Shown here in pieces: positions 1 to 37,275 of a DNA stretch of 37,275 nt. A program made the translations under genes and the position numbers. The notes beneath the pieces were generated by a model. That model saw only the letters and a list, made by a program, of their open reading frames with translations. It was not told where the DNA came from and made no database searches. Positions within the stretch are counted from its first letter, which is position 1, and each line of letters opens with the position of its first letter. Source of the stretch: a virus; the IMG/VR virus record IMGVR_UViG_3300035698_002169, positions 1 to 37,275 of that record; one strand, given 5' to 3'.

Positions 1-63
1 AAATCGCGTTAGTTTTCGCAGGTAGGGGCATGGGGGTACTAAAAAAAAGAGAGAGGAGAATAA

Positions 64-537
64 ATGAGTATAAAGAATCCAAAAAATACAGGCATAAAAA
101 AACCAACAGCATTGAAGCTCCTCGAGGGCAACCCTGGTAAAAGACCTATTAAAAATAATGAAGTTAAACCAAACCCGGCAATGCCAAAAATACCAGAATG
201 GCTAGAGGATGACGCAAAAGAAGAATGGGAAAGGATAGCTCCAAGACTTTATAATTTAGGATTGCTAACGGCCATAGATGATATGACACTTGCCGGATAT
301 TGCCAGGCATATGCAAGGTGGAAAGCAGCAGAAGAAGTTGTGACAAAAAAAGGAATGACATATACAACAGCATCTGGATATACTCAACAGCTTCCAGAAG
401 CAACATTGGCGCTTAAATATATGGGTGCAATGCGTGGGTTTATGGCAAAGTTTGGGATGTCTCCATCAGACAGAGTTGGATTAACTGTTAACGAGGAAGA
501 AGAAAAAGACGAAACTAGCAAGTATTTGAGTAGCTAA
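64..537 (+). CDS. terS: Terminase small subunit, P27 family
   Basis: A 157-residue protein that should recognise phage DNA and hand it to the large terminase at the start of packaging. The N-terminal motif LKLLEGNPGKRP (residues 18-29) is the hallmark of P27-family small terminases, and the length fits the family. The middle (about 45-105) is helical and the C-terminus ends in an acidic NEEEEKDE stretch. The ATG follows a GAGAGGAGAA ribosome binding site. The large terminase starts one base after the stop, the usual pairing. The 63 bases upstream hold only this leader and the end of something unidentified. Confidence 0.93.
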   Translation: MSIKNPKNTGIKKPTALKLLEGNPGKRPIKNNEVKPNPAMPKIPEWLEDDAKEEWERIAPRLYNLGLLTAIDDMTLAGYCQAYARWKAAEEVVTKKGMTYTTASGYTQQLPEATLALKYMGAMRGFMAKFGMSPSDRVGLTVNEEEEKDETSKYLSS

Positions 538-538
538 C

Positions 539-3208
539 ATGAACGCTAAAGAATTAAAGATATTATCAAAGCAAAGGGCAGATGAGGCGGTTGGGTTTTT
601 CAACACTCTGAGCCACACAAAAGGAATATGGAAGGGTGTAAAGTTTGAATTACTACCCTGGCAGGAAGAAATCATCCGAGACATATTCGGCACCTTGAAA
701 AAAGACGGTTATAGACAGTACAATACCGCCTATATTGAAGTTCCAAAGAAGAACGGTAAGGCGCTTGCGCTAGATACTATGATCCCAACGCCTAGCGGAT
801 GGTCAACAATGGGCGAGTTAAAAGTTGGAGACATAATATTTGACGAAACAGGAAACCAGTGTGATGTAATTGGCGTTACAGATGTAATGGAAAACAGACC
901 ATGTTATGAAATGGAATTTTCAGACGGAAATAAAATTATTGCAGATGCTAACCACGAGTGGAAAACACTTTGCTATAAAACAGGGAGAAAAAACGGAAAG
1001 CGTTTTCATAATGAAGATTATTTACACACAACGGAGAATATATATAAAACACTAGAAGCGGACAGACCTTATGATATTAAAAAAGGATTAATTTGTAAAA
1101 ATCACAGGATTGAAGTTGCAGATAAATTGTACATTGAAAATAAAAAATTAGAAATACACCCTTATGTATTAGGGGTATGGCTCGGAGATGGATGTAGTGC
1201 AAATGCATCAGTTACATGTGCCTATGATGATATTCAAATAATTGAAGAACTAAAAAAGACTGGACTTACAATTAGAGAATGGAAATCATCAGGCGTTAGT
1301 ACTGGACAGTTTGCATTTGGCGATGGTAATAGGAGTATTACTAAGGAAGAAAGAGAAAACGTGCCACACGCAATCTTTAGAAAAATGGGATTGCTAAATA
1401 ATAAACACATTCCAAAAGATTATTTGCGAGCATCTATAAGCCAAAGAACAGAATTATTACAGGGACTAATGGACACAGATGGTTATGTTTCCAAGGCAGG
1501 GCAGTGCGAGTTTACATCAACTTCAAGACCATTAGCTGATGGAGTCTTAGAGTTATTGCATACACTTGGACTTAAATCAAGGATTAGTGTTAGCAGGGCA
1601 ATGCTTTATGGAAAGGATTGTGGAAAAAAATACCGAATACAGTTTTGGGCGTATAAAGATTATCCAGTCTTTAAGTTGAGCCGGAAAACAGCACGACAAA
1701 AGCAAACCCCTAAGAAAAGAACAAGAAGTGGATATATACAAATTAACAACGTTACCCCAATACAATCAGTTCCGGTTAAATGTATACAAGTAGATTCTCC
1801 TTCTAATTTATACTTGGTAGGGGAGTCAATGATTCCAACTCACAACTCAGAAATAGGAGCTGGAATAGGTTTAAAGCTCTTATGTGCAGACGGTGAAAAG
1901 CAAGCACAGGTTTATGGATGCGGTGCTGACAGAGCGCAGGCGAGTTTAATTTATGATGTTGCAGTTGACATGGTAGAACAGAATCCGGCATTAAAAAGAA
2001 ACATTAAAATTATTGCCTCAAAGCACCGGCTGGTTTACCTTCCGAACAAAAGTTTTTACCAAGTATGTTCCGCTGAGGCTTACACTAAAGATGGACTTGA
2101 TGCTTCCGGGGTTATATTTGATGAAATACACGCACAGCCTAACCGAGAATTTTACGATGTTATGACAATGGGATCAGGTGATGCGAGAATGCAGCCACTA
2201 ACTTTCATTATGACAACCGCTGGAGATGATCCAGATGAGGTTTCAATCGGTTGGGAAGTACATCAAGAGGCGCTTGGAGTGTTAAATGGCACCCTAAACA
2301 TCCCCAATATGTACGCGAAAGTGTACGCTTTACCAGAGGGAGCAGACTGGGAAGATGAAAAAGAGTGGTTGAAATGGAATCCAAGTATAGGTCATCATTT
2401 AAGAATAGAAACATTTAGGAACGCGTACCTAAAAGCAAAAGTGAATCCTGTAATAGAACGTAAGTTCAAACAGCTAAGATTAAATCAGTGGACTAAAACA
2501 AAATACACATCATGGGTTGGACTTAACATTTGGGATGATAACACCGGAGCAATATTGTTAGATAAATTAAAAGGTCGGAAGTGTTACGGTGGACTTGACC
2601 TCTCAAGTAAATTAGACTTAACAGCATTCGCATTAATATTCCCACCGGATGACAATAACACGACATATGACATACTAATGTACTATTGGATTCCAGAAGA
2701 TGGCATGAATGAGCGCTCCAAAAGGGACAATGTACCCTATAAAAAGTGGGTTGACCAAGGATTAATAATGACCACACCGGGAAATGTTATAGATTATAGG
2801 TTCATTCAAAAGACAATTATTGATTTAAGAGATGAATATAACATCTTAGCAATAGGATTTGATCCCTGGAACGCACAACAAACAGCCACAGAGCTTGAAG
2901 ATATGGGATTGACAATGATAGAAATCAGACAGGGTTACAAATCAATGTCCCCACCGATGAAAGAATTGGAAGCGTTTTTAATAGGTCGGAGAATGAAGCA
3001 TGGTGGCAACCCAGTATTGAGATGGAACTTTAGTAACTTGCAAGTGAAGCAAGATGAGAATGCAAATATAAGACCGGCAAAGAATGCCGGGAAGAAAGCG
3101 GCAAAGATTGACGGAGTGGTCGCAGTAATAAATTCATTAGCTCCATTGATTAGAAATATTGAAGATGAAGATTCAGTTTATGAAACTCGTGGAGTTTTGA
3201 GCGTATAG
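539..3208 (+). CDS. terL: Terminase large subunit (ATPase/nuclease) precursor containing an intein
   Basis: Motor that pumps DNA into the prohead and cuts it. The 889-residue reading frame is a 527-residue terminase interrupted by an intein at residues 75-436. Joining the flanks restores the Walker A loop PKKNGKS (residues 69-74 plus S437). Walker B with the catalytic glutamate is VIFDE (525-529). The nuclease domain starts with GGLDLSSKLDLTA (D687) and continues with IGFDPWNAQQ and KIDGVVAVIN, which carry further acidic residues. This is the HK97/phiC31-like terminase family, and the spliced length is normal. The start codon has only a weak ribosome binding site and lies one base after the small-subunit stop, so translational coupling is likely. 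Without splicing the ATPase loop would be destroyed, so packaging should depend on the intein. Confidence 0.96.
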   Translation: MNAKELKILSKQRADEAVGFFNTLSHTKGIWKGVKFELLPWQEEIIRDIFGTLKKDGYRQYNTAYIEVPKKNGKALALDTMIPTPSGWSTMGELKVGDIIFDETGNQCDVIGVTDVMENRPCYEMEFSDGNKIIADANHEWKTLCYKTGRKNGKRFHNEDYLHTTENIYKTLEADRPYDIKKGLICKNHRIEVADKLYIENKKLEIHPYVLGVWLGDGCSANASVTCAYDDIQIIEELKKTGLTIREWKSSGVSTGQFAFGDGNRSITKEERENVPHAIFRKMGLLNNKHIPKDYLRASISQRTELLQGLMDTDGYVSKAGQCEFTSTSRPLADGVLELLHTLGLKSRISVSRAMLYGKDCGKKYRIQFWAYKDYPVFKLSRKTARQKQTPKKRTRSGYIQINNVTPIQSVPVKCIQVDSPSNLYLVGESMIPTHNSEIGAGIGLKLLCADGEKQAQVYGCGADRAQASLIYDVAVDMVEQNPALKRNIKIIASKHRLVYLPNKSFYQVCSAEAYTKDGLDASGVIFDEIHAQPNREFYDVMTMGSGDARMQPLTFIMTTAGDDPDEVSIGWEVHQEALGVLNGTLNIPNMYAKVYALPEGADWEDEKEWLKWNPSIGHHLRIETFRNAYLKAKVNPVIERKFKQLRLNQWTKTKYTSWVGLNIWDDNTGAILLDKLKGRKCYGGLDLSSKLDLTAFALIFPPDDNNTTYDILMYYWIPEDGMNERSKRDNVPYKKWVDQGLIMTTPGNVIDYRFIQKTIIDLRDEYNILAIGFDPWNAQQTATELEDMGLTMIEIRQGYKSMSPPMKELEAFLIGRRMKHGGNPVLRWNFSNLQVKQDENANIRPAKNAGKKAAKIDGVVAVINSLAPLIRNIEDEDSVYETRGVLSV
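761..1846 (+). mobile_element. Class 3-type intein with LAGLIDADG homing endonuclease, in the Walker A loop of the large terminase
   Basis: A 362-residue in-frame insertion between K74 and S437 of the terminase. Splicing signs are ALALDTMIPTPSGW at the N-terminus, NHEW (H139, W141) in block B, VKCIQV (C415) in block F, and IPTHN followed by S at the C-terminus. Position 1 is Ala, not Cys or Ser. W at B:12, C at F:4 and T at G:5 (W141, C415, T434) together form the WCT triad that defines class 3 inteins, in which the block F cysteine starts splicing. The central part is a DOD homing endonuclease with two dodecapeptides, LGVWLGDG (211-218) and LLQGLMDTDG (306-315), both with their acidic residue, so it is probably active or recently active. 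Borders are inferred from the restored PKKNGKS. Confidence 0.93.
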
Positions 3209-3221
3209 ATAGGAGAAAAGC

Positions 3222-4457
3222 ATGAGCTTATTCAATAGAAAAAAAGGTGAAAGAAGTAGTGTATCAAATCCAACAGCATGGCTTATTGATATATTTGGTG
3301 CAGGAACTAAAAGCAAATCCGGCATCAAAGTTACAGAGGCAAAAGCACTTGGAATTTCTACAGTTTTCGCTTGTGTAAATATAATAACCGGAGCAATGGC
3401 AACATTAAGAGTTAATTTTTATGAAAGATTAGCCGAAGGAAAAGGAAAAAAGAAAGCAACCGATCATATTTTATATGGATTGCTTCACGACTTACCGAAT
3501 CCAGACACAACCGCTTTTGATTTTTGGGTTATGTATATCGTAAATCTTTTATTAACCGGTGATGCCTTTGCAATTGTTAAGCGAAACGGAAATGGTGAAA
3601 TTATATCTTTATGGAATATTCCGTCAGGTAAAGTAACTATAAAACAAAACCCAGATACTAATGAAACATATTATACTATTAAAAATGAAAAAGGCGAGGA
3701 TGCTTCATACTACGGAGAAAATATGATGCACACCAGAGGATTAAGGTTCTCATCCACAAAAAAATCAGTTAATCCTGTATCAATGGCAAGAGAAGCAATG
3801 GGATTATCAATGGCATTAGAAGAATATGGTGGTAAATTTTTCGCTAATGGCGCAAATTCCGGTGGGATTGTAAAGGTTGCCGGCAAAATGTCAGATGGAG
3901 CCTTCCAGAGATTCGCTAAAAGTTTCAAAGAAAAGTATGATGGCATAGGAAATTCAGCGAAAGTAATGTTTTTAGAAGAAGGAACAGACTTTGTAAAGCT
4001 CGGAACTGATCCAGATAAAGCACAATCACTTGAATCTAGGAAATTTCAGATAGCTGAGATTGCAAGATTCTTTTATAACGTACCACTTCATAAAATATTA
4101 GAATTAGATAGAGCAACATTTAACAATATAGAGCAGATGAATATTGCATTTGTCCAAGATTGCTTAAATCCAATATCAGTTAGAATTGAACAATCAATTT
4201 ATAAAACGCTACTGACAAAAAATGAACGTACAAAATATTTCGCAAAGTTTAACACAAATGCTTTACTTCGTGGAGATCTTGCGGCTAGAAAAGAATATTA
4301 CGGAACCATGATTCAAAATGGTGTTTTCTCACCAAATGATGTACTAGATTTAGAAGATATGAATCCATATGAAGGCGGAGATGTACACGTATTTAATGCG
4401 GCAGTTGTCCCCGTTGATAAAATATATGAAAATAAACCAGCGAAGGGTGGTGAATAG
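3222..4457 (+). CDS. Portal protein, HK97 family
   Basis: 411 residues, the normal size for an HK97-type portal, which forms the dodecameric ring at the capsid vertex for DNA passage and connector docking. Typical family segments are GISTVFACVNIITGAMA near residue 45, LLTGDAFAIVKR near 108, and RKFQIAEIARFFYNVPLHKI near 275. The start is preceded by ATAGGAGAAAAGC. It sits between the large terminase and the prohead protease, the standard order. The C-terminal tail (EGGDVHVFNAAVVPVDKI) is also usual for the family. No irregularity seen. Confidence 0.94.
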   Translation: MSLFNRKKGERSSVSNPTAWLIDIFGAGTKSKSGIKVTEAKALGISTVFACVNIITGAMATLRVNFYERLAEGKGKKKATDHILYGLLHDLPNPDTTAFDFWVMYIVNLLLTGDAFAIVKRNGNGEIISLWNIPSGKVTIKQNPDTNETYYTIKNEKGEDASYYGENMMHTRGLRFSSTKKSVNPVSMAREAMGLSMALEEYGGKFFANGANSGGIVKVAGKMSDGAFQRFAKSFKEKYDGIGNSAKVMFLEEGTDFVKLGTDPDKAQSLESRKFQIAEIARFFYNVPLHKILELDRATFNNIEQMNIAFVQDCLNPISVRIEQSIYKTLLTKNERTKYFAKFNTNALLRGDLAARKEYYGTMIQNGVFSPNDVLDLEDMNPYEGGDVHVFNAAVVPVDKIYENKPAKGGE

Positions 4458-4460
4458 ACG

Positions 4461-5135
4461 ATGAAGAAACAGGAAAGAAAACGCGATAGACAAGAACGAG
4501 TTTTTGGGGCAGAAATTAGAGAAGTTAATCCTGAAAAAAGGTCGCTTGCGTTGTCATTTTCTTCTGATACTCCTTACCGAGGATGGTGGGGAACAGAAAT
4601 TCTATCTCATGAAGAGGGCGATGTCAGCTTCAAAAGATTAGAAGATGTCGGAACGGTGTTATTCAATCATGGCAGTGATCCAAATTATGGCAAGATGCCG
4701 ATTGCTAGGATTGATAAGGCGTGGATTGACAAAGAAGAAGGAAAAGGCAGAGCCGAAGTAACTTTTGATGATGATGATGACAGTGCAAAAGTATTTGACA
4801 AGATTTCAAAAGGAATGCTTAAAGGTGTATCTGTGGGTTATGTAGTCCATCAATGGGAAGATGTAATGCCAGGCAAGAAATCATCAGATGGTAAATGGGA
4901 AGGCGCAGCTTCAATTGCAAGAGATTGGGAGCCTATAGAAATTTCAATCGTTGCTACCCCGGCTGATCCTGAAGTAGGAGTCGGTAGAGAATCAGAGATT
5001 ATAACCACAGAGGAACCAGAAGTTATAGAAGAAGAAACCGTAGTAACGGTTGAGGAGTCCAAACCTGAGGAAGATTCGGCAAGGACAAATAAAAGTGAGT
5101 TCCTTTGGAATTTGCGAAAAAAGATCAACACATAG
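4461..5135 (+). CDS. Prohead protease, HK97 type (peptidase family S78)
   Basis: 224 residues. Processes the capsid protein during prohead maturation. The family motifs are present: VLFNHG (catalytic H70), LKGVSVGYVV (nucleophile S124) and the downstream WEPIEISIVATPADP segment that closes the protease domain. The C-terminal part from about residue 180 is acidic and low in complexity (EEPEVIEEETVVTVEE), possibly a scaffold-like tail. The ATG lies 3 bases after the portal stop and the GAAGGGTGG of the portal end acts as ribosome binding site. The substrate gene (capsid) follows directly. Confidence 0.93.
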   Translation: MKKQERKRDRQERVFGAEIREVNPEKRSLALSFSSDTPYRGWWGTEILSHEEGDVSFKRLEDVGTVLFNHGSDPNYGKMPIARIDKAWIDKEEGKGRAEVTFDDDDDSAKVFDKISKGMLKGVSVGYVVHQWEDVMPGKKSSDGKWEGAASIARDWEPIEISIVATPADPEVGVGRESEIITTEEPEVIEEETVVTVEESKPEEDSARTNKSEFLWNLRKKINT

Positions 5136-5150
5136 GAAGGAGATCTAAAA

Positions 5151-6347
5151 ATGAAGAGTGAAAAGCTATTACAGCTAAAACAAGAAAGAGCGCAAGCAAC
5201 ATCTGATATTAGATCATTAATGGATCAATTCACAGATGTCGAACTTCCGGCTGAAAAAAAGGAAGAACTCGAAAACATGGAAAAGAGTTTTGATACACTA
5301 AATGGAAACATTATGGTGGAAGAAAAACAGCTCAACAGAGAAAGACTCGCTGGGGAAAAAGTAGCGGAAAAAGAAGAAGAAATCAAAGATGCCGGTGTCG
5401 AAGTTCGTGAAGCATGGGAAGGTTATCTGAGAAATTGCGATTCTGATTCTATTACTAAGTACAGAGCGCTTCAGCAAGACAATCCAACACAGGCAGGTTA
5501 TCTCGTAGCACCTGAAAAATTTGTTGGGGAAGTCATTGAGACTTTAGATGATTTATTGTTTATGAGACAGTTATCTAAAAAGTTCACACTTGACAAAGCA
5601 CAGTCACTTGGTTTTCCAAAACGTACAGCAAGAATGGATACATTTGCATGGGGTACTGAAATTTCAGCTCCAACAGTAGATTCAACACTTGCATTCGGAA
5701 AACGTGAGTTCGCACCAAAACCAGGCACAGGCGGAATACTTGTATCAAAAACATTGCTCAGAAACTCAGCAGTGAATGTTGACCAGTATATTCGTAAAGA
5801 ACTTGCTTATGATTTTGGTACAGGATTTGAAGAAGCATACATGAATGGTACAGGAGCAGGACAGCCTCTTGGAGTATTCGTAGCATCGGATGACGGAATC
5901 AGCACAAGCCAAGATGTATCAACAGGAAACACAGCAACAGAGATGAAATTTGATGGATTGATTGAAGCTAAGTATTCTCTCGAACAGCAGTATCAAAAGA
6001 ATCTCAATTGGATATTCCACAGAGACGGAATTAAACAGATTGTTAAACTAAAAGACTCAGATGGTCAGTACATATGGCAGCCATCAGTAGTTCTTGGACA
6101 GCCGGATATGCTATTAAGTATTCCAGTTCAGATGTCAGAATATGCACCAAGCACATTTACCACAGGTTTATATGTTGGATTGCTAGGAGATTTCTCAAAC
6201 TACTGGATAGTTGATTCATTGAAGATGGAAGTACAGGCACTTATGGAATTATATGCGCTTACAAACCAGGTTTATTACATCGCTAGAATGGAAACCGATG
6301 GAATGCCTGTTTTAGAAGAAGCATTTGCAAGAGTTACATTAGGCTAA
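5151..6347 (+). CDS. Major capsid protein, HK97 fold
   Basis: 398 residues. The N-terminal 75 or so residues are a charged coiled coil (QLKQERAQATSDIRSLMDQF and on), the scaffold-like delta domain that the upstream protease is expected to remove. The mature fold begins near residue 105 with LQQDNPTQAGYLVAPEKF, typical of HK97 coat proteins, and continues through VSKTLLRNSAVNVDQYI and an E-loop/P-domain-like region to the end. A strong AGGAAGGAGATC ribosome binding site fits high expression. A 7-bp inverted repeat overlaps its stop codon. I did not try to pin the cleavage site. Confidence 0.95.
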   Translation: MKSEKLLQLKQERAQATSDIRSLMDQFTDVELPAEKKEELENMEKSFDTLNGNIMVEEKQLNRERLAGEKVAEKEEEIKDAGVEVREAWEGYLRNCDSDSITKYRALQQDNPTQAGYLVAPEKFVGEVIETLDDLLFMRQLSKKFTLDKAQSLGFPKRTARMDTFAWGTEISAPTVDSTLAFGKREFAPKPGTGGILVSKTLLRNSAVNVDQYIRKELAYDFGTGFEEAYMNGTGAGQPLGVFVASDDGISTSQDVSTGNTATEMKFDGLIEAKYSLEQQYQKNLNWIFHRDGIKQIVKLKDSDGQYIWQPSVVLGQPDMLLSIPVQMSEYAPSTFTTGLYVGLLGDFSNYWIVDSLKMEVQALMELYALTNQVYYIARMETDGMPVLEEAFARVTLG

Positions 6348-6369
6348 CAGCTTAAATTTTTACTGTTAG
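6344..6369 (+). promoter_or_regulatory. Hairpin across the capsid gene stop, next to the following ribosome binding site
   Basis: Perfect 7-bp inverted repeat CTAACAG (6344-6350) / CTGTTAG (6363-6369) with a 12-base AT-rich loop. It contains the capsid stop codon, and the last two bases of the stem are the start of the AGGAGG binding site of the next gene. It could protect the capsid message 3' end or damp translation of the next gene. No T-run follows, so a terminator is unlikely. Confidence 0.45.
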
Positions 6370-6380
6370 GAGGTAAAAAA

Positions 6381-6812
6381 ATGAAAAGTTTATTACAGGA
6401 TTGTAAGATACTAAAAATCGAGGATAGCACAGGATCCGCAACACAGGCAACTATTTCAGATGTTGTTGATATGAAAGGCTATGGTGGAGTTTGTTTCATC
6501 TATAAATTGGGCGTTGTTACAGATGCCGCAGTTGCAACATTAACAGTTGCGCAGGGAACAACCACATCACCAACCGACGTCTTATCTGGGGCATCAGCAA
6601 CATTGACTGGTTCAAGTGATAGCGAACAGAGTTTGGTTATTGATATTGTAAAACCAAGGGAGCGCTATGTAAGAGCAACAATGACAATTATCACACAAGC
6701 AGCAGGTATTGATTCAGGATTTGCTATTCTCTACAACCCAATTGCAAAGCCGGTTTCACAGCCGACAACAATTGATGCTTCAACGCAGGTCGTAAGTCCT
6801 GCTGAAAGTTAG
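6381..6812 (+). CDS. Probable head decoration protein
   Basis: 143 residues, strong binding site TTAGGAGG. Rich in Ala, Thr, Ser and Val with alternating beta-strand patterns (VCFIYKLGVVTDAAVATLTVAQG, then SLVIDIVKPRERYVRATMTI), which suggests a small beta-sandwich. Its position right after the capsid gene and its composition fit a capsid surface or stabilising protein. The segment 'large hydrophobic strand - RYVRA - alternating strands - IAILYN-like end' closely resembles the extra domain inside the connector at 7750-8670 (RYIRA ... SIMLYA). The decoration role is inferred from place and fold impression only. Confidence 0.6.
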   Translation: MKSLLQDCKILKIEDSTGSATQATISDVVDMKGYGGVCFIYKLGVVTDAAVATLTVAQGTTTSPTDVLSGASATLTGSSDSEQSLVIDIVKPRERYVRATMTIITQAAGIDSGFAILYNPIAKPVSQPTTIDASTQVVSPAES

Positions 6813-6823
6813 GAGGAGAAAAA

Positions 6824-7738
6824 ATGACAGTTCAGAATGGATATAATACAACTCCTAATTCCAAATATTTTGAGGACATAGCGGCAGCTAATGACTCAGT
6901 TCATAGCACCTATTATGTTGCAGGAGACGCAGGGAACGATTCAAATGATGGGAAGAGTTGGGACAACGCTATGAAAACGTTGGCGGTTGCGATGGCAGCA
7001 AGTCACGCGGACATAGATGCTGACACAACTGGAGGAGATGCAAGAAATAGGATTTATTTTAAATCGGATGGCAGTGTAGAAACTCTGACAAAGTTCGCAC
7101 AGCAAACAGATATATATGGTGTGGGTTCAACAGGCTTAAAAGCTAAGTCAGCCTTATACGGAAATCATGTTGTGCCAGGTACCACATCTTACGCCGGATG
7201 CAGGTTCTACAACATTTTATTTAGAGGACCAGCTGTAACCGGTGGCGATATTTTCACAGTAACTCAGCAAGGAATGGAATTTCATGAATGTGAATTTTTA
7301 GCCACAGGTAGTTCAACAGATGCAACAGCCGCAATTATTTCAACAGCAGGCGCTAGTCTTTTAGTCGAAAATTGTGTATTCAAAGGTGAATATGGCGATG
7401 CAGTTATTGAGATAGGCGCAGGCGTAGCGAATGATCTTGTTATCAAAAACAATCTAATTCAAGGCGCAAATATGGGAATTGATATCAGTGCCTCAGCTAC
7501 TTTTGCTGCAGGTAAGTATGGAGTAATTCAAGGCAATGTATTTAGTACAACTTTGGCTTGTGTTAATGATGCAGAATCAAAATGCTATGTTATAGGGAAC
7601 AGGGGAATTACAGCGGCAGCTTCAGGCGTAGCACTTGCAGGCGCAGTTGTATGTAATATTGCACTTGCACAGGATAACCGATTCACAACAAGCAGCGATA
7701 ATAACATTGAATACCCAGCACTAGGAGCTGTAACTTAA
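6824..7738 (+). CDS. Parallel beta-helix protein in the head gene block
   Basis: 304 residues, binding site TTAGGAGGAG. The segment YYVAGDAGNDSNDGKSWDNA (about 31-50) is the typical opening of secreted and viral right-handed parallel beta-helix proteins (pectate-lyase-like, DUF1565-like). After it come rungs rich in N, V, I and G, such as LLVENCVFKG, LVIKNNLIQG and GVIQGNVFST. There is no signal peptide. Beta-helices are usual in tail spikes, but this gene lies between the decoration-like and connector genes. It may therefore be a head fibre or capsid-bound glycan-binding protein. Enzymatic activity cannot be judged from the sequence. Confidence 0.7.
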   Translation: MTVQNGYNTTPNSKYFEDIAAANDSVHSTYYVAGDAGNDSNDGKSWDNAMKTLAVAMAASHADIDADTTGGDARNRIYFKSDGSVETLTKFAQQTDIYGVGSTGLKAKSALYGNHVVPGTTSYAGCRFYNILFRGPAVTGGDIFTVTQQGMEFHECEFLATGSSTDATAAIISTAGASLLVENCVFKGEYGDAVIEIGAGVANDLVIKNNLIQGANMGIDISASATFAAGKYGVIQGNVFSTTLACVNDAESKCYVIGNRGITAAASGVALAGAVVCNIALAQDNRFTTSSDNNIEYPALGAVT

Positions 7739-7749
7739 AGGAGTAACTA

Positions 7750-8670
7750 ATGCTTAAGAAACTAACCACAGCGATAACAACGGAACCTGTAACACTTGCA
7801 GAGGCTCTTGCACAAATCAGGCAAAGCACAAATGACCTAGCTGATAGTGTAACAAATGAGCAATCTATTGCACCAGGTTCACATATTGCCGGCTCAACAA
7901 ACGGAGCATCCTCGGATGCGTTCGGATATTCTCCTATTGTATTTCTGGAAGCAGGAACAAATGGAGCGAGCGGAGCGGTAGATGTAATAATTGAGGAATC
8001 AGATGATGATATAACATTTACTACTTGGAGCAGTTTCACGCAAGTTACAGAAGCAAACGACAATCAAACATTTGAAAAAGCATACACAGGTTCTCAAAGA
8101 TATATAAGAGCAGCCGCCACGACAGCAACAGCGGCTTGCTCGTTTGCAGTTAGTATAATGCTATATGCAATAACATCTGACGAGAGCGATTTGATCACTA
8201 CACTAATAACAATAGCAAGAGAGTATGGCGAGGATTACACTGGGCAAGCATTCGCACCGCAAACGTGGGTGCAATACTATAATGATTTTCCTTCTGAGGA
8301 TTACTTAGAATGGAAGAGAGCGCCATTAACAAGCGTTTCTAGTGTAACTTATACCGACAGTGATAATACCGAAACCTCTATGGTAGCAGATACGGATTAT
8401 GTTGTGGACATTGACACCTTCCCAGGCAAGATTTACTTGCCATATAATGGAAGTTGGGCATCATTCACTCCCAAACCGTACAATGCGGTCGCTTTCACTG
8501 GCGTTTGTGGTTACACAGGTGTAGCGCCATATATACTCCCTTATAACTTTAAACAGGCTATGTTACTTCACATCGGTTTAATGTACCGATATAGAGATGA
8601 AGAAGTCCCAGAAAGTGCCATGAAAACGATTTATCGGTTGTATTGGCTCAGGGGCGGAAGGCAAGTATGA
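7750..8670 (+). CDS. Head-tail connector (phiE125 gp8 / HK97 gp6-like) with an inserted decoration-like domain
   Basis: 306 residues; family members are usually about 190. The connector begins with TEPVTLAEALAQIRQ (11-25), breaks off, and resumes with ITSDESDLITTLITIAREYG (141-160) and EDYTGQAFAPQTW, which in relatives follow each other directly. Residues about 26-140 are an extra beta-rich domain (SPIVFLEAGTNGASGAVDVI ... RYIRAAATT ... SIMLYA) resembling the upstream decoration-like protein. The C-terminal half shows the family's beta-strands and final helices (FKQAMLLHIGLMYRYRDE). The protein should attach to the portal and form the first connector ring. Binding site AAAGGAG. Confidence 0.85.
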   Translation: MLKKLTTAITTEPVTLAEALAQIRQSTNDLADSVTNEQSIAPGSHIAGSTNGASSDAFGYSPIVFLEAGTNGASGAVDVIIEESDDDITFTTWSSFTQVTEANDNQTFEKAYTGSQRYIRAAATTATAACSFAVSIMLYAITSDESDLITTLITIAREYGEDYTGQAFAPQTWVQYYNDFPSEDYLEWKRAPLTSVSSVTYTDSDNTETSMVADTDYVVDIDTFPGKIYLPYNGSWASFTPKPYNAVAFTGVCGYTGVAPYILPYNFKQAMLLHIGLMYRYRDEEVPESAMKTIYRLYWLRGGRQV

Positions 8671-8996
8671 TTAATTTTAATGCCGGAGATTTGAATATAA
8701 AAATAACATTACAAGCGCAAAGCGGAGGGCAAGACAGTTACGGACAAGTTACCCCAGAAACATGGAGTGATATTGCTACACCATTTGCGCAGATGTTACA
8801 AAAGACTTCAAGGGAATTTTACGTATCGCAAAAAGTATATGAAGAAGTTACCGCAGTTTTTAAAATTCATTTTATGAATGGCATTAGTGTATTGCACAGG
8901 ATAAAGTATGGTAGCAGGTATTTCAATATTTTGGGAATAGATAACCCGGAACAAAGAAACATAGCACTTTTAATTATAGCGAAGGAGGTTATATAA
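8667..8996 (+). CDS. Head closure protein (phage head-tail adaptor family)
   Basis: 109 residues from the ATG at 8667, which overlaps the connector's TGA as ATGA and follows GGCGGAAGG; an in-frame ATG at 8643 lies inside the connector gene and has no good binding site. The sequence has the layout of the SPP1 gp16/HK97 adaptor family: GDLNIKITLQAQ at the N-terminus, YGQVTPETWSDIATPFAQ, then a Tyr-containing YGSRYFNILGIDNPEQRN and a final hydrophobic strand. It should plug the connector after packaging. Position between connector and tail terminator fits. Confidence 0.88.
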   Translation: MINFNAGDLNIKITLQAQSGGQDSYGQVTPETWSDIATPFAQMLQKTSREFYVSQKVYEEVTAVFKIHFMNGISVLHRIKYGSRYFNILGIDNPEQRNIALLIIAKEVI

Positions 8997-9403
8997 TGGC
9001 TGAAATTGAAGAAGCTTTAGTTGCTTATTTAAAACTACAATCAGGATTGACTTCTTTAGTTAATAACAAAATATACCCGGAAGAAATACCCCAAAAAAAT
9101 GATTTACCAGCTATTGCATATATAAAAATTAGCGATATTAAGAGACATATGCTTACCGAACAGAATCCATTGGAAGAGCCATTTATTCAGTTCACAGTAT
9201 ATGCAGACACAAAGTCATCAGCGAGAGCTGTATTGGCACAAATTAAAACAGCTTTGAAGGATTATGTCGGAACTTTATCCGGCGTAGTAATTCAAAAAAT
9301 ACAAATGGAGAATGAAATCTCCAACATGGAAACTGGATCAGATGGTATAAAAAAAATCTATACCGAAGATGCTGAGTTTCAAATATTCTATGAAAGGAGT
9401 TAA
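8996..9403 (+). CDS. Tail terminator / tail completion protein, DUF3168 family
   Basis: 135 residues. Pattern matches DUF3168: an N-terminal helix EEALVAYLKLQSGLTSLV, then IYPEEIPQKNDLPAIAYIKI, FTVYADTKSSARAVLAQI and a C-terminal strand EDAEFQIFYERS. Members of this family cap the tail tube and dock it to the head. The ATG shares one base with the preceding TAA (TAATG) and is preceded by GCGAAGGAGG. It lies directly before the tail tube gene, the standard order. Confidence 0.87.
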   Translation: MAEIEEALVAYLKLQSGLTSLVNNKIYPEEIPQKNDLPAIAYIKISDIKRHMLTEQNPLEEPFIQFTVYADTKSSARAVLAQIKTALKDYVGTLSGVVIQKIQMENEISNMETGSDGIKKIYTEDAEFQIFYERS

Positions 9404-9406
9404 GTT

Positions 9407-10114
9407 ATGAAATTAGGTTTTGGAACAACTTTAACTTGGAATGCACAGGCAGTTGCGGAGCTTACTCAGATTAATGGTATAGAAATAACAACGGATTCCG
9501 TTGACACTACTTCTCATGATTCTAGTGATACTTATAAAGAATCAATACCTGGGTTAATAGATGCCGGCGAGGTATCTCTTGAAGGCGGATTTGATTATAC
9601 AGATACATCAGGACAGCACGCAATGTTGACCGATATGAATGCACAGACATCACGATCAGTTGTAATAACATTTCCAACAGCAACCGGAGCGACTTGGTCA
9701 TTTACTGGTTATGTTACTAGATTGAAAATCGGCGATTTCCCAATTGATAATGTAATAGCATTTTCGGCATCAATTAAGGTCGTAGGCAAACCAACATTCG
9801 CAGTAGCGACATCAACAGGATTGACAACACCATTCTTCTCACTCGATTCATCTGCGACACTCGTACCAGCAGCAGCAAATGCAGTATATGATTATGTTGT
9901 AACAGTTCTGACAGCAGAAGATGACATAATAATCACACCAACAGCAGCAGCAGGCGTTATCACTGTAGATGGCAACACAGTAACATCTGGAGCACCATCA
10001 AGCGCAGTTGCACTCGGAGCAGTGGACACAGTAACCTCAATTGATATAGTGGTTACAGAAACAAGCAAAGCACCAGTTACTTATACACTTGAAGTAGCAA
10101 GAGCATCTAGCTAA
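9407..10114 (+). CDS. Major tail tube protein with a C-terminal cadherin-like/Ig-like domain
   Basis: 235 residues. Residues 1-130 show the tail tube pattern (MKLGFGTTLTW, GIEITTDSVDTTSHDSSDTY, GEVSLEGGFDY, WSFTGYVTRLKIGDFPIDN). Residues about 148-233 are an added beta-sandwich resembling the 'cadherin-like beta sandwich' domain: YDYVVTVLTAEDDIIITPTA ... ITVDGNTVTSGAPSSAVALG ... TYTLEVARA. Such Ig-like additions decorate the tail outside and may hold on to cell-surface glycans. The binding site GAAAGGAG and the following hairpin fit an abundant structural protein. The domain border is approximate. Confidence 0.92.
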   Translation: MKLGFGTTLTWNAQAVAELTQINGIEITTDSVDTTSHDSSDTYKESIPGLIDAGEVSLEGGFDYTDTSGQHAMLTDMNAQTSRSVVITFPTATGATWSFTGYVTRLKIGDFPIDNVIAFSASIKVVGKPTFAVATSTGLTTPFFSLDSSATLVPAAANAVYDYVVTVLTAEDDIIITPTAAAGVITVDGNTVTSGAPSSAVALGAVDTVTSIDIVVTETSKAPVTYTLEVARASS

Positions 10115-10122
10115 AACTAAAT

Positions 10123-10148
10123 AGGGGTGGGGCGGATTCCTCACCCCT
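10123..10148 (+). terminator. Hairpin after the tail tube gene
   Basis: Perfect 7-bp stem AGGGGTG (10123-10129) / CACCCCT (10142-10148) with a 12-base loop, GC-rich, in the gap after the tail tube stop. Only a short, mixed TATATT tract follows, so it is probably a weak terminator or an mRNA-stabilising stem that keeps tail tube levels above downstream genes. Confidence 0.6.
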
Positions 10149-10167
10149 TATATTAGGAGGAAATGAA

Positions 10168-10383
10168 ATGTTTAAAAACAAAAAAACAATCGTGCTTGAA
10201 GAATTTGATGAAACTGGAAAATGTATTAAAAAAACAACTACTATTGAGGAAACTGAAAATGATTTTCAGTTAAATCCATATACTGACCAAGATATATATG
10301 TTGGTGATGTTCCTGGAACCATTACAACCACCGGCACAAATGGAAAAAGTTTTGAATATAACACAAAAAATATAGGAGTATAA
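10168..10383 (+). CDS. Small hypothetical tail-region protein
   Basis: 71 residues, not recognised. The N-terminal half is charged (MFKNKKTIVLEEFDETGKC) and the C-terminal half is rich in Thr, Gly and Asn. No membrane segment or metal-binding motif. It lies between the tail tube hairpin and the tail assembly chaperone. Its start is in GGAGGAAATGAAATG, a 15-base leader that is repeated exactly before the next gene, so the leader was probably duplicated along with one of these genes. Possibly a minor tail component. Confidence 0.65.
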   Translation: MFKNKKTIVLEEFDETGKCIKKTTTIEETENDFQLNPYTDQDIYVGDVPGTITTTGTNGKSFEYNTKNIGV

Positions 10384-10402
10384 AATATTTGGAGGAAATG
10401 AA

Positions 10403-10729
10403 ATGAAACCATACACAGTATTAAATTTAGATAAACCAAGACCGTTGCGCTTTGGAATGGGTGCAATGATAGAAACAGAAGAATTAACAGATATAAAAGT
10501 AGTGGAAATGACAAAAGGATTAACGCTTAAACAATGCTCGCAACTTCTCTGGATTATGCTTAAACAGGATGAACCAGATTTAACATTAGAGAAAACAATA
10601 AAACTTATTGATGAACACGCAACTGATATGACTTCAATTATAGAAACTGTCATGAATACGATTGCGCTTGCTTTTGAGCAGGATGAAAAATCAAGAAAAA
10701 AGTTACTGGCGAAAAACCCAAACGCATAA
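10403..10729 (+). CDS. Tail assembly chaperone, short form (gpG-like)
   Basis: 108 residues. Helical protein between the tail tube and the tape measure, matching the first tail assembly chaperone of siphophages, which coats the tape measure during tail assembly. Segments include LRFGMGAMIETEELTDIKVV and MTSIIETVMNTIALAFEQDE. The start follows GGAGGAAATGAA. Near the 3' end the frame contains A_AAA_AAG (10696-10702) and G_AAA_AAC (10711-10717), both -1 slippery heptamers, and the -1 frame continues open into the next coding segment. This is therefore the unshifted product. Confidence 0.87.
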   Translation: MKPYTVLNLDKPRPLRFGMGAMIETEELTDIKVVEMTKGLTLKQCSQLLWIMLKQDEPDLTLEKTIKLIDEHATDMTSIIETVMNTIALAFEQDEKSRKKLLAKNPNA

Positions 10730-11058
10730 GCGCTAGCGGTAAATTAGATTTTACAAAAGAATTTAGGTTTGCAGTTGGCGCAATGAAATTATTACCGGAG
10801 CAGTTTTGGAAACTCACATATTCGGAATTTGTCTATATGATGAATGGGTTTAGAAGAACACAAATCAGAGAGTTTAATTTGATGGTAAAAGATGCTTGGT
10901 ACACAGCAACATTGTCGAGATTAAAACAAATTCCAGCACTTGAATCATTATTAATGGATGTAGAAGAAAAACCGAAACAGAAACAAAGCGCAGATCAAAT
11001 GATGGCAATGGCAAAAATGCTGACATTAGCGCATGGAGGAGAGATTAAAAAGACATGA
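10403..11058 (+). CDS. Tail assembly chaperone, long form by -1 ribosomal frameshift (gpGT-like)
   Basis: Predicted fusion of 10403-10702 with 10702-11058, about 218 residues if slippage is at A_AAA_AAG. After the slip the -1 frame reads VTGEKPKRISASGKLDFTKE and runs through EQFWKLTYSEFVYMMNGF to the stop. The PEQFWKLTYSEF motif is typical of the second chaperone (T-domain; Phage_TAC-like). The first ATG in this frame (10783) has no ribosome binding site, while open codons extend about 95 bases upstream of it to a TGA at 10684, just before the slippery site. This is what a frameshift-expressed T domain looks like. A small CGCTAGCG palindrome lies at 10731-10738. Confidence 0.85.
10696..10702 (+). 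promoter_or_regulatory. Probable -1 frameshift slippery heptamer A_AAA_AAG
   Basis: In the chaperone frame the codons are AGA AAA AAG, giving the classical X_XXY_YYZ heptamer A_AAA_AAG. A second usable heptamer, G_AAA_AAC, lies at 10711-10717, still upstream of the zero-frame stop at 10727. Either would join the two chaperone segments. The first is the stronger heptamer in bacteria. Confidence 0.75.
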
Positions 11059-11477
11059 CAACAGTAACTATTGATGGACTTGAAGAACTTATAAAAGCAA
11101 CCGCAAGAATCGGTCATCAAGCGATGCCCTTAATTCAAGTACGATCAGATGAAGCTGGAAAAGTAATTTTAGAAGTAGCAAAACAAAATGTGGCTGAAAA
11201 AACTGGATTTTTGAAAAAGTCATTGAGACAATCCAAGAGAAGGTTGAAAGCTCAAAAATTAAGTACATTTAATTATATTGGATTTAGTAGAAAAGCAGCA
11301 TATGGAATCCCGTTGGAATTAGGACACAGATTAGTAATAAAAGGAACGCCTGCAGGAGTAGTAACACCAAGACCATTTTTGAGACCAGCAGCAGATGCAA
11401 GTAAAGGAATGGTAGAAGCCAATATAGTAAAAGGCATGAATGAGGCACTGGCTCAAATGGGAGGAAAAAAGATATGA
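11055..11477 (+). CDS. HK97 gp10-like tail/connector component
   Basis: 140 residues. Pattern of the HK97 gp10 family: an N-terminal strand-helix (TTVTIDGLEELIKATARIG), a helix with AKQNVAEKTGFLKKSLRQS where the KTG.L..S motif is conserved, then YGIPLELGH and TPRPFLRPAADA. The family acts in head-tail joining or tail completion. In most phages it lies before the tail terminator; here it follows the chaperones and precedes the tape measure. Its ATG overlaps the chaperone TGA (ATGA), with binding site GGAGGAG upstream. Confidence 0.85.
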   Translation: MTTVTIDGLEELIKATARIGHQAMPLIQVRSDEAGKVILEVAKQNVAEKTGFLKKSLRQSKRRLKAQKLSTFNYIGFSRKAAYGIPLELGHRLVIKGTPAGVVTPRPFLRPAADASKGMVEANIVKGMNEALAQMGGKKI

Positions 11478-11496
11478 ATAACATGGGAGGCACAAA

Positions 11497-14307
11497 ATGA
11501 ATGGCGTAATTAGATCTTTGGTTGTAAGAGTTGGCGCAGATTTAACGAAATTTGATAAGTCAATGCGAGCCATGTCAACAAAAATGCGTAAGACTGGGAG
11601 AATTCTAACAAGTGTTGGTTCTTCTCTTACAAAAACGCTTACACTTCCCATATTGGCAGCAGGAGTTGCAGCTTTTAAATTTGGCAAGGATTTTGAAAAG
11701 TCAATGTCAAAAATCACAGGCTTAGTTGGAGTCGCGAAAACTCAGGTTGACGAGTGGGGCAAAAGTATAATTGATATGGCTCCTAAGTTGGGCAAAGCAC
11801 CACAAGAGCTCGCTGATGGATTGTTCTATGTCACCTCAGCCGGTTTAAGAGGCGCACAGGCTATGGATGTATTAACAAAGGCAGCAAAAGGCTCAGCGGC
11901 TGGATTAGGCTCTGTAGCGACCATTGCAGATGCGGTAACTTCAGCCATGAACGCATACGCAACCGAGGGAATGACAGCAGCCGAAGCAACCGACATTTTA
12001 ACAGCCGCAGTTAGAGAAGGTAAATTAGAAGCCGAATCACTAGCGCCAGTATTAGGACAGGTATTACCGATAGCTTCCGCAATGGGAGTTGGATTTAATC
12101 AAGTTGCCGGAGCATTAGCGGTTATGTCAAGAACAGGTGCCGAAGCCGCTCAATCAGCAACCTCATTAACTTCAATAATGATGAACTTACAAAAACCAAC
12201 TCAAGAAGCATCTGACCTATTAGCGACAGCTGGATTATCTATGGGCGATTTAAGAGATATGGCACAGAAACAACCAGACGGACTAATCCAAGTCATGAGA
12301 ACATTAAACGATACCTTCGGAGATGATGAAGAAGCGCTTGTTAAAATAGTTCCAAATGTCAGAGCTTTTAAGGGCGTTATGAACGTACTCGCACAAGATG
12401 CTTCAATTGTTGATGATGTTATGAACTCAGTTACAAATTCGACAGGCATACTAGATGAAGCATTTAAAGCCGCAAGTGAAACCACAGAGTTCAAATGGAA
12501 GGCAGCATTGGGAGCAGCACAAGGAGCTTTAATTTCTTTATGGGATACACTAAAGGAAACTATAATACCAGTATTAGAAAAAGTAACTAAAAAATTACAA
12601 GATATTTCAGATGACTTCAATGCCTTATCAGATAAACAAAAGGCTAATATAATAAAATGGGCAGGACTTGCAGCGGCAATTGGTCCAGTCATGATCCTGG
12701 TTGGAAAATTATTAATATTTATACCGCAATTAACAAAAGCATTTGGATTATTAACTACTTCTGGGGGTTTAGTTGTAATGGCACTTGCAGCAGTTGCCGC
12801 GATAACTTTGTTAGCTATAAACCGAATTCAGAAATTAGAAAAAGTTGTAACGGATGCCGCAAAAGAAGAAGTTAGTGCAGTTGAAACCGCACGCGATGAA
12901 AAAATAGCGGCTTATAATGCAGAATTAGACGTGAGAAAAGCAACCCTTGAAGCTGAAAATTTAGCCGCTCAAACTGCGCACGATGTAGCAATTGCAGAAT
13001 TAACTCAATATAAAGATGAAAGTATATCTATTGAAAAAGATAAGCACGACAGAATTTTATCAGATGCTGAAAGTGCTTATAATGAATCAATCGAGTTAAT
13101 CAGAGATGAATATGGATATATAGAATCTACCACTAAAAATAAGGTTGATATTTCAAATGATTATTACGATAATATAAAGAAACAAGCCAATGAAGCATAC
13201 AACGAAGCTATAAAATTAATTGATCAGGAATTAGCCCTAAAAATGGCTTTGCTGGATGAGGAAACATCTGCACAGGTTGGAGCGGTGCAAAAACAAATTG
13301 ATGATATAAATGCTTTGACCGATGCGGAAGAAAAAGCCGCTGATGAAAGAGCAACTGCCAAAGAATTGGCAAGGCTTGAAGATGCAGTTAAAAGAGCCAG
13401 ACTATCAAAAGACAAAAAAGCAGCACAAGAAAAACTTGATACGTTTTTACTCGAGCAAGAACAGGAAAGAATACTTGCACAGCGTGAAGCTCAAATTGAA
13501 GCACTTGAAGATGAAATAGCTGGAATTAAAACAGCAGGGGAAGAACAAGCAACCGAGCTGGAAACACAAGCGGAAGCGGATAAATTAAGAGAATCAGAAA
13601 CATTAAAGGCTTCACTTGAAAATATTGAAACCAGAAAATCTGCTGCAATATTAGCCATACAAGCAGAGCGAATTGAAAAAGAAGAAGCGGAAGCCTCAAA
13701 GTATGCAACTGAAAAAAGACTCCTTGCGAAAGCCACACTCCGCCAAATAGATAAACATGAGGGATATGTGGAATTACTTGATGCTGAGGTTAAAAAAGTG
13801 GGAGAAATTGAGGCAGGTAAATTAGCAACTATAAAAGCAAATAATGCCTTAATATTAACAGAAGCAGTAAACCTTGCAAATGCTTTGATAAGAGAATCGG
13901 CAAGAGCCGCAGGAGTTGAGACAACGGACATAAAATTAAAAGAAGAAGGACAGCTAAAAGATATAGAATATAAGGTTAAACTTGGATTTGAGCCAAGTGA
14001 AGATATGACCGGCAAAGAAAAAGATGATGCAATAAAACTTTTCACAAATCCATTTGAATCAATTGACATGAGTAAAATACCTAAATTTGAACAAGGCGGA
14101 ATAGTTGGTGGCTCAATTGGAGAACCGACACTTGCGATTGTACATGGTGGGGAACAAGTAATAACAGCAGGTGATACCCCTTCAATAAATATAGATGCAA
14201 CATATTACGTATCAGATAAAGCAACAGCCGAATATGCAAGCGATAATTTGTTTGATAAATTTTCAAACGTAGTAAAAAATAGAGGATTGGGGGCAAGTTT
14301 CTTATGA
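11497..14307 (+). CDS. Tape measure protein, TP901 family
   Basis: 936 residues. Sets tail length and is thought to exit with DNA at infection. Residues about 60-340 are the TP901 core (FGKDFEKSMSKITGLVGVAK, EGKLEAESLAPVLGQVLPIA). Residues about 388-446 are very hydrophobic (AAAIGPVMILVGKLLIFIPQ, VVMALAAVAAITLLAI), a likely membrane-spanning part. Residues 450-790 are a long charged coiled coil rich in A, E and K. The C-terminus has EQGGIVGGSIGEPTLAIVHG, common in tape measures. Binding site GGGAGG. By the usual rule of about 0.15 nm per residue the tail would be near 140 nm. No cell-wall hydrolase motif was seen. Confidence 0.95.
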   Translation: MNGVIRSLVVRVGADLTKFDKSMRAMSTKMRKTGRILTSVGSSLTKTLTLPILAAGVAAFKFGKDFEKSMSKITGLVGVAKTQVDEWGKSIIDMAPKLGKAPQELADGLFYVTSAGLRGAQAMDVLTKAAKGSAAGLGSVATIADAVTSAMNAYATEGMTAAEATDILTAAVREGKLEAESLAPVLGQVLPIASAMGVGFNQVAGALAVMSRTGAEAAQSATSLTSIMMNLQKPTQEASDLLATAGLSMGDLRDMAQKQPDGLIQVMRTLNDTFGDDEEALVKIVPNVRAFKGVMNVLAQDASIVDDVMNSVTNSTGILDEAFKAASETTEFKWKAALGAAQGALISLWDTLKETIIPVLEKVTKKLQDISDDFNALSDKQKANIIKWAGLAAAIGPVMILVGKLLIFIPQLTKAFGLLTTSGGLVVMALAAVAAITLLAINRIQKLEKVVTDAAKEEVSAVETARDEKIAAYNAELDVRKATLEAENLAAQTAHDVAIAELTQYKDESISIEKDKHDRILSDAESAYNESIELIRDEYGYIESTTKNKVDISNDYYDNIKKQANEAYNEAIKLIDQELALKMALLDEETSAQVGAVQKQIDDINALTDAEEKAADERATAKELARLEDAVKRARLSKDKKAAQEKLDTFLLEQEQERILAQREAQIEALEDEIAGIKTAGEEQATELETQAEADKLRESETLKASLENIETRKSAAILAIQAERIEKEEAEASKYATEKRLLAKATLRQIDKHEGYVELLDAEVKKVGEIEAGKLATIKANNALILTEAVNLANALIRESARAAGVETTDIKLKEEGQLKDIEYKVKLGFEPSEDMTGKEKDDAIKLFTNPFESIDMSKIPKFEQGGIVGGSIGEPTLAIVHGGEQVITAGDTPSINIDATYYVSDKATAEYASDNLFDKFSNVVKNRGLGASFL

Positions 14308-14678
14308 TCTATGGGACAACAACATTAACAGTATTAGCAGGAACATTACAGGTTAAAAAAAGGTTAATGCAAAAAGTAAGACATTATCCAGGTACGGATA
14401 TTTCTGATAAATCTGATTTGGGCAGACCTCCAACAATAATAAAATGCACATTAGTTGTTAAAACCGATGCCGCAAGATTGGCAGTAGAGCAATTAATGAA
14501 TGGAGATACAGAAGAGAGTTTAATATTTACTACAAGATATTACAAAGATGTTATTCCAGGGGCAGCAAATAACGCACGATTAAAGACCACAGATGAATTG
14601 GCTTGGTATATTGACGTGGAATTTATAGCACTTGATCCTATTCCATACAGCGTATCAACAGATGTGAGGTTATATTAA
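14304..14678 (+). CDS. Short tail-tip (distal-tail-like) protein
   Basis: 124 residues starting at an ATGA overlap with the tape measure stop. The place right after the tape measure is that of the distal tail protein, but the length is about half the usual. Beta-rich, with YGTTTLTVLAGTLQVKKRLM at the start and ELAWYIDVEFIALDPIPYSV near the end, the latter similar in style to Dit beta-barrels. An HNH gene begins at the next base after the stop. The product could be a Dit core without the carbohydrate-binding extension. The assignment rests on position and general fold impression. Confidence 0.6.
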   Translation: MIYGTTTLTVLAGTLQVKKRLMQKVRHYPGTDISDKSDLGRPPTIIKCTLVVKTDAARLAVEQLMNGDTEESLIFTTRYYKDVIPGAANNARLKTTDELAWYIDVEFIALDPIPYSVSTDVRLY

Positions 14679-15494
14679 ATGGGAACACTTATAAACTTAA
14701 TTGGTCATACTTTCGGTAAATTAAAAGTAATAAAAAGAGTTTCTAATAATTCTTACAATAAGCCACGTTGGTTATGTTTGTGTGACTGTGGAAATACTTG
14801 TATTGTTTCTGGAAATGGTTTAAGAATTGGACATACAAAATCGTGTGGTTGTTTACATAAAGAAACTGTTAGTAAAAAACTTACTAAAAATTTAAAAAAT
14901 AAACGTTTTGGTAGATTAGTTGTATTGAGAAGATCGGGCAGTAGTGAAGATTGGCGAGCTTTGTGGTTGTGTAAATGTGATTGCGGAAATGAAATAATAA
15001 CAAAAGGCAAATACTTACTTTGTGGCGACACGAAATCGTGTGGTTGCTTAAATTCAGATAACACTATTGCTAGAAATGTAGCCAATAAAATTAAGAGAAC
15101 TATAAAAATTTGTCCTGTATGCGGAATTGAGTTTGAAGTTATACCATCAACAGATAAAATACATTGTTCAATACAATGTGCTGGAGTGTCAAAAAGAGGG
15201 CTTTCGCCAGATTCTTCTTGGAGAGATGGATATGAATATTTAAATTGGAAAGTTTTGGTCTATGAAAAAGATAATTATGTCTGTGGTTTGTGCGGGAAAC
15301 ATCAAAGAATTATGCATGCTCACCATATGAAATCTGCTTGTTCTTATCCAGAATATAAATATAACGCAGATAACGGGATTGTTCTTTGCGAGGAATGCCA
15401 TAAATTCATACATTCAAAATTTGGGTTTACGGGCGATAGCACTAAATATATTTTAAAAAACAAGTTTGAGAAAGGATATACAAATGTCGTATAG
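14679..15494 (+). CDS. Free-standing HNH homing endonuclease with duplicated zinc-binding repeats
   Basis: 271 residues. Two repeats, about residues 4-59 and 74-123, share the layout FG.L.V..R ... W.C.CDCGN ... G.TKSCGC, a DNA-binding zinc module found in phage HNH enzymes. A third Cys cluster CPVC...HCSIQC is at 145-167. The HNH core is C202..C205, AHH (214-216), N232, C237..C240 H241 and H245, all metal-binding or catalytic positions present. The gene begins immediately after the stop of the tail-tip gene and its end overlaps the next tail gene by 11 bases. Base use is visibly richer in T than neighbouring structural genes. It is probably a selfish mobile gene rather than a virion component. 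Confidence 0.9.
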   Translation: MGTLINLIGHTFGKLKVIKRVSNNSYNKPRWLCLCDCGNTCIVSGNGLRIGHTKSCGCLHKETVSKKLTKNLKNKRFGRLVVLRRSGSSEDWRALWLCKCDCGNEIITKGKYLLCGDTKSCGCLNSDNTIARNVANKIKRTIKICPVCGIEFEVIPSTDKIHCSIQCAGVSKRGLSPDSSWRDGYEYLNWKVLVYEKDNYVCGLCGKHQRIMHAHHMKSACSYPEYKYNADNGIVLCEECHKFIHSKFGFTGDSTKYILKNKFEKGYTNVV

Positions 15495-18342
15495 TGGCGG
15501 TGCAGGCACCTCCGAATCACCATATCAGATAGCAACACAAGCTGATTTAGTTGAGCTTTATTCTACATCGGGAGATTGGGATAAATATTTTGTGCAGACC
15601 GCAGATATAGATTTAACAACACAAGGAACATGGACGCCAATAGGAAATACTACTACTGCATTTACAGGAGAGTATGATGGTGATTGCTTCACTATCTCTA
15701 ATCTGACGTTTCAAGCTAATTCCAACAACTACGGTTTTTTTGGTTTAAATCAAGGTAATCTAATTAACATAATACTTGACACTTTTGTATTGACTAATGA
15801 TTCTAATACACATACAGCAGGTGCAGTTTTTATCGGCAGAGGTGCTGCTGGTTCTACAATTAATGAATGTGAGGTTCTTAACTCTACCTATACTAATGCT
15901 GGTGGAACTAGTGCTGGTATGCACCAGTCCGCTATATTTATGGGATATGCAGTGGGTACTGTATCTGAGTCATTTACATATAATTGTACGCTGAATCTTA
16001 ACGGTACTTTCTCACTAACGAAATATCGTCATGGTTTAATGGCTGGATATGATTACGCCACATGGACAGATTGCTCCTCTCATGGGGTTATATTTAAAGA
16101 TTTAGCAGTTGCGTATTACTACACCATAGGCGGATTTGCAGGAGAAAAAGCAGGTGGCACGACTACTAGATGTTATAGTGCTGTTGATTTTACGGATGAT
16201 ACTACAGAGTGTGGCGTATTTCAAGAAACAGGGAACAGTTGTACTGATTGCTTTTTTGACAGTACACTTGCAGGGTTTTCAACATCATCAGGTGGAACTG
16301 CAAAAACAACCGCTCAAATGAAAACGCAAGGAACTTTTACAAACTATGATTTTGACGATGTGTGGTTTATGGGTTCAGACGGATATCCCGAATTGCAATG
16401 GTATGCAGAATCTAAAATTTCAACTGTAACACCTCCTCCAGCATCTGATTATAAATCAGCAACCATATCAGGAATAGTAACTTCGATTGGCTCAGATACC
16501 CCTGAAATATTTTTTGAATGGGGAACAGCGGTAACAAACAATTCAGAATCAATTGGCGATAAAGGGGTTGGTACTTGGACTCTTGATATTTCAAACCTTG
16601 CAAGTAATACACTATATTATTATAGAATTAAAGCAGTTAATTCAGCAGGTACAGTTTACGGTGATACAGAATCATTTACAACTGATGTTTCGCCAATATT
16701 ATATTATTATAAAAAATATACAGTATCCACATCTTACTCTGATCCAGACGCAAGTTGGACAGTAACAGGCGGAGGAACAAGAACATCATTCGCTTGGGCA
16801 TATCCCTCATATGGTTTTTCGGCGGGTTCAATCGGATTTAGTTATTCTGGTACAGTTATAAATGATTTCCCAGTTGGCACAAGTCCATTCACCTCATATG
16901 GATATGTTGGTTCTGGTGGTGGGGACACTGCTTATAAAGAGGATTATACTTATGTGAGTGGTACAACTTGGAACTATGTAGCTTCTCAAAAATATTGTAA
17001 TACAAATTATACACAAGGCTCATACATTGAAACATTTGTTTCTATTGAGGGCGTATATCCCGACAATGGTAAATTAGGTTCTTATTGGTATGTCAAACAA
17101 GGTTTAGCTACAGTTGCCGCGGTCGCAACAGTAACACCTCCAACGACATTCGACCATGAATCCGCTACTTTACCTGGCACAATTTCAAGCATCGGCTCAG
17201 ACACCCCAGAGATATATTTTGAGTGGGGTGTAATTGTAACAAATAATTCAGAATCAATCGGCGATAGAGCAGTTGGATCATGGTCGCTTGATGTTTCAAG
17301 CCTTGTATATAACACCCTATACTATTATAGAATTAAAGCGGTTAATGATGTCGGGACAGTTTACGGAGATACAGAATCTTTTACAACAAAAGAACCTCCC
17401 CTATCAGCACCAACAATTAATAGTCCTATTAACGAATATGAAACAACCGACAGAACACCGACTTTTGATTTTACGTTAACAGATACCCCGGCAAATACAG
17501 CAGTGAAATATCACGCAAGAATAAGAATAGCAAAAACGGTTGGAATGTCACCTGTATACAACACATATGAAAGCAAAGAAACAACAGGCACATGGGAATA
17601 TTTAGACGGTACATGGCAGGCATTTCCTGGAGCAGGTGTTGATCCCGGAACTAGAGTAAGAGTAACAATTACTGATAACCTTGCATACAGACAAGCCTAT
17701 TATTGGGATGTCGCTTCGTGGGATGGCACTGATTACGGTACAAGTTCACAACCTAGAAAAATCAAATCACTAATAACTGTTGATGGTATATATGTTTTAG
17801 AAATAGCCAGTGTTGGTTGGACTGCTTATGATATAGAAGTAGCGGAAACAGGCAACGGAGAAATCGGTTTTATAAAATTCACCGTTAATAATAGCGGCGG
17901 TTCAGCACATGCGGCAATAGACTACGGAGATTCAGTCGTTTTAGCGGTTAATGATGCTGATGGAAATTCAGAGGATTATGGCGGAACAGTAAGAGAAAAA
18001 CACCCAGTTGATAGCGGTTTAATCATTGTAGCTCCATTAGGCGGTTCAGTTTTATCTGAAAGATTAATTTCAGTTGATTATGCTTCTCAGGATATAGGCG
18101 TAACATTGAAAGCTATTGTTGATGATTATTGTTCAGGACTCACAAGCACAGGCATAAATATAACAACGGGATTCACAGCAACTATTCCAGCAATAGACAA
18201 AACACCATTGAAATTATTTGAGGATTTAAGACGGAGATATGGTTTTTATTATTTTATTGATAATGACCTAGATGTACAAGTATATTTAGAAGCAGAAATT
18301 GTCGGTTCAGATACCGAAGTTGTCTATGGAGATATAACATAA
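15484..18342 (+). CDS. Large mosaic tail-tip protein: GLUG-type adhesin, paired Fn3-like repeats and hub-like C-terminus
   Basis: 952 residues from the ATG at 15484 (GAGAAAGGATAT upstream; an in-frame ATG at 15466 lacks a binding site and lies deeper in the HNH gene). Residues 1-310 are GLUG-motif-like repeats of bacterial adhesins (TGEYDGDCFTISNLTFQAN, then NNYGFFGLNQGNLINIILDT). About 315-400 and 550-635 are two Fn3-like modules, roughly 73% identical by my count (63 of 86), separated by an aromatic-rich segment. A further Ig/Fn-like stretch starts at LSAPTINSPINEYETTDRTP. The last 190 residues (VGWTAYDIEVAETGNGEIGF ... LKLFEDLRRRYGFYYFIDND) resemble the N-terminal half of phage tail hub proteins. 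Likely role: host adhesion and tail tip structure. Confidence 0.8.
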   Translation: MSYSGGAGTSESPYQIATQADLVELYSTSGDWDKYFVQTADIDLTTQGTWTPIGNTTTAFTGEYDGDCFTISNLTFQANSNNYGFFGLNQGNLINIILDTFVLTNDSNTHTAGAVFIGRGAAGSTINECEVLNSTYTNAGGTSAGMHQSAIFMGYAVGTVSESFTYNCTLNLNGTFSLTKYRHGLMAGYDYATWTDCSSHGVIFKDLAVAYYYTIGGFAGEKAGGTTTRCYSAVDFTDDTTECGVFQETGNSCTDCFFDSTLAGFSTSSGGTAKTTAQMKTQGTFTNYDFDDVWFMGSDGYPELQWYAESKISTVTPPPASDYKSATISGIVTSIGSDTPEIFFEWGTAVTNNSESIGDKGVGTWTLDISNLASNTLYYYRIKAVNSAGTVYGDTESFTTDVSPILYYYKKYTVSTSYSDPDASWTVTGGGTRTSFAWAYPSYGFSAGSIGFSYSGTVINDFPVGTSPFTSYGYVGSGGGDTAYKEDYTYVSGTTWNYVASQKYCNTNYTQGSYIETFVSIEGVYPDNGKLGSYWYVKQGLATVAAVATVTPPTTFDHESATLPGTISSIGSDTPEIYFEWGVIVTNNSESIGDRAVGSWSLDVSSLVYNTLYYYRIKAVNDVGTVYGDTESFTTKEPPLSAPTINSPINEYETTDRTPTFDFTLTDTPANTAVKYHARIRIAKTVGMSPVYNTYESKETTGTWEYLDGTWQAFPGAGVDPGTRVRVTITDNLAYRQAYYWDVASWDGTDYGTSSQPRKIKSLITVDGIYVLEIASVGWTAYDIEVAETGNGEIGFIKFTVNNSGGSAHAAIDYGDSVVLAVNDADGNSEDYGGTVREKHPVDSGLIIVAPLGGSVLSERLISVDYASQDIGVTLKAIVDDYCSGLTSTGINITTGFTATIPAIDKTPLKLFEDLRRRYGFYYFIDNDLDVQVYLEAEIVGSDTEVVYGDIT
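16426..16683 (+). repeat. Fn3-like module, copy 1
   Basis: Encodes an 86-residue module starting VTPPPASDYKSATISG and ending TVYGDTESFTT within the tail-tip protein. It is paired with the copy at 17131-17388; 63 of 86 residues agree. Shared invariant stretches include IGSDTPEI, VTNNSESIGD and NTLYYYRIKAVN. Confidence 0.85.
17131..17388 (+). repeat. Fn3-like module, copy 2
   Basis: Second 86-residue module (VTPPTTFDHESATLPG ... TVYGDTESFTT) of the same protein. The DNA has diverged more than the protein, which points to an old duplication under selection or import from a repeat-rich surface protein. Confidence 0.85.
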
Positions 18343-18354
18343 AGGAGAGATGAA

Positions 18355-19167
18355 ATGTCAAGATTACATGCGTCAAATAACGCACACACAGGATTAAATG
18401 GAAGTATAAATGCTATTGTAACTTCGGTCATTGTAGATAGTTCTAGTTTATTCCCATCTGTCAATTTTCTAATAACTATTGATGATGAGATAATGTTAGT
18501 TACAAATGTTTCAACAAATACATTGACAGTAACTAGAGCACAGGAAAGCACAAGTGCCGCCTCACATAGCGATGGGGCAATTGTAGAGAATAGATGGACT
18601 AAAGGCACATATGAAGCTTTACTAAGCATTGATTCTATACATGATGCGAGTGGTAAAACAACGCCGATTGACGCTGATGAATTTGTAATAGTTGATACAG
18701 CGGCCGCCAATGTTATCAAAAAAGTTACTTGGGCGAATATCAAAGCAACTTTCAAAGCATATTATGATGCGGTTACTGCGACTTTGACAAACAAGACTCT
18801 TACATCTCCGAAGCTAAATGAAGATGTAGTTGTAACCTCAACCGCAACAGAAGTAAATTTATTAACAGGATTAACTGTTTTAAGCGGTGATAATACAGGA
18901 GATTCGGCAATTAAAACCGCAGTAAGTTTACCAACTACAGGATGGTCAGCACATACAGGCGATTATGCTTATAAATATGAATTAACAGATACAGACATTG
19001 CAGCAGCAGATTTTGTACAAGTTTCAATTGACGTTGATAGTTTAGATTCCGCAGATGAATGCGACCTTGCAAGTTCTGTTGATACCTCAAGTGAAAAAAT
19101 AACATTCTACGCAAACGCATCACCGACAACAGCAATCACAATTGATTATGTTATTATGAAAGGATAA
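18355..19167 (+). CDS. Tail fibre-like protein
   Basis: 270 residues, binding site AAAGGAGAG. The N-terminal segment (FPSVNFLITIDDEIMLVTNV ... TLTVTRAQESTSAASHSDGA) is a small domain common at the start of phage tail fibre and baseplate proteins. The middle (TWANIKATFKAYYDAVTATL, then TNKTLTSPKLNEDVVVTSTA) is the usual fibre shaft motif. The C-terminal 70 residues form a beta-rich tip (DYAYKYELTDTDIAAADFVQ ... TAITIDYVIMKG) seen at the end of many receptor-binding fibres. Likely part of the host-recognition apparatus. Located between the two putative hub halves. Confidence 0.78.
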   Translation: MSRLHASNNAHTGLNGSINAIVTSVIVDSSSLFPSVNFLITIDDEIMLVTNVSTNTLTVTRAQESTSAASHSDGAIVENRWTKGTYEALLSIDSIHDASGKTTPIDADEFVIVDTAAANVIKKVTWANIKATFKAYYDAVTATLTNKTLTSPKLNEDVVVTSTATEVNLLTGLTVLSGDNTGDSAIKTAVSLPTTGWSAHTGDYAYKYELTDTDIAAADFVQVSIDVDSLDSADECDLASSVDTSSEKITFYANASPTTAITIDYVIMKG

Positions 19168-19172
19168 TTATT

Positions 19173-20951
19173 ATGACCAGAGGAAGTGTAAATATAAGAC
19201 CAAGAATAGGAATTGGAATTGCCGAAGATTTATTATATAAGTCAGGCGAATTTGACGAAACATTATACCCAAATGTATTAGGCTCAGATATAAACCTAAA
19301 CGCAATAGAGGGTGCTTGTCTTACTCCAAATGGAACAGATAACAAGATTGAATTAACCGATGGAGATGTAGCAAATATTGACAATGTAAAAGCATTAGTC
19401 CTTGACGGTACATGGCAAGTAAAAACATCTGACACAGATTTATATTCAATAAGTGGCACAACCTTGACACTATTTTATGATAGTGGTTGGTATGGAAGTC
19501 AGATAGCATATTTCAAAGCATACGATAGTGAAGATGTATTACTATTTGATTTTGAATTTACAACTAACAAAGGAACAACTGTATATGAAGTGGTAAATGG
19601 ACTTACAGGTTTACTTACAGGAACAACAAGTGATGCGGTAAATTGGACTACAAATACTCAAGACGCATATTTTTACAATCTCGCAAATGGGTTCAGCACA
19701 AAAGATAGCGACACTTATCTACCATACAAAACAGACGGAACTCCAATATATGAAAAGAGTTATCAAGAGTTACCAAATGGCGAATTAAATACTTATGTCG
19801 GAAGTACCTATACACAGGATGTCAGTAATGAATATACGTTATTAAGTGAGGATATTATTAGCATAACCACAAGTAGCACAAATGTTGATAGAGCTAACAT
19901 AGCAACAACAAACATGACTGGTAGAAGTACAGATGGATGGGCGATTGATGTGGTAACTGGCAGTATTTTATTTCCAAATTATGTTGAAAAAGCATATGCC
20001 GATAGCCTTGATAATATTGGTACATTCTATACACAACCGACAAACGTATTTACTCTATTATTTGAAAAGGATAAATATGCGGATGTAGCAGCTGCAAGGG
20101 CAGACTTAGCAGGAACTAAAATGTACTACGAACTTTTAACACCTATAGTATATATAGATTATGACCAAGACGGTAAAAAACTTCTTCCATTTGAGGGCAG
20201 ATACCAATTTGACAACAACGCAGGTCTAATATCTGCTGACAATGGACACTCATACCTATATTCTATTGCTGATACTGCTATGGCTAAGTTAGATTATGCA
20301 GAGTTCTTTGGACTCCAACCTTATAATGATTTGTTTATTAATGGACGATTTGTAGACGATGAGCAGGACTGGACTGCGGCAAATGCTACTGGCGGAGTTT
20401 TAAATAATATATATTCACTAACTGGTAATGGTGTTGCAGATACATCAACTACATATCAAACTACAACTACAATAATAGTCGCATCAAGAAAATATGCATT
20501 TCTGTGTAGGGTTAGAGCAACAAGTGCTGACTGCGATAAGATTTTAGCATCATTTGACGGTTCTTCCGCAGGTTCTACGGTAGAATTTGACAGTCAGGTA
20601 AATCCAACCATAAATACATGGTACGAACTTAACGGTATTGTTACTCAATCAAATCAAGCTGGTTTTATATTCATAAGGATGCAGGGCGAATATGCAGATG
20701 CAGGAACGCAAGACACTAAAGTAATTCAATTTGACGGAGATTATGGTTTGCAACTCTACGACCTAACTGCAATATACGGTGCAGGAAATGAACCTGCTGT
20801 GGTAGATGCTGATGAATTAAAAGTTTTAGCAGGTTATAACATATTTAACAGAGAAGAAAGCGCAGATGCGTATAGGGACAGAGTTTTAATATATTCGGCA
20901 GGGCAGTACGATGTGGATTTAGAAAAAGAATTAACTTATATAGGACAGTAG
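19173..20951 (+). CDS. Tail fibre / receptor-binding protein
   Basis: 592 residues, probably adhesive. The ATG is 5 bases after the previous stop, with weak initiation signals (AAAGGATAATT), so coupling is likely. Contents: an N-terminal region with ELTDGDVANIDNVKALVLDG and a small Ig-like strand pattern, a central part with segments seen in phage minor structural proteins (GTKMYYELLTPIVYIDYDQD), and from about 390 a carbohydrate-binding-like beta-sandwich (NGRFVDDEQDWTAANATGGV ... YELNGIVTQSNQAGFIFIRM ... LYDLTAIYGAGNEPA). The last motif is common in phage proteins that bind surface glycans. No catalytic motif seen. Confidence 0.75.
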   Translation: MTRGSVNIRPRIGIGIAEDLLYKSGEFDETLYPNVLGSDINLNAIEGACLTPNGTDNKIELTDGDVANIDNVKALVLDGTWQVKTSDTDLYSISGTTLTLFYDSGWYGSQIAYFKAYDSEDVLLFDFEFTTNKGTTVYEVVNGLTGLLTGTTSDAVNWTTNTQDAYFYNLANGFSTKDSDTYLPYKTDGTPIYEKSYQELPNGELNTYVGSTYTQDVSNEYTLLSEDIISITTSSTNVDRANIATTNMTGRSTDGWAIDVVTGSILFPNYVEKAYADSLDNIGTFYTQPTNVFTLLFEKDKYADVAAARADLAGTKMYYELLTPIVYIDYDQDGKKLLPFEGRYQFDNNAGLISADNGHSYLYSIADTAMAKLDYAEFFGLQPYNDLFINGRFVDDEQDWTAANATGGVLNNIYSLTGNGVADTSTTYQTTTTIIVASRKYAFLCRVRATSADCDKILASFDGSSAGSTVEFDSQVNPTINTWYELNGIVTQSNQAGFIFIRMQGEYADAGTQDTKVIQFDGDYGLQLYDLTAIYGAGNEPAVVDADELKVLAGYNIFNREESADAYRDRVLIYSAGQYDVDLEKELTYIGQ

Positions 20952-20964
20952 GTGAGAGGTAAAA

Positions 20965-22071
20965 ATGTATAACACCACAATGTACAATGGAGCAGTATAT
21001 AATGATGTAGGTAGAACAAGATTAATCTTTAGTGAAATACCTATAGTTACTACTAAGGGCGTGATTGCCAATAGTGTTTTAGTGCGCTCCCCTGTTGCAT
21101 CATATACATCAACAATAACCCCAGCACCAGCGGCAGGAGATTTGATAAAAAGATTTGTTGAAATTGCCGAGGGCGATGCTACGGTATGCGAAGAAATAGC
21201 CGATGCTTTGCTTGCTAAATGGAGCGTTGAACAAAAATCTGTAACGGGCAAAATAGCAATGAATGTTACCTTGCCATTAAAACAATATGTATATGTGGTT
21301 ATTCCTTGGGCATCAATTGACCAAAATATGCTCTTACAAAAAAAGGTTCACAGAATCACAGATAAAGAACTATCAACAACAGTAACACTCGGAGATATAT
21401 TAGTAAGCGATACGGAGTTAATTGCCAGAATTTTAGACGAATGGATTAATAAAGAAAAGAACAGACACTTCGGAGATAATACAGACTATACCGAGTATGA
21501 CAAAGATGGACATCAGACAATGGTTGGAAGTGCCAGACCTTGGCGAGATGAATTACATGATGCAATCAACATTGAAAAACAGGGTGTTACAATTACTGTT
21601 GATGAAGTTGAGGGCGTTGTTGATATAACCACATCATCAGATGAAGATGATTATTTGTTTTTGAATGTTCAGTTAAACCATGATCGAGATTTTGCATCAA
21701 TTATACATCCTCATATACATTGGTTTTCTGACGATGAGGCAAATGTGCCAAATTTCATGCTCAAATACAGATGGCAAATTGACGGAGGAACAAAAGTAAC
21801 TGATTGGACAGATTACAAATGTAACACTCCGGCATTTGATGCTCCGGCTTCAGGGGTAACAATACATCAAATATGTGATGGGGCAGGAATATCACCCCCA
21901 GCAGGAACAGCTTTATCAGATATAGTACAATTTAGAATAATAAGAGATAATGCAGATGACAGCCAGTTATTTGGCAAAGCTGATCCATTTACAGGAACAG
22001 TTGGAATATTAGCGTTTGATTTGCATTTCCAGATTAATAGTCTTGGATCTGATGATGAGTATACAAAATAG
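20965..22071 (+). CDS. Tail-tip protein with hub C-terminal-like half and a fibre beta-sandwich
   Basis: 368 residues, binding site GTGAGAGG. Begins MYNTTMYNGAVYND, a pattern seen at the start of several phage fibre proteins. Residues about 30-150 (LIKRFVEIAEGDATVCEEIA, DALLAKWSVEQKSVTGKIAM, KKVHRITDKELSTTVTLGDI) look like the second half of a siphophage tail hub: the AEEIADALLAKW-type helix, the strand, the basic VHRITD segment and the final 'LGD'. Residues 180-368 are a second domain with GHQTMVGSARPWRDEL and IHPHIHW, known from phage structural proteins. It may complete the hub started in the protein at 15484. Confidence 0.7.
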   Translation: MYNTTMYNGAVYNDVGRTRLIFSEIPIVTTKGVIANSVLVRSPVASYTSTITPAPAAGDLIKRFVEIAEGDATVCEEIADALLAKWSVEQKSVTGKIAMNVTLPLKQYVYVVIPWASIDQNMLLQKKVHRITDKELSTTVTLGDILVSDTELIARILDEWINKEKNRHFGDNTDYTEYDKDGHQTMVGSARPWRDELHDAINIEKQGVTITVDEVEGVVDITTSSDEDDYLFLNVQLNHDRDFASIIHPHIHWFSDDEANVPNFMLKYRWQIDGGTKVTDWTDYKCNTPAFDAPASGVTIHQICDGAGISPPAGTALSDIVQFRIIRDNADDSQLFGKADPFTGTVGILAFDLHFQINSLGSDDEYTK

Positions 22072-22086
22072 AAAGGGCATAAGGCA

Positions 22087-22335
22087 ATGAAGCTAGACTT
22101 TACAACGATGCACAAGAAAATGTTAGAAGAAACAGAAGACCGAAGCAAAGAAAATACAAAAGCAATCGGAGAACTTGAAAAAGCAGACATCAAAATTGAG
22201 GATATTGTTGGTCATGTTTGCGGCAAAGTTGACGGATTGACAAGAGTTCTTTGGTGGCTTGGCACTGCGATATTCTCAGTTTTAATTATTGCAATACTCG
22301 GTTATGTTCTTAACTTGGTAGGATTAGGAGTTTAA
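22087..22335 (+). CDS. XhlA-like lysis-associated membrane protein
   Basis: 82 residues. A charged, coiled-coil N-terminal part (HKKMLEETEDRSKENTKAIG) is followed by one transmembrane helix near the C-terminus (WWLGTAIFSVLIIAILGYVL). This is the layout of haemolysin XhlA family proteins, which work with holins in Gram-positive phages. Ribosome binding site is weak (AAAGGGCATAAGG). It opens the host-exit block, with the subtilase, holin and endolysin following. Confidence 0.8.
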   Translation: MKLDFTTMHKKMLEETEDRSKENTKAIGELEKADIKIEDIVGHVCGKVDGLTRVLWWLGTAIFSVLIIAILGYVLNLVGLGV

Positions 22336-22336
22336 T

Positions 22337-23563
22337 ATGAAAATATCAAAAAGTTCAAATGCTTCAATAATGGATATTGAGGTGGAAGATGTTACAAAAA
22401 GCGAAGCAGAAATAGAAAAAGTAAAAGCTCAGTATGTTGGTAATAACTGGATTGCTAAGCTATGGGATTATGAAGACTTATTCACCCATATTACAACAGG
22501 TGTTTATGATATGGCGAGGGAAAATTCAAAAGGTAAAAATATAATCGTTGCAGTAATTGACACAGGGGTTGATAGTAGACATAAAATGCTAGATGGCAAA
22601 GTAATTTCTCACCATGATTTTGTTCCGAGTGATGATGTGTTAGCAGTTGATGACAATGGACATGGCACTCATGTTTCAAGTTTAATTGTGGGAAAGGGTA
22701 TAGGTGCTGAGGATGCACGTATTCGCTCATTCAAGGTTTTAAACGCAGAGGGGAATGGAAATCTATCTGATATTGCGGATGCCTTAGAATACATCATAGA
22801 AAGTTTAAAGATTATACCGAACTATGTTGATATAGTAAATATGAGTTTAGGAATCAAAGCAATTGCTAAGGTTTTAGATCGTGTTAATTTTGAGAGAATG
22901 CACAACGCAATTAAAGAACTCACTTATTTAGATATTCCGGTGATAGTTGCATCAGGCAATACAGGCATGATTGAATATATGTACCCGGCTAGTTTTCCAG
23001 AAGTAATATCAGTTGGCGCGACTTCATGGAGAAGATACCGGCAATTATTTTCTACTATAAATGATGAGATAGATTTAATGCAATGTGGCTCGAGAGTTTT
23101 CGGAGCTTTACCAAATAGCAGATATGCTAAAATGTCAGGGACTTCAATGGCTTGTCCGATGATAACAAAAATTGCAGTTATGTTATTAGGCAAACATAAA
23201 AAGTTATTTAATAGACCGATGACTGAAAGAGAATTATGGACTGTGTTAAAAATGAATACGGTCGATATGGGAGCGGTCGGTGTTGATATAGTTTATGGAG
23301 TGGGATTCTGCTCACTGAAACCAGCATACGGTCAGATGTCAATTCATTACAGACCTAATGGAACTGTTGAAATAAGAGAAAACTGGGTGGGTTATCAATT
23401 CCCAATTCCATACGTAAAGCCTCACATAAATTCAGATGATCATTTTGTGCTGGGTGTAAGAGATGATTTTGAATTTCAAGGGAATATTGGTTTTTGGGTA
23501 GGCGGAGATGAAGCAAAGGATGAGGAAGGAAATCCTGATCCTCAGGCGATAATAATAATTTAA
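22337..23563 (+). CDS. Subtilisin-like serine protease (S8 family)
   Basis: 408 residues with the full subtilase set: VAVIDTGVD (D75), DDNGHGTHVSS (H109), the oxyanion ASGNTG (N208) and MSGTSMACP (S270). Spacing is normal for the family. Residues 1-65 precede the catalytic core and could be a short prodomain or docking part; there is no signal peptide. Residues 325-408 form a C-terminal beta-like domain (YRPNGTVEIRENWVGYQFPI, VLGVRDDFEFQGNIGFWVGG) of unknown role. It starts one base after the XhlA-like stop (GGATTAGGAG binding site) and precedes the holin. Possible jobs are cleaving host surface proteins at exit or entry, or maturing a tail protein. All are inferred. Confidence 0.93.
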   Translation: MKISKSSNASIMDIEVEDVTKSEAEIEKVKAQYVGNNWIAKLWDYEDLFTHITTGVYDMARENSKGKNIIVAVIDTGVDSRHKMLDGKVISHHDFVPSDDVLAVDDNGHGTHVSSLIVGKGIGAEDARIRSFKVLNAEGNGNLSDIADALEYIIESLKIIPNYVDIVNMSLGIKAIAKVLDRVNFERMHNAIKELTYLDIPVIVASGNTGMIEYMYPASFPEVISVGATSWRRYRQLFSTINDEIDLMQCGSRVFGALPNSRYAKMSGTSMACPMITKIAVMLLGKHKKLFNRPMTERELWTVLKMNTVDMGAVGVDIVYGVGFCSLKPAYGQMSIHYRPNGTVEIRENWVGYQFPIPYVKPHINSDDHFVLGVRDDFEFQGNIGFWVGGDEAKDEEGNPDPQAIIII

Positions 23564-23574
23564 GGAGAAGAATT

Positions 23575-23772
23575 ATGGAACAGAACAGATTTAGAAGTTT
23601 GCCATTATGGGCGGCAATAGTAGCACAGGTTATACTAATATGTCAGTTGACAGGTGCGTTTAAAGCAATAGGTATTGATGCTGGACTTGTTGGCGATATA
23701 GCCGCAGGAGTATTACAGCTATTTGTATTGTTTGGAATCCTTAATAATCCTGTTAATAAAACTGGATTTTAA
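23575..23772 (+). CDS. Holin
   Basis: 65 residues, two hydrophobic segments (LPLWAAIVAQVILICQLTGA and AAGVLQLFVLFGI) and a C-terminal GILNNPVNKTGF that resembles the GI..DPT.KG ending of small Gram-positive phage holins (PF04531-like). It should form the membrane lesion that releases the endolysin. Binding site TTAAGGAGAAG. The endolysin begins 2 bases after the stop. Confidence 0.88.
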   Translation: MEQNRFRSLPLWAAIVAQVILICQLTGAFKAIGIDAGLVGDIAAGVLQLFVLFGILNNPVNKTGF

Positions 23773-23774
23773 CA

Positions 23775-24386
23775 ATGAATGGATTAGTAGCATACGCAAA
23801 AGCCTTGCTACAAATTTATGGGCAAGGCAAATATGGTTATGTATACGGAGCGCAGGGCGAGGTTATAACAGAGGAAGTTCTTATAGATCTAAAAAACAGA
23901 TATGGTTCTGTTGCTCCTGGTTCAAATTACTACGATTCAGCGCGAGTTAGAAAATGGATTGGATCACAGGCAGCTGATTGTAGTGGATTGATTATGTATT
24001 TCATGCAAAAACTTGATATATATACTCATGATAAAACCGCTAATGATATAATGAGGGATGGATTTTCTTCAGTTCCATTAGCCGGGAATCTTGCTTTTAA
24101 GGTCAAAAATGGCAGAGCGTATCATGTTGGTATCTGTATTGATGCTTCAACTGTAGTACATGCAAGGGGTACAGATTACGGAGTTGTTTCAACAGGTGAT
24201 GAATATGCTTGGGATGAATACCGAAAACCTAATTTTGAGATTCCATATGTTCATTGGGCAGAACCGTATTATCAATTTTTATGTGATAGGGGAATCAATT
24301 ACAGCGATAAGAAATTTGACAAACCAATTACAAGAGGAGAATATTTTGCTGCAAGGGCAAAAGAGGAGATGAAAAATGTCAAATAA
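23775..24386 (+). CDS. Endolysin, NlpC/P60-type cysteine peptidase with SLH-like C-terminus
   Basis: 203 residues. Catalytic set of the NlpC/P60 (CHAP-like) fold: QAADCSGL (C69), AYHVGIC (H117) and VVHARG (third polar residue H129). This fold cuts the peptide part of peptidoglycan. The N-terminal segment GKYGYVYGAQGEV is common in phage enzymes of the type. The last 36 residues contain LCDRGINYSDKKFDKPITRG (169-188), matching the S-layer homology pattern 'L...GI.....F.PITR.E', a probable cell-wall anchor. No strong ribosome binding site; coupling to the holin 2 bases upstream is likely. Confidence 0.88.
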   Translation: MNGLVAYAKALLQIYGQGKYGYVYGAQGEVITEEVLIDLKNRYGSVAPGSNYYDSARVRKWIGSQAADCSGLIMYFMQKLDIYTHDKTANDIMRDGFSSVPLAGNLAFKVKNGRAYHVGICIDASTVVHARGTDYGVVSTGDEYAWDEYRKPNFEIPYVHWAEPYYQFLCDRGINYSDKKFDKPITRGEYFAARAKEEMKNVK

Positions 24387-24570
24387 AATTTATACAGTGG
24401 AAGGAAAAGAGTATTTGGTTTGGTATGATGCGCCCAAAAATGTAATTTATGCCACACCGAGATTCGGAAATGCAGATATTAAAATAATTAAAAATGGCAG
24501 AAGTTTAAAGGAACTCACTATCCGCAAGGCTATATCTAAAAATTACGGGCATAAGACATATCAGCCTTAA
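24376..24570 (+). CDS. Small hypothetical protein after the endolysin
   Basis: 64 residues, not recognised. Overlaps the endolysin end by 11 bases and uses the strong AGGAGATGAA site inside it. The protein is small, basic and mixed alpha/beta in appearance (YTVEGKEYLVWYDAPKNVIY ... SLKELTIRKAISKNYG), without Cys or membrane segment. It is the last gene of the late block, directly followed by a terminator. Confidence 0.65.
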   Translation: MSNKIYTVEGKEYLVWYDAPKNVIYATPRFGNADIKIIKNGRSLKELTIRKAISKNYGHKTYQP

Positions 24571-24584
24571 AGATACACCAAAGG

Positions 24585-24610
24585 CGCTCACATCAATTGT
24601 AAGCGTTTTT
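24585..24610 (+). terminator. Rho-independent terminator of the late/lysis block
   Basis: Stem CGCTCACA (24585-24592) / TGTAAGCG (24598-24605), seven of eight pairs formed, five-base loop, followed at once by TTTTT (24606-24610). It lies 15 bases after the last late gene. Confidence 0.75.
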
Positions 24611-24690
24611 GATTGAATAGTGGCGCAATGATACATAATCCTATGAGAACCGCTTAGGAGCGCAGTTTTCATATTTCATTTCCAGGGATT
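24611..24690 (+). other. Non-coding spacer with a bulged hairpin
   Basis: No open frame is supported between the two terminators. It contains a hairpin at 24645-24670: GAGAAC paired to GTTTTC (one G-T), a two-base CA bulge, CGCT paired to AGCG, and a TAGG loop. With the terminator at 24691 this could be a small RNA or just backup termination. The function is unknown. Confidence 0.4.
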
Positions 24691-24718
24691 AGCAGGTGTA
24701 AAAGCCTGCTTTTCTCTT
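24691..24718 (+). terminator. Second terminator-like hairpin
   Basis: AGCAGG (24691-24696) / CCTGCT (24705-24710), loop of 8 bases, then TTTTCTCTT. It lies just upstream of the early promoter, insulating it from late transcription. Confidence 0.65.
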
Positions 24719-24732
24719 GCTTAAAAATAAGT

Positions 24733-24761
24733 TTGACATATAGTACTATACCCTATATACT
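24733..24761 (+). promoter_or_regulatory. Early promoter with palindromic operator
   Basis: TTGACA at 24733-24738, 17-base spacer, TATACT at 24756-24761: a near-perfect sigma-A type promoter. The spacer starts with the perfect 12-base palindrome TATAGTACTATA (24739-24750), and AGTACTATA...TATATACT forms a second imperfect symmetry reaching into the -10. A repressor bound here would block polymerase. The XRE-family protein at 25531 is a candidate ligand. This is the strongest promoter I see in the window. Confidence 0.85.
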
Positions 24762-24791
24762 AAAGACAAGATAAACGGAAGGGGTAACAAA

Positions 24792-24926
24792 ATGAAAACA
24801 CAGTGGGAAAGATATTATGAAGAAGCTATATGGTTATATCCTAATAAGTCTGTTGATTATTGGGAATGGTATGCAGATACAAAAGACCAAGCAGATACAG
24901 ATTATTGCAAATCACACGATTGTTAA
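24792..24926 (+). CDS. Small acidic early protein
   Basis: 44 residues, the first gene after the early promoter, with binding site GGAAGGGGT. Sequence starts MKTQWERYYEEAIWLYPNKS and is rich in W, Y, D and E, ending in CKSHDC. No family recognised. As the first-transcribed gene it could take over or shield against host functions, but nothing in the sequence proves this. Confidence 0.6.
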   Translation: MKTQWERYYEEAIWLYPNKSVDYWEWYADTKDQADTDYCKSHDC

Positions 24927-24944
24927 ATGAGAATATAAACCGAA

Positions 24945-24987
24945 ACTTCCGAAATTCCTCCTTCGGAAGTCTACCGTTTAAGACGGT
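24945..24987 (+). ncRNA. Two tandem hairpins in the early leader region (possible structured RNA)
   Basis: Hairpin 1: perfect 9-bp stem ACTTCCGAA (24945-24953) / TTCGGAAGT (24962-24970), loop ATTCCTCC. Hairpin 2: ACCGT (24973-24977) / ACGGT (24983-24987), loop TTAAG. They lie between a 44-codon gene and a zinc-finger gene, 35 bases before the latter's start. CCGTTT at 24974-24979 could instead pair with AAACGG near 25002, next to the ribosome binding site. I know of no riboswitch class with this layout; a cis-acting translation control element is the simplest reading. Confidence 0.35.
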
Positions 24988-25021
24988 GTTGATGAGGTTC
25001 AAAACGGAAAGGGGTAAGATA

Positions 25022-25207
25022 ATGGCAGAATATAAAATTTGTAAAATATGCGGACACGAAATGAGCGAAGGCTATTGCGCCGGGAAAAATCATTATTGTT
25101 CAATCGGTTGTTTAGCTGAGGATTACACCGTTGAGCAATACGCAGAGGCATATGAAAACAACTCAATTCATTGGTTAAAGTGGGGATGCTTGGAAGGAGC
25201 AAGATGA
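25022..25207 (+). CDS. Small zinc-finger-like protein
   Basis: 61 residues from the ATG at 25022, which follows GGAAAGGGGTAAG. The same frame is open further upstream through the preceding gene and hairpins, but no binding site supports an earlier start. Four-cysteine arrangement KICKICGHEMSEGYC ... YCSIGCL suggests one zinc site. Then a helix-rich acidic part (YTVEQYAEAYENNSIHWLKW). Function unknown, perhaps nucleic-acid or protein binding. Confidence 0.7.
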   Translation: MAEYKICKICGHEMSEGYCAGKNHYCSIGCLAEDYTVEQYAEAYENNSIHWLKWGCLEGAR

Positions 25208-25404
25208 TGATTAACGCACCTTGCCTAAATTGTGAAAATCGGAAACCAGCTTGTCATGATACTTGCAAAGACTTCATAGCATACCGAGCAAAGATGGATT
25301 TGACAGCTAAGAATAAACGGTTGCAGAAACTAACAACCATGTACGAATACGCACCAAAGGCAACAACACACAATCGGAATTATTATAATAGTGGGGGATA
25401 TTGA
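25204..25404 (+). CDS. Small cysteine-rich phage protein
   Basis: 66 residues from the ATG at 25204, overlapping the preceding TGA (ATGA) and preceded by GGAAGGAGC. It has APCLNCENRKPACHDTCKDF, a C..C...R...CH..C arrangement that I recognise from small uncharacterised proteins of many Gram-positive phages, followed by a basic helix (AKNKRLQKL). Probably one zinc site. Role unknown. Confidence 0.75.
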   Translation: MMINAPCLNCENRKPACHDTCKDFIAYRAKMDLTAKNKRLQKLTTMYEYAPKATTHNRNYYNSGGY

Positions 25405-25405
25405 A

Positions 25406-25522
25406 ATGAACAGACAAGATGCAAAACGGGAATTGCTGATAGTAATATTTGGGGGTATAGGATTTTTTATATTAATAGCAGTCATAGCATATGGAGCGGC
25501 TTTAATAGTTGCTAACAGTTAG
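25406..25522 (+). CDS. Single-span small membrane protein
   Basis: 38 residues. A short charged head (MNRQDAKRE) followed by one long hydrophobic helix (VIFGGIGFFILIAVIAYGAA). It starts right after the previous stop with GTGGGGGATAT as a weak binding site. Could be a membrane-anchored peptide of the early region. No family recognised. Confidence 0.55.
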   Translation: MNRQDAKRELLIVIFGGIGFFILIAVIAYGAALIVANS

Positions 25523-25530
25523 GAGAAAGT

Positions 25531-25719
25531 ATGAACGGAATCAAAAAGCGCAGGGAAGAATTAGGACTGACACAAATGGAGGTTGCAACAATCACAGGGG
25601 CAAGCCTGCAAGCGGTCAGAAATTGGGATCGTGGAACTAAACAGACAAAGAAAATCAGAAAAGAATTAGCGGTGGCTCTACAAGTTCCAGAAGAAGAAGT
25701 TGAGGTGTATGGTGAATAA
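25531..25719 (+). CDS. Cro/XRE-family HTH regulator
   Basis: 62 residues, essentially one helix-turn-helix domain: IKKRREELGLTQMEVATITG then ASLQAVRNWDRGTKQTKKIR, with the LTQ..VA...G.S...V..W..G signature. The length is typical of Cro-like proteins without a dimerisation or cleavage domain. Binding site TTAGGAGAAAG. Candidate partner for the palindrome at 24739-24750, although the gene itself lies downstream in the same transcript, which would give autoregulation. Confidence 0.85.
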   Translation: MNGIKKRREELGLTQMEVATITGASLQAVRNWDRGTKQTKKIRKELAVALQVPEEEVEVYGE

Positions 25720-26008
25720 TAAAATAACTATCAGACAGAAAATTGATGATTATACATTCCATGTGAATGCACTCAGGAGAATTATAAACGAAGTATTAAT
25801 ATTGAGTGAGGATAAAATAAAAATAATTGGTAATCCAGATCCCGATATACAAGTTTATAGAGGTATATTTGAACTGGCCGAAATGTATCATGTAAAAGCG
25901 AATCATATTAAACGGAATGATGAAGAATATCCTCATGAGTACAGGCTTCCCAATCTACCCTTATTTGAGATAAGTGAAACGGAGATGCAAAATGACAGAT
26001 TGGAATGA
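25709..26008 (+). CDS. Hypothetical early protein
   Basis: 99 residues from the ATG at 25709 (a GTG at 25712 is equally possible; GAGG lies just upstream). Overlaps the HTH gene by 11 bases. Mixed helical sequence (TIRQKIDDYTFHVNALRRII ... GIFELAEMYHVKANHIKRND) with an acidic end. No motif recognised. Confidence 0.6.
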   Translation: MVNNKITIRQKIDDYTFHVNALRRIINEVLILSEDKIKIIGNPDPDIQVYRGIFELAEMYHVKANHIKRNDEEYPHEYRLPNLPLFEISETEMQNDRLE

Positions 26009-26291
26009 AGAAGTCTATGATCTGGAAGCACAGAAATTATATCATATTCGCAAACTTGAAAAACTAACATATCTGGAAAGAGATTGCAAAGAATATAACT
26101 GTGATTTAATAAAAGATGATGCCGGATGCTATGATAAAATTTTAGGGGAGATTATAGTCTGCAAACATGATGCCGAGGATTCCATAATAAGATTGAAAGA
26201 AGATTTAAAACCGGCAAGGGAAAACAACTCAAAGCAGCATGGCGAGGAAATGGAGCAGGCGAACAGGGATTTTGAAAGGATGACCAGATGA
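25992..26291 (+). CDS. Hypothetical coiled-coil early protein
   Basis: 99 residues from the ATG at 25992 (binding site ACGGAGATGC). Strongly helical and charged, with a middle Cys-containing part (YLERDCKEYNCDLIKDDAGC) and a C-terminal coiled coil (EDSIIRLKEDLKPARENNSK). Overlaps the annealing-protein gene by 4 bases, so it may be part of the recombination operon, for example as an accessory protein, but nothing specific can be read from it. Confidence 0.6.
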   Translation: MTDWNEEVYDLEAQKLYHIRKLEKLTYLERDCKEYNCDLIKDDAGCYDKILGEIIVCKHDAEDSIIRLKEDLKPARENNSKQHGEEMEQANRDFERMTR

Positions 26292-26914
26292 CAGATTATT
26301 TTGATCAATTGAGAGAAGTGCCAGAAGCAGCCAAAAAAAAGATAACTGGCGGCAGATTAAACGGTATGACTTCTGTTGAGCCAATATGGAGAATCAAAAG
26401 ACTAACAGAAGTATTTGGCACATGTGGGATTGGGTGGAAAACCGAGATAGTAAAAAAGGAAATCATTGAAGGCTCAGACGGACAGAAAGCAGCAGTTGTT
26501 GATATTAATTTATACATCAAAACTGAGGATAAATGGTCAGATGCTATTCCAGGAACGGGCGGTTCAATGTTTGTAACCAAAGAAAAAGCTGGCGCTCATA
26601 CCACAGATGAATGTTTTAAGATGGCTTTCACAGATGCTTTATCGGTTGCCGGAAAAAGTTTAGGACTTGCAGCAGATGTTTACAGTAGTGGAGATTCAGA
26701 CAATAAATATTCTAATAAAAAAATGGGATTAAATGACCATGATATATATGCAATCAAAAAAAGACTAGAGGAGAAGCTAACCTTAAAAATTCAAAAATTT
26801 AAAGATTCAGATGAAGTTGCCAAACAACTGGGAATTACATCAAAGCAAATAACAAAATTAATTCTCACATGCAAAGACATTGCGCTGTTAGAATTGAAGT
26901 TGGATAAATTATGA
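26288..26914 (+). CDS. Single-strand annealing protein, Rad52/Sak3-like
   Basis: 208 residues. The region GGRLNGMTSVEPIWRIKRLT ... FGTCGIGWKTEIVKKEI ... DAIPGTGGSMFVTKEKAG, then HTTDECFKMAFTDALSVAGK and LGLAADVY is the conserved block of a family of phage recombination proteins related to Rad52 (Sak3-type). It should anneal single-stranded DNA in recombination and end repair. The C-terminal 60 residues are a linker and helical tail. The start overlaps the previous stop (ATGA; AAAGGATG upstream). The exonuclease partner follows with a 4-base overlap. Confidence 0.78.
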   Translation: MTDYFDQLREVPEAAKKKITGGRLNGMTSVEPIWRIKRLTEVFGTCGIGWKTEIVKKEIIEGSDGQKAAVVDINLYIKTEDKWSDAIPGTGGSMFVTKEKAGAHTTDECFKMAFTDALSVAGKSLGLAADVYSSGDSDNKYSNKKMGLNDHDIYAIKKRLEEKLTLKIQKFKDSDEVAKQLGITSKQITKLILTCKDIALLELKLDKL

Positions 26915-27477
26915 TAACTAATCATGACAGAAGTAAATGGTTCGGTGCTTCTGATACAGATAAACTATTTGCAAACCCAGATACAAATTCATTCAGATTA
27001 TGGTGGGGAATTAAACTGGGATTGATAACAAATGATTTTTCTAATATACCAATGATAACAGGTACAGTTTTAGAACATTCAATAATAGATCTAATAAATC
27101 CAGCAATAGTAAAAGGTACTAGATCAATCTATAAACGCCGGTATCGGCTCAGGGTGAATATTGATGGTTCATTAAATAAGTACCTTATTGAAGTAAAAAC
27201 AACGAGCAAAGAACCGCTGGCAGTTCCTAAGGGGTATTGGAGACAATGCCAAGCCGGAATGTTCGGAACTAATAAAGATGTTACCTTATTATATTATTAT
27301 ATTCTTGAACCAGAAAACTATGAAAACTATTATTTACCCCTTAAAACAGCAAATTTAAGACTATTTATAATACGAAGGGATAACAAATGGATTAATGAAG
27401 AGTATCTGCCAAGGCTACAATATTTAGCAAGGTGCTTACGAAAACGGGTTTACCCGGAAAGGTTGAAAGAATTATGA
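26911..27477 (+). CDS. YqaJ-like viral exonuclease (PD-(D/E)XK)
   Basis: 188 residues. Begins with SKWFGASDTDKLFANPDTNS, the 'GASD' opening of YqaJ-type recombinases, then ITGTVLEHSI with the first conserved glutamate, and the core NIDGSLNKYLIEVKTTSKEP with D and E-x-K metal residues, followed by YWRQCQAGMFGTNKDVTLLY where the Gln is typical. It should degrade one strand to give substrate for the annealing protein upstream, like lambda Exo with Bet. It is somewhat short for the family. Confidence 0.8.
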   Translation: MITNHDRSKWFGASDTDKLFANPDTNSFRLWWGIKLGLITNDFSNIPMITGTVLEHSIIDLINPAIVKGTRSIYKRRYRLRVNIDGSLNKYLIEVKTTSKEPLAVPKGYWRQCQAGMFGTNKDVTLLYYYILEPENYENYYLPLKTANLRLFIIRRDNKWINEEYLPRLQYLARCLRKRVYPERLKEL

Positions 27478-27839
27478 AAATATGGGAAGTTTTAGAAGAG
27501 TTAAATAATCATCCTAGAAAGACTTTTATCGAGTCAAAGGGATGCAAAATTACATCTGATAGATGGGGTTCAATGCTCATAAGATATGCCGAGCATAAAC
27601 CTGAAATTCTTGATGCGTTTTTAAAATCAAATTGGGAAGAAGAGAAACCTAAAGCTGATGGATATAATGCACTTGAATATATGGGGAAGGGTGAATATGC
27701 AAAACTTGGAAGATACATTTATACCTTTAACTCAGTAGGATATTTTATTAGAAGGCATGAAGATAATCTTTATGGTGAATGGAGTGAGGCTATTATAACT
27801 ATTGTAATGCTTAATAATAAAGAATGGGAGCTATTATGA
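27474..27839 (+). CDS. Hypothetical phage protein, paralogue 1
   Basis: 121 residues from the ATG at 27474 (CCGGAAAGG upstream; overlaps the exonuclease TGA as ATGA). Starts MKIWEVLEELNNHPRKTFIE and ends NNKEWELL. The next gene has the same frame of start and end, so the two are tandem paralogues. Middle regions differ. No function known; the MK.WE...EL...P...F pattern recurs in small phage proteins. Confidence 0.7.
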   Translation: MKIWEVLEELNNHPRKTFIESKGCKITSDRWGSMLIRYAEHKPEILDAFLKSNWEEEKPKADGYNALEYMGKGEYAKLGRYIYTFNSVGYFIRRHEDNLYGEWSEAIITIVMLNNKEWELL

Positions 27840-28228
27840 AAACTTGGGAAATGATAAAAGAATTAGAAGAACATCCTGAAAAGGAATTTGAAAGCAGTTC
27901 AATAGGAATAGAACCCTTAATGGCATTTATTGTAGATAGCAAATTCGTCATTAAGTGCATTGAAGATAATATTGAATTTGATTTTAGCGTCGATGAGCTT
28001 GGTGTTTATACAAATTGGCAAGAAATAAAGCAATTAGTTGGTTGGGATGAGGCTTATGCTCACATCCAAAAGTATCCAAATAATAATGAAGTAAAGCGTT
28101 TTGATGATTATTTTAAATTTAATAAATACGGGGTGTTTGTTACAAAAATGAAGGCTGAAATCACATGGCATCCCGCACACGCTCACATGGATTATTTTTC
28201 TGACAGAAAAGATTGGGAACTATTATGA
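27836..28228 (+). CDS. Hypothetical phage protein, paralogue 2
   Basis: 130 residues from the ATG at 27836 (TGGGAGCTATT upstream, ATGA overlap). Starts MKTWEMIKELEEHPEKEFES and ends SDRKDWELL. It shares the beginning and the K.WELL end with its upstream neighbour, and also the junction sequence GGGA(G/A)CTATTATGAAA, which suggests a gene-length duplication followed by divergence. Confidence 0.7.
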   Translation: MKTWEMIKELEEHPEKEFESSSIGIEPLMAFIVDSKFVIKCIEDNIEFDFSVDELGVYTNWQEIKQLVGWDEAYAHIQKYPNNNEVKRFDDYFKFNKYGVFVTKMKAEITWHPAHAHMDYFSDRKDWELL

Positions 28229-28797
28229 AACTCGGAAAGTTTGACGGTGAATATGTCTCAACAATGAAGGGTGATGACAACAGAGACTATATAACTTTTA
28301 GAGTTACCCCCGCTCATGGATATGTAATTAAAATGATTACTGAGAAAATAAAGCTATTAAAAAAGAATCTGCTAACCATAGAAATTAAGCGATATGTAAA
28401 TTCAAGAACTAATCAGCAAAACAAAATGTTATGGGCATTACTTGAAATTATGGCAGGTCAATTATCTGGGGGAAGGGCAGGAGATACAACCGCTTGGGAC
28501 TGTTATGTGGATATGCTGGGGAAGTATGGCGCCAAGTATGAATATGTAATGGTTCCAGAAAGAGCAGTTGAAATGATACAGGAACAATTTAGGGCATCAA
28601 AGGTTATTGAATATCGAGAGAATGAAAAAGGAAAACAGGCTGTGATCAAATGTTTTTATGGAAGTTCTAAAATGGACACAAAAGAATTTGCTCAACTTCT
28701 TGATGGTATTCTGGATACACTGGCCGATATGGGACTAGATGACACGACAGATTTATTTTACTGGAATAAGCAGTGGGATGATTGGAAGGAGAAATAA
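28225..28797 (+). CDS. NinB-like recombination protein
   Basis: 190 residues from the ATG at 28225 (GGGAACTATT upstream). Key region RYVNSRTNQQNKMLWALLEI resembles the R(S/T).NQN...W.LL motif of NinB-type phage recombination proteins, and the later CFYGSSKMDTKEFAQLLDGI is also usual in that group. NinB binds single-stranded DNA in lambda-type recombination. The location after the annealing protein and exonuclease fits. A relation to phage HNHc-type nucleases was considered but no HNH residues are visible. Confidence 0.65.
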   Translation: MKLGKFDGEYVSTMKGDDNRDYITFRVTPAHGYVIKMITEKIKLLKKNLLTIEIKRYVNSRTNQQNKMLWALLEIMAGQLSGGRAGDTTAWDCYVDMLGKYGAKYEYVMVPERAVEMIQEQFRASKVIEYRENEKGKQAVIKCFYGSSKMDTKEFAQLLDGILDTLADMGLDDTTDLFYWNKQWDDWKEK

Positions 28798-29147
28798 TGA
28801 AAACTAAAATAACGGATTATATTCTAAGAGGAGAAAAATCAAAAAGAACAAGGCGGCAGCTGATGAATTTAACAGACTTATCAGACAGGCAAATTAGAAA
28901 TAAAATCATGCTGTCAAGAATGGATGGGAATCTTATATGTTCAACTTCTCATTCAATCGGATATTATGTTGCAGAGGATGCTGACGATCCGGCAATTGGA
29001 GTTTTTATAAGGGAAACGATGTCAAGAATAAAAAAGGAATTTGCGATCATAAAACCATTTATTGATTCTCAGAAAGTTGTTGATGGGCAAATATCATTCA
29101 GCGAGTATAAGGACTATATGAAATTGGGAAGGATATTGAGCAAATAA
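28797..29147 (+). CDS. Winged-helix-like phage protein
   Basis: 116 residues from the ATG at 28797 (TGGAAGGAGAAATA). The first 60 residues look like a winged helix: KRTRRQLMNLTDLSDRQIRN as helix-turn-helix, then SMDGNLICSTSHSIGYYVAE-like wing (here SRMDGNLICS, SIGYYV). Relatives occur next to phage replication genes. The C-terminal part is helical (ETMSRIKKEFAIIKPFIDSQ). Probably DNA binding. The last gene before the second promoter. Confidence 0.68.
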   Translation: MKTKITDYILRGEKSKRTRRQLMNLTDLSDRQIRNKIMLSRMDGNLICSTSHSIGYYVAEDADDPAIGVFIRETMSRIKKEFAIIKPFIDSQKVVDGQISFSEYKDYMKLGRILSK

Positions 29148-29154
29148 TTCAATA

Positions 29155-29183
29155 TATACAAATATTCAGTAAAGTGTTATAAT
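29155..29183 (+). promoter_or_regulatory. Extended -10 promoter for the replication genes
   Basis: TATAAT at 29178-29183 with TG at 29175-29176 (TGTTATAAT, extended -10) and a weak -35 TATACA at 29155-29160 (17-base spacing, four of six matches to TTGACA). It lies in a 58-base gap and directly precedes the excisionase-like and replisome organizer genes. Confidence 0.7.
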
Positions 29184-29205
29184 GAACGTGAAAGGAAGTG
29201 AATAC

Positions 29206-29373
29206 ATGAAAGATTCTTATATAAACACAAAAGATCTTGCAGCTTATTTAAGCGTAACAGAGCGGCATATCGTTAATCTTAGGAATGATAAGGGATTGCC
29301 ATTTGTAAAGGTGGGCAAAGTATTTAGATATAAACTAGCAGCTATTGAAGAATGGTTAAACAATAAGGAGTAG
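29206..29373 (+). CDS. Excisionase-like / MerR-type HTH DNA-binding protein
   Basis: 55 residues from the ATG at 29206 (GAAAGGAAG upstream; the in-frame ATG at 29182 overlaps the -10 box and is therefore excluded). The sequence YINTKDLAAYLSVTERHIVN ... LPFVKVGKVFRYKLAAIEEW is the full HTH_17/excisionase fold. Such proteins act in phage excision or as small transcription regulators. No integrase gene is visible, so regulation of the replication genes is the likelier role. Confidence 0.85.
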   Translation: MKDSYINTKDLAAYLSVTERHIVNLRNDKGLPFVKVGKVFRYKLAAIEEWLNNKE

Positions 29374-29377
29374 CAAC

Positions 29378-30052
29378 ATGGCTGAATCTAAAAAATATTA
29401 TTGGTTAAAACTTAAAAAAGATTTCTTCAAAAGACATGATATTGTAGTTATCGAAGATATGAAGAATGGCAAGGATTATATTTTATTCTATCTTAAATTA
29501 CTAACCGAGAGCATATCGCATGAGGGTGAATTGAGATTTTCTGAAACAATACCATACAACGAAGAAATGCTCTCATCTGTCACAAGGACTAATGTGGATA
29601 TAGTTAGGCAGGCGGTTAAAATATTTACAGAGCTTGGACTGATGGATATATGTGATGATGGTACATTCTTTATGGGCGAGGTTCAAAAGATGGTAGGAAC
29701 TGAAACCGCTTGGGCAGAGAAGAAAAGGGATTATCATGAAAACCAGAGAATATTAAAATTAGGACAATGTCCGAACGATGTCCCACCGTTGTCCGATAAG
29801 AGTAAGAGTATAGAGTTAGAGACTAGAGTAAGAGTAATAACTGGGGGTATTTACTACAATGGAATATATATAAACTTATCTATAGAACAAGAAGATTTAC
29901 TTATAAATACTTTCGGTGAGGATGAATATATAAAGGCTCTTGATGATTTACACTCACTCTATGAAGTAAATATAGGTGATGATAAACATTTAAAACCACA
30001 TTTTGAAAAACTAAAAGAAATATGTGTAGCAAATGCAGGGAAGGATGAATAG
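29378..30052 (+). CDS. Phage replisome organizer
   Basis: 224 residues, binding site AAGGAGTAG. Residues 1-125 match the N-terminal domain of Gram-positive phage replisome organizers (KKYYWLKLKKDFFKRHDIVV, GKDYILFYLKLLTESISHEG ... FTELGLMDICDDGTFFMGEV), a winged helix that binds the origin. After a variable linker of K, S, E and R residues, the C-terminal part (DLLINTFGEDEYIKALDDLH) resembles the helicase-loader-interacting end. The linker DNA contains repeats that could be the origin. No primase or helicase is encoded nearby, so host proteins would be recruited. Confidence 0.87.
   Translation: MAESKKYYWLKLKKDFFKRHDIVVIEDMKNGKDYILFYLKLLTESISHEGELRFSETIPYNEEMLSSVTRTNVDIVRQAVKIFTELGLMDICDDGTFFMGEVQKMVGTETAWAEKKRDYHENQRILKLGQCPNDVPPLSDKSKSIELETRVRVITGGIYYNGIYINLSIEQEDLLINTFGEDEYIKALDDLHSLYEVNIGDDKHLKPHFEKLKEICVANAGKDE
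29799..29836 (+). repeat. Direct repeats in the replisome organizer gene, possible replication origin
   Basis: AGAGTAAGAGTA occurs at 29799-29810 and again at 29825-29836, with a further AGAGTTAGAGACT in between. Just upstream TGTCCGAAC...TGTCCCACC...TGTCCGATA gives three TGTCC units (29768-29797). Origins made of repeats inside the rep gene linker are common in phages of this type. The assignment is inferred. Confidence 0.45.
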
Positions 30053-30054
30053 AT

Positions 30055-30291
30055 ATGAAGAAACATAAATTCATGGGCAGTATTAAAAAAGGGTATTCGT
30101 ACGATTTAACTGCACTGTTTGGGGTTGGCAAAGAACCTAAGAGATTTATTGACTGGCGATTAAGAAGGGAAATAAGGCGGTTTCATAGAGAAGGTTATGA
30201 TTTTGGAAGGTTTGAGCAAGTGGGAAATTTAAAAAGAAATGGCAACTTTGAAGCAGGATTAAAAGACAAAGAATGGAACGGGAAAGAATAA
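30055..30291 (+). CDS. Small basic hypothetical protein
   Basis: 78 residues, binding site GGGAAGGATG. Basic and aromatic (RRFHREGYDFGRFEQVGNLK), with SIKKGYSYDLTALFGVGKEP at the start. No motif recognised. It follows the replisome organizer by 2 bases and overlaps the methyltransferase start by one base (TAATG). Confidence 0.6.
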   Translation: MKKHKFMGSIKKGYSYDLTALFGVGKEPKRFIDWRLRREIRRFHREGYDFGRFEQVGNLKRNGNFEAGLKDKEWNGKE

Positions 30292-30923
30292 TGTTAGAAT
30301 TAAATCAGATTTACAACATGGACTGCATGGAAGGGTTAAAAGATATACCTGATAACTATTTTGAGCTGGCAATTGTTGACCCGCCTTATGGAATAGGTTT
30401 TGATGGGCAAAAGGAAAACATTGCAACTAATAGAATAGGGCATGAGTTCAAGGGGTGGGATAACGAAATACCAAATAAGGTGTATTTTGATGAGTTATTT
30501 AGAGTGTCGGTCAACCAGATTATATGGGGTGGTAATTATATGACTGATTTCTTGGCTCCTTCTCGTTGTTGGGTTTGCTGGGATAAACTACAGACGTTTA
30601 GTGGTTCTGAATTTGAATTGGCTTGGACTTCCTTTAATAAGCCAACCAAGTCATTCAGGATGAGTAGAGTTGAGGCTTATACTAATATAAACAAATTCCA
30701 CCCAACACAGAAACCAGTTAAGCTATATAAATGGTTATTAACTAACTATGCTAAAGAAGGCGATAAGATTTTAGATACACACCTCGGCTCAGGCAGCTCA
30801 ATAATTGCTTGTGATTGGTTAGGGTTTGAGTACATGGGTTTTGAAATAGACGAAGATTATTATAATAAAGCAGTTGCAAGAATAGACAGAGAAAAACGAC
30901 AAGTCAAACTATGGGAAGTGTAA
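30291..30923 (+). CDS. DNA N6-adenine (or N4-cytosine) methyltransferase, beta-class order
   Basis: 210 residues from the ATG at 30291 (GGAACGGGAAAG upstream). Catalytic motif IV VDPPYGIG (DPPY at 30-33) precedes the SAM-binding motif I ILDTHLGSGSS near the C-terminus, the motif order of beta-class enzymes. KFHPTQKPVKLYKWL precedes motif I as usual. Transfers methyl from SAM to a base in a short DNA target, which cannot be read from the sequence. No restriction partner is present, so protection of phage DNA against host restriction or a regulatory role is likely. Confidence 0.9.
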   Translation: MLELNQIYNMDCMEGLKDIPDNYFELAIVDPPYGIGFDGQKENIATNRIGHEFKGWDNEIPNKVYFDELFRVSVNQIIWGGNYMTDFLAPSRCWVCWDKLQTFSGSEFELAWTSFNKPTKSFRMSRVEAYTNINKFHPTQKPVKLYKWLLTNYAKEGDKILDTHLGSGSSIIACDWLGFEYMGFEIDEDYYNKAVARIDREKRQVKLWEV

Positions 30924-30925
30924 CG

Positions 30926-31102
30926 ATGGAAAAGCATAGCGATGAATGGATAACATACATGAAAACCAAAAAGCCTTGGAGTGGATTATTAACATGTGAC
31001 AGTTGCAAATGGCGAACAGATGATGATCGGTGCAAATTACAAAACAATTCAAAAATAGCATTTGTTGACAGTCCAGGCTGTAGCAGGGGAGAAGAAAAAT
31101 GA
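30926..31102 (+). CDS. Small cysteine-containing hypothetical protein
   Basis: 58 residues from the ATG at 30926 (GGGAAGTGTAACG). Contains LLTCDSCKWRTDDDRCKLQN and a later PGCSRGEE, four cysteines that could bind one zinc. No family recognised. Starts 2 bases after the methyltransferase stop. Confidence 0.62.
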   Translation: MEKHSDEWITYMKTKKPWSGLLTCDSCKWRTDDDRCKLQNNSKIAFVDSPGCSRGEEK

Positions 31103-31362
31103 ATCCATATATAACAAAATTACCTCACAATTACAAAATAAAATATAAAGGCAAAGACGGACTACAGGCACATCATTTGATACCCGGAACAGCAAACCGC
31201 AAATGGTCAGATTATTATGGATTAGTCGTTTATGTAACTCAGACAGCTCATGAATGGTATCACAGAAACATACTTGAAAGCAGAAAACAGGGGCAGGCAA
31301 TGTTTGAACAGTTTTATACGAGAAAACAATTTATAAAAACATTCGGACAGAATTATTTATAG
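31099..31362 (+). CDS. HNH-like (RecA-dependent nuclease-type) endonuclease
   Basis: 87 residues, ATGA overlap, AGGGGAGAAG upstream. Has LQAHHLIPGTANRKWSDYYG, a His-His pair and Asn, then VTQTAHEWYHRNILESRKQG and a FIKTFGQNYL end. This matches a widespread phage family of small HNH-type nucleases located near replication genes. The HH, N and later H residues needed for metal binding are present. Function in recombination or DNA processing is inferred. Confidence 0.75.
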   Translation: MNPYITKLPHNYKIKYKGKDGLQAHHLIPGTANRKWSDYYGLVVYVTQTAHEWYHRNILESRKQGQAMFEQFYTRKQFIKTFGQNYL

Positions 31363-31371
31363 GAGGGCAAA

Positions 31372-31536
31372 ATGACAATTCAACTATGGTGCATAATAGG
31401 AACAACAGTTTGCGTTATTGGATTATATCTTAAGACACTGAGACAATATAAAATAATGGAGAAGCAGAATGAGATAATTGAAAAACAAAAGAAACTTATT
31501 GAAAAGATGATGTTAAAAATTAAGGAGATACTATGA
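31372..31536 (+). CDS. Small membrane-anchored coiled-coil protein
   Basis: 54 residues, strong binding site TATAGGAGGGC. A hydrophobic helix (CIIGTTVCVIGLYL) is followed by a basic and acidic coiled coil (EKQNEIIEKQKKLIEKMMLK). One membrane span with a cytoplasmic helix is the simplest layout. No function recognised. The next gene overlaps its stop (ATGA). Confidence 0.6.
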   Translation: MTIQLWCIIGTTVCVIGLYLKTLRQYKIMEKQNEIIEKQKKLIEKMMLKIKEIL

Positions 31537-31649
31537 GTTGGAAAACAAAATCATGGATTGTAATGTTAATATTAATGGCTCTGTTCTTTTTAGGCGGACT
31601 ATGGATGGGATATAAACTGGGAGTAAGTACAAACTGGATAATAATGTGA
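31533..31649 (+). CDS. Small membrane protein
   Basis: 38 residues, AAGGAGATACT upstream and ATGA overlap. Mostly one hydrophobic helix (WIVMLILMALFFLGGLWMGY). Pairs with the preceding membrane peptide. Function unknown. Confidence 0.58.
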   Translation: MSWKTKSWIVMLILMALFFLGGLWMGYKLGVSTNWIIM

Positions 31650-31660
31650 GGAGGCGAAAT

Positions 31661-32401
31661 ATGAAAAAGGTAGCAATAATTGGATTTGCAGCATCAAAAG
31701 ATGATGCGCCATTTAAAGACAAATCATATGAGATTTGGGGACTAAATGATTTATTTGGAAAAATACCAAGGTGGGATAGATGGTTTAATATACATGATAT
31801 TGAAGTGATTAAAAATACAGGTATATTAAGATCTAATATTCAGTCATTTGAAATGTATAAGACAATGACCTGCCCGGTATATTTACAAGAGATATGCAAA
31901 GAGATACCGACATCAGTAAAATTTCCGTTAGCTGAAATACAAGCGAAATTCTGCAACGGTGAAAAGGGATATTTCACAAATCAAATATCATATATGGTAG
32001 CACTTGCATTATATGAGGACTTTGATGTTATTGAACTATATGGGGTTGATATGTCAATGGATACTGAATATCAAATACAAAGACCATCTGTTGAATACTG
32101 GATAGGATTAGCTCGAGGCATGGGCAAAATAGTTAAAGTTTCACCGGGTTCAACGCTCCTAAGTTTGCTTTATTTGTATGGATATGAAGAAGAAAAAATG
32201 TCAAAGTTTGTGGAAATATTCAAGGCAAAGCTGAGATTCTTAGAAGAGCAGAAAGAAAAAACAATAGCATCCATTAACGGATTTGAATCTGAGATTGAAA
32301 AACTACAGGAAAACATTGCAAATAATAAAATTGCACTCAATCAATTTATCGGAGCAAGTAGCCTAACTGGGAATATTTTAAAGGAGTTCAAGAATGTCTA
32401 A
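31661..32401 (+). CDS. Rossmann-fold phage protein (DUF115/GT42-like layout) with C-terminal coiled coil
   Basis: 246 residues from the ATG at 31661 (GAGGAGGCG; a GTG at 31646 in frame lies inside the preceding gene). The N-terminus KKVAIIGFAASKDDAPFKDK is a nucleotide-binding-type strand-loop, followed by YEIWGLNDLFGKIPRWDRWF and ELYGVDMSMDTEYQIQRPSV, a pattern I know from uncharacterised proteins of many phages and that recalls the MptE/DUF115 and sialyltransferase-like folds. The last 60 residues are a coiled coil. Substrate unknown. It overlaps the next gene, a nucleotide-sugar-type enzyme, by 8 bases. Confidence 0.65.
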   Translation: MKKVAIIGFAASKDDAPFKDKSYEIWGLNDLFGKIPRWDRWFNIHDIEVIKNTGILRSNIQSFEMYKTMTCPVYLQEICKEIPTSVKFPLAEIQAKFCNGEKGYFTNQISYMVALALYEDFDVIELYGVDMSMDTEYQIQRPSVEYWIGLARGMGKIVKVSPGSTLLSLLYLYGYEEEKMSKFVEIFKAKLRFLEEQKEKTIASINGFESEIEKLQENIANNKIALNQFIGASSLTGNILKEFKNV

Positions 32402-33122
32402 GATAGGAACAATTATACAAACAAGAATGGGATCAACTAGATTGCCGGGCAAAGTAATGAAAATTATAGAAGGCAAAACAGTATTAGCTCATGTTATTGA
32501 AAGAGTAAAATTATCTGAAATGCTGGATAAAATTATAATAGCCACCACAACAAGATCGAGGGATGATGTTATTGAGGATGAGGCTTTAAAAAATGGGGTG
32601 TTGGTTTCAAGGGGCAGTGAAAATGATGTGCTTGGTAGATATTATCATGCAGCGGTAGAAAATGACTTGGATGTAATTGTGCGAATAACCTCAGATTGCC
32701 CACTTATTGATCCAAATATTGTTGATAATTTAATTGGGTGGTATATTGAATATGAAGGTGATGTTGTCGGAACTGCAGGAATTTGGAAAAGTACATACCC
32801 GGCAGGCTTAGACTTATCGGTGGTGTCATTTAAAAAACTGGAAGAGGCATATTTTAGGGCAACTAAAGAATATCAGCGTGAACACGTTATGCCTTATATT
32901 TATGAGAACAGTAAAAAAATATCTATCATTAAAAACCCAGTTGACTATTCAAATCAGAGATGGACAATTGACACCGAAGAGGACTTAGAACTGATTGAAG
33001 CTATTTATTTCAGATTATACAAAGGTAAGCATGACTTCTTTTTAAAAGAGATTATTGATCTCATGAACCGAGAGCCAGAACTATATAAAATAAATGCGCA
33101 TATTGTACAGAAGGAGCGATAG
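32394..33122 (+). CDS. SpsF-like cytidylyltransferase (nucleotide-sugar synthesis)
   Basis: 242 residues. QTRMGSTRLPGKVM (9-22) is the nucleotide-binding signature of CMP-sugar synthetases (acylneuraminate cytidylyltransferase family), followed by IATTTRSRDDVI, RITSDCPLIDP near residue 97 and the C-terminal RWTIDTEEDLELI motif typical of SpsF from spore coat polysaccharide synthesis. It should activate a sugar acid or similar as a CMP derivative. Unusual in a phage early region. The binding site AAGGAG lies in the preceding gene. Confidence 0.9.
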   Translation: MSKIGTIIQTRMGSTRLPGKVMKIIEGKTVLAHVIERVKLSEMLDKIIIATTTRSRDDVIEDEALKNGVLVSRGSENDVLGRYYHAAVENDLDVIVRITSDCPLIDPNIVDNLIGWYIEYEGDVVGTAGIWKSTYPAGLDLSVVSFKKLEEAYFRATKEYQREHVMPYIYENSKKISIIKNPVDYSNQRWTIDTEEDLELIEAIYFRLYKGKHDFFLKEIIDLMNREPELYKINAHIVQKER

Positions 33123-33454
33123 TGAATAAATATAAAAATAAAGAAACATTTATTGATAATATAAGATTTCAGAGTAAAGCGGAAGGGCAGAGATATAAAG
33201 ATCTAAAATTGTTATTAAAAGCCGGGGTTATATCTCAATTAGAACTACAACCAGAGTTTGTACTATTGGAACCATTTACTCATAGAAATAAAAAGTACAG
33301 AGGAATCAAATATAAAGCAGACTTTAGATACAAAGAGAACGGAAAAACGATTGTGGAGGATGTCAAGGGTTATATGGGAGTTGGAGTTTACAAGATTAAG
33401 AAAAAGCTATTGCTAAATAAATATAGAGATATTGATTTCAGGGAGATAAAATAA
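33122..33454 (+). CDS. DUF1064 nuclease-like protein
   Basis: 110 residues with a GTG start (AAGGAGCG upstream), whose G is the last base of the previous TAG. FQSKAEGQRYKDLKLLLKAG, LQPEFVLLEPF, YKADFRY and VEDVKG form the DUF1064 pattern: E, D and D-x-K residues of a PD-(D/E)XK-type nuclease fold. Members occur where phages usually carry RusA-type resolvases, so a branched-DNA nuclease role is plausible. Confidence 0.88.
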   Translation: MNKYKNKETFIDNIRFQSKAEGQRYKDLKLLLKAGVISQLELQPEFVLLEPFTHRNKKYRGIKYKADFRYKENGKTIVEDVKGYMGVGVYKIKKKLLLNKYRDIDFREIK

Positions 33455-34333
33455 TGAAAATAGGTTTGATTGATGCAGATGGTCATAACTTCCCAAATCT
33501 GCCACTTATGAAATTATCTGCTCACCACAAGCAATTGGGCGATAGCGTTGAATGGTGTGTGCCTTTACTCAAATATGACAGGGTATATGTTTCTAAAGTA
33601 TTTGACTTCACTCCTGATTTTAACACATATGTTGATACCAAAGAACTCATAAGAGGCGGTACAGGCTATGATCTTAAAAACGCATTACCGCAAGAAATTG
33701 AAACAATATTTCCTGACTATGAATTATATCCACAATATCAAGGTAAGGCATACGGTTTTCTAACAAGAGGCTGTCCAAATGATTGTCCGTTCTGCATAGT
33801 TACACCAAAAGAAGGCGGGCAAGTAATTAAAGTTGCTGATGTAACAGATTTCTGGACGGACCAAAAAGGAAATTATATTATTAGATGCAAATATGACAGC
33901 TTACAAAGATGCGCTGGAATTATGCGATCAGATTATTGAAACGAAAGCACAGATCACATTCAATCAGGGATTGGATATTAGGTTTATGACAGAGGACTTT
34001 GCAAATAAAATTAAGCAGATGAAAATTAAGATGTTGCATTTTGCATGGGACTTGCCAAAAAATGAAAGCATCATTATTAAAAATTTAAAGATATTTAGAA
34101 AATATTGGGATCTCAGCGACAGAGATTTAAGGGTATATGTTCTGACCAATTGGAACACCGACATTGAATATGATTTGTTTAGAATATATAAATTAAAAGA
34201 ATTAGGTTATGATCCCTATGTGATGATATTTGACAAACATAAAGCGCCAAAGCAAATCAAGCGGTTGCAACGGTGGGTAAATAATAAATTTATATTTAGA
34301 TCATGCGAAAGATTTGAAGATTACAAGGCATAA
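33454..34333 (+). pseudogene. Radical SAM protein, reading frame broken by one inserted base
   Basis: The first frame (33454-33939) encodes MKIGLIDADGHNFPNLPLMK and the cluster-binding RGCPNDCPFC (C107, C111, C114; CxxxCxxC). The homologous continuation is in the +1 frame: upstream of the ATG at 33893 this frame reads KEIILLDANMTAYKDALELC, exactly the kind of sequence expected after DFWTDQK, and runs to 34333 (YDPYVMIFDKHKAPKQ, WVNNKFIFRSCERFEDYK). One extra base in CCAAAAAGGAAA (33861-33872) explains it. Either a sequencing slip, a real mutation or rare frameshifting. The intact protein would be about 292 residues, a phage radical SAM family of unknown substrate. Confidence 0.82.
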
Positions 34334-34351
34334 ATTTTAAGGAGGTTTATC

Positions 34352-34531
34352 ATGTGGAAAGAAGTAAAAGCGGTATATGGGGAAACCAGATCTTGGACAA
34401 AGGGACTTGGTGAGGTGGAGATGATAACATATCATCAAGCGGATACTAGTGATCCTTATCATTATTGTGATATTAAAAAAGAGGACACAACACTACGATT
34501 ATTTGATATTAGAATGATTGAAGACTTATAA
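34352..34531 (+). CDS. Small hypothetical protein
   Basis: 59 residues, strong AAGGAGGTTTATC binding site. Starts MWKEVKAVYGETRSWTKGLG and is mixed beta/acidic (ITYHQADTSDPYHYCDIKKE). No motif recognised. The next gene starts right after its stop. Confidence 0.6.
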   Translation: MWKEVKAVYGETRSWTKGLGEVEMITYHQADTSDPYHYCDIKKEDTTLRLFDIRMIEDL

Positions 34532-34807
34532 ATGAAATATCCAAATTGTAAAGGTTGCTATGCTGACAAAGCTATTGGCAGAGGGTGTAAATTATTAAGC
34601 AAGAGATTTTTGAAAAACTGTCCATTTTATACAAAGGATTATGATTTTAAAACAATAGAAAATGACATAGCAGAATATTCAGGCAAGGGCAGAGCGAGGC
34701 GAAATTTTGATTATATTGATTCGCCTTATGAAACAGCTAAACCAGAAAAAATAGATAGGGGTTCGGCAAGAGATACACTTGAGCATCTCGGAGAGGTTGA
34801 CAGATGA
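34532..34807 (+). CDS. Small cysteine-rich hypothetical protein
   Basis: 91 residues, ATG immediately after the previous TAA. Cysteines KYPNCKGCYADKAIGRGCKL and NCPFYTKDY suggest a small metal site. The C-terminal half is acidic and arginine-containing. It overlaps the phosphoesterase start by 4 bases. Function unknown. Confidence 0.65.
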   Translation: MKYPNCKGCYADKAIGRGCKLLSKRFLKNCPFYTKDYDFKTIENDIAEYSGKGRARRNFDYIDSPYETAKPEKIDRGSARDTLEHLGEVDR

Positions 34808-36009
34808 ATTTAAAAGAAACGTGCCAAGCAAAAAAGGACAAGACGCTTGATGAAAAGTGGGATGAAATAAATGACAAGTTCAAGAAACCATATAAGAATG
34901 GCGAAAGCCTAAGAAGTGCATTTAAGAATGGGGAGTTGAAAAGGTGGCTATTACAGATTGACTGGGAAACTGAAACAGAAATTGAAAAAGTTAAAACTGC
35001 CGAGGAACTAATACACGAAGAACAGGAAAAACAGAGAGTTGACAAGGAACGGAAACAGAGTAAAGAAGAAATAAAAATAGCTGCTCAAATAGATACCATA
35101 AAAGAATGCTTAAAAGAAGCATGTAAAGTTGTTCCATTTTATGAGATATGCAAGGTTGAGGTTATTGTTAAAAATGGCAAAGAAAGAACAACACCAATTC
35201 TTCTACATTCAGATGTTCAATGCGGTACAAAGATTTCGGCGGAAGCGACAGGATCAGGGCATGATTATAACAAAGGTGTACTTGAAATGCAGATGGGGGA
35301 CTTGTTAAAAGGTATTGTATCAATCACAACTAAGCAACTAAAAGAGTTTAGAAAAATTAAAATATTTATGGTTGGCGATATGCTGGAAGGATTTGGTATA
35401 TTTCCGGGACAGGCTTATCACATGGATATGGATGTATATGAGCAGTTTTTCTACCTGGCTGAAATGGAATCAAAATTTTTACAGGAACTATTGCAATTAT
35501 TTGATGAAATTGAAATCGTTACAACCAGCGGTAATCATGGAAGGATAGGCAAAAAAGGAGAAGCGCCAAACTACTTGAATTGGGACAATATCTGGTATGA
35601 ATACATGGTACAGAAAATGCAGAAATTTAAAAGGATAATATGGCATACGACTAAAGCATGGTGGCAGATAGACGAAACATACAGTTGGAATACCTTTGTA
35701 ACTCATGGCGATGGGATTAGATCATATATGGGATTACCTTATTATGGCATAGACAGAAAAGACAGCAAGCAAACCAAACTATTGGCATCTCAGCACAGGT
35801 ATTATGATTATATGGTTTTAGGACATTTTCATACTCCGGCAGAATTACCAACACCAACCGGGCCGATATTCATAAACGGTTGTTTTCCAGGTGGAAGCGT
35901 ATTTGTTCAAAAGAATTTAACAAGTGCATCAAGACCACAGCAAACTATGATCGGAATACATGAAGGCAGGGGTAAAACGTGGTCGTTTCCAATATATTTG
36001 GATTACTAA
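34804..36009 (+). CDS. Calcineurin-like metallophosphoesterase with N-terminal helical/HTH-like part
   Basis: 401 residues. Metal-binding blocks in order: LLHSDVQCG (D137), FMVGDMLEG (D192), TTSGNHGR (N244, H245), FVTHGDG (H301) and VLGHFHTP (H341, H343). The first block has D-V-Q where most relatives have D-x-H (Q139). The N-terminal 110 residues include YKNGESLRSAFKNGELKRWL, which recalls a helix-turn-helix opening seen in phage relatives, and a charged coiled coil (ELIHEEQEKQRVDKERKQSK). Substrate unknown; nucleic acids or nucleotides are possible. Start at an ATGA overlap. Confidence 0.87.
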   Translation: MNLKETCQAKKDKTLDEKWDEINDKFKKPYKNGESLRSAFKNGELKRWLLQIDWETETEIEKVKTAEELIHEEQEKQRVDKERKQSKEEIKIAAQIDTIKECLKEACKVVPFYEICKVEVIVKNGKERTTPILLHSDVQCGTKISAEATGSGHDYNKGVLEMQMGDLLKGIVSITTKQLKEFRKIKIFMVGDMLEGFGIFPGQAYHMDMDVYEQFFYLAEMESKFLQELLQLFDEIEIVTTSGNHGRIGKKGEAPNYLNWDNIWYEYMVQKMQKFKRIIWHTTKAWWQIDETYSWNTFVTHGDGIRSYMGLPYYGIDRKDSKQTKLLASQHRYYDYMVLGHFHTPAELPTPTGPIFINGCFPGGSVFVQKNLTSASRPQQTMIGIHEGRGKTWSFPIYLDY

Positions 36010-36047
36010 TGAAATAAGGTCGTATAATCTAACACAGTATTTCATTA
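36007..36047 (+). promoter_or_regulatory. Inverted repeat flanking a TATAAT box
   Basis: Perfect 10-bp inverted repeat TAATGAAATA (36007-36016) / TATTTCATTA (36038-36047), separated by 21 bases that hold TATAAT at 36023-36028. The left arm overlaps the stop of the phosphoesterase gene. The -35 region is poor (TTGGAT at 35998-36003, 19-base spacing). Reads best as a promoter with operator half sites; a hairpin is possible, but there is no T-run after it. Confidence 0.6.
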
Positions 36048-36066
36048 TAAACGAAAGGAGATAGAT

Positions 36067-36471
36067 ATGAAGCCAGTAATCATAGATGATATATGTAGTA
36101 GGTGTGGAAACATTATAAAGGAAGAACACCCAAGCTTAAGCGATGAGCAAGGCAGACCAGTATGTATGAGATGTGAAGGGAATACTAAAATGTATAAAGT
36201 AGGAGAACCAGTAATAATAAAAGCAACAATAAGTGGAGCGTATCGTTCGGGAAATGGGTTGAGATATCTATTATCAAACAAGGGAGTGCTTATAGAAAGC
36301 GAAATAATACCAAATCCAATAGCCAAGATACAGGCAAGGATAGAAGAACTTGAACAAAAACTAATACCGTTTTTAGACAAACACTCAATAACAGAAATGG
36401 AACAATATGATAGGCTTGCTGATTTGATAGAAGAAAACGAGAATTTTCTCAAGCTATTTAGAGAGGAGTAA
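36067..36471 (+). CDS. Zinc-ribbon hypothetical protein
   Basis: 134 residues, strong GAAAGGAGAT site. Zinc ribbon ICSRCGNIIKE ... VCMRCEGN (residues 9-38), then MYKVGEPVIIKATISGAYRS, a small barrel-like part, and a C-terminal coiled coil (KIQARIEELEQKLIPFLDKH). The MYKVG.PV segment recurs as the start of the last gene of the window (37112). Function unknown. Confidence 0.7.
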   Translation: MKPVIIDDICSRCGNIIKEEHPSLSDEQGRPVCMRCEGNTKMYKVGEPVIIKATISGAYRSGNGLRYLLSNKGVLIESEIIPNPIAKIQARIEELEQKLIPFLDKHSITEMEQYDRLADLIEENENFLKLFREE

Positions 36472-36477
36472 GGTATG
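36461..36477 (+). repeat. 17-base start cassette, copy 1
   Basis: GAGAGGAGTAAGGTATG. It holds the last codons (GAG GAG) and stop of the gene at 36067, a ribosome binding site and the start of the next gene. Identical copies at 36655-36671 and 37098-37114. Confidence 0.9.
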
Positions 36478-36654
36478 ATATTTAAAATTTGTTACACAGA
36501 AGAATGTAAGGAAACGGGAAAGAGAAATTATTTCCGCAAAGACTTAACTGATGACGAGATTTGCGAAGAACTCGCAAGGCTTTGGTCGAAAGAATACCAA
36601 CTTGAAGATGCGGATAAAACTTGCGTGGCTGAAATTGAGGGAATGGAGATTTAG
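36475..36654 (+). CDS. Small acidic hypothetical protein
   Basis: 59 residues. The ATG is the end of GAGAGGAGTAAGGTATG, a 17-base cassette found three times here. Sequence MIFKICYTEECKETGKRNYF then acidic (LTDDEICEELARLWSKEYQL), two or more cysteines. No family recognised. Confidence 0.62.
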   Translation: MIFKICYTEECKETGKRNYFRKDLTDDEICEELARLWSKEYQLEDADKTCVAEIEGMEI

Positions 36655-36671
36655 GAGAGGAGTAAGGTATG
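36655..36671 (+). repeat. 17-base start cassette, copy 2
   Basis: Same sequence as at 36461. Here the preceding stop lies just before it, so the cassette is not tied to a coding end. Confidence 0.9.
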
Positions 36672-36905
36672 ACAAGTAATAAAGATATTATAAAAGATTT
36701 AGAAGAAACAATAGCACACTACAAAAATGCAACAAACTTGAGAATAGCTGAAAGAGATTTGACAATAGCCAAGATACAGGCAGAGATAACGAATTTAGAG
36801 ATTGCACAAGAAAAAGAAGAAGTAAAAGGATTTTCTGTATTTGATATACGATTAGCTGTTACGGAATTGAAAAAAGTTTTAGAACTCTTAGGGGGTAAGG
36901 TATGA
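36669..36905 (+). CDS. Small coiled-coil hypothetical protein
   Basis: 78 residues, second copy of the 17-base start cassette. Almost wholly helical (DIIKDLEETIAHYKNATNLR ... IAKIQAEITNLEIAQEKEEV) with a hydrophobic heptad end (LAVTELKKVLELLGG). Ends in an ATGA overlap with the next gene. Function unknown. Confidence 0.65.
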   Translation: MTSNKDIIKDLEETIAHYKNATNLRIAERDLTIAKIQAEITNLEIAQEKEEVKGFSVFDIRLAVTELKKVLELLGGKV

Positions 36906-37108
36906 GTAGCGCAGATACAACTGGCATAGATAAATCAAACGATACATCAGGGCAAACGGAAATGTTGTATTATCCAAATAGCATAGTGCTACATGCTGAA
37001 AATTATAACAGAATGTATAAGGTTAATCTTAATATTGAAACAATGAAAAGAAAAGAAAGGTGTTGGAAATTTAATCAACGAATGAAAAGAATATTAGGAG
37101 AGGAGTAA
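36902..37108 (+). CDS. Small hypothetical protein
   Basis: 68 residues starting at ATGA overlap, with GGGGGTAAGGTATG as a diverged cassette. S/T/D-rich N-terminus (SSADTTGIDKSNDTSGQTEM) and a basic end (KRKERCWKFNQRMKRILGEE). No motif recognised. Confidence 0.6.
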   Translation: MSSADTTGIDKSNDTSGQTEMLYYPNSIVLHAENYNRMYKVNLNIETMKRKERCWKFNQRMKRILGEE

Positions 37109-37114
37109 GGTATG
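37098..37114 (+). repeat. 17-base start cassette, copy 3
   Basis: Same sequence as at 36461, again made of a GAG GAG TAA gene end plus GGTATG. Confidence 0.9.
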
Positions 37115-37275
37115 TATAAAGTAGGAGACCCAGTAGATTATATATTTAGGGGGAAGAAGTACACGGGCAACATAATTGACTTAGGAAATTCTAGGCTTGT
37201 GCCAAATTATTTTAAATTAGATAAGCTCCATAATGGGAAAAATAGAATAAATGCAAATGACGTAATCCCTTCGCC
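37112..37275 (+). CDS. Partial hypothetical protein at the window end
   Basis: At least 54 codons, open to the window edge. Third exact copy of the 17-base start cassette. Starts MYKVGDPVDYIFRGKKYTGN, related to the MYKVGEPV segment of the protein at 36067. Probably a small beta-barrel-like module. Its true end is outside the window. Confidence 0.6.
   Translation, partial: MYKVGDPVDYIFRGKKYTGNIIDLGNSRLVPNYFKLDKLHNGKNRINANDVIPS

Follow-up and report, generated by a model that had tools for sequence, protein, structure and literature searches.

The gene at positions 7750-8670 of the viral DNA analyzed here (an IMG/VR virus record of 37,275 bases, all of it referred to below as the window) encodes a head-tail adaptor of the RcGTA/HK97-gp6 type, from a long-tailed phage, in which a complete jelly-roll domain of the capsid-cement type is, with very little room for doubt, nested in the loop between the first and second adaptor helices. 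Capsid cement and the neck adaptor are normally separate parts and pose separate symmetry problems; solved relatives of the adaptor form a dodecameric ring. Adaptors with accessory domains are known; what this one carries, in its first inter-helix loop, is a capsid cement module. The best overall explanation, which we hold with about even confidence, is a cement-bearing adaptor in which 12 tethered domains would brace the head-neck junction.

Late genes in the window follow the standard order, from the terminases through portal, protease, and capsid to the head, neck, and tail genes (Table 1). The adaptor gene lies between the capsid and stopper genes, as expected of its type, and the order portal-capsid-(cement)-adaptor-stopper was found repeatedly among the loci of relatives. 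Three neighboring products have features of their own. The ATPase domain of the large terminase is split by an insert that resembles an intein and contains a LAGLIDADG endonuclease domain (LAGLIDADG_3, residues 302-352); the 304 amino acid protein encoded just before the adaptor has a weak pectate-lyase-like (beta-helix) match (E 0.0021) and is possibly a head or neck fiber; and the tail tube protein (9407-10114) ends in a cadherin-like beta-sandwich (PF12733, residues 158-232, E 8.4e-5).

Table 1. Late genes of the window and the parts of the adaptor gene.
Feature	Position	Strand	Basis
Small terminase	64-537		Position only
Large terminase ORF, 889 aa	539-3208		
Portal protein	3222-4457	+	PF04860, E 1.9e-96
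Protease	Between portal and major capsid genes in the listed order		
Major capsid protein	5151-6347	+	PF05065, E 5.5e-55
Stand-alone cement/decoration-type protein, 143 aa, directly 3' of the major capsid gene	6381-6812	+	Family profile against Carin1 decoration protein and BPP-1 cement
304-aa protein, between cement-type gene and adaptor	6824-7738		
Head-tail adaptor, gp6/RcGTA type, 306 aa, bearing the nested cement-type domain	7750-8670	+	Open frame; phrog_442; RcGTA fold match
Adaptor N-terminal part: strand 1 (residues 2-7), first helix (residues 16-22), end at R24	7750-7821	+	AlphaFold2 secondary structure; alignment to insert-less adaptors
Inserted jelly-roll domain, residues ~25-141 (30-140 in the model)	7822-8172	+	phrog_5707; BPP-1 cement profile and fold matches; site and length conserved in relatives
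Second (long) adaptor helix, residues 144-164, where the adaptor fold resumes	8179-8241	+	AlphaFold2 model; conserved I153, R157, E161 in profile A4
Adaptor beta-rich region, residues 169-256, counterpart of the RcGTA attachment domain	8254-8517	+	6tba_2A alignment; inferred boundaries; name as in PMC7296036
Adaptor C-terminal helices, residues 265-302	8542-8655	+	AlphaFold2 model; HK97 gp6 match
Head closure (stopper) protein Hc1	8643-8996	+	PF05521, E 6e-17; phrog_25, E 2.7e-22
Tail terminator and tail tube genes	After Hc1 in the listed order		

The adaptor sequence is broken after ...PVTLAEALAQIR (R24) and continues at TSDESDLITTLI, just where the sequence-only reading had placed the break and the resumption, and the match to phrog_442 (head-tail adaptor) begins only at residue 140 (residues 140-283, E 8.1e-15). 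The same family matches 65/65 fused relatives. Pfam Phage_connect_1 was found in 59/65 of them at E ≤ 0.05; on the window protein alone it scores 12.6 bits, below its gathering score of 21.2, and at E ≤ 0.05 the window protein itself matched neither Phage_connect_1 nor Bbp16 in Pfam. Against PDB sequences, a profile of the 65 relatives (A4) matched the RcGTA adaptor Rcc01688 (6tba_2A) with E 1.8e-13 over profile columns 149-311. In that alignment, RcGTA residues 2-28 fall before the insert, with negligible score, and residues 34-190 fall after it with the E-value given; the insert thus occupies the site of an RcGTA loop of about five residues. A4 also matched HK97 gp6 (E 0.033) in the C-terminal helix part of the adaptor. 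The AlphaFold2 model of the 306 amino acid protein (pLDDT 91.3, pTM 0.67) was aligned to the RcGTA adaptor by VIA-align, with model residues 1-305 on chain residues 1-191 (Z 15.8, 3.6 Å, 187 residues), and the separate nested domain that had been proposed is present in it as a distinct jelly-roll between the adaptor helices at residues 16-22 and 144-164.

By sequence profile and fold, the insert is a Bbp16-like capsid-cement domain; its binding to the capsid is putative. The stand-alone family phrog_5707 (134 amino acids, listed without function) covers residues 28-139 of the window protein (E 2.6e-9) and matches 64/65 fused proteins, Pfam Bbp16 (PF21190) was found in 20/65 relatives at E ≤ 0.05, and the insert part of A4 (profile columns 70-147) matched the BPP-1 capsid cement protein (3j4u_H) with E 9.6e-4. 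Residues 33-139 of the model have the jelly-roll fold and align to BPP-1 cement over 106 residues (Z 10.4, 3.0 Å); other VIA-align matches of the insert were to XepA (Z 11.4), a 135-residue chain of the Agrobacterium phage 7-7-1 capsid (9.6), the Carin1 decoration protein (8.8), and KHP40 cement (8.0). Jelly-rolls of many kinds reach Z 8-9, and a match of fold is thus weak when taken alone; the assignment rests on the sequence-profile matches. Ig/FN3 families (Big2, I-set, FN3) were absent from the 12 Pfam families matched by the 65 relatives at E ≤ 0.05. With this assignment, phrog_5707 gains a likely role.

The insert and the product of the neighboring cement-type gene (6381-6812) belong to one cement superfamily, within which they are distantly related. 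Their likeness had been noticed from RYVRA and RYIRA motifs and a common strand order; the motif match taken singly is weak evidence, but the kinship holds on other grounds. Profile-profile comparison of inserts with stand-alone proteins gave probabilities of 98.7-99.1% (98.7% with 15 stand-alone relatives, 82% with the P0002 subtype alone), against at most 3.3% in 40 comparisons with column-shuffled insert controls. Both models open with a short helix, followed by the same succession of eight to nine strands, and residues 34-142 of XepA (the PBSX exported protein) align to the insert (Z 11.4) and to the 6381 model (Z 11.1), which is a likeness of fold only. A family profile of the 15 stand-alone relatives (A5) matched, among PDB sequences, the Carin1 decoration protein (8cjz_B, E 3.7e-4) and BPP-1 cement (3j4u_H, E 3.1e-3). 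The 6381-6812 product alone matched no Pfam family, and cement chains were absent among the 50 VIA-align rows listed for its model (pLDDT 82.8).

The inserts made up one side of a branch (SH-aLRT 81) in a tree that joined 71 of them to 107 stand-alone domains. The stand-alone set came from 126 hits, 80 of 404 relatives being kept from the stand-alone scan; these gave 115 distinct sequences and, with five of the P0002 type added and near-copies dropped, the final 107. When a stand-alone domain found later (L317, from a genome in the phylum of the Syntrophaceae MAG) was included, in a set with five long-branch stand-alones removed and two added, the 71 inserts and L317 were grouped at 99, with L317 placed inside the group at weak support. 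This tree and the adaptor-body tree described below come from quick searches on few columns. Both domain trees place the window insert among the inserts of other adaptors, and the 6381 product among the stand-alones. The suggestion that the insert was perhaps copied from the decoration gene is therefore not borne out: the grouping gives no support to a recent copy of this phage's own 6381 gene, and supports one older origin of the inserted domain.

The fused adaptor is widespread in viral contigs of uncultured phages. Single-sequence scans, whether of viral or of genome contigs, with the adaptor or the capsid protein of the window gave zero relatives, and GenBank phages had no tblastn match to either the window insert or the 6381 product. 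A DNA scan for the motif YTGxxRYIRA found 15 viral contigs, of which 10 encode an adaptor with an identically placed insert, 4 a stand-alone protein, and 1 something unrelated. Connectors with the same insertion were found in quantity by a profile scan of viral contigs: there were 187 relatives, and the best 80 of the 187, which were kept, all carry the insert at the same site (80/80; L080 is without the gene start and L081 without the gene end). The corresponding scan of bacterial genome contigs gave five relatives, two of them fused (a Spirochaetes MAG and a Syntrophaceae MAG). Together, the motif and profile sets (best 80 of 187 kept) comprise 92 loci and 75 distinct proteins including that of the window, with an insertion site common to all; identity of the relatives to the window protein is 32-46%. 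The insert is 115-123 amino acids long in 73 of the 75, 197 in L101, and 255 in L009. A common site in 75 distinct proteins, with near-constant length in 73, is not a product of chance, and one open frame together with many independent contigs rules out an assembly or frame artefact as the source of the insert.

A scan with the adaptor-body motif RA-x-ITQTW gave at least 120 contigs, in which 117/121 motif ORFs were adaptors by profile; the sample is not random. Among the matches listed, 4/117 adaptors carry the cement insert, another 4/117 (three distinct) carry an unrelated domain of ~115 residues at the same site, and 109/117 have neither. The sequence-only reading, which had described relatives as continuous, is thus right for most listed adaptors, although a large family has the same insert; the architecture it called uncommon is so, at 4/117 of those listed, but with 187 relatives in viral contigs it is not singular. 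Carriers of the unrelated domain are L193, L195 (the same as L289, identical up to the motif), and L277; the domain of L193 matches the phage virion families phrog_511 (E 1.2e-10) and phrog_17680. Searches by tblastn of GenBank phages with three fused proteins gave 97, 100, and 23 records, 0 of them with 80% cover, and with the window protein 1 record, without the insert. Three GenBank phages and a Planctopirus plasmid, with cover starting at about residue 122, were candidates for the insert in cultured phages, but were found to have insert-less adaptors of 561-588 nt. The phylum to which the Syntrophaceae MAG belongs was covered by 395 genomes, of which 5 gave a match; among the matches opened only that MAG has the fused form, with the second G019 match and L320 in its entirety represented by a reported frame of 213 amino acids. 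No cement-type domain inside an adaptor was described in titles and abstract openings of the papers that searches of the open full-text literature (PMC) listed, a scope that subscription journals mostly lie outside.

Empty sites show the junction directly, in L257, L238, and L191 compared with L209, and in L189 and L214 compared with L207. The bodies of L209 (with the insert) and L257 (without it) share 126/166 residues (76% identity); since adaptors this close do without the domain, it is dispensable. In a body tree with 70 of the 107 unfused adaptors, drawn at random, and the three with the other insert kept apart, insert-carrying adaptors are not one clade (15 changes, a count that is approximate because the bodies are short and the search quick; starred branches force 3; AU p 5.6e-6). 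Bodies that are not one clade, combined with a single lineage of inserts, point to loss or exchange of the insert between adaptors. In L317 a cement gene precedes an insert-less adaptor, in L316, L318, and L319 the cement and adaptor genes are adjacent, and in L172, L179, L180, and L182 a stand-alone cement gene lies immediately 5' of the fused adaptor. Such adjacency makes a local origin of the insert, from a neighboring cement gene, plausible. Direct repeats of at least 12 bases were not found around the insert.

In SPP1 gp15, helix alpha-0 lies at the periphery of the connector and bridges neighboring subunits, its mutation blocks channel closure, and the alpha0-alpha1 loop is among the places where gp15 homologues differ (PMC9701221). 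The insert directly follows the helix that we equate with SPP1 alpha-0, and it is thus probably displayed on the outer periphery of the adaptor ring, in line with the display around the neck that the sequence-only reading put forward. Contact with the capsid, in a zone surrounding the portal vertex, is made by RcGTA and R4C adaptors via an attachment domain (PMC7296036, PMC10276861), and BPP-1 cement ties capsid proteins in pairs at local twofold axes (PMC3863775). In the arrangement that we favor, 12 cement domains would ring the outer rim of the adaptor beside the portal vertex; so tethered, they could contact the capsid protein, its cement layer, or one another, and these contacts would brace the symmetry-mismatched head-neck junction. 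The phage retains a separate cement gene for the remainder of the shell. A bracing role of this sort is, in our judgment, evenly poised. A separate recognizable cement gene lies between the capsid and adaptor genes in 26/49 fused loci with the capsid gene on the contig, as compared with 31/71 unfused loci (unrecognized ones may be too diverged); its retention in 26/49 fused loci argues that the fused domain adds to the cement and is not a replacement for it.

Mean pairwise identity is 0.559 for the insert versus 0.435 for the adaptor body; the loci were found via insert motifs, a bias partly corrected, and without the search-seed regions insert identity is 0.539 and above that of the body in 1761/2080 pairs. 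An insert more conserved than its body suggests a constrained partner and argues against a fast-evolving, host-facing adhesin. It is accordingly improbable that the jelly-roll binds sugars or cell surfaces and raises adsorption, in the manner of promiscuous Ig-like domains on virions, even with weak Pfam matches to F5/8 type C (12/65 relatives) and carbohydrate-binding modules, fold matches by VIA-align that include lectins and CBMs at slightly lower Z, and a different, unrelated domain occupying this site in 4/117 of the adaptors listed. The relatives of the insert by sequence are cement proteins whose genes lie next to that of the capsid, and a jelly-roll likeness is common and shows no function. 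The same conservation, a steady length (115-123 amino acids in 73/75), and persistence across many contigs make it still less probable that the insert is a neutral passenger of a domain-tolerant loop, added, removed, and exchanged by recombination and serving no fixed function; this is what the scattering of insert-bearing bodies over the tree (the 15 changes and AU test above), the different domain at the same site in other adaptors, and the near-identical bodies without any insert would otherwise suggest.

Contact of the domains with the capsid is putative. Over 33 loci, the partial correlation of insert with capsid given the body was 0.29 (p 0.003) and that of body with capsid given the insert 0.00, a difference lost with 42 loci (0.201, 0.197), and in the co-divergence with the capsid over 18 loci the body was higher than the insert; the favorable first result was not robust and carries no weight here. 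Loop 14-20 of the T5 adaptor faces the tail terminator and not the capsid (PMC11313276); it would correspond to the insertion site, and hence counts against capsid contact. A collar without such contact would have the domains touch each other and the stopper ring, either aiding the 12-to-6 symmetry step or keeping alpha-0 where it lies after assembly, a placement that channel closure requires in SPP1. It draws on the position of the insert directly after the helix equated with alpha-0, where mutation blocks closure in SPP1 (PMC9701221), on the T5 loop taken as equivalent, which mediates the 12/6 mismatch (PMC11313276), and on the dimerization of BPP-1 cement via F strands (PMC3863775), by which 12 inserts could make six pairs. 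We nonetheless consider a collar of this kind rather doubtful, as the stopper is tracked best by the body (partial correlation 0.42-0.53, compared with 0.21-0.30 for the insert), and insert-less relatives function without the domain. The bracing of head and neck by tethered cement may also be put in a broader form, possible though not one on which we would insist: shell cement of the phage's own type would have been made a neck part, its collar of 12 tethered domains (perhaps six strand-paired dimers) coupling a capsid of five-fold, an adaptor of twelve-fold, and a stopper of six-fold symmetry, and the adaptor loop that follows the first helix would be a general docking site for varied domains.

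Among known systems, the RcGTA adaptor Rcc01688 (PDB 6TBA, 6TOA) has the adaptor fold of model residues 1-305 minus the insert, but a short loop, at about residues 28-34, takes the place of the ~117-residue domain of the window protein. The R4C adaptor vBDshSR4C_004, as described in PMC10276861, is a dodecamer whose peripheral accessory beta-sandwich contacts the capsid, a likeness to the window protein as known from its sequence and model; in R4C, by description, the domain is Ig-like and sits at the N-terminus, and the capsid is presented there as having no decoration protein, whereas the window adaptor has a cement-type domain between helices plus an RcGTA-type beta region. BPP-1 cement Bbp16 (PDB 3J4U, PF21190) shares the jelly-roll (profile E 9.6e-4, VIA-align Z 10.4), but occurs as an unfused protein that covers the whole shell, and not as part of a neck adaptor. 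Gp7 of Streptomyces phage Chymera, a "capsid cementing protein" in the depositors' annotation and encoded right after the capsid gene, is, like phrog_5707, a stand-alone homologue that is not fused to an adaptor. Milano neck 1 (gp14), discussed with four structural classes in PMC10491603, joins a helical adaptor core to a beta-sandwich that connects to the five-fold capsid, but its sandwich is at residues 51-140, which we take as the attachment-domain position and not the first inter-helix loop, and the account of it in that paper makes no mention of a cement origin.

The fused adaptor and its close insert-less relatives constitute a natural experiment on the sealing of a symmetry-mismatched head-neck junction. 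One adaptor loop accepts whole foreign domains, of which two unrelated kinds were found, and a loop with this property would be useful for displaying proteins on laboratory phages at one vertex of the virion.

Fused relatives also differ among themselves. The L009 protein (7803-9161; identical in L012) has a further domain of ~135 residues inside its cement insert, near the NDN motif conserved in other inserts, with no significant Pfam or PHROG match to this extra domain. In nine others (L006, L042, L045, L052, L054, L055, L057, L062, and L072) the adaptor body exceeds that of the remaining fused relatives by ~50 residues, and the extra stretch in L006 is located in the beta-rich region.

Follow-up and report, generated by a model that had tools for sequence, protein, structure and literature searches.

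Many endolysins of phages that infect Gram-positive bacteria combine a catalytic domain with a binding module and lack a signal peptide. The standard holin-endolysin-spanin scheme of lysis does not cover the passage of a protein S-layer at exit. Lysis of Bacillus cereus by the SLH endolysin LysBT1 required EDTA, a dependence for which its authors blamed the S-layer; they regarded the SLH domain as absent from earlier known endolysins (PMC12285257). Among cultured phages, gp42 of the Brevibacillus phage Jimmer1 has been listed as subtilisin-like (PMC4168068); it is labelled "hypothetical protein" in its GenBank record and is located downstream of the lysis genes. Here, we analyzed a stretch of viral DNA of 37,275 nucleotides (IMG/VR record IMGVR_UViG_3300035698_002169, hereafter the window), in which a subtilase gene is embedded in the lysis block. 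We propose, with a probability of roughly 0.6, that its product is an envelope protease of the lysis cassette, which is released through the holin in the manner of an endolysin and cuts surface proteins at exit.

Active site and C-terminal region of the subtilase

The subtilase gene (22337..23563, plus strand) starts with ATG and encodes a protein of 408 residues. Residues 66-323 match the Pfam family Peptidase_S8 (E=8.3e-37, 127.5 bits, with the cut-off at 21.8), and the protein also matches PHROG_3677, labelled "protease" (8.9e-52), as well as 161 distinct PDB sequences, with the intracellular subtilisin 7y6m as the top match (1.7e-32). Foldseek matches were subtilisins. The Asp-His-Ser triad and the oxyanion Asn are situated in canonical motifs, with D75 in VIDTGVD, H109 in NGHGTHV, N208 in ASGNTG, and S270 in SGTSMACP, exactly at the positions given in the original prediction. 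The four residues are invariant in an alignment of 19 sequences, and the catalytic residues are conserved across the lysis-linked subtilases as well. The protein is thus a member of the S8 family with a complete active site. A scan of the N-terminus revealed no hydrophobic segment or signal peptide, as the original prediction had claimed.

Beyond the catalytic domain, the protein carries a C-terminal extension (residues about 327-408; 23315..23560, plus strand), which occupies the position of the stalk (PF07833), SLH, or SH3b module in relatives. A stalk domain appeared plausible by eye in the alignment but did not stand up to comparison with shuffled sequence, and we do not assign one here. 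Pfam gave no PF07833 match in this region, and with a stalk-only family model the window C-terminus scored in the middle of the range of its shuffles. With the full-length family models, shuffling of the residues from 332 on gave scores at least as high as that of the window C-terminus in 40 and 86 of 1000 cases, while shuffling from residue 327 on looks better only through the end of the catalytic domain. The AF2 prediction (19 sequences) placed strands and one helix in a stalk-compatible order, with a low-confidence pLDDT of about 50. The window protein therefore falls outside the stalk-bearing lysis subtilases, having no detectable PF07833 although its relatives have one.

Organization of the lysis block

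The lysis block is directly preceded by a tail/fibre-region protein that has no family match (20965..22071), and all features of the block described here lie on the plus strand, as does this upstream gene. The first gene encodes an XhlA-like protein of 82 residues with a C-terminal transmembrane helix (22087..22335; Pfam XhlA, 15.5 bits, below the cut-off of 34.7), which is followed by the subtilase, a holin-like protein of 65 residues with two hydrophobic segments (23575..23772; Phage_holin_1, 14.6 bits, below the cut-off of 22), and an NlpC/P60 endolysin of 203 residues (23775..24386). The Pfam match of the endolysin is firm (8.3e-08, 32.6 bits), and a homologue is encoded 3' of the subtilase in locus L016. 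A terminator-like stem-loop with a T run (24691..24710) marks the end of the late block. The gap between the XhlA-like stop codon and the subtilase ATG is 1 bp, with AGGAG upstream of the ATG; 11 bp separate the subtilase stop codon from the holin-like ATG, and 2 bp the holin-like stop codon from the endolysin ATG. This spacing is operon-like. The layout agrees with the predicted position of the subtilase between an XhlA-like and a holin gene; the identities of these two neighbors are tentative, being weak in Pfam, yet their size, membrane segments, and gene place fit. The endolysin had also been credited with an SLH-like tail, which we did not recover: a Pfam SLH search of the window endolysin was empty even at E<=3, and SLH domains were seen in relatives only. 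Comparison of the window subtilase with the window endolysin found no C-terminal similarity.

The window also bears on the alternative that the subtilase is a head-maturation protease, which the original prediction had named, or a late cytoplasmic protease with a processing function on phage or host proteins. That an S8 enzyme can serve near the head genes is indicated by four loci (L033, L049, L075, and L087), in which a subtilase lies between the terminase/portal and capsid genes, and the cytoplasmic variant fits the lack of a signal peptide, as in intracellular subtilisins. However, a separate head-maturation protease of the HK97/U35 type is already encoded between portal and capsid (4461..5135, plus strand; PHROG_4523, 8.9e-42; PHROG_80, 1.5e-13), and the subtilase, starting at 22337, lies outside that interval and inside the lysis block, at a distance of some 17 kb from the head genes, and the head-position subtilases fall into another clade. 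The presence of a head protease of its own in the window weakens the head-maturation alternative, and we consider this pair of explanations improbable in comparison with an envelope protease acting at exit.

Several further features were observed elsewhere in the window. In the terminase large subunit (539-3208), an insert that keeps the reading frame and contains a LAGLIDADG homing endonuclease (LAGLIDADG_3, 3.3e-10) separates the beginning of the ATPase domain from the remainder; it is apparently an intein, located close to Walker A. An ORF between two tail genes (14679-15494) has no Pfam match and by eye resembles an HNH endonuclease, possibly a homing one. A cytidylyltransferase (32394-33122; CTP_transf_3, 1.6e-31), possibly a nucleotide enzyme for surface sugars, adjoins a protein of 251 residues (31646-32401). 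Two overlapping ORFs (33454-33939 and 33893-34333), neither of which matches Pfam, look by eye like the two parts of a single protein of the radical-SAM type, divided by a change of reading frame that could reflect a sequence error, decay, or frameshifting.

Placement of related subtilases in other phages

Viral relatives were gathered by alignment-based scans, and analysis of their gene neighborhoods revealed that the placement of the subtilase in a holin/endolysin operon recurs in divergent phages. Holins adjoin or flank the subtilase in the orders tail genes, subtilase, Phage_holin_4_1, and NlpC (L016); holin, subtilase, and M23+SLH endolysin (L237 and L240); holin, subtilase, and Amidase_2 (L249); and Amidase_2, a 93-residue protein, subtilase, and holin (L293). 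Holin-like genes occur in the orders fibre, XhlA-like, subtilase, Amidase_3, and holin-like (L176) and holin-like, subtilase, and Amidase_3 (L245). Subtilases beside holins, for which the original prediction had suggested a search, are present in other phages. In the remaining loci, the order is fibre, subtilase, XhlA-like, Amidase_3, and a papain-like protease (L022); XhlA, subtilase, a small TM protein, and GH25 (L242); subtilase, a small TM protein, and glucosaminidase+SLH (L238); and subtilase followed by a stalk-bearing Amidase_3 (L243) or by an M23+SLH-kind endolysin as in L237 and L240 (L239). The endolysin is an Amidase_2 at the L294 subtilase locus and an Amidase_2 with three SLH repeats at that of L247. 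Altogether, seven endolysin chemistries were seen beside lysis-cassette subtilases, with several of the holin and XhlA assignments in these relatives being weak. In two loci, reverse transcriptases (RVT_1; L022:435-1817 and L237:5967-7268) precede the subtilase by a few genes and possibly belong to diversity-generating retroelements acting on fibre genes.

The same neighborhoods give rise to the main rival explanation, that of a tail- or virion-associated protease, which would cut host surface proteins from the tail tip at entry or process tail proteins, with its module binding the host surface. In many members, the subtilase gene is closely 3' of the tail-fibre block. It lies at the fibre end in L017, where two large probable virion genes come next and lysis genes with a cell-wall hydrolase follow about 7 kb on, and also in L177, where a cell-wall hydrolase follows about 3.5 kb on; in L023 a subtilase gene directly precedes the tape measure gene. 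Foldseek, moreover, found subtilase-like matches within phage baseplate and tail-fibre proteins. Nevertheless, the immediate neighbors in most members of the clade are holin and endolysin genes, the C-terminal modules are common to subtilases and endolysins, and the window subtilase has no recognizable virion-attachment domain. We therefore regard a role in the tail as unlikely, though it is the strongest competitor of a protease acting at lysis.

Putative envelope-binding modules of subtilases and their neighbors

Most lysis-linked subtilases end in a C-terminal module. The stalk PF07833 (cut-off 24.2 bits) scored 62.1 bits in L176, 60.6 in L242, 33.6 in L249, and 32.5 in L240; it was also above the Pfam cut-off on the L017 subtilase and below it in L022 and L016. 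The L303 subtilase carries SLH (56.9 bits), and the SH3b-like region of the L256 subtilase aligns to the SH3b of the neighboring endolysin at 7e-12. In L243, the subtilase and the adjacent endolysin have the stalk domain in common, and the L294 endolysin probably carries a stalk, to judge from a score of 20.3 bits. A second protease type is found in the lysis block of the stalk-bearing subtilase of L022, namely a papain-family cysteine protease (C1; L022:6326-7324) with a C-terminal stalk of 51.9 bits. A related endolysin was present within 4 kb of 15/17 stalk-bearing subtilases versus 7/192 other viral subtilases, a contrast inflated by endolysin references that were partly drawn from the same loci; when each locus's own reference was left out, the link persisted only for loci whose endolysin type recurs at a second locus. 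The reading of the original prediction as a protease acting at lysis and exit thus gains strong comparative backing, with related subtilases in the lysis cassettes of many divergent phages and often with stalk, SLH, or SH3b modules of the endolysin type.

Late release and the envelope-binding modules of the relatives would equally suit a receptor-destroying or superinfection role, in which the freed protease strips receptors from debris and neighboring cells and limits re-adsorption of the progeny. No feature specific to receptors was found, however, and the gene neighborhood predicted is that of the lysis model; we give this role a low probability, and a contribution to lysis itself is preferred.

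A further set of subtilases, from large phages (L025, L026, L041, L054, L061, and L066), has C-terminal hydrophobic segments, which in several cases are preceded by a proline-rich linker; some of the genes adjoin a terminase-like gene. These are probably a membrane-anchored variant.

Phylogeny and distribution

In a tree of 68 sequences built from the catalytic domains, the smallest starred set that contains the window comprises 11 rows with support of 98/99, all of them from phages and without a cellular member. The set consists of the window, L016, L176, L256, L177, L017, L240, L237, L239, L022, and L245, with the place of L256 being unsure owing to its long branch; the ten loci other than the window come from divergent phages, and their subtilases all lie in the lysis region or at the end of the tail genes. 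Bacterial intracellular subtilisins (ISPs), head-position phage subtilases, and large Bacillus phage enzymes fall outside, so that the window subtilase groups within the all-phage set and not with the bacterial ISPs. Other lysis-linked subtilases branch elsewhere (L238/L243/L244, L293/L294, L242, L249, L303, and L247), and these separate branches point to repeated entry; judged from the sequences, subtilases appear to have entered lysis cassettes several times, with some of the deeper forks of the tree poorly supported. Five loci (L033, L043, L049, L075, and L087) form a separate subtilase clade located upstream of the capsid gene and after terminase/portal, where the subtilase apparently replaces the usual prohead protease.

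Recent capture of a host gene was considered and rejected: the cellular matches in a contig scan were mainly ISPs of Bacillaceae, with identities of at most 36%, and lie outside the clade. In 835 genomes related to three Firmicutes loci, no clade member was detected at 1e-46, an empty result that is weakly informative, and the one ISP-like match was not inside a prophage. A recently acquired housekeeping protease that is not conserved in related phages, which had been put forward as evidence against the original prediction, was accordingly not what we saw, given the low cellular identity and the conserved placement.

Subtilases had been called rare in phages. Of 50,697 phage records, 44 matched the window subtilase in tblastn, but in IMG/VR at least 487 loci were confirmed. 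A single-sequence scan of 2.9 million IMG/VR viral contigs found no relative of the window subtilase or of the window capsid, and since neither search returned anything close, the window phage is divergent. The annotated phage subtilases that we examined were situated among early, replication, nucleotide-metabolism, or unassigned genes, and none of the annotated named-phage records inspected had a subtilase inside a lysis operon. With a stalk-bearing family member as the query, no annotated phage record matched at 80% coverage.

Proposed role in virion release

In the mechanism that we propose, the subtilase, which lacks a signal peptide, would be a late product made in the cytoplasm alongside the XhlA-like, holin-like, and NlpC/P60 proteins. 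Upon opening of the membrane by the holin, it would exit together with the endolysin and reach the cell wall, where it would cut S-layer or other wall-bound proteins, helping the disrupted envelope to fall apart and the virions to detach. In relatives, the C-terminal stalk, SLH, or SH3b module would keep the protease on the wall. S-layer proteins are likely candidates for the natural substrate where the endolysin or the protease bears SLH (L237, L238, L240, L247, and L303). A broader version, which we advance tentatively and hold at somewhat less than even odds, concerns Gram-positive and probably S-layered hosts at large: a holin-released, wall-anchored protease would dismantle the protein layer while the endolysin cuts peptidoglycan, and such proteases, with modules common to endolysins, would have been recruited repeatedly, S8 enzymes several times and the papain-type C1 at least once. 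A conserved and repeatedly recruited lysis-cassette protease with endolysin modules would be a directly testable candidate for S-layer passage, and such proteases may aid endolysins on S-layered bacteria.

Comparison with known systems

The enzyme family has long been known. In the open literature, with subscription papers mostly outside the scope of the search, we found no description of recurrent lysis-cassette subtilases with endolysin-type modules, and as far as that literature shows, this placement is undescribed. The closest solved sequences and folds are the Bacillus ISPs (PDB 7y6m and 2xrm; TM-score of 0.85 by target length), which likewise lack a signal peptide and have the same catalytic motifs. 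The window subtilase differs from them in its clade, in an extra C-terminal region, and in being encoded in a phage lysis cassette; it and all lysis-linked members also lack the LIPY/F-type N-terminal motif, which the same pattern detected in some Bacillus ISPs. PHROG_3677, which includes the subtilase of the Methanofastidiosa virus vir520, is a homology group in common with the window protein (8.9e-52), but the annotated phage subtilases examined are not beside a holin and an endolysin as in the window. Among cultured phages, the nearest counterpart is Jimmer1 gp42 (L308:6235-7377), a subtilase of a Brevibacillus laterosporus phage encoded about 1.4 kb downstream of a glucosaminidase gene, which differs in lying outside the lysis operon, in its distant sequence, and in having no stalk, and which is possibly a lysogenic-conversion gene. 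The head-position subtilases (L033, L049, L075, and L087) are S8 phage proteases too, but constitute a separate clade in the interval from terminase/portal to capsid. Modular endolysins, including LysBT1 (PMC12285257), offer the closest parallel in architecture, being late proteins with no signal peptide that join a catalytic domain to a C-terminal envelope-binding module, and SLH, SH3b, and stalk modules are found both on them and on the relatives of the window subtilase; the difference lies in the catalytic domain, which in the subtilase targets protein and not peptidoglycan.
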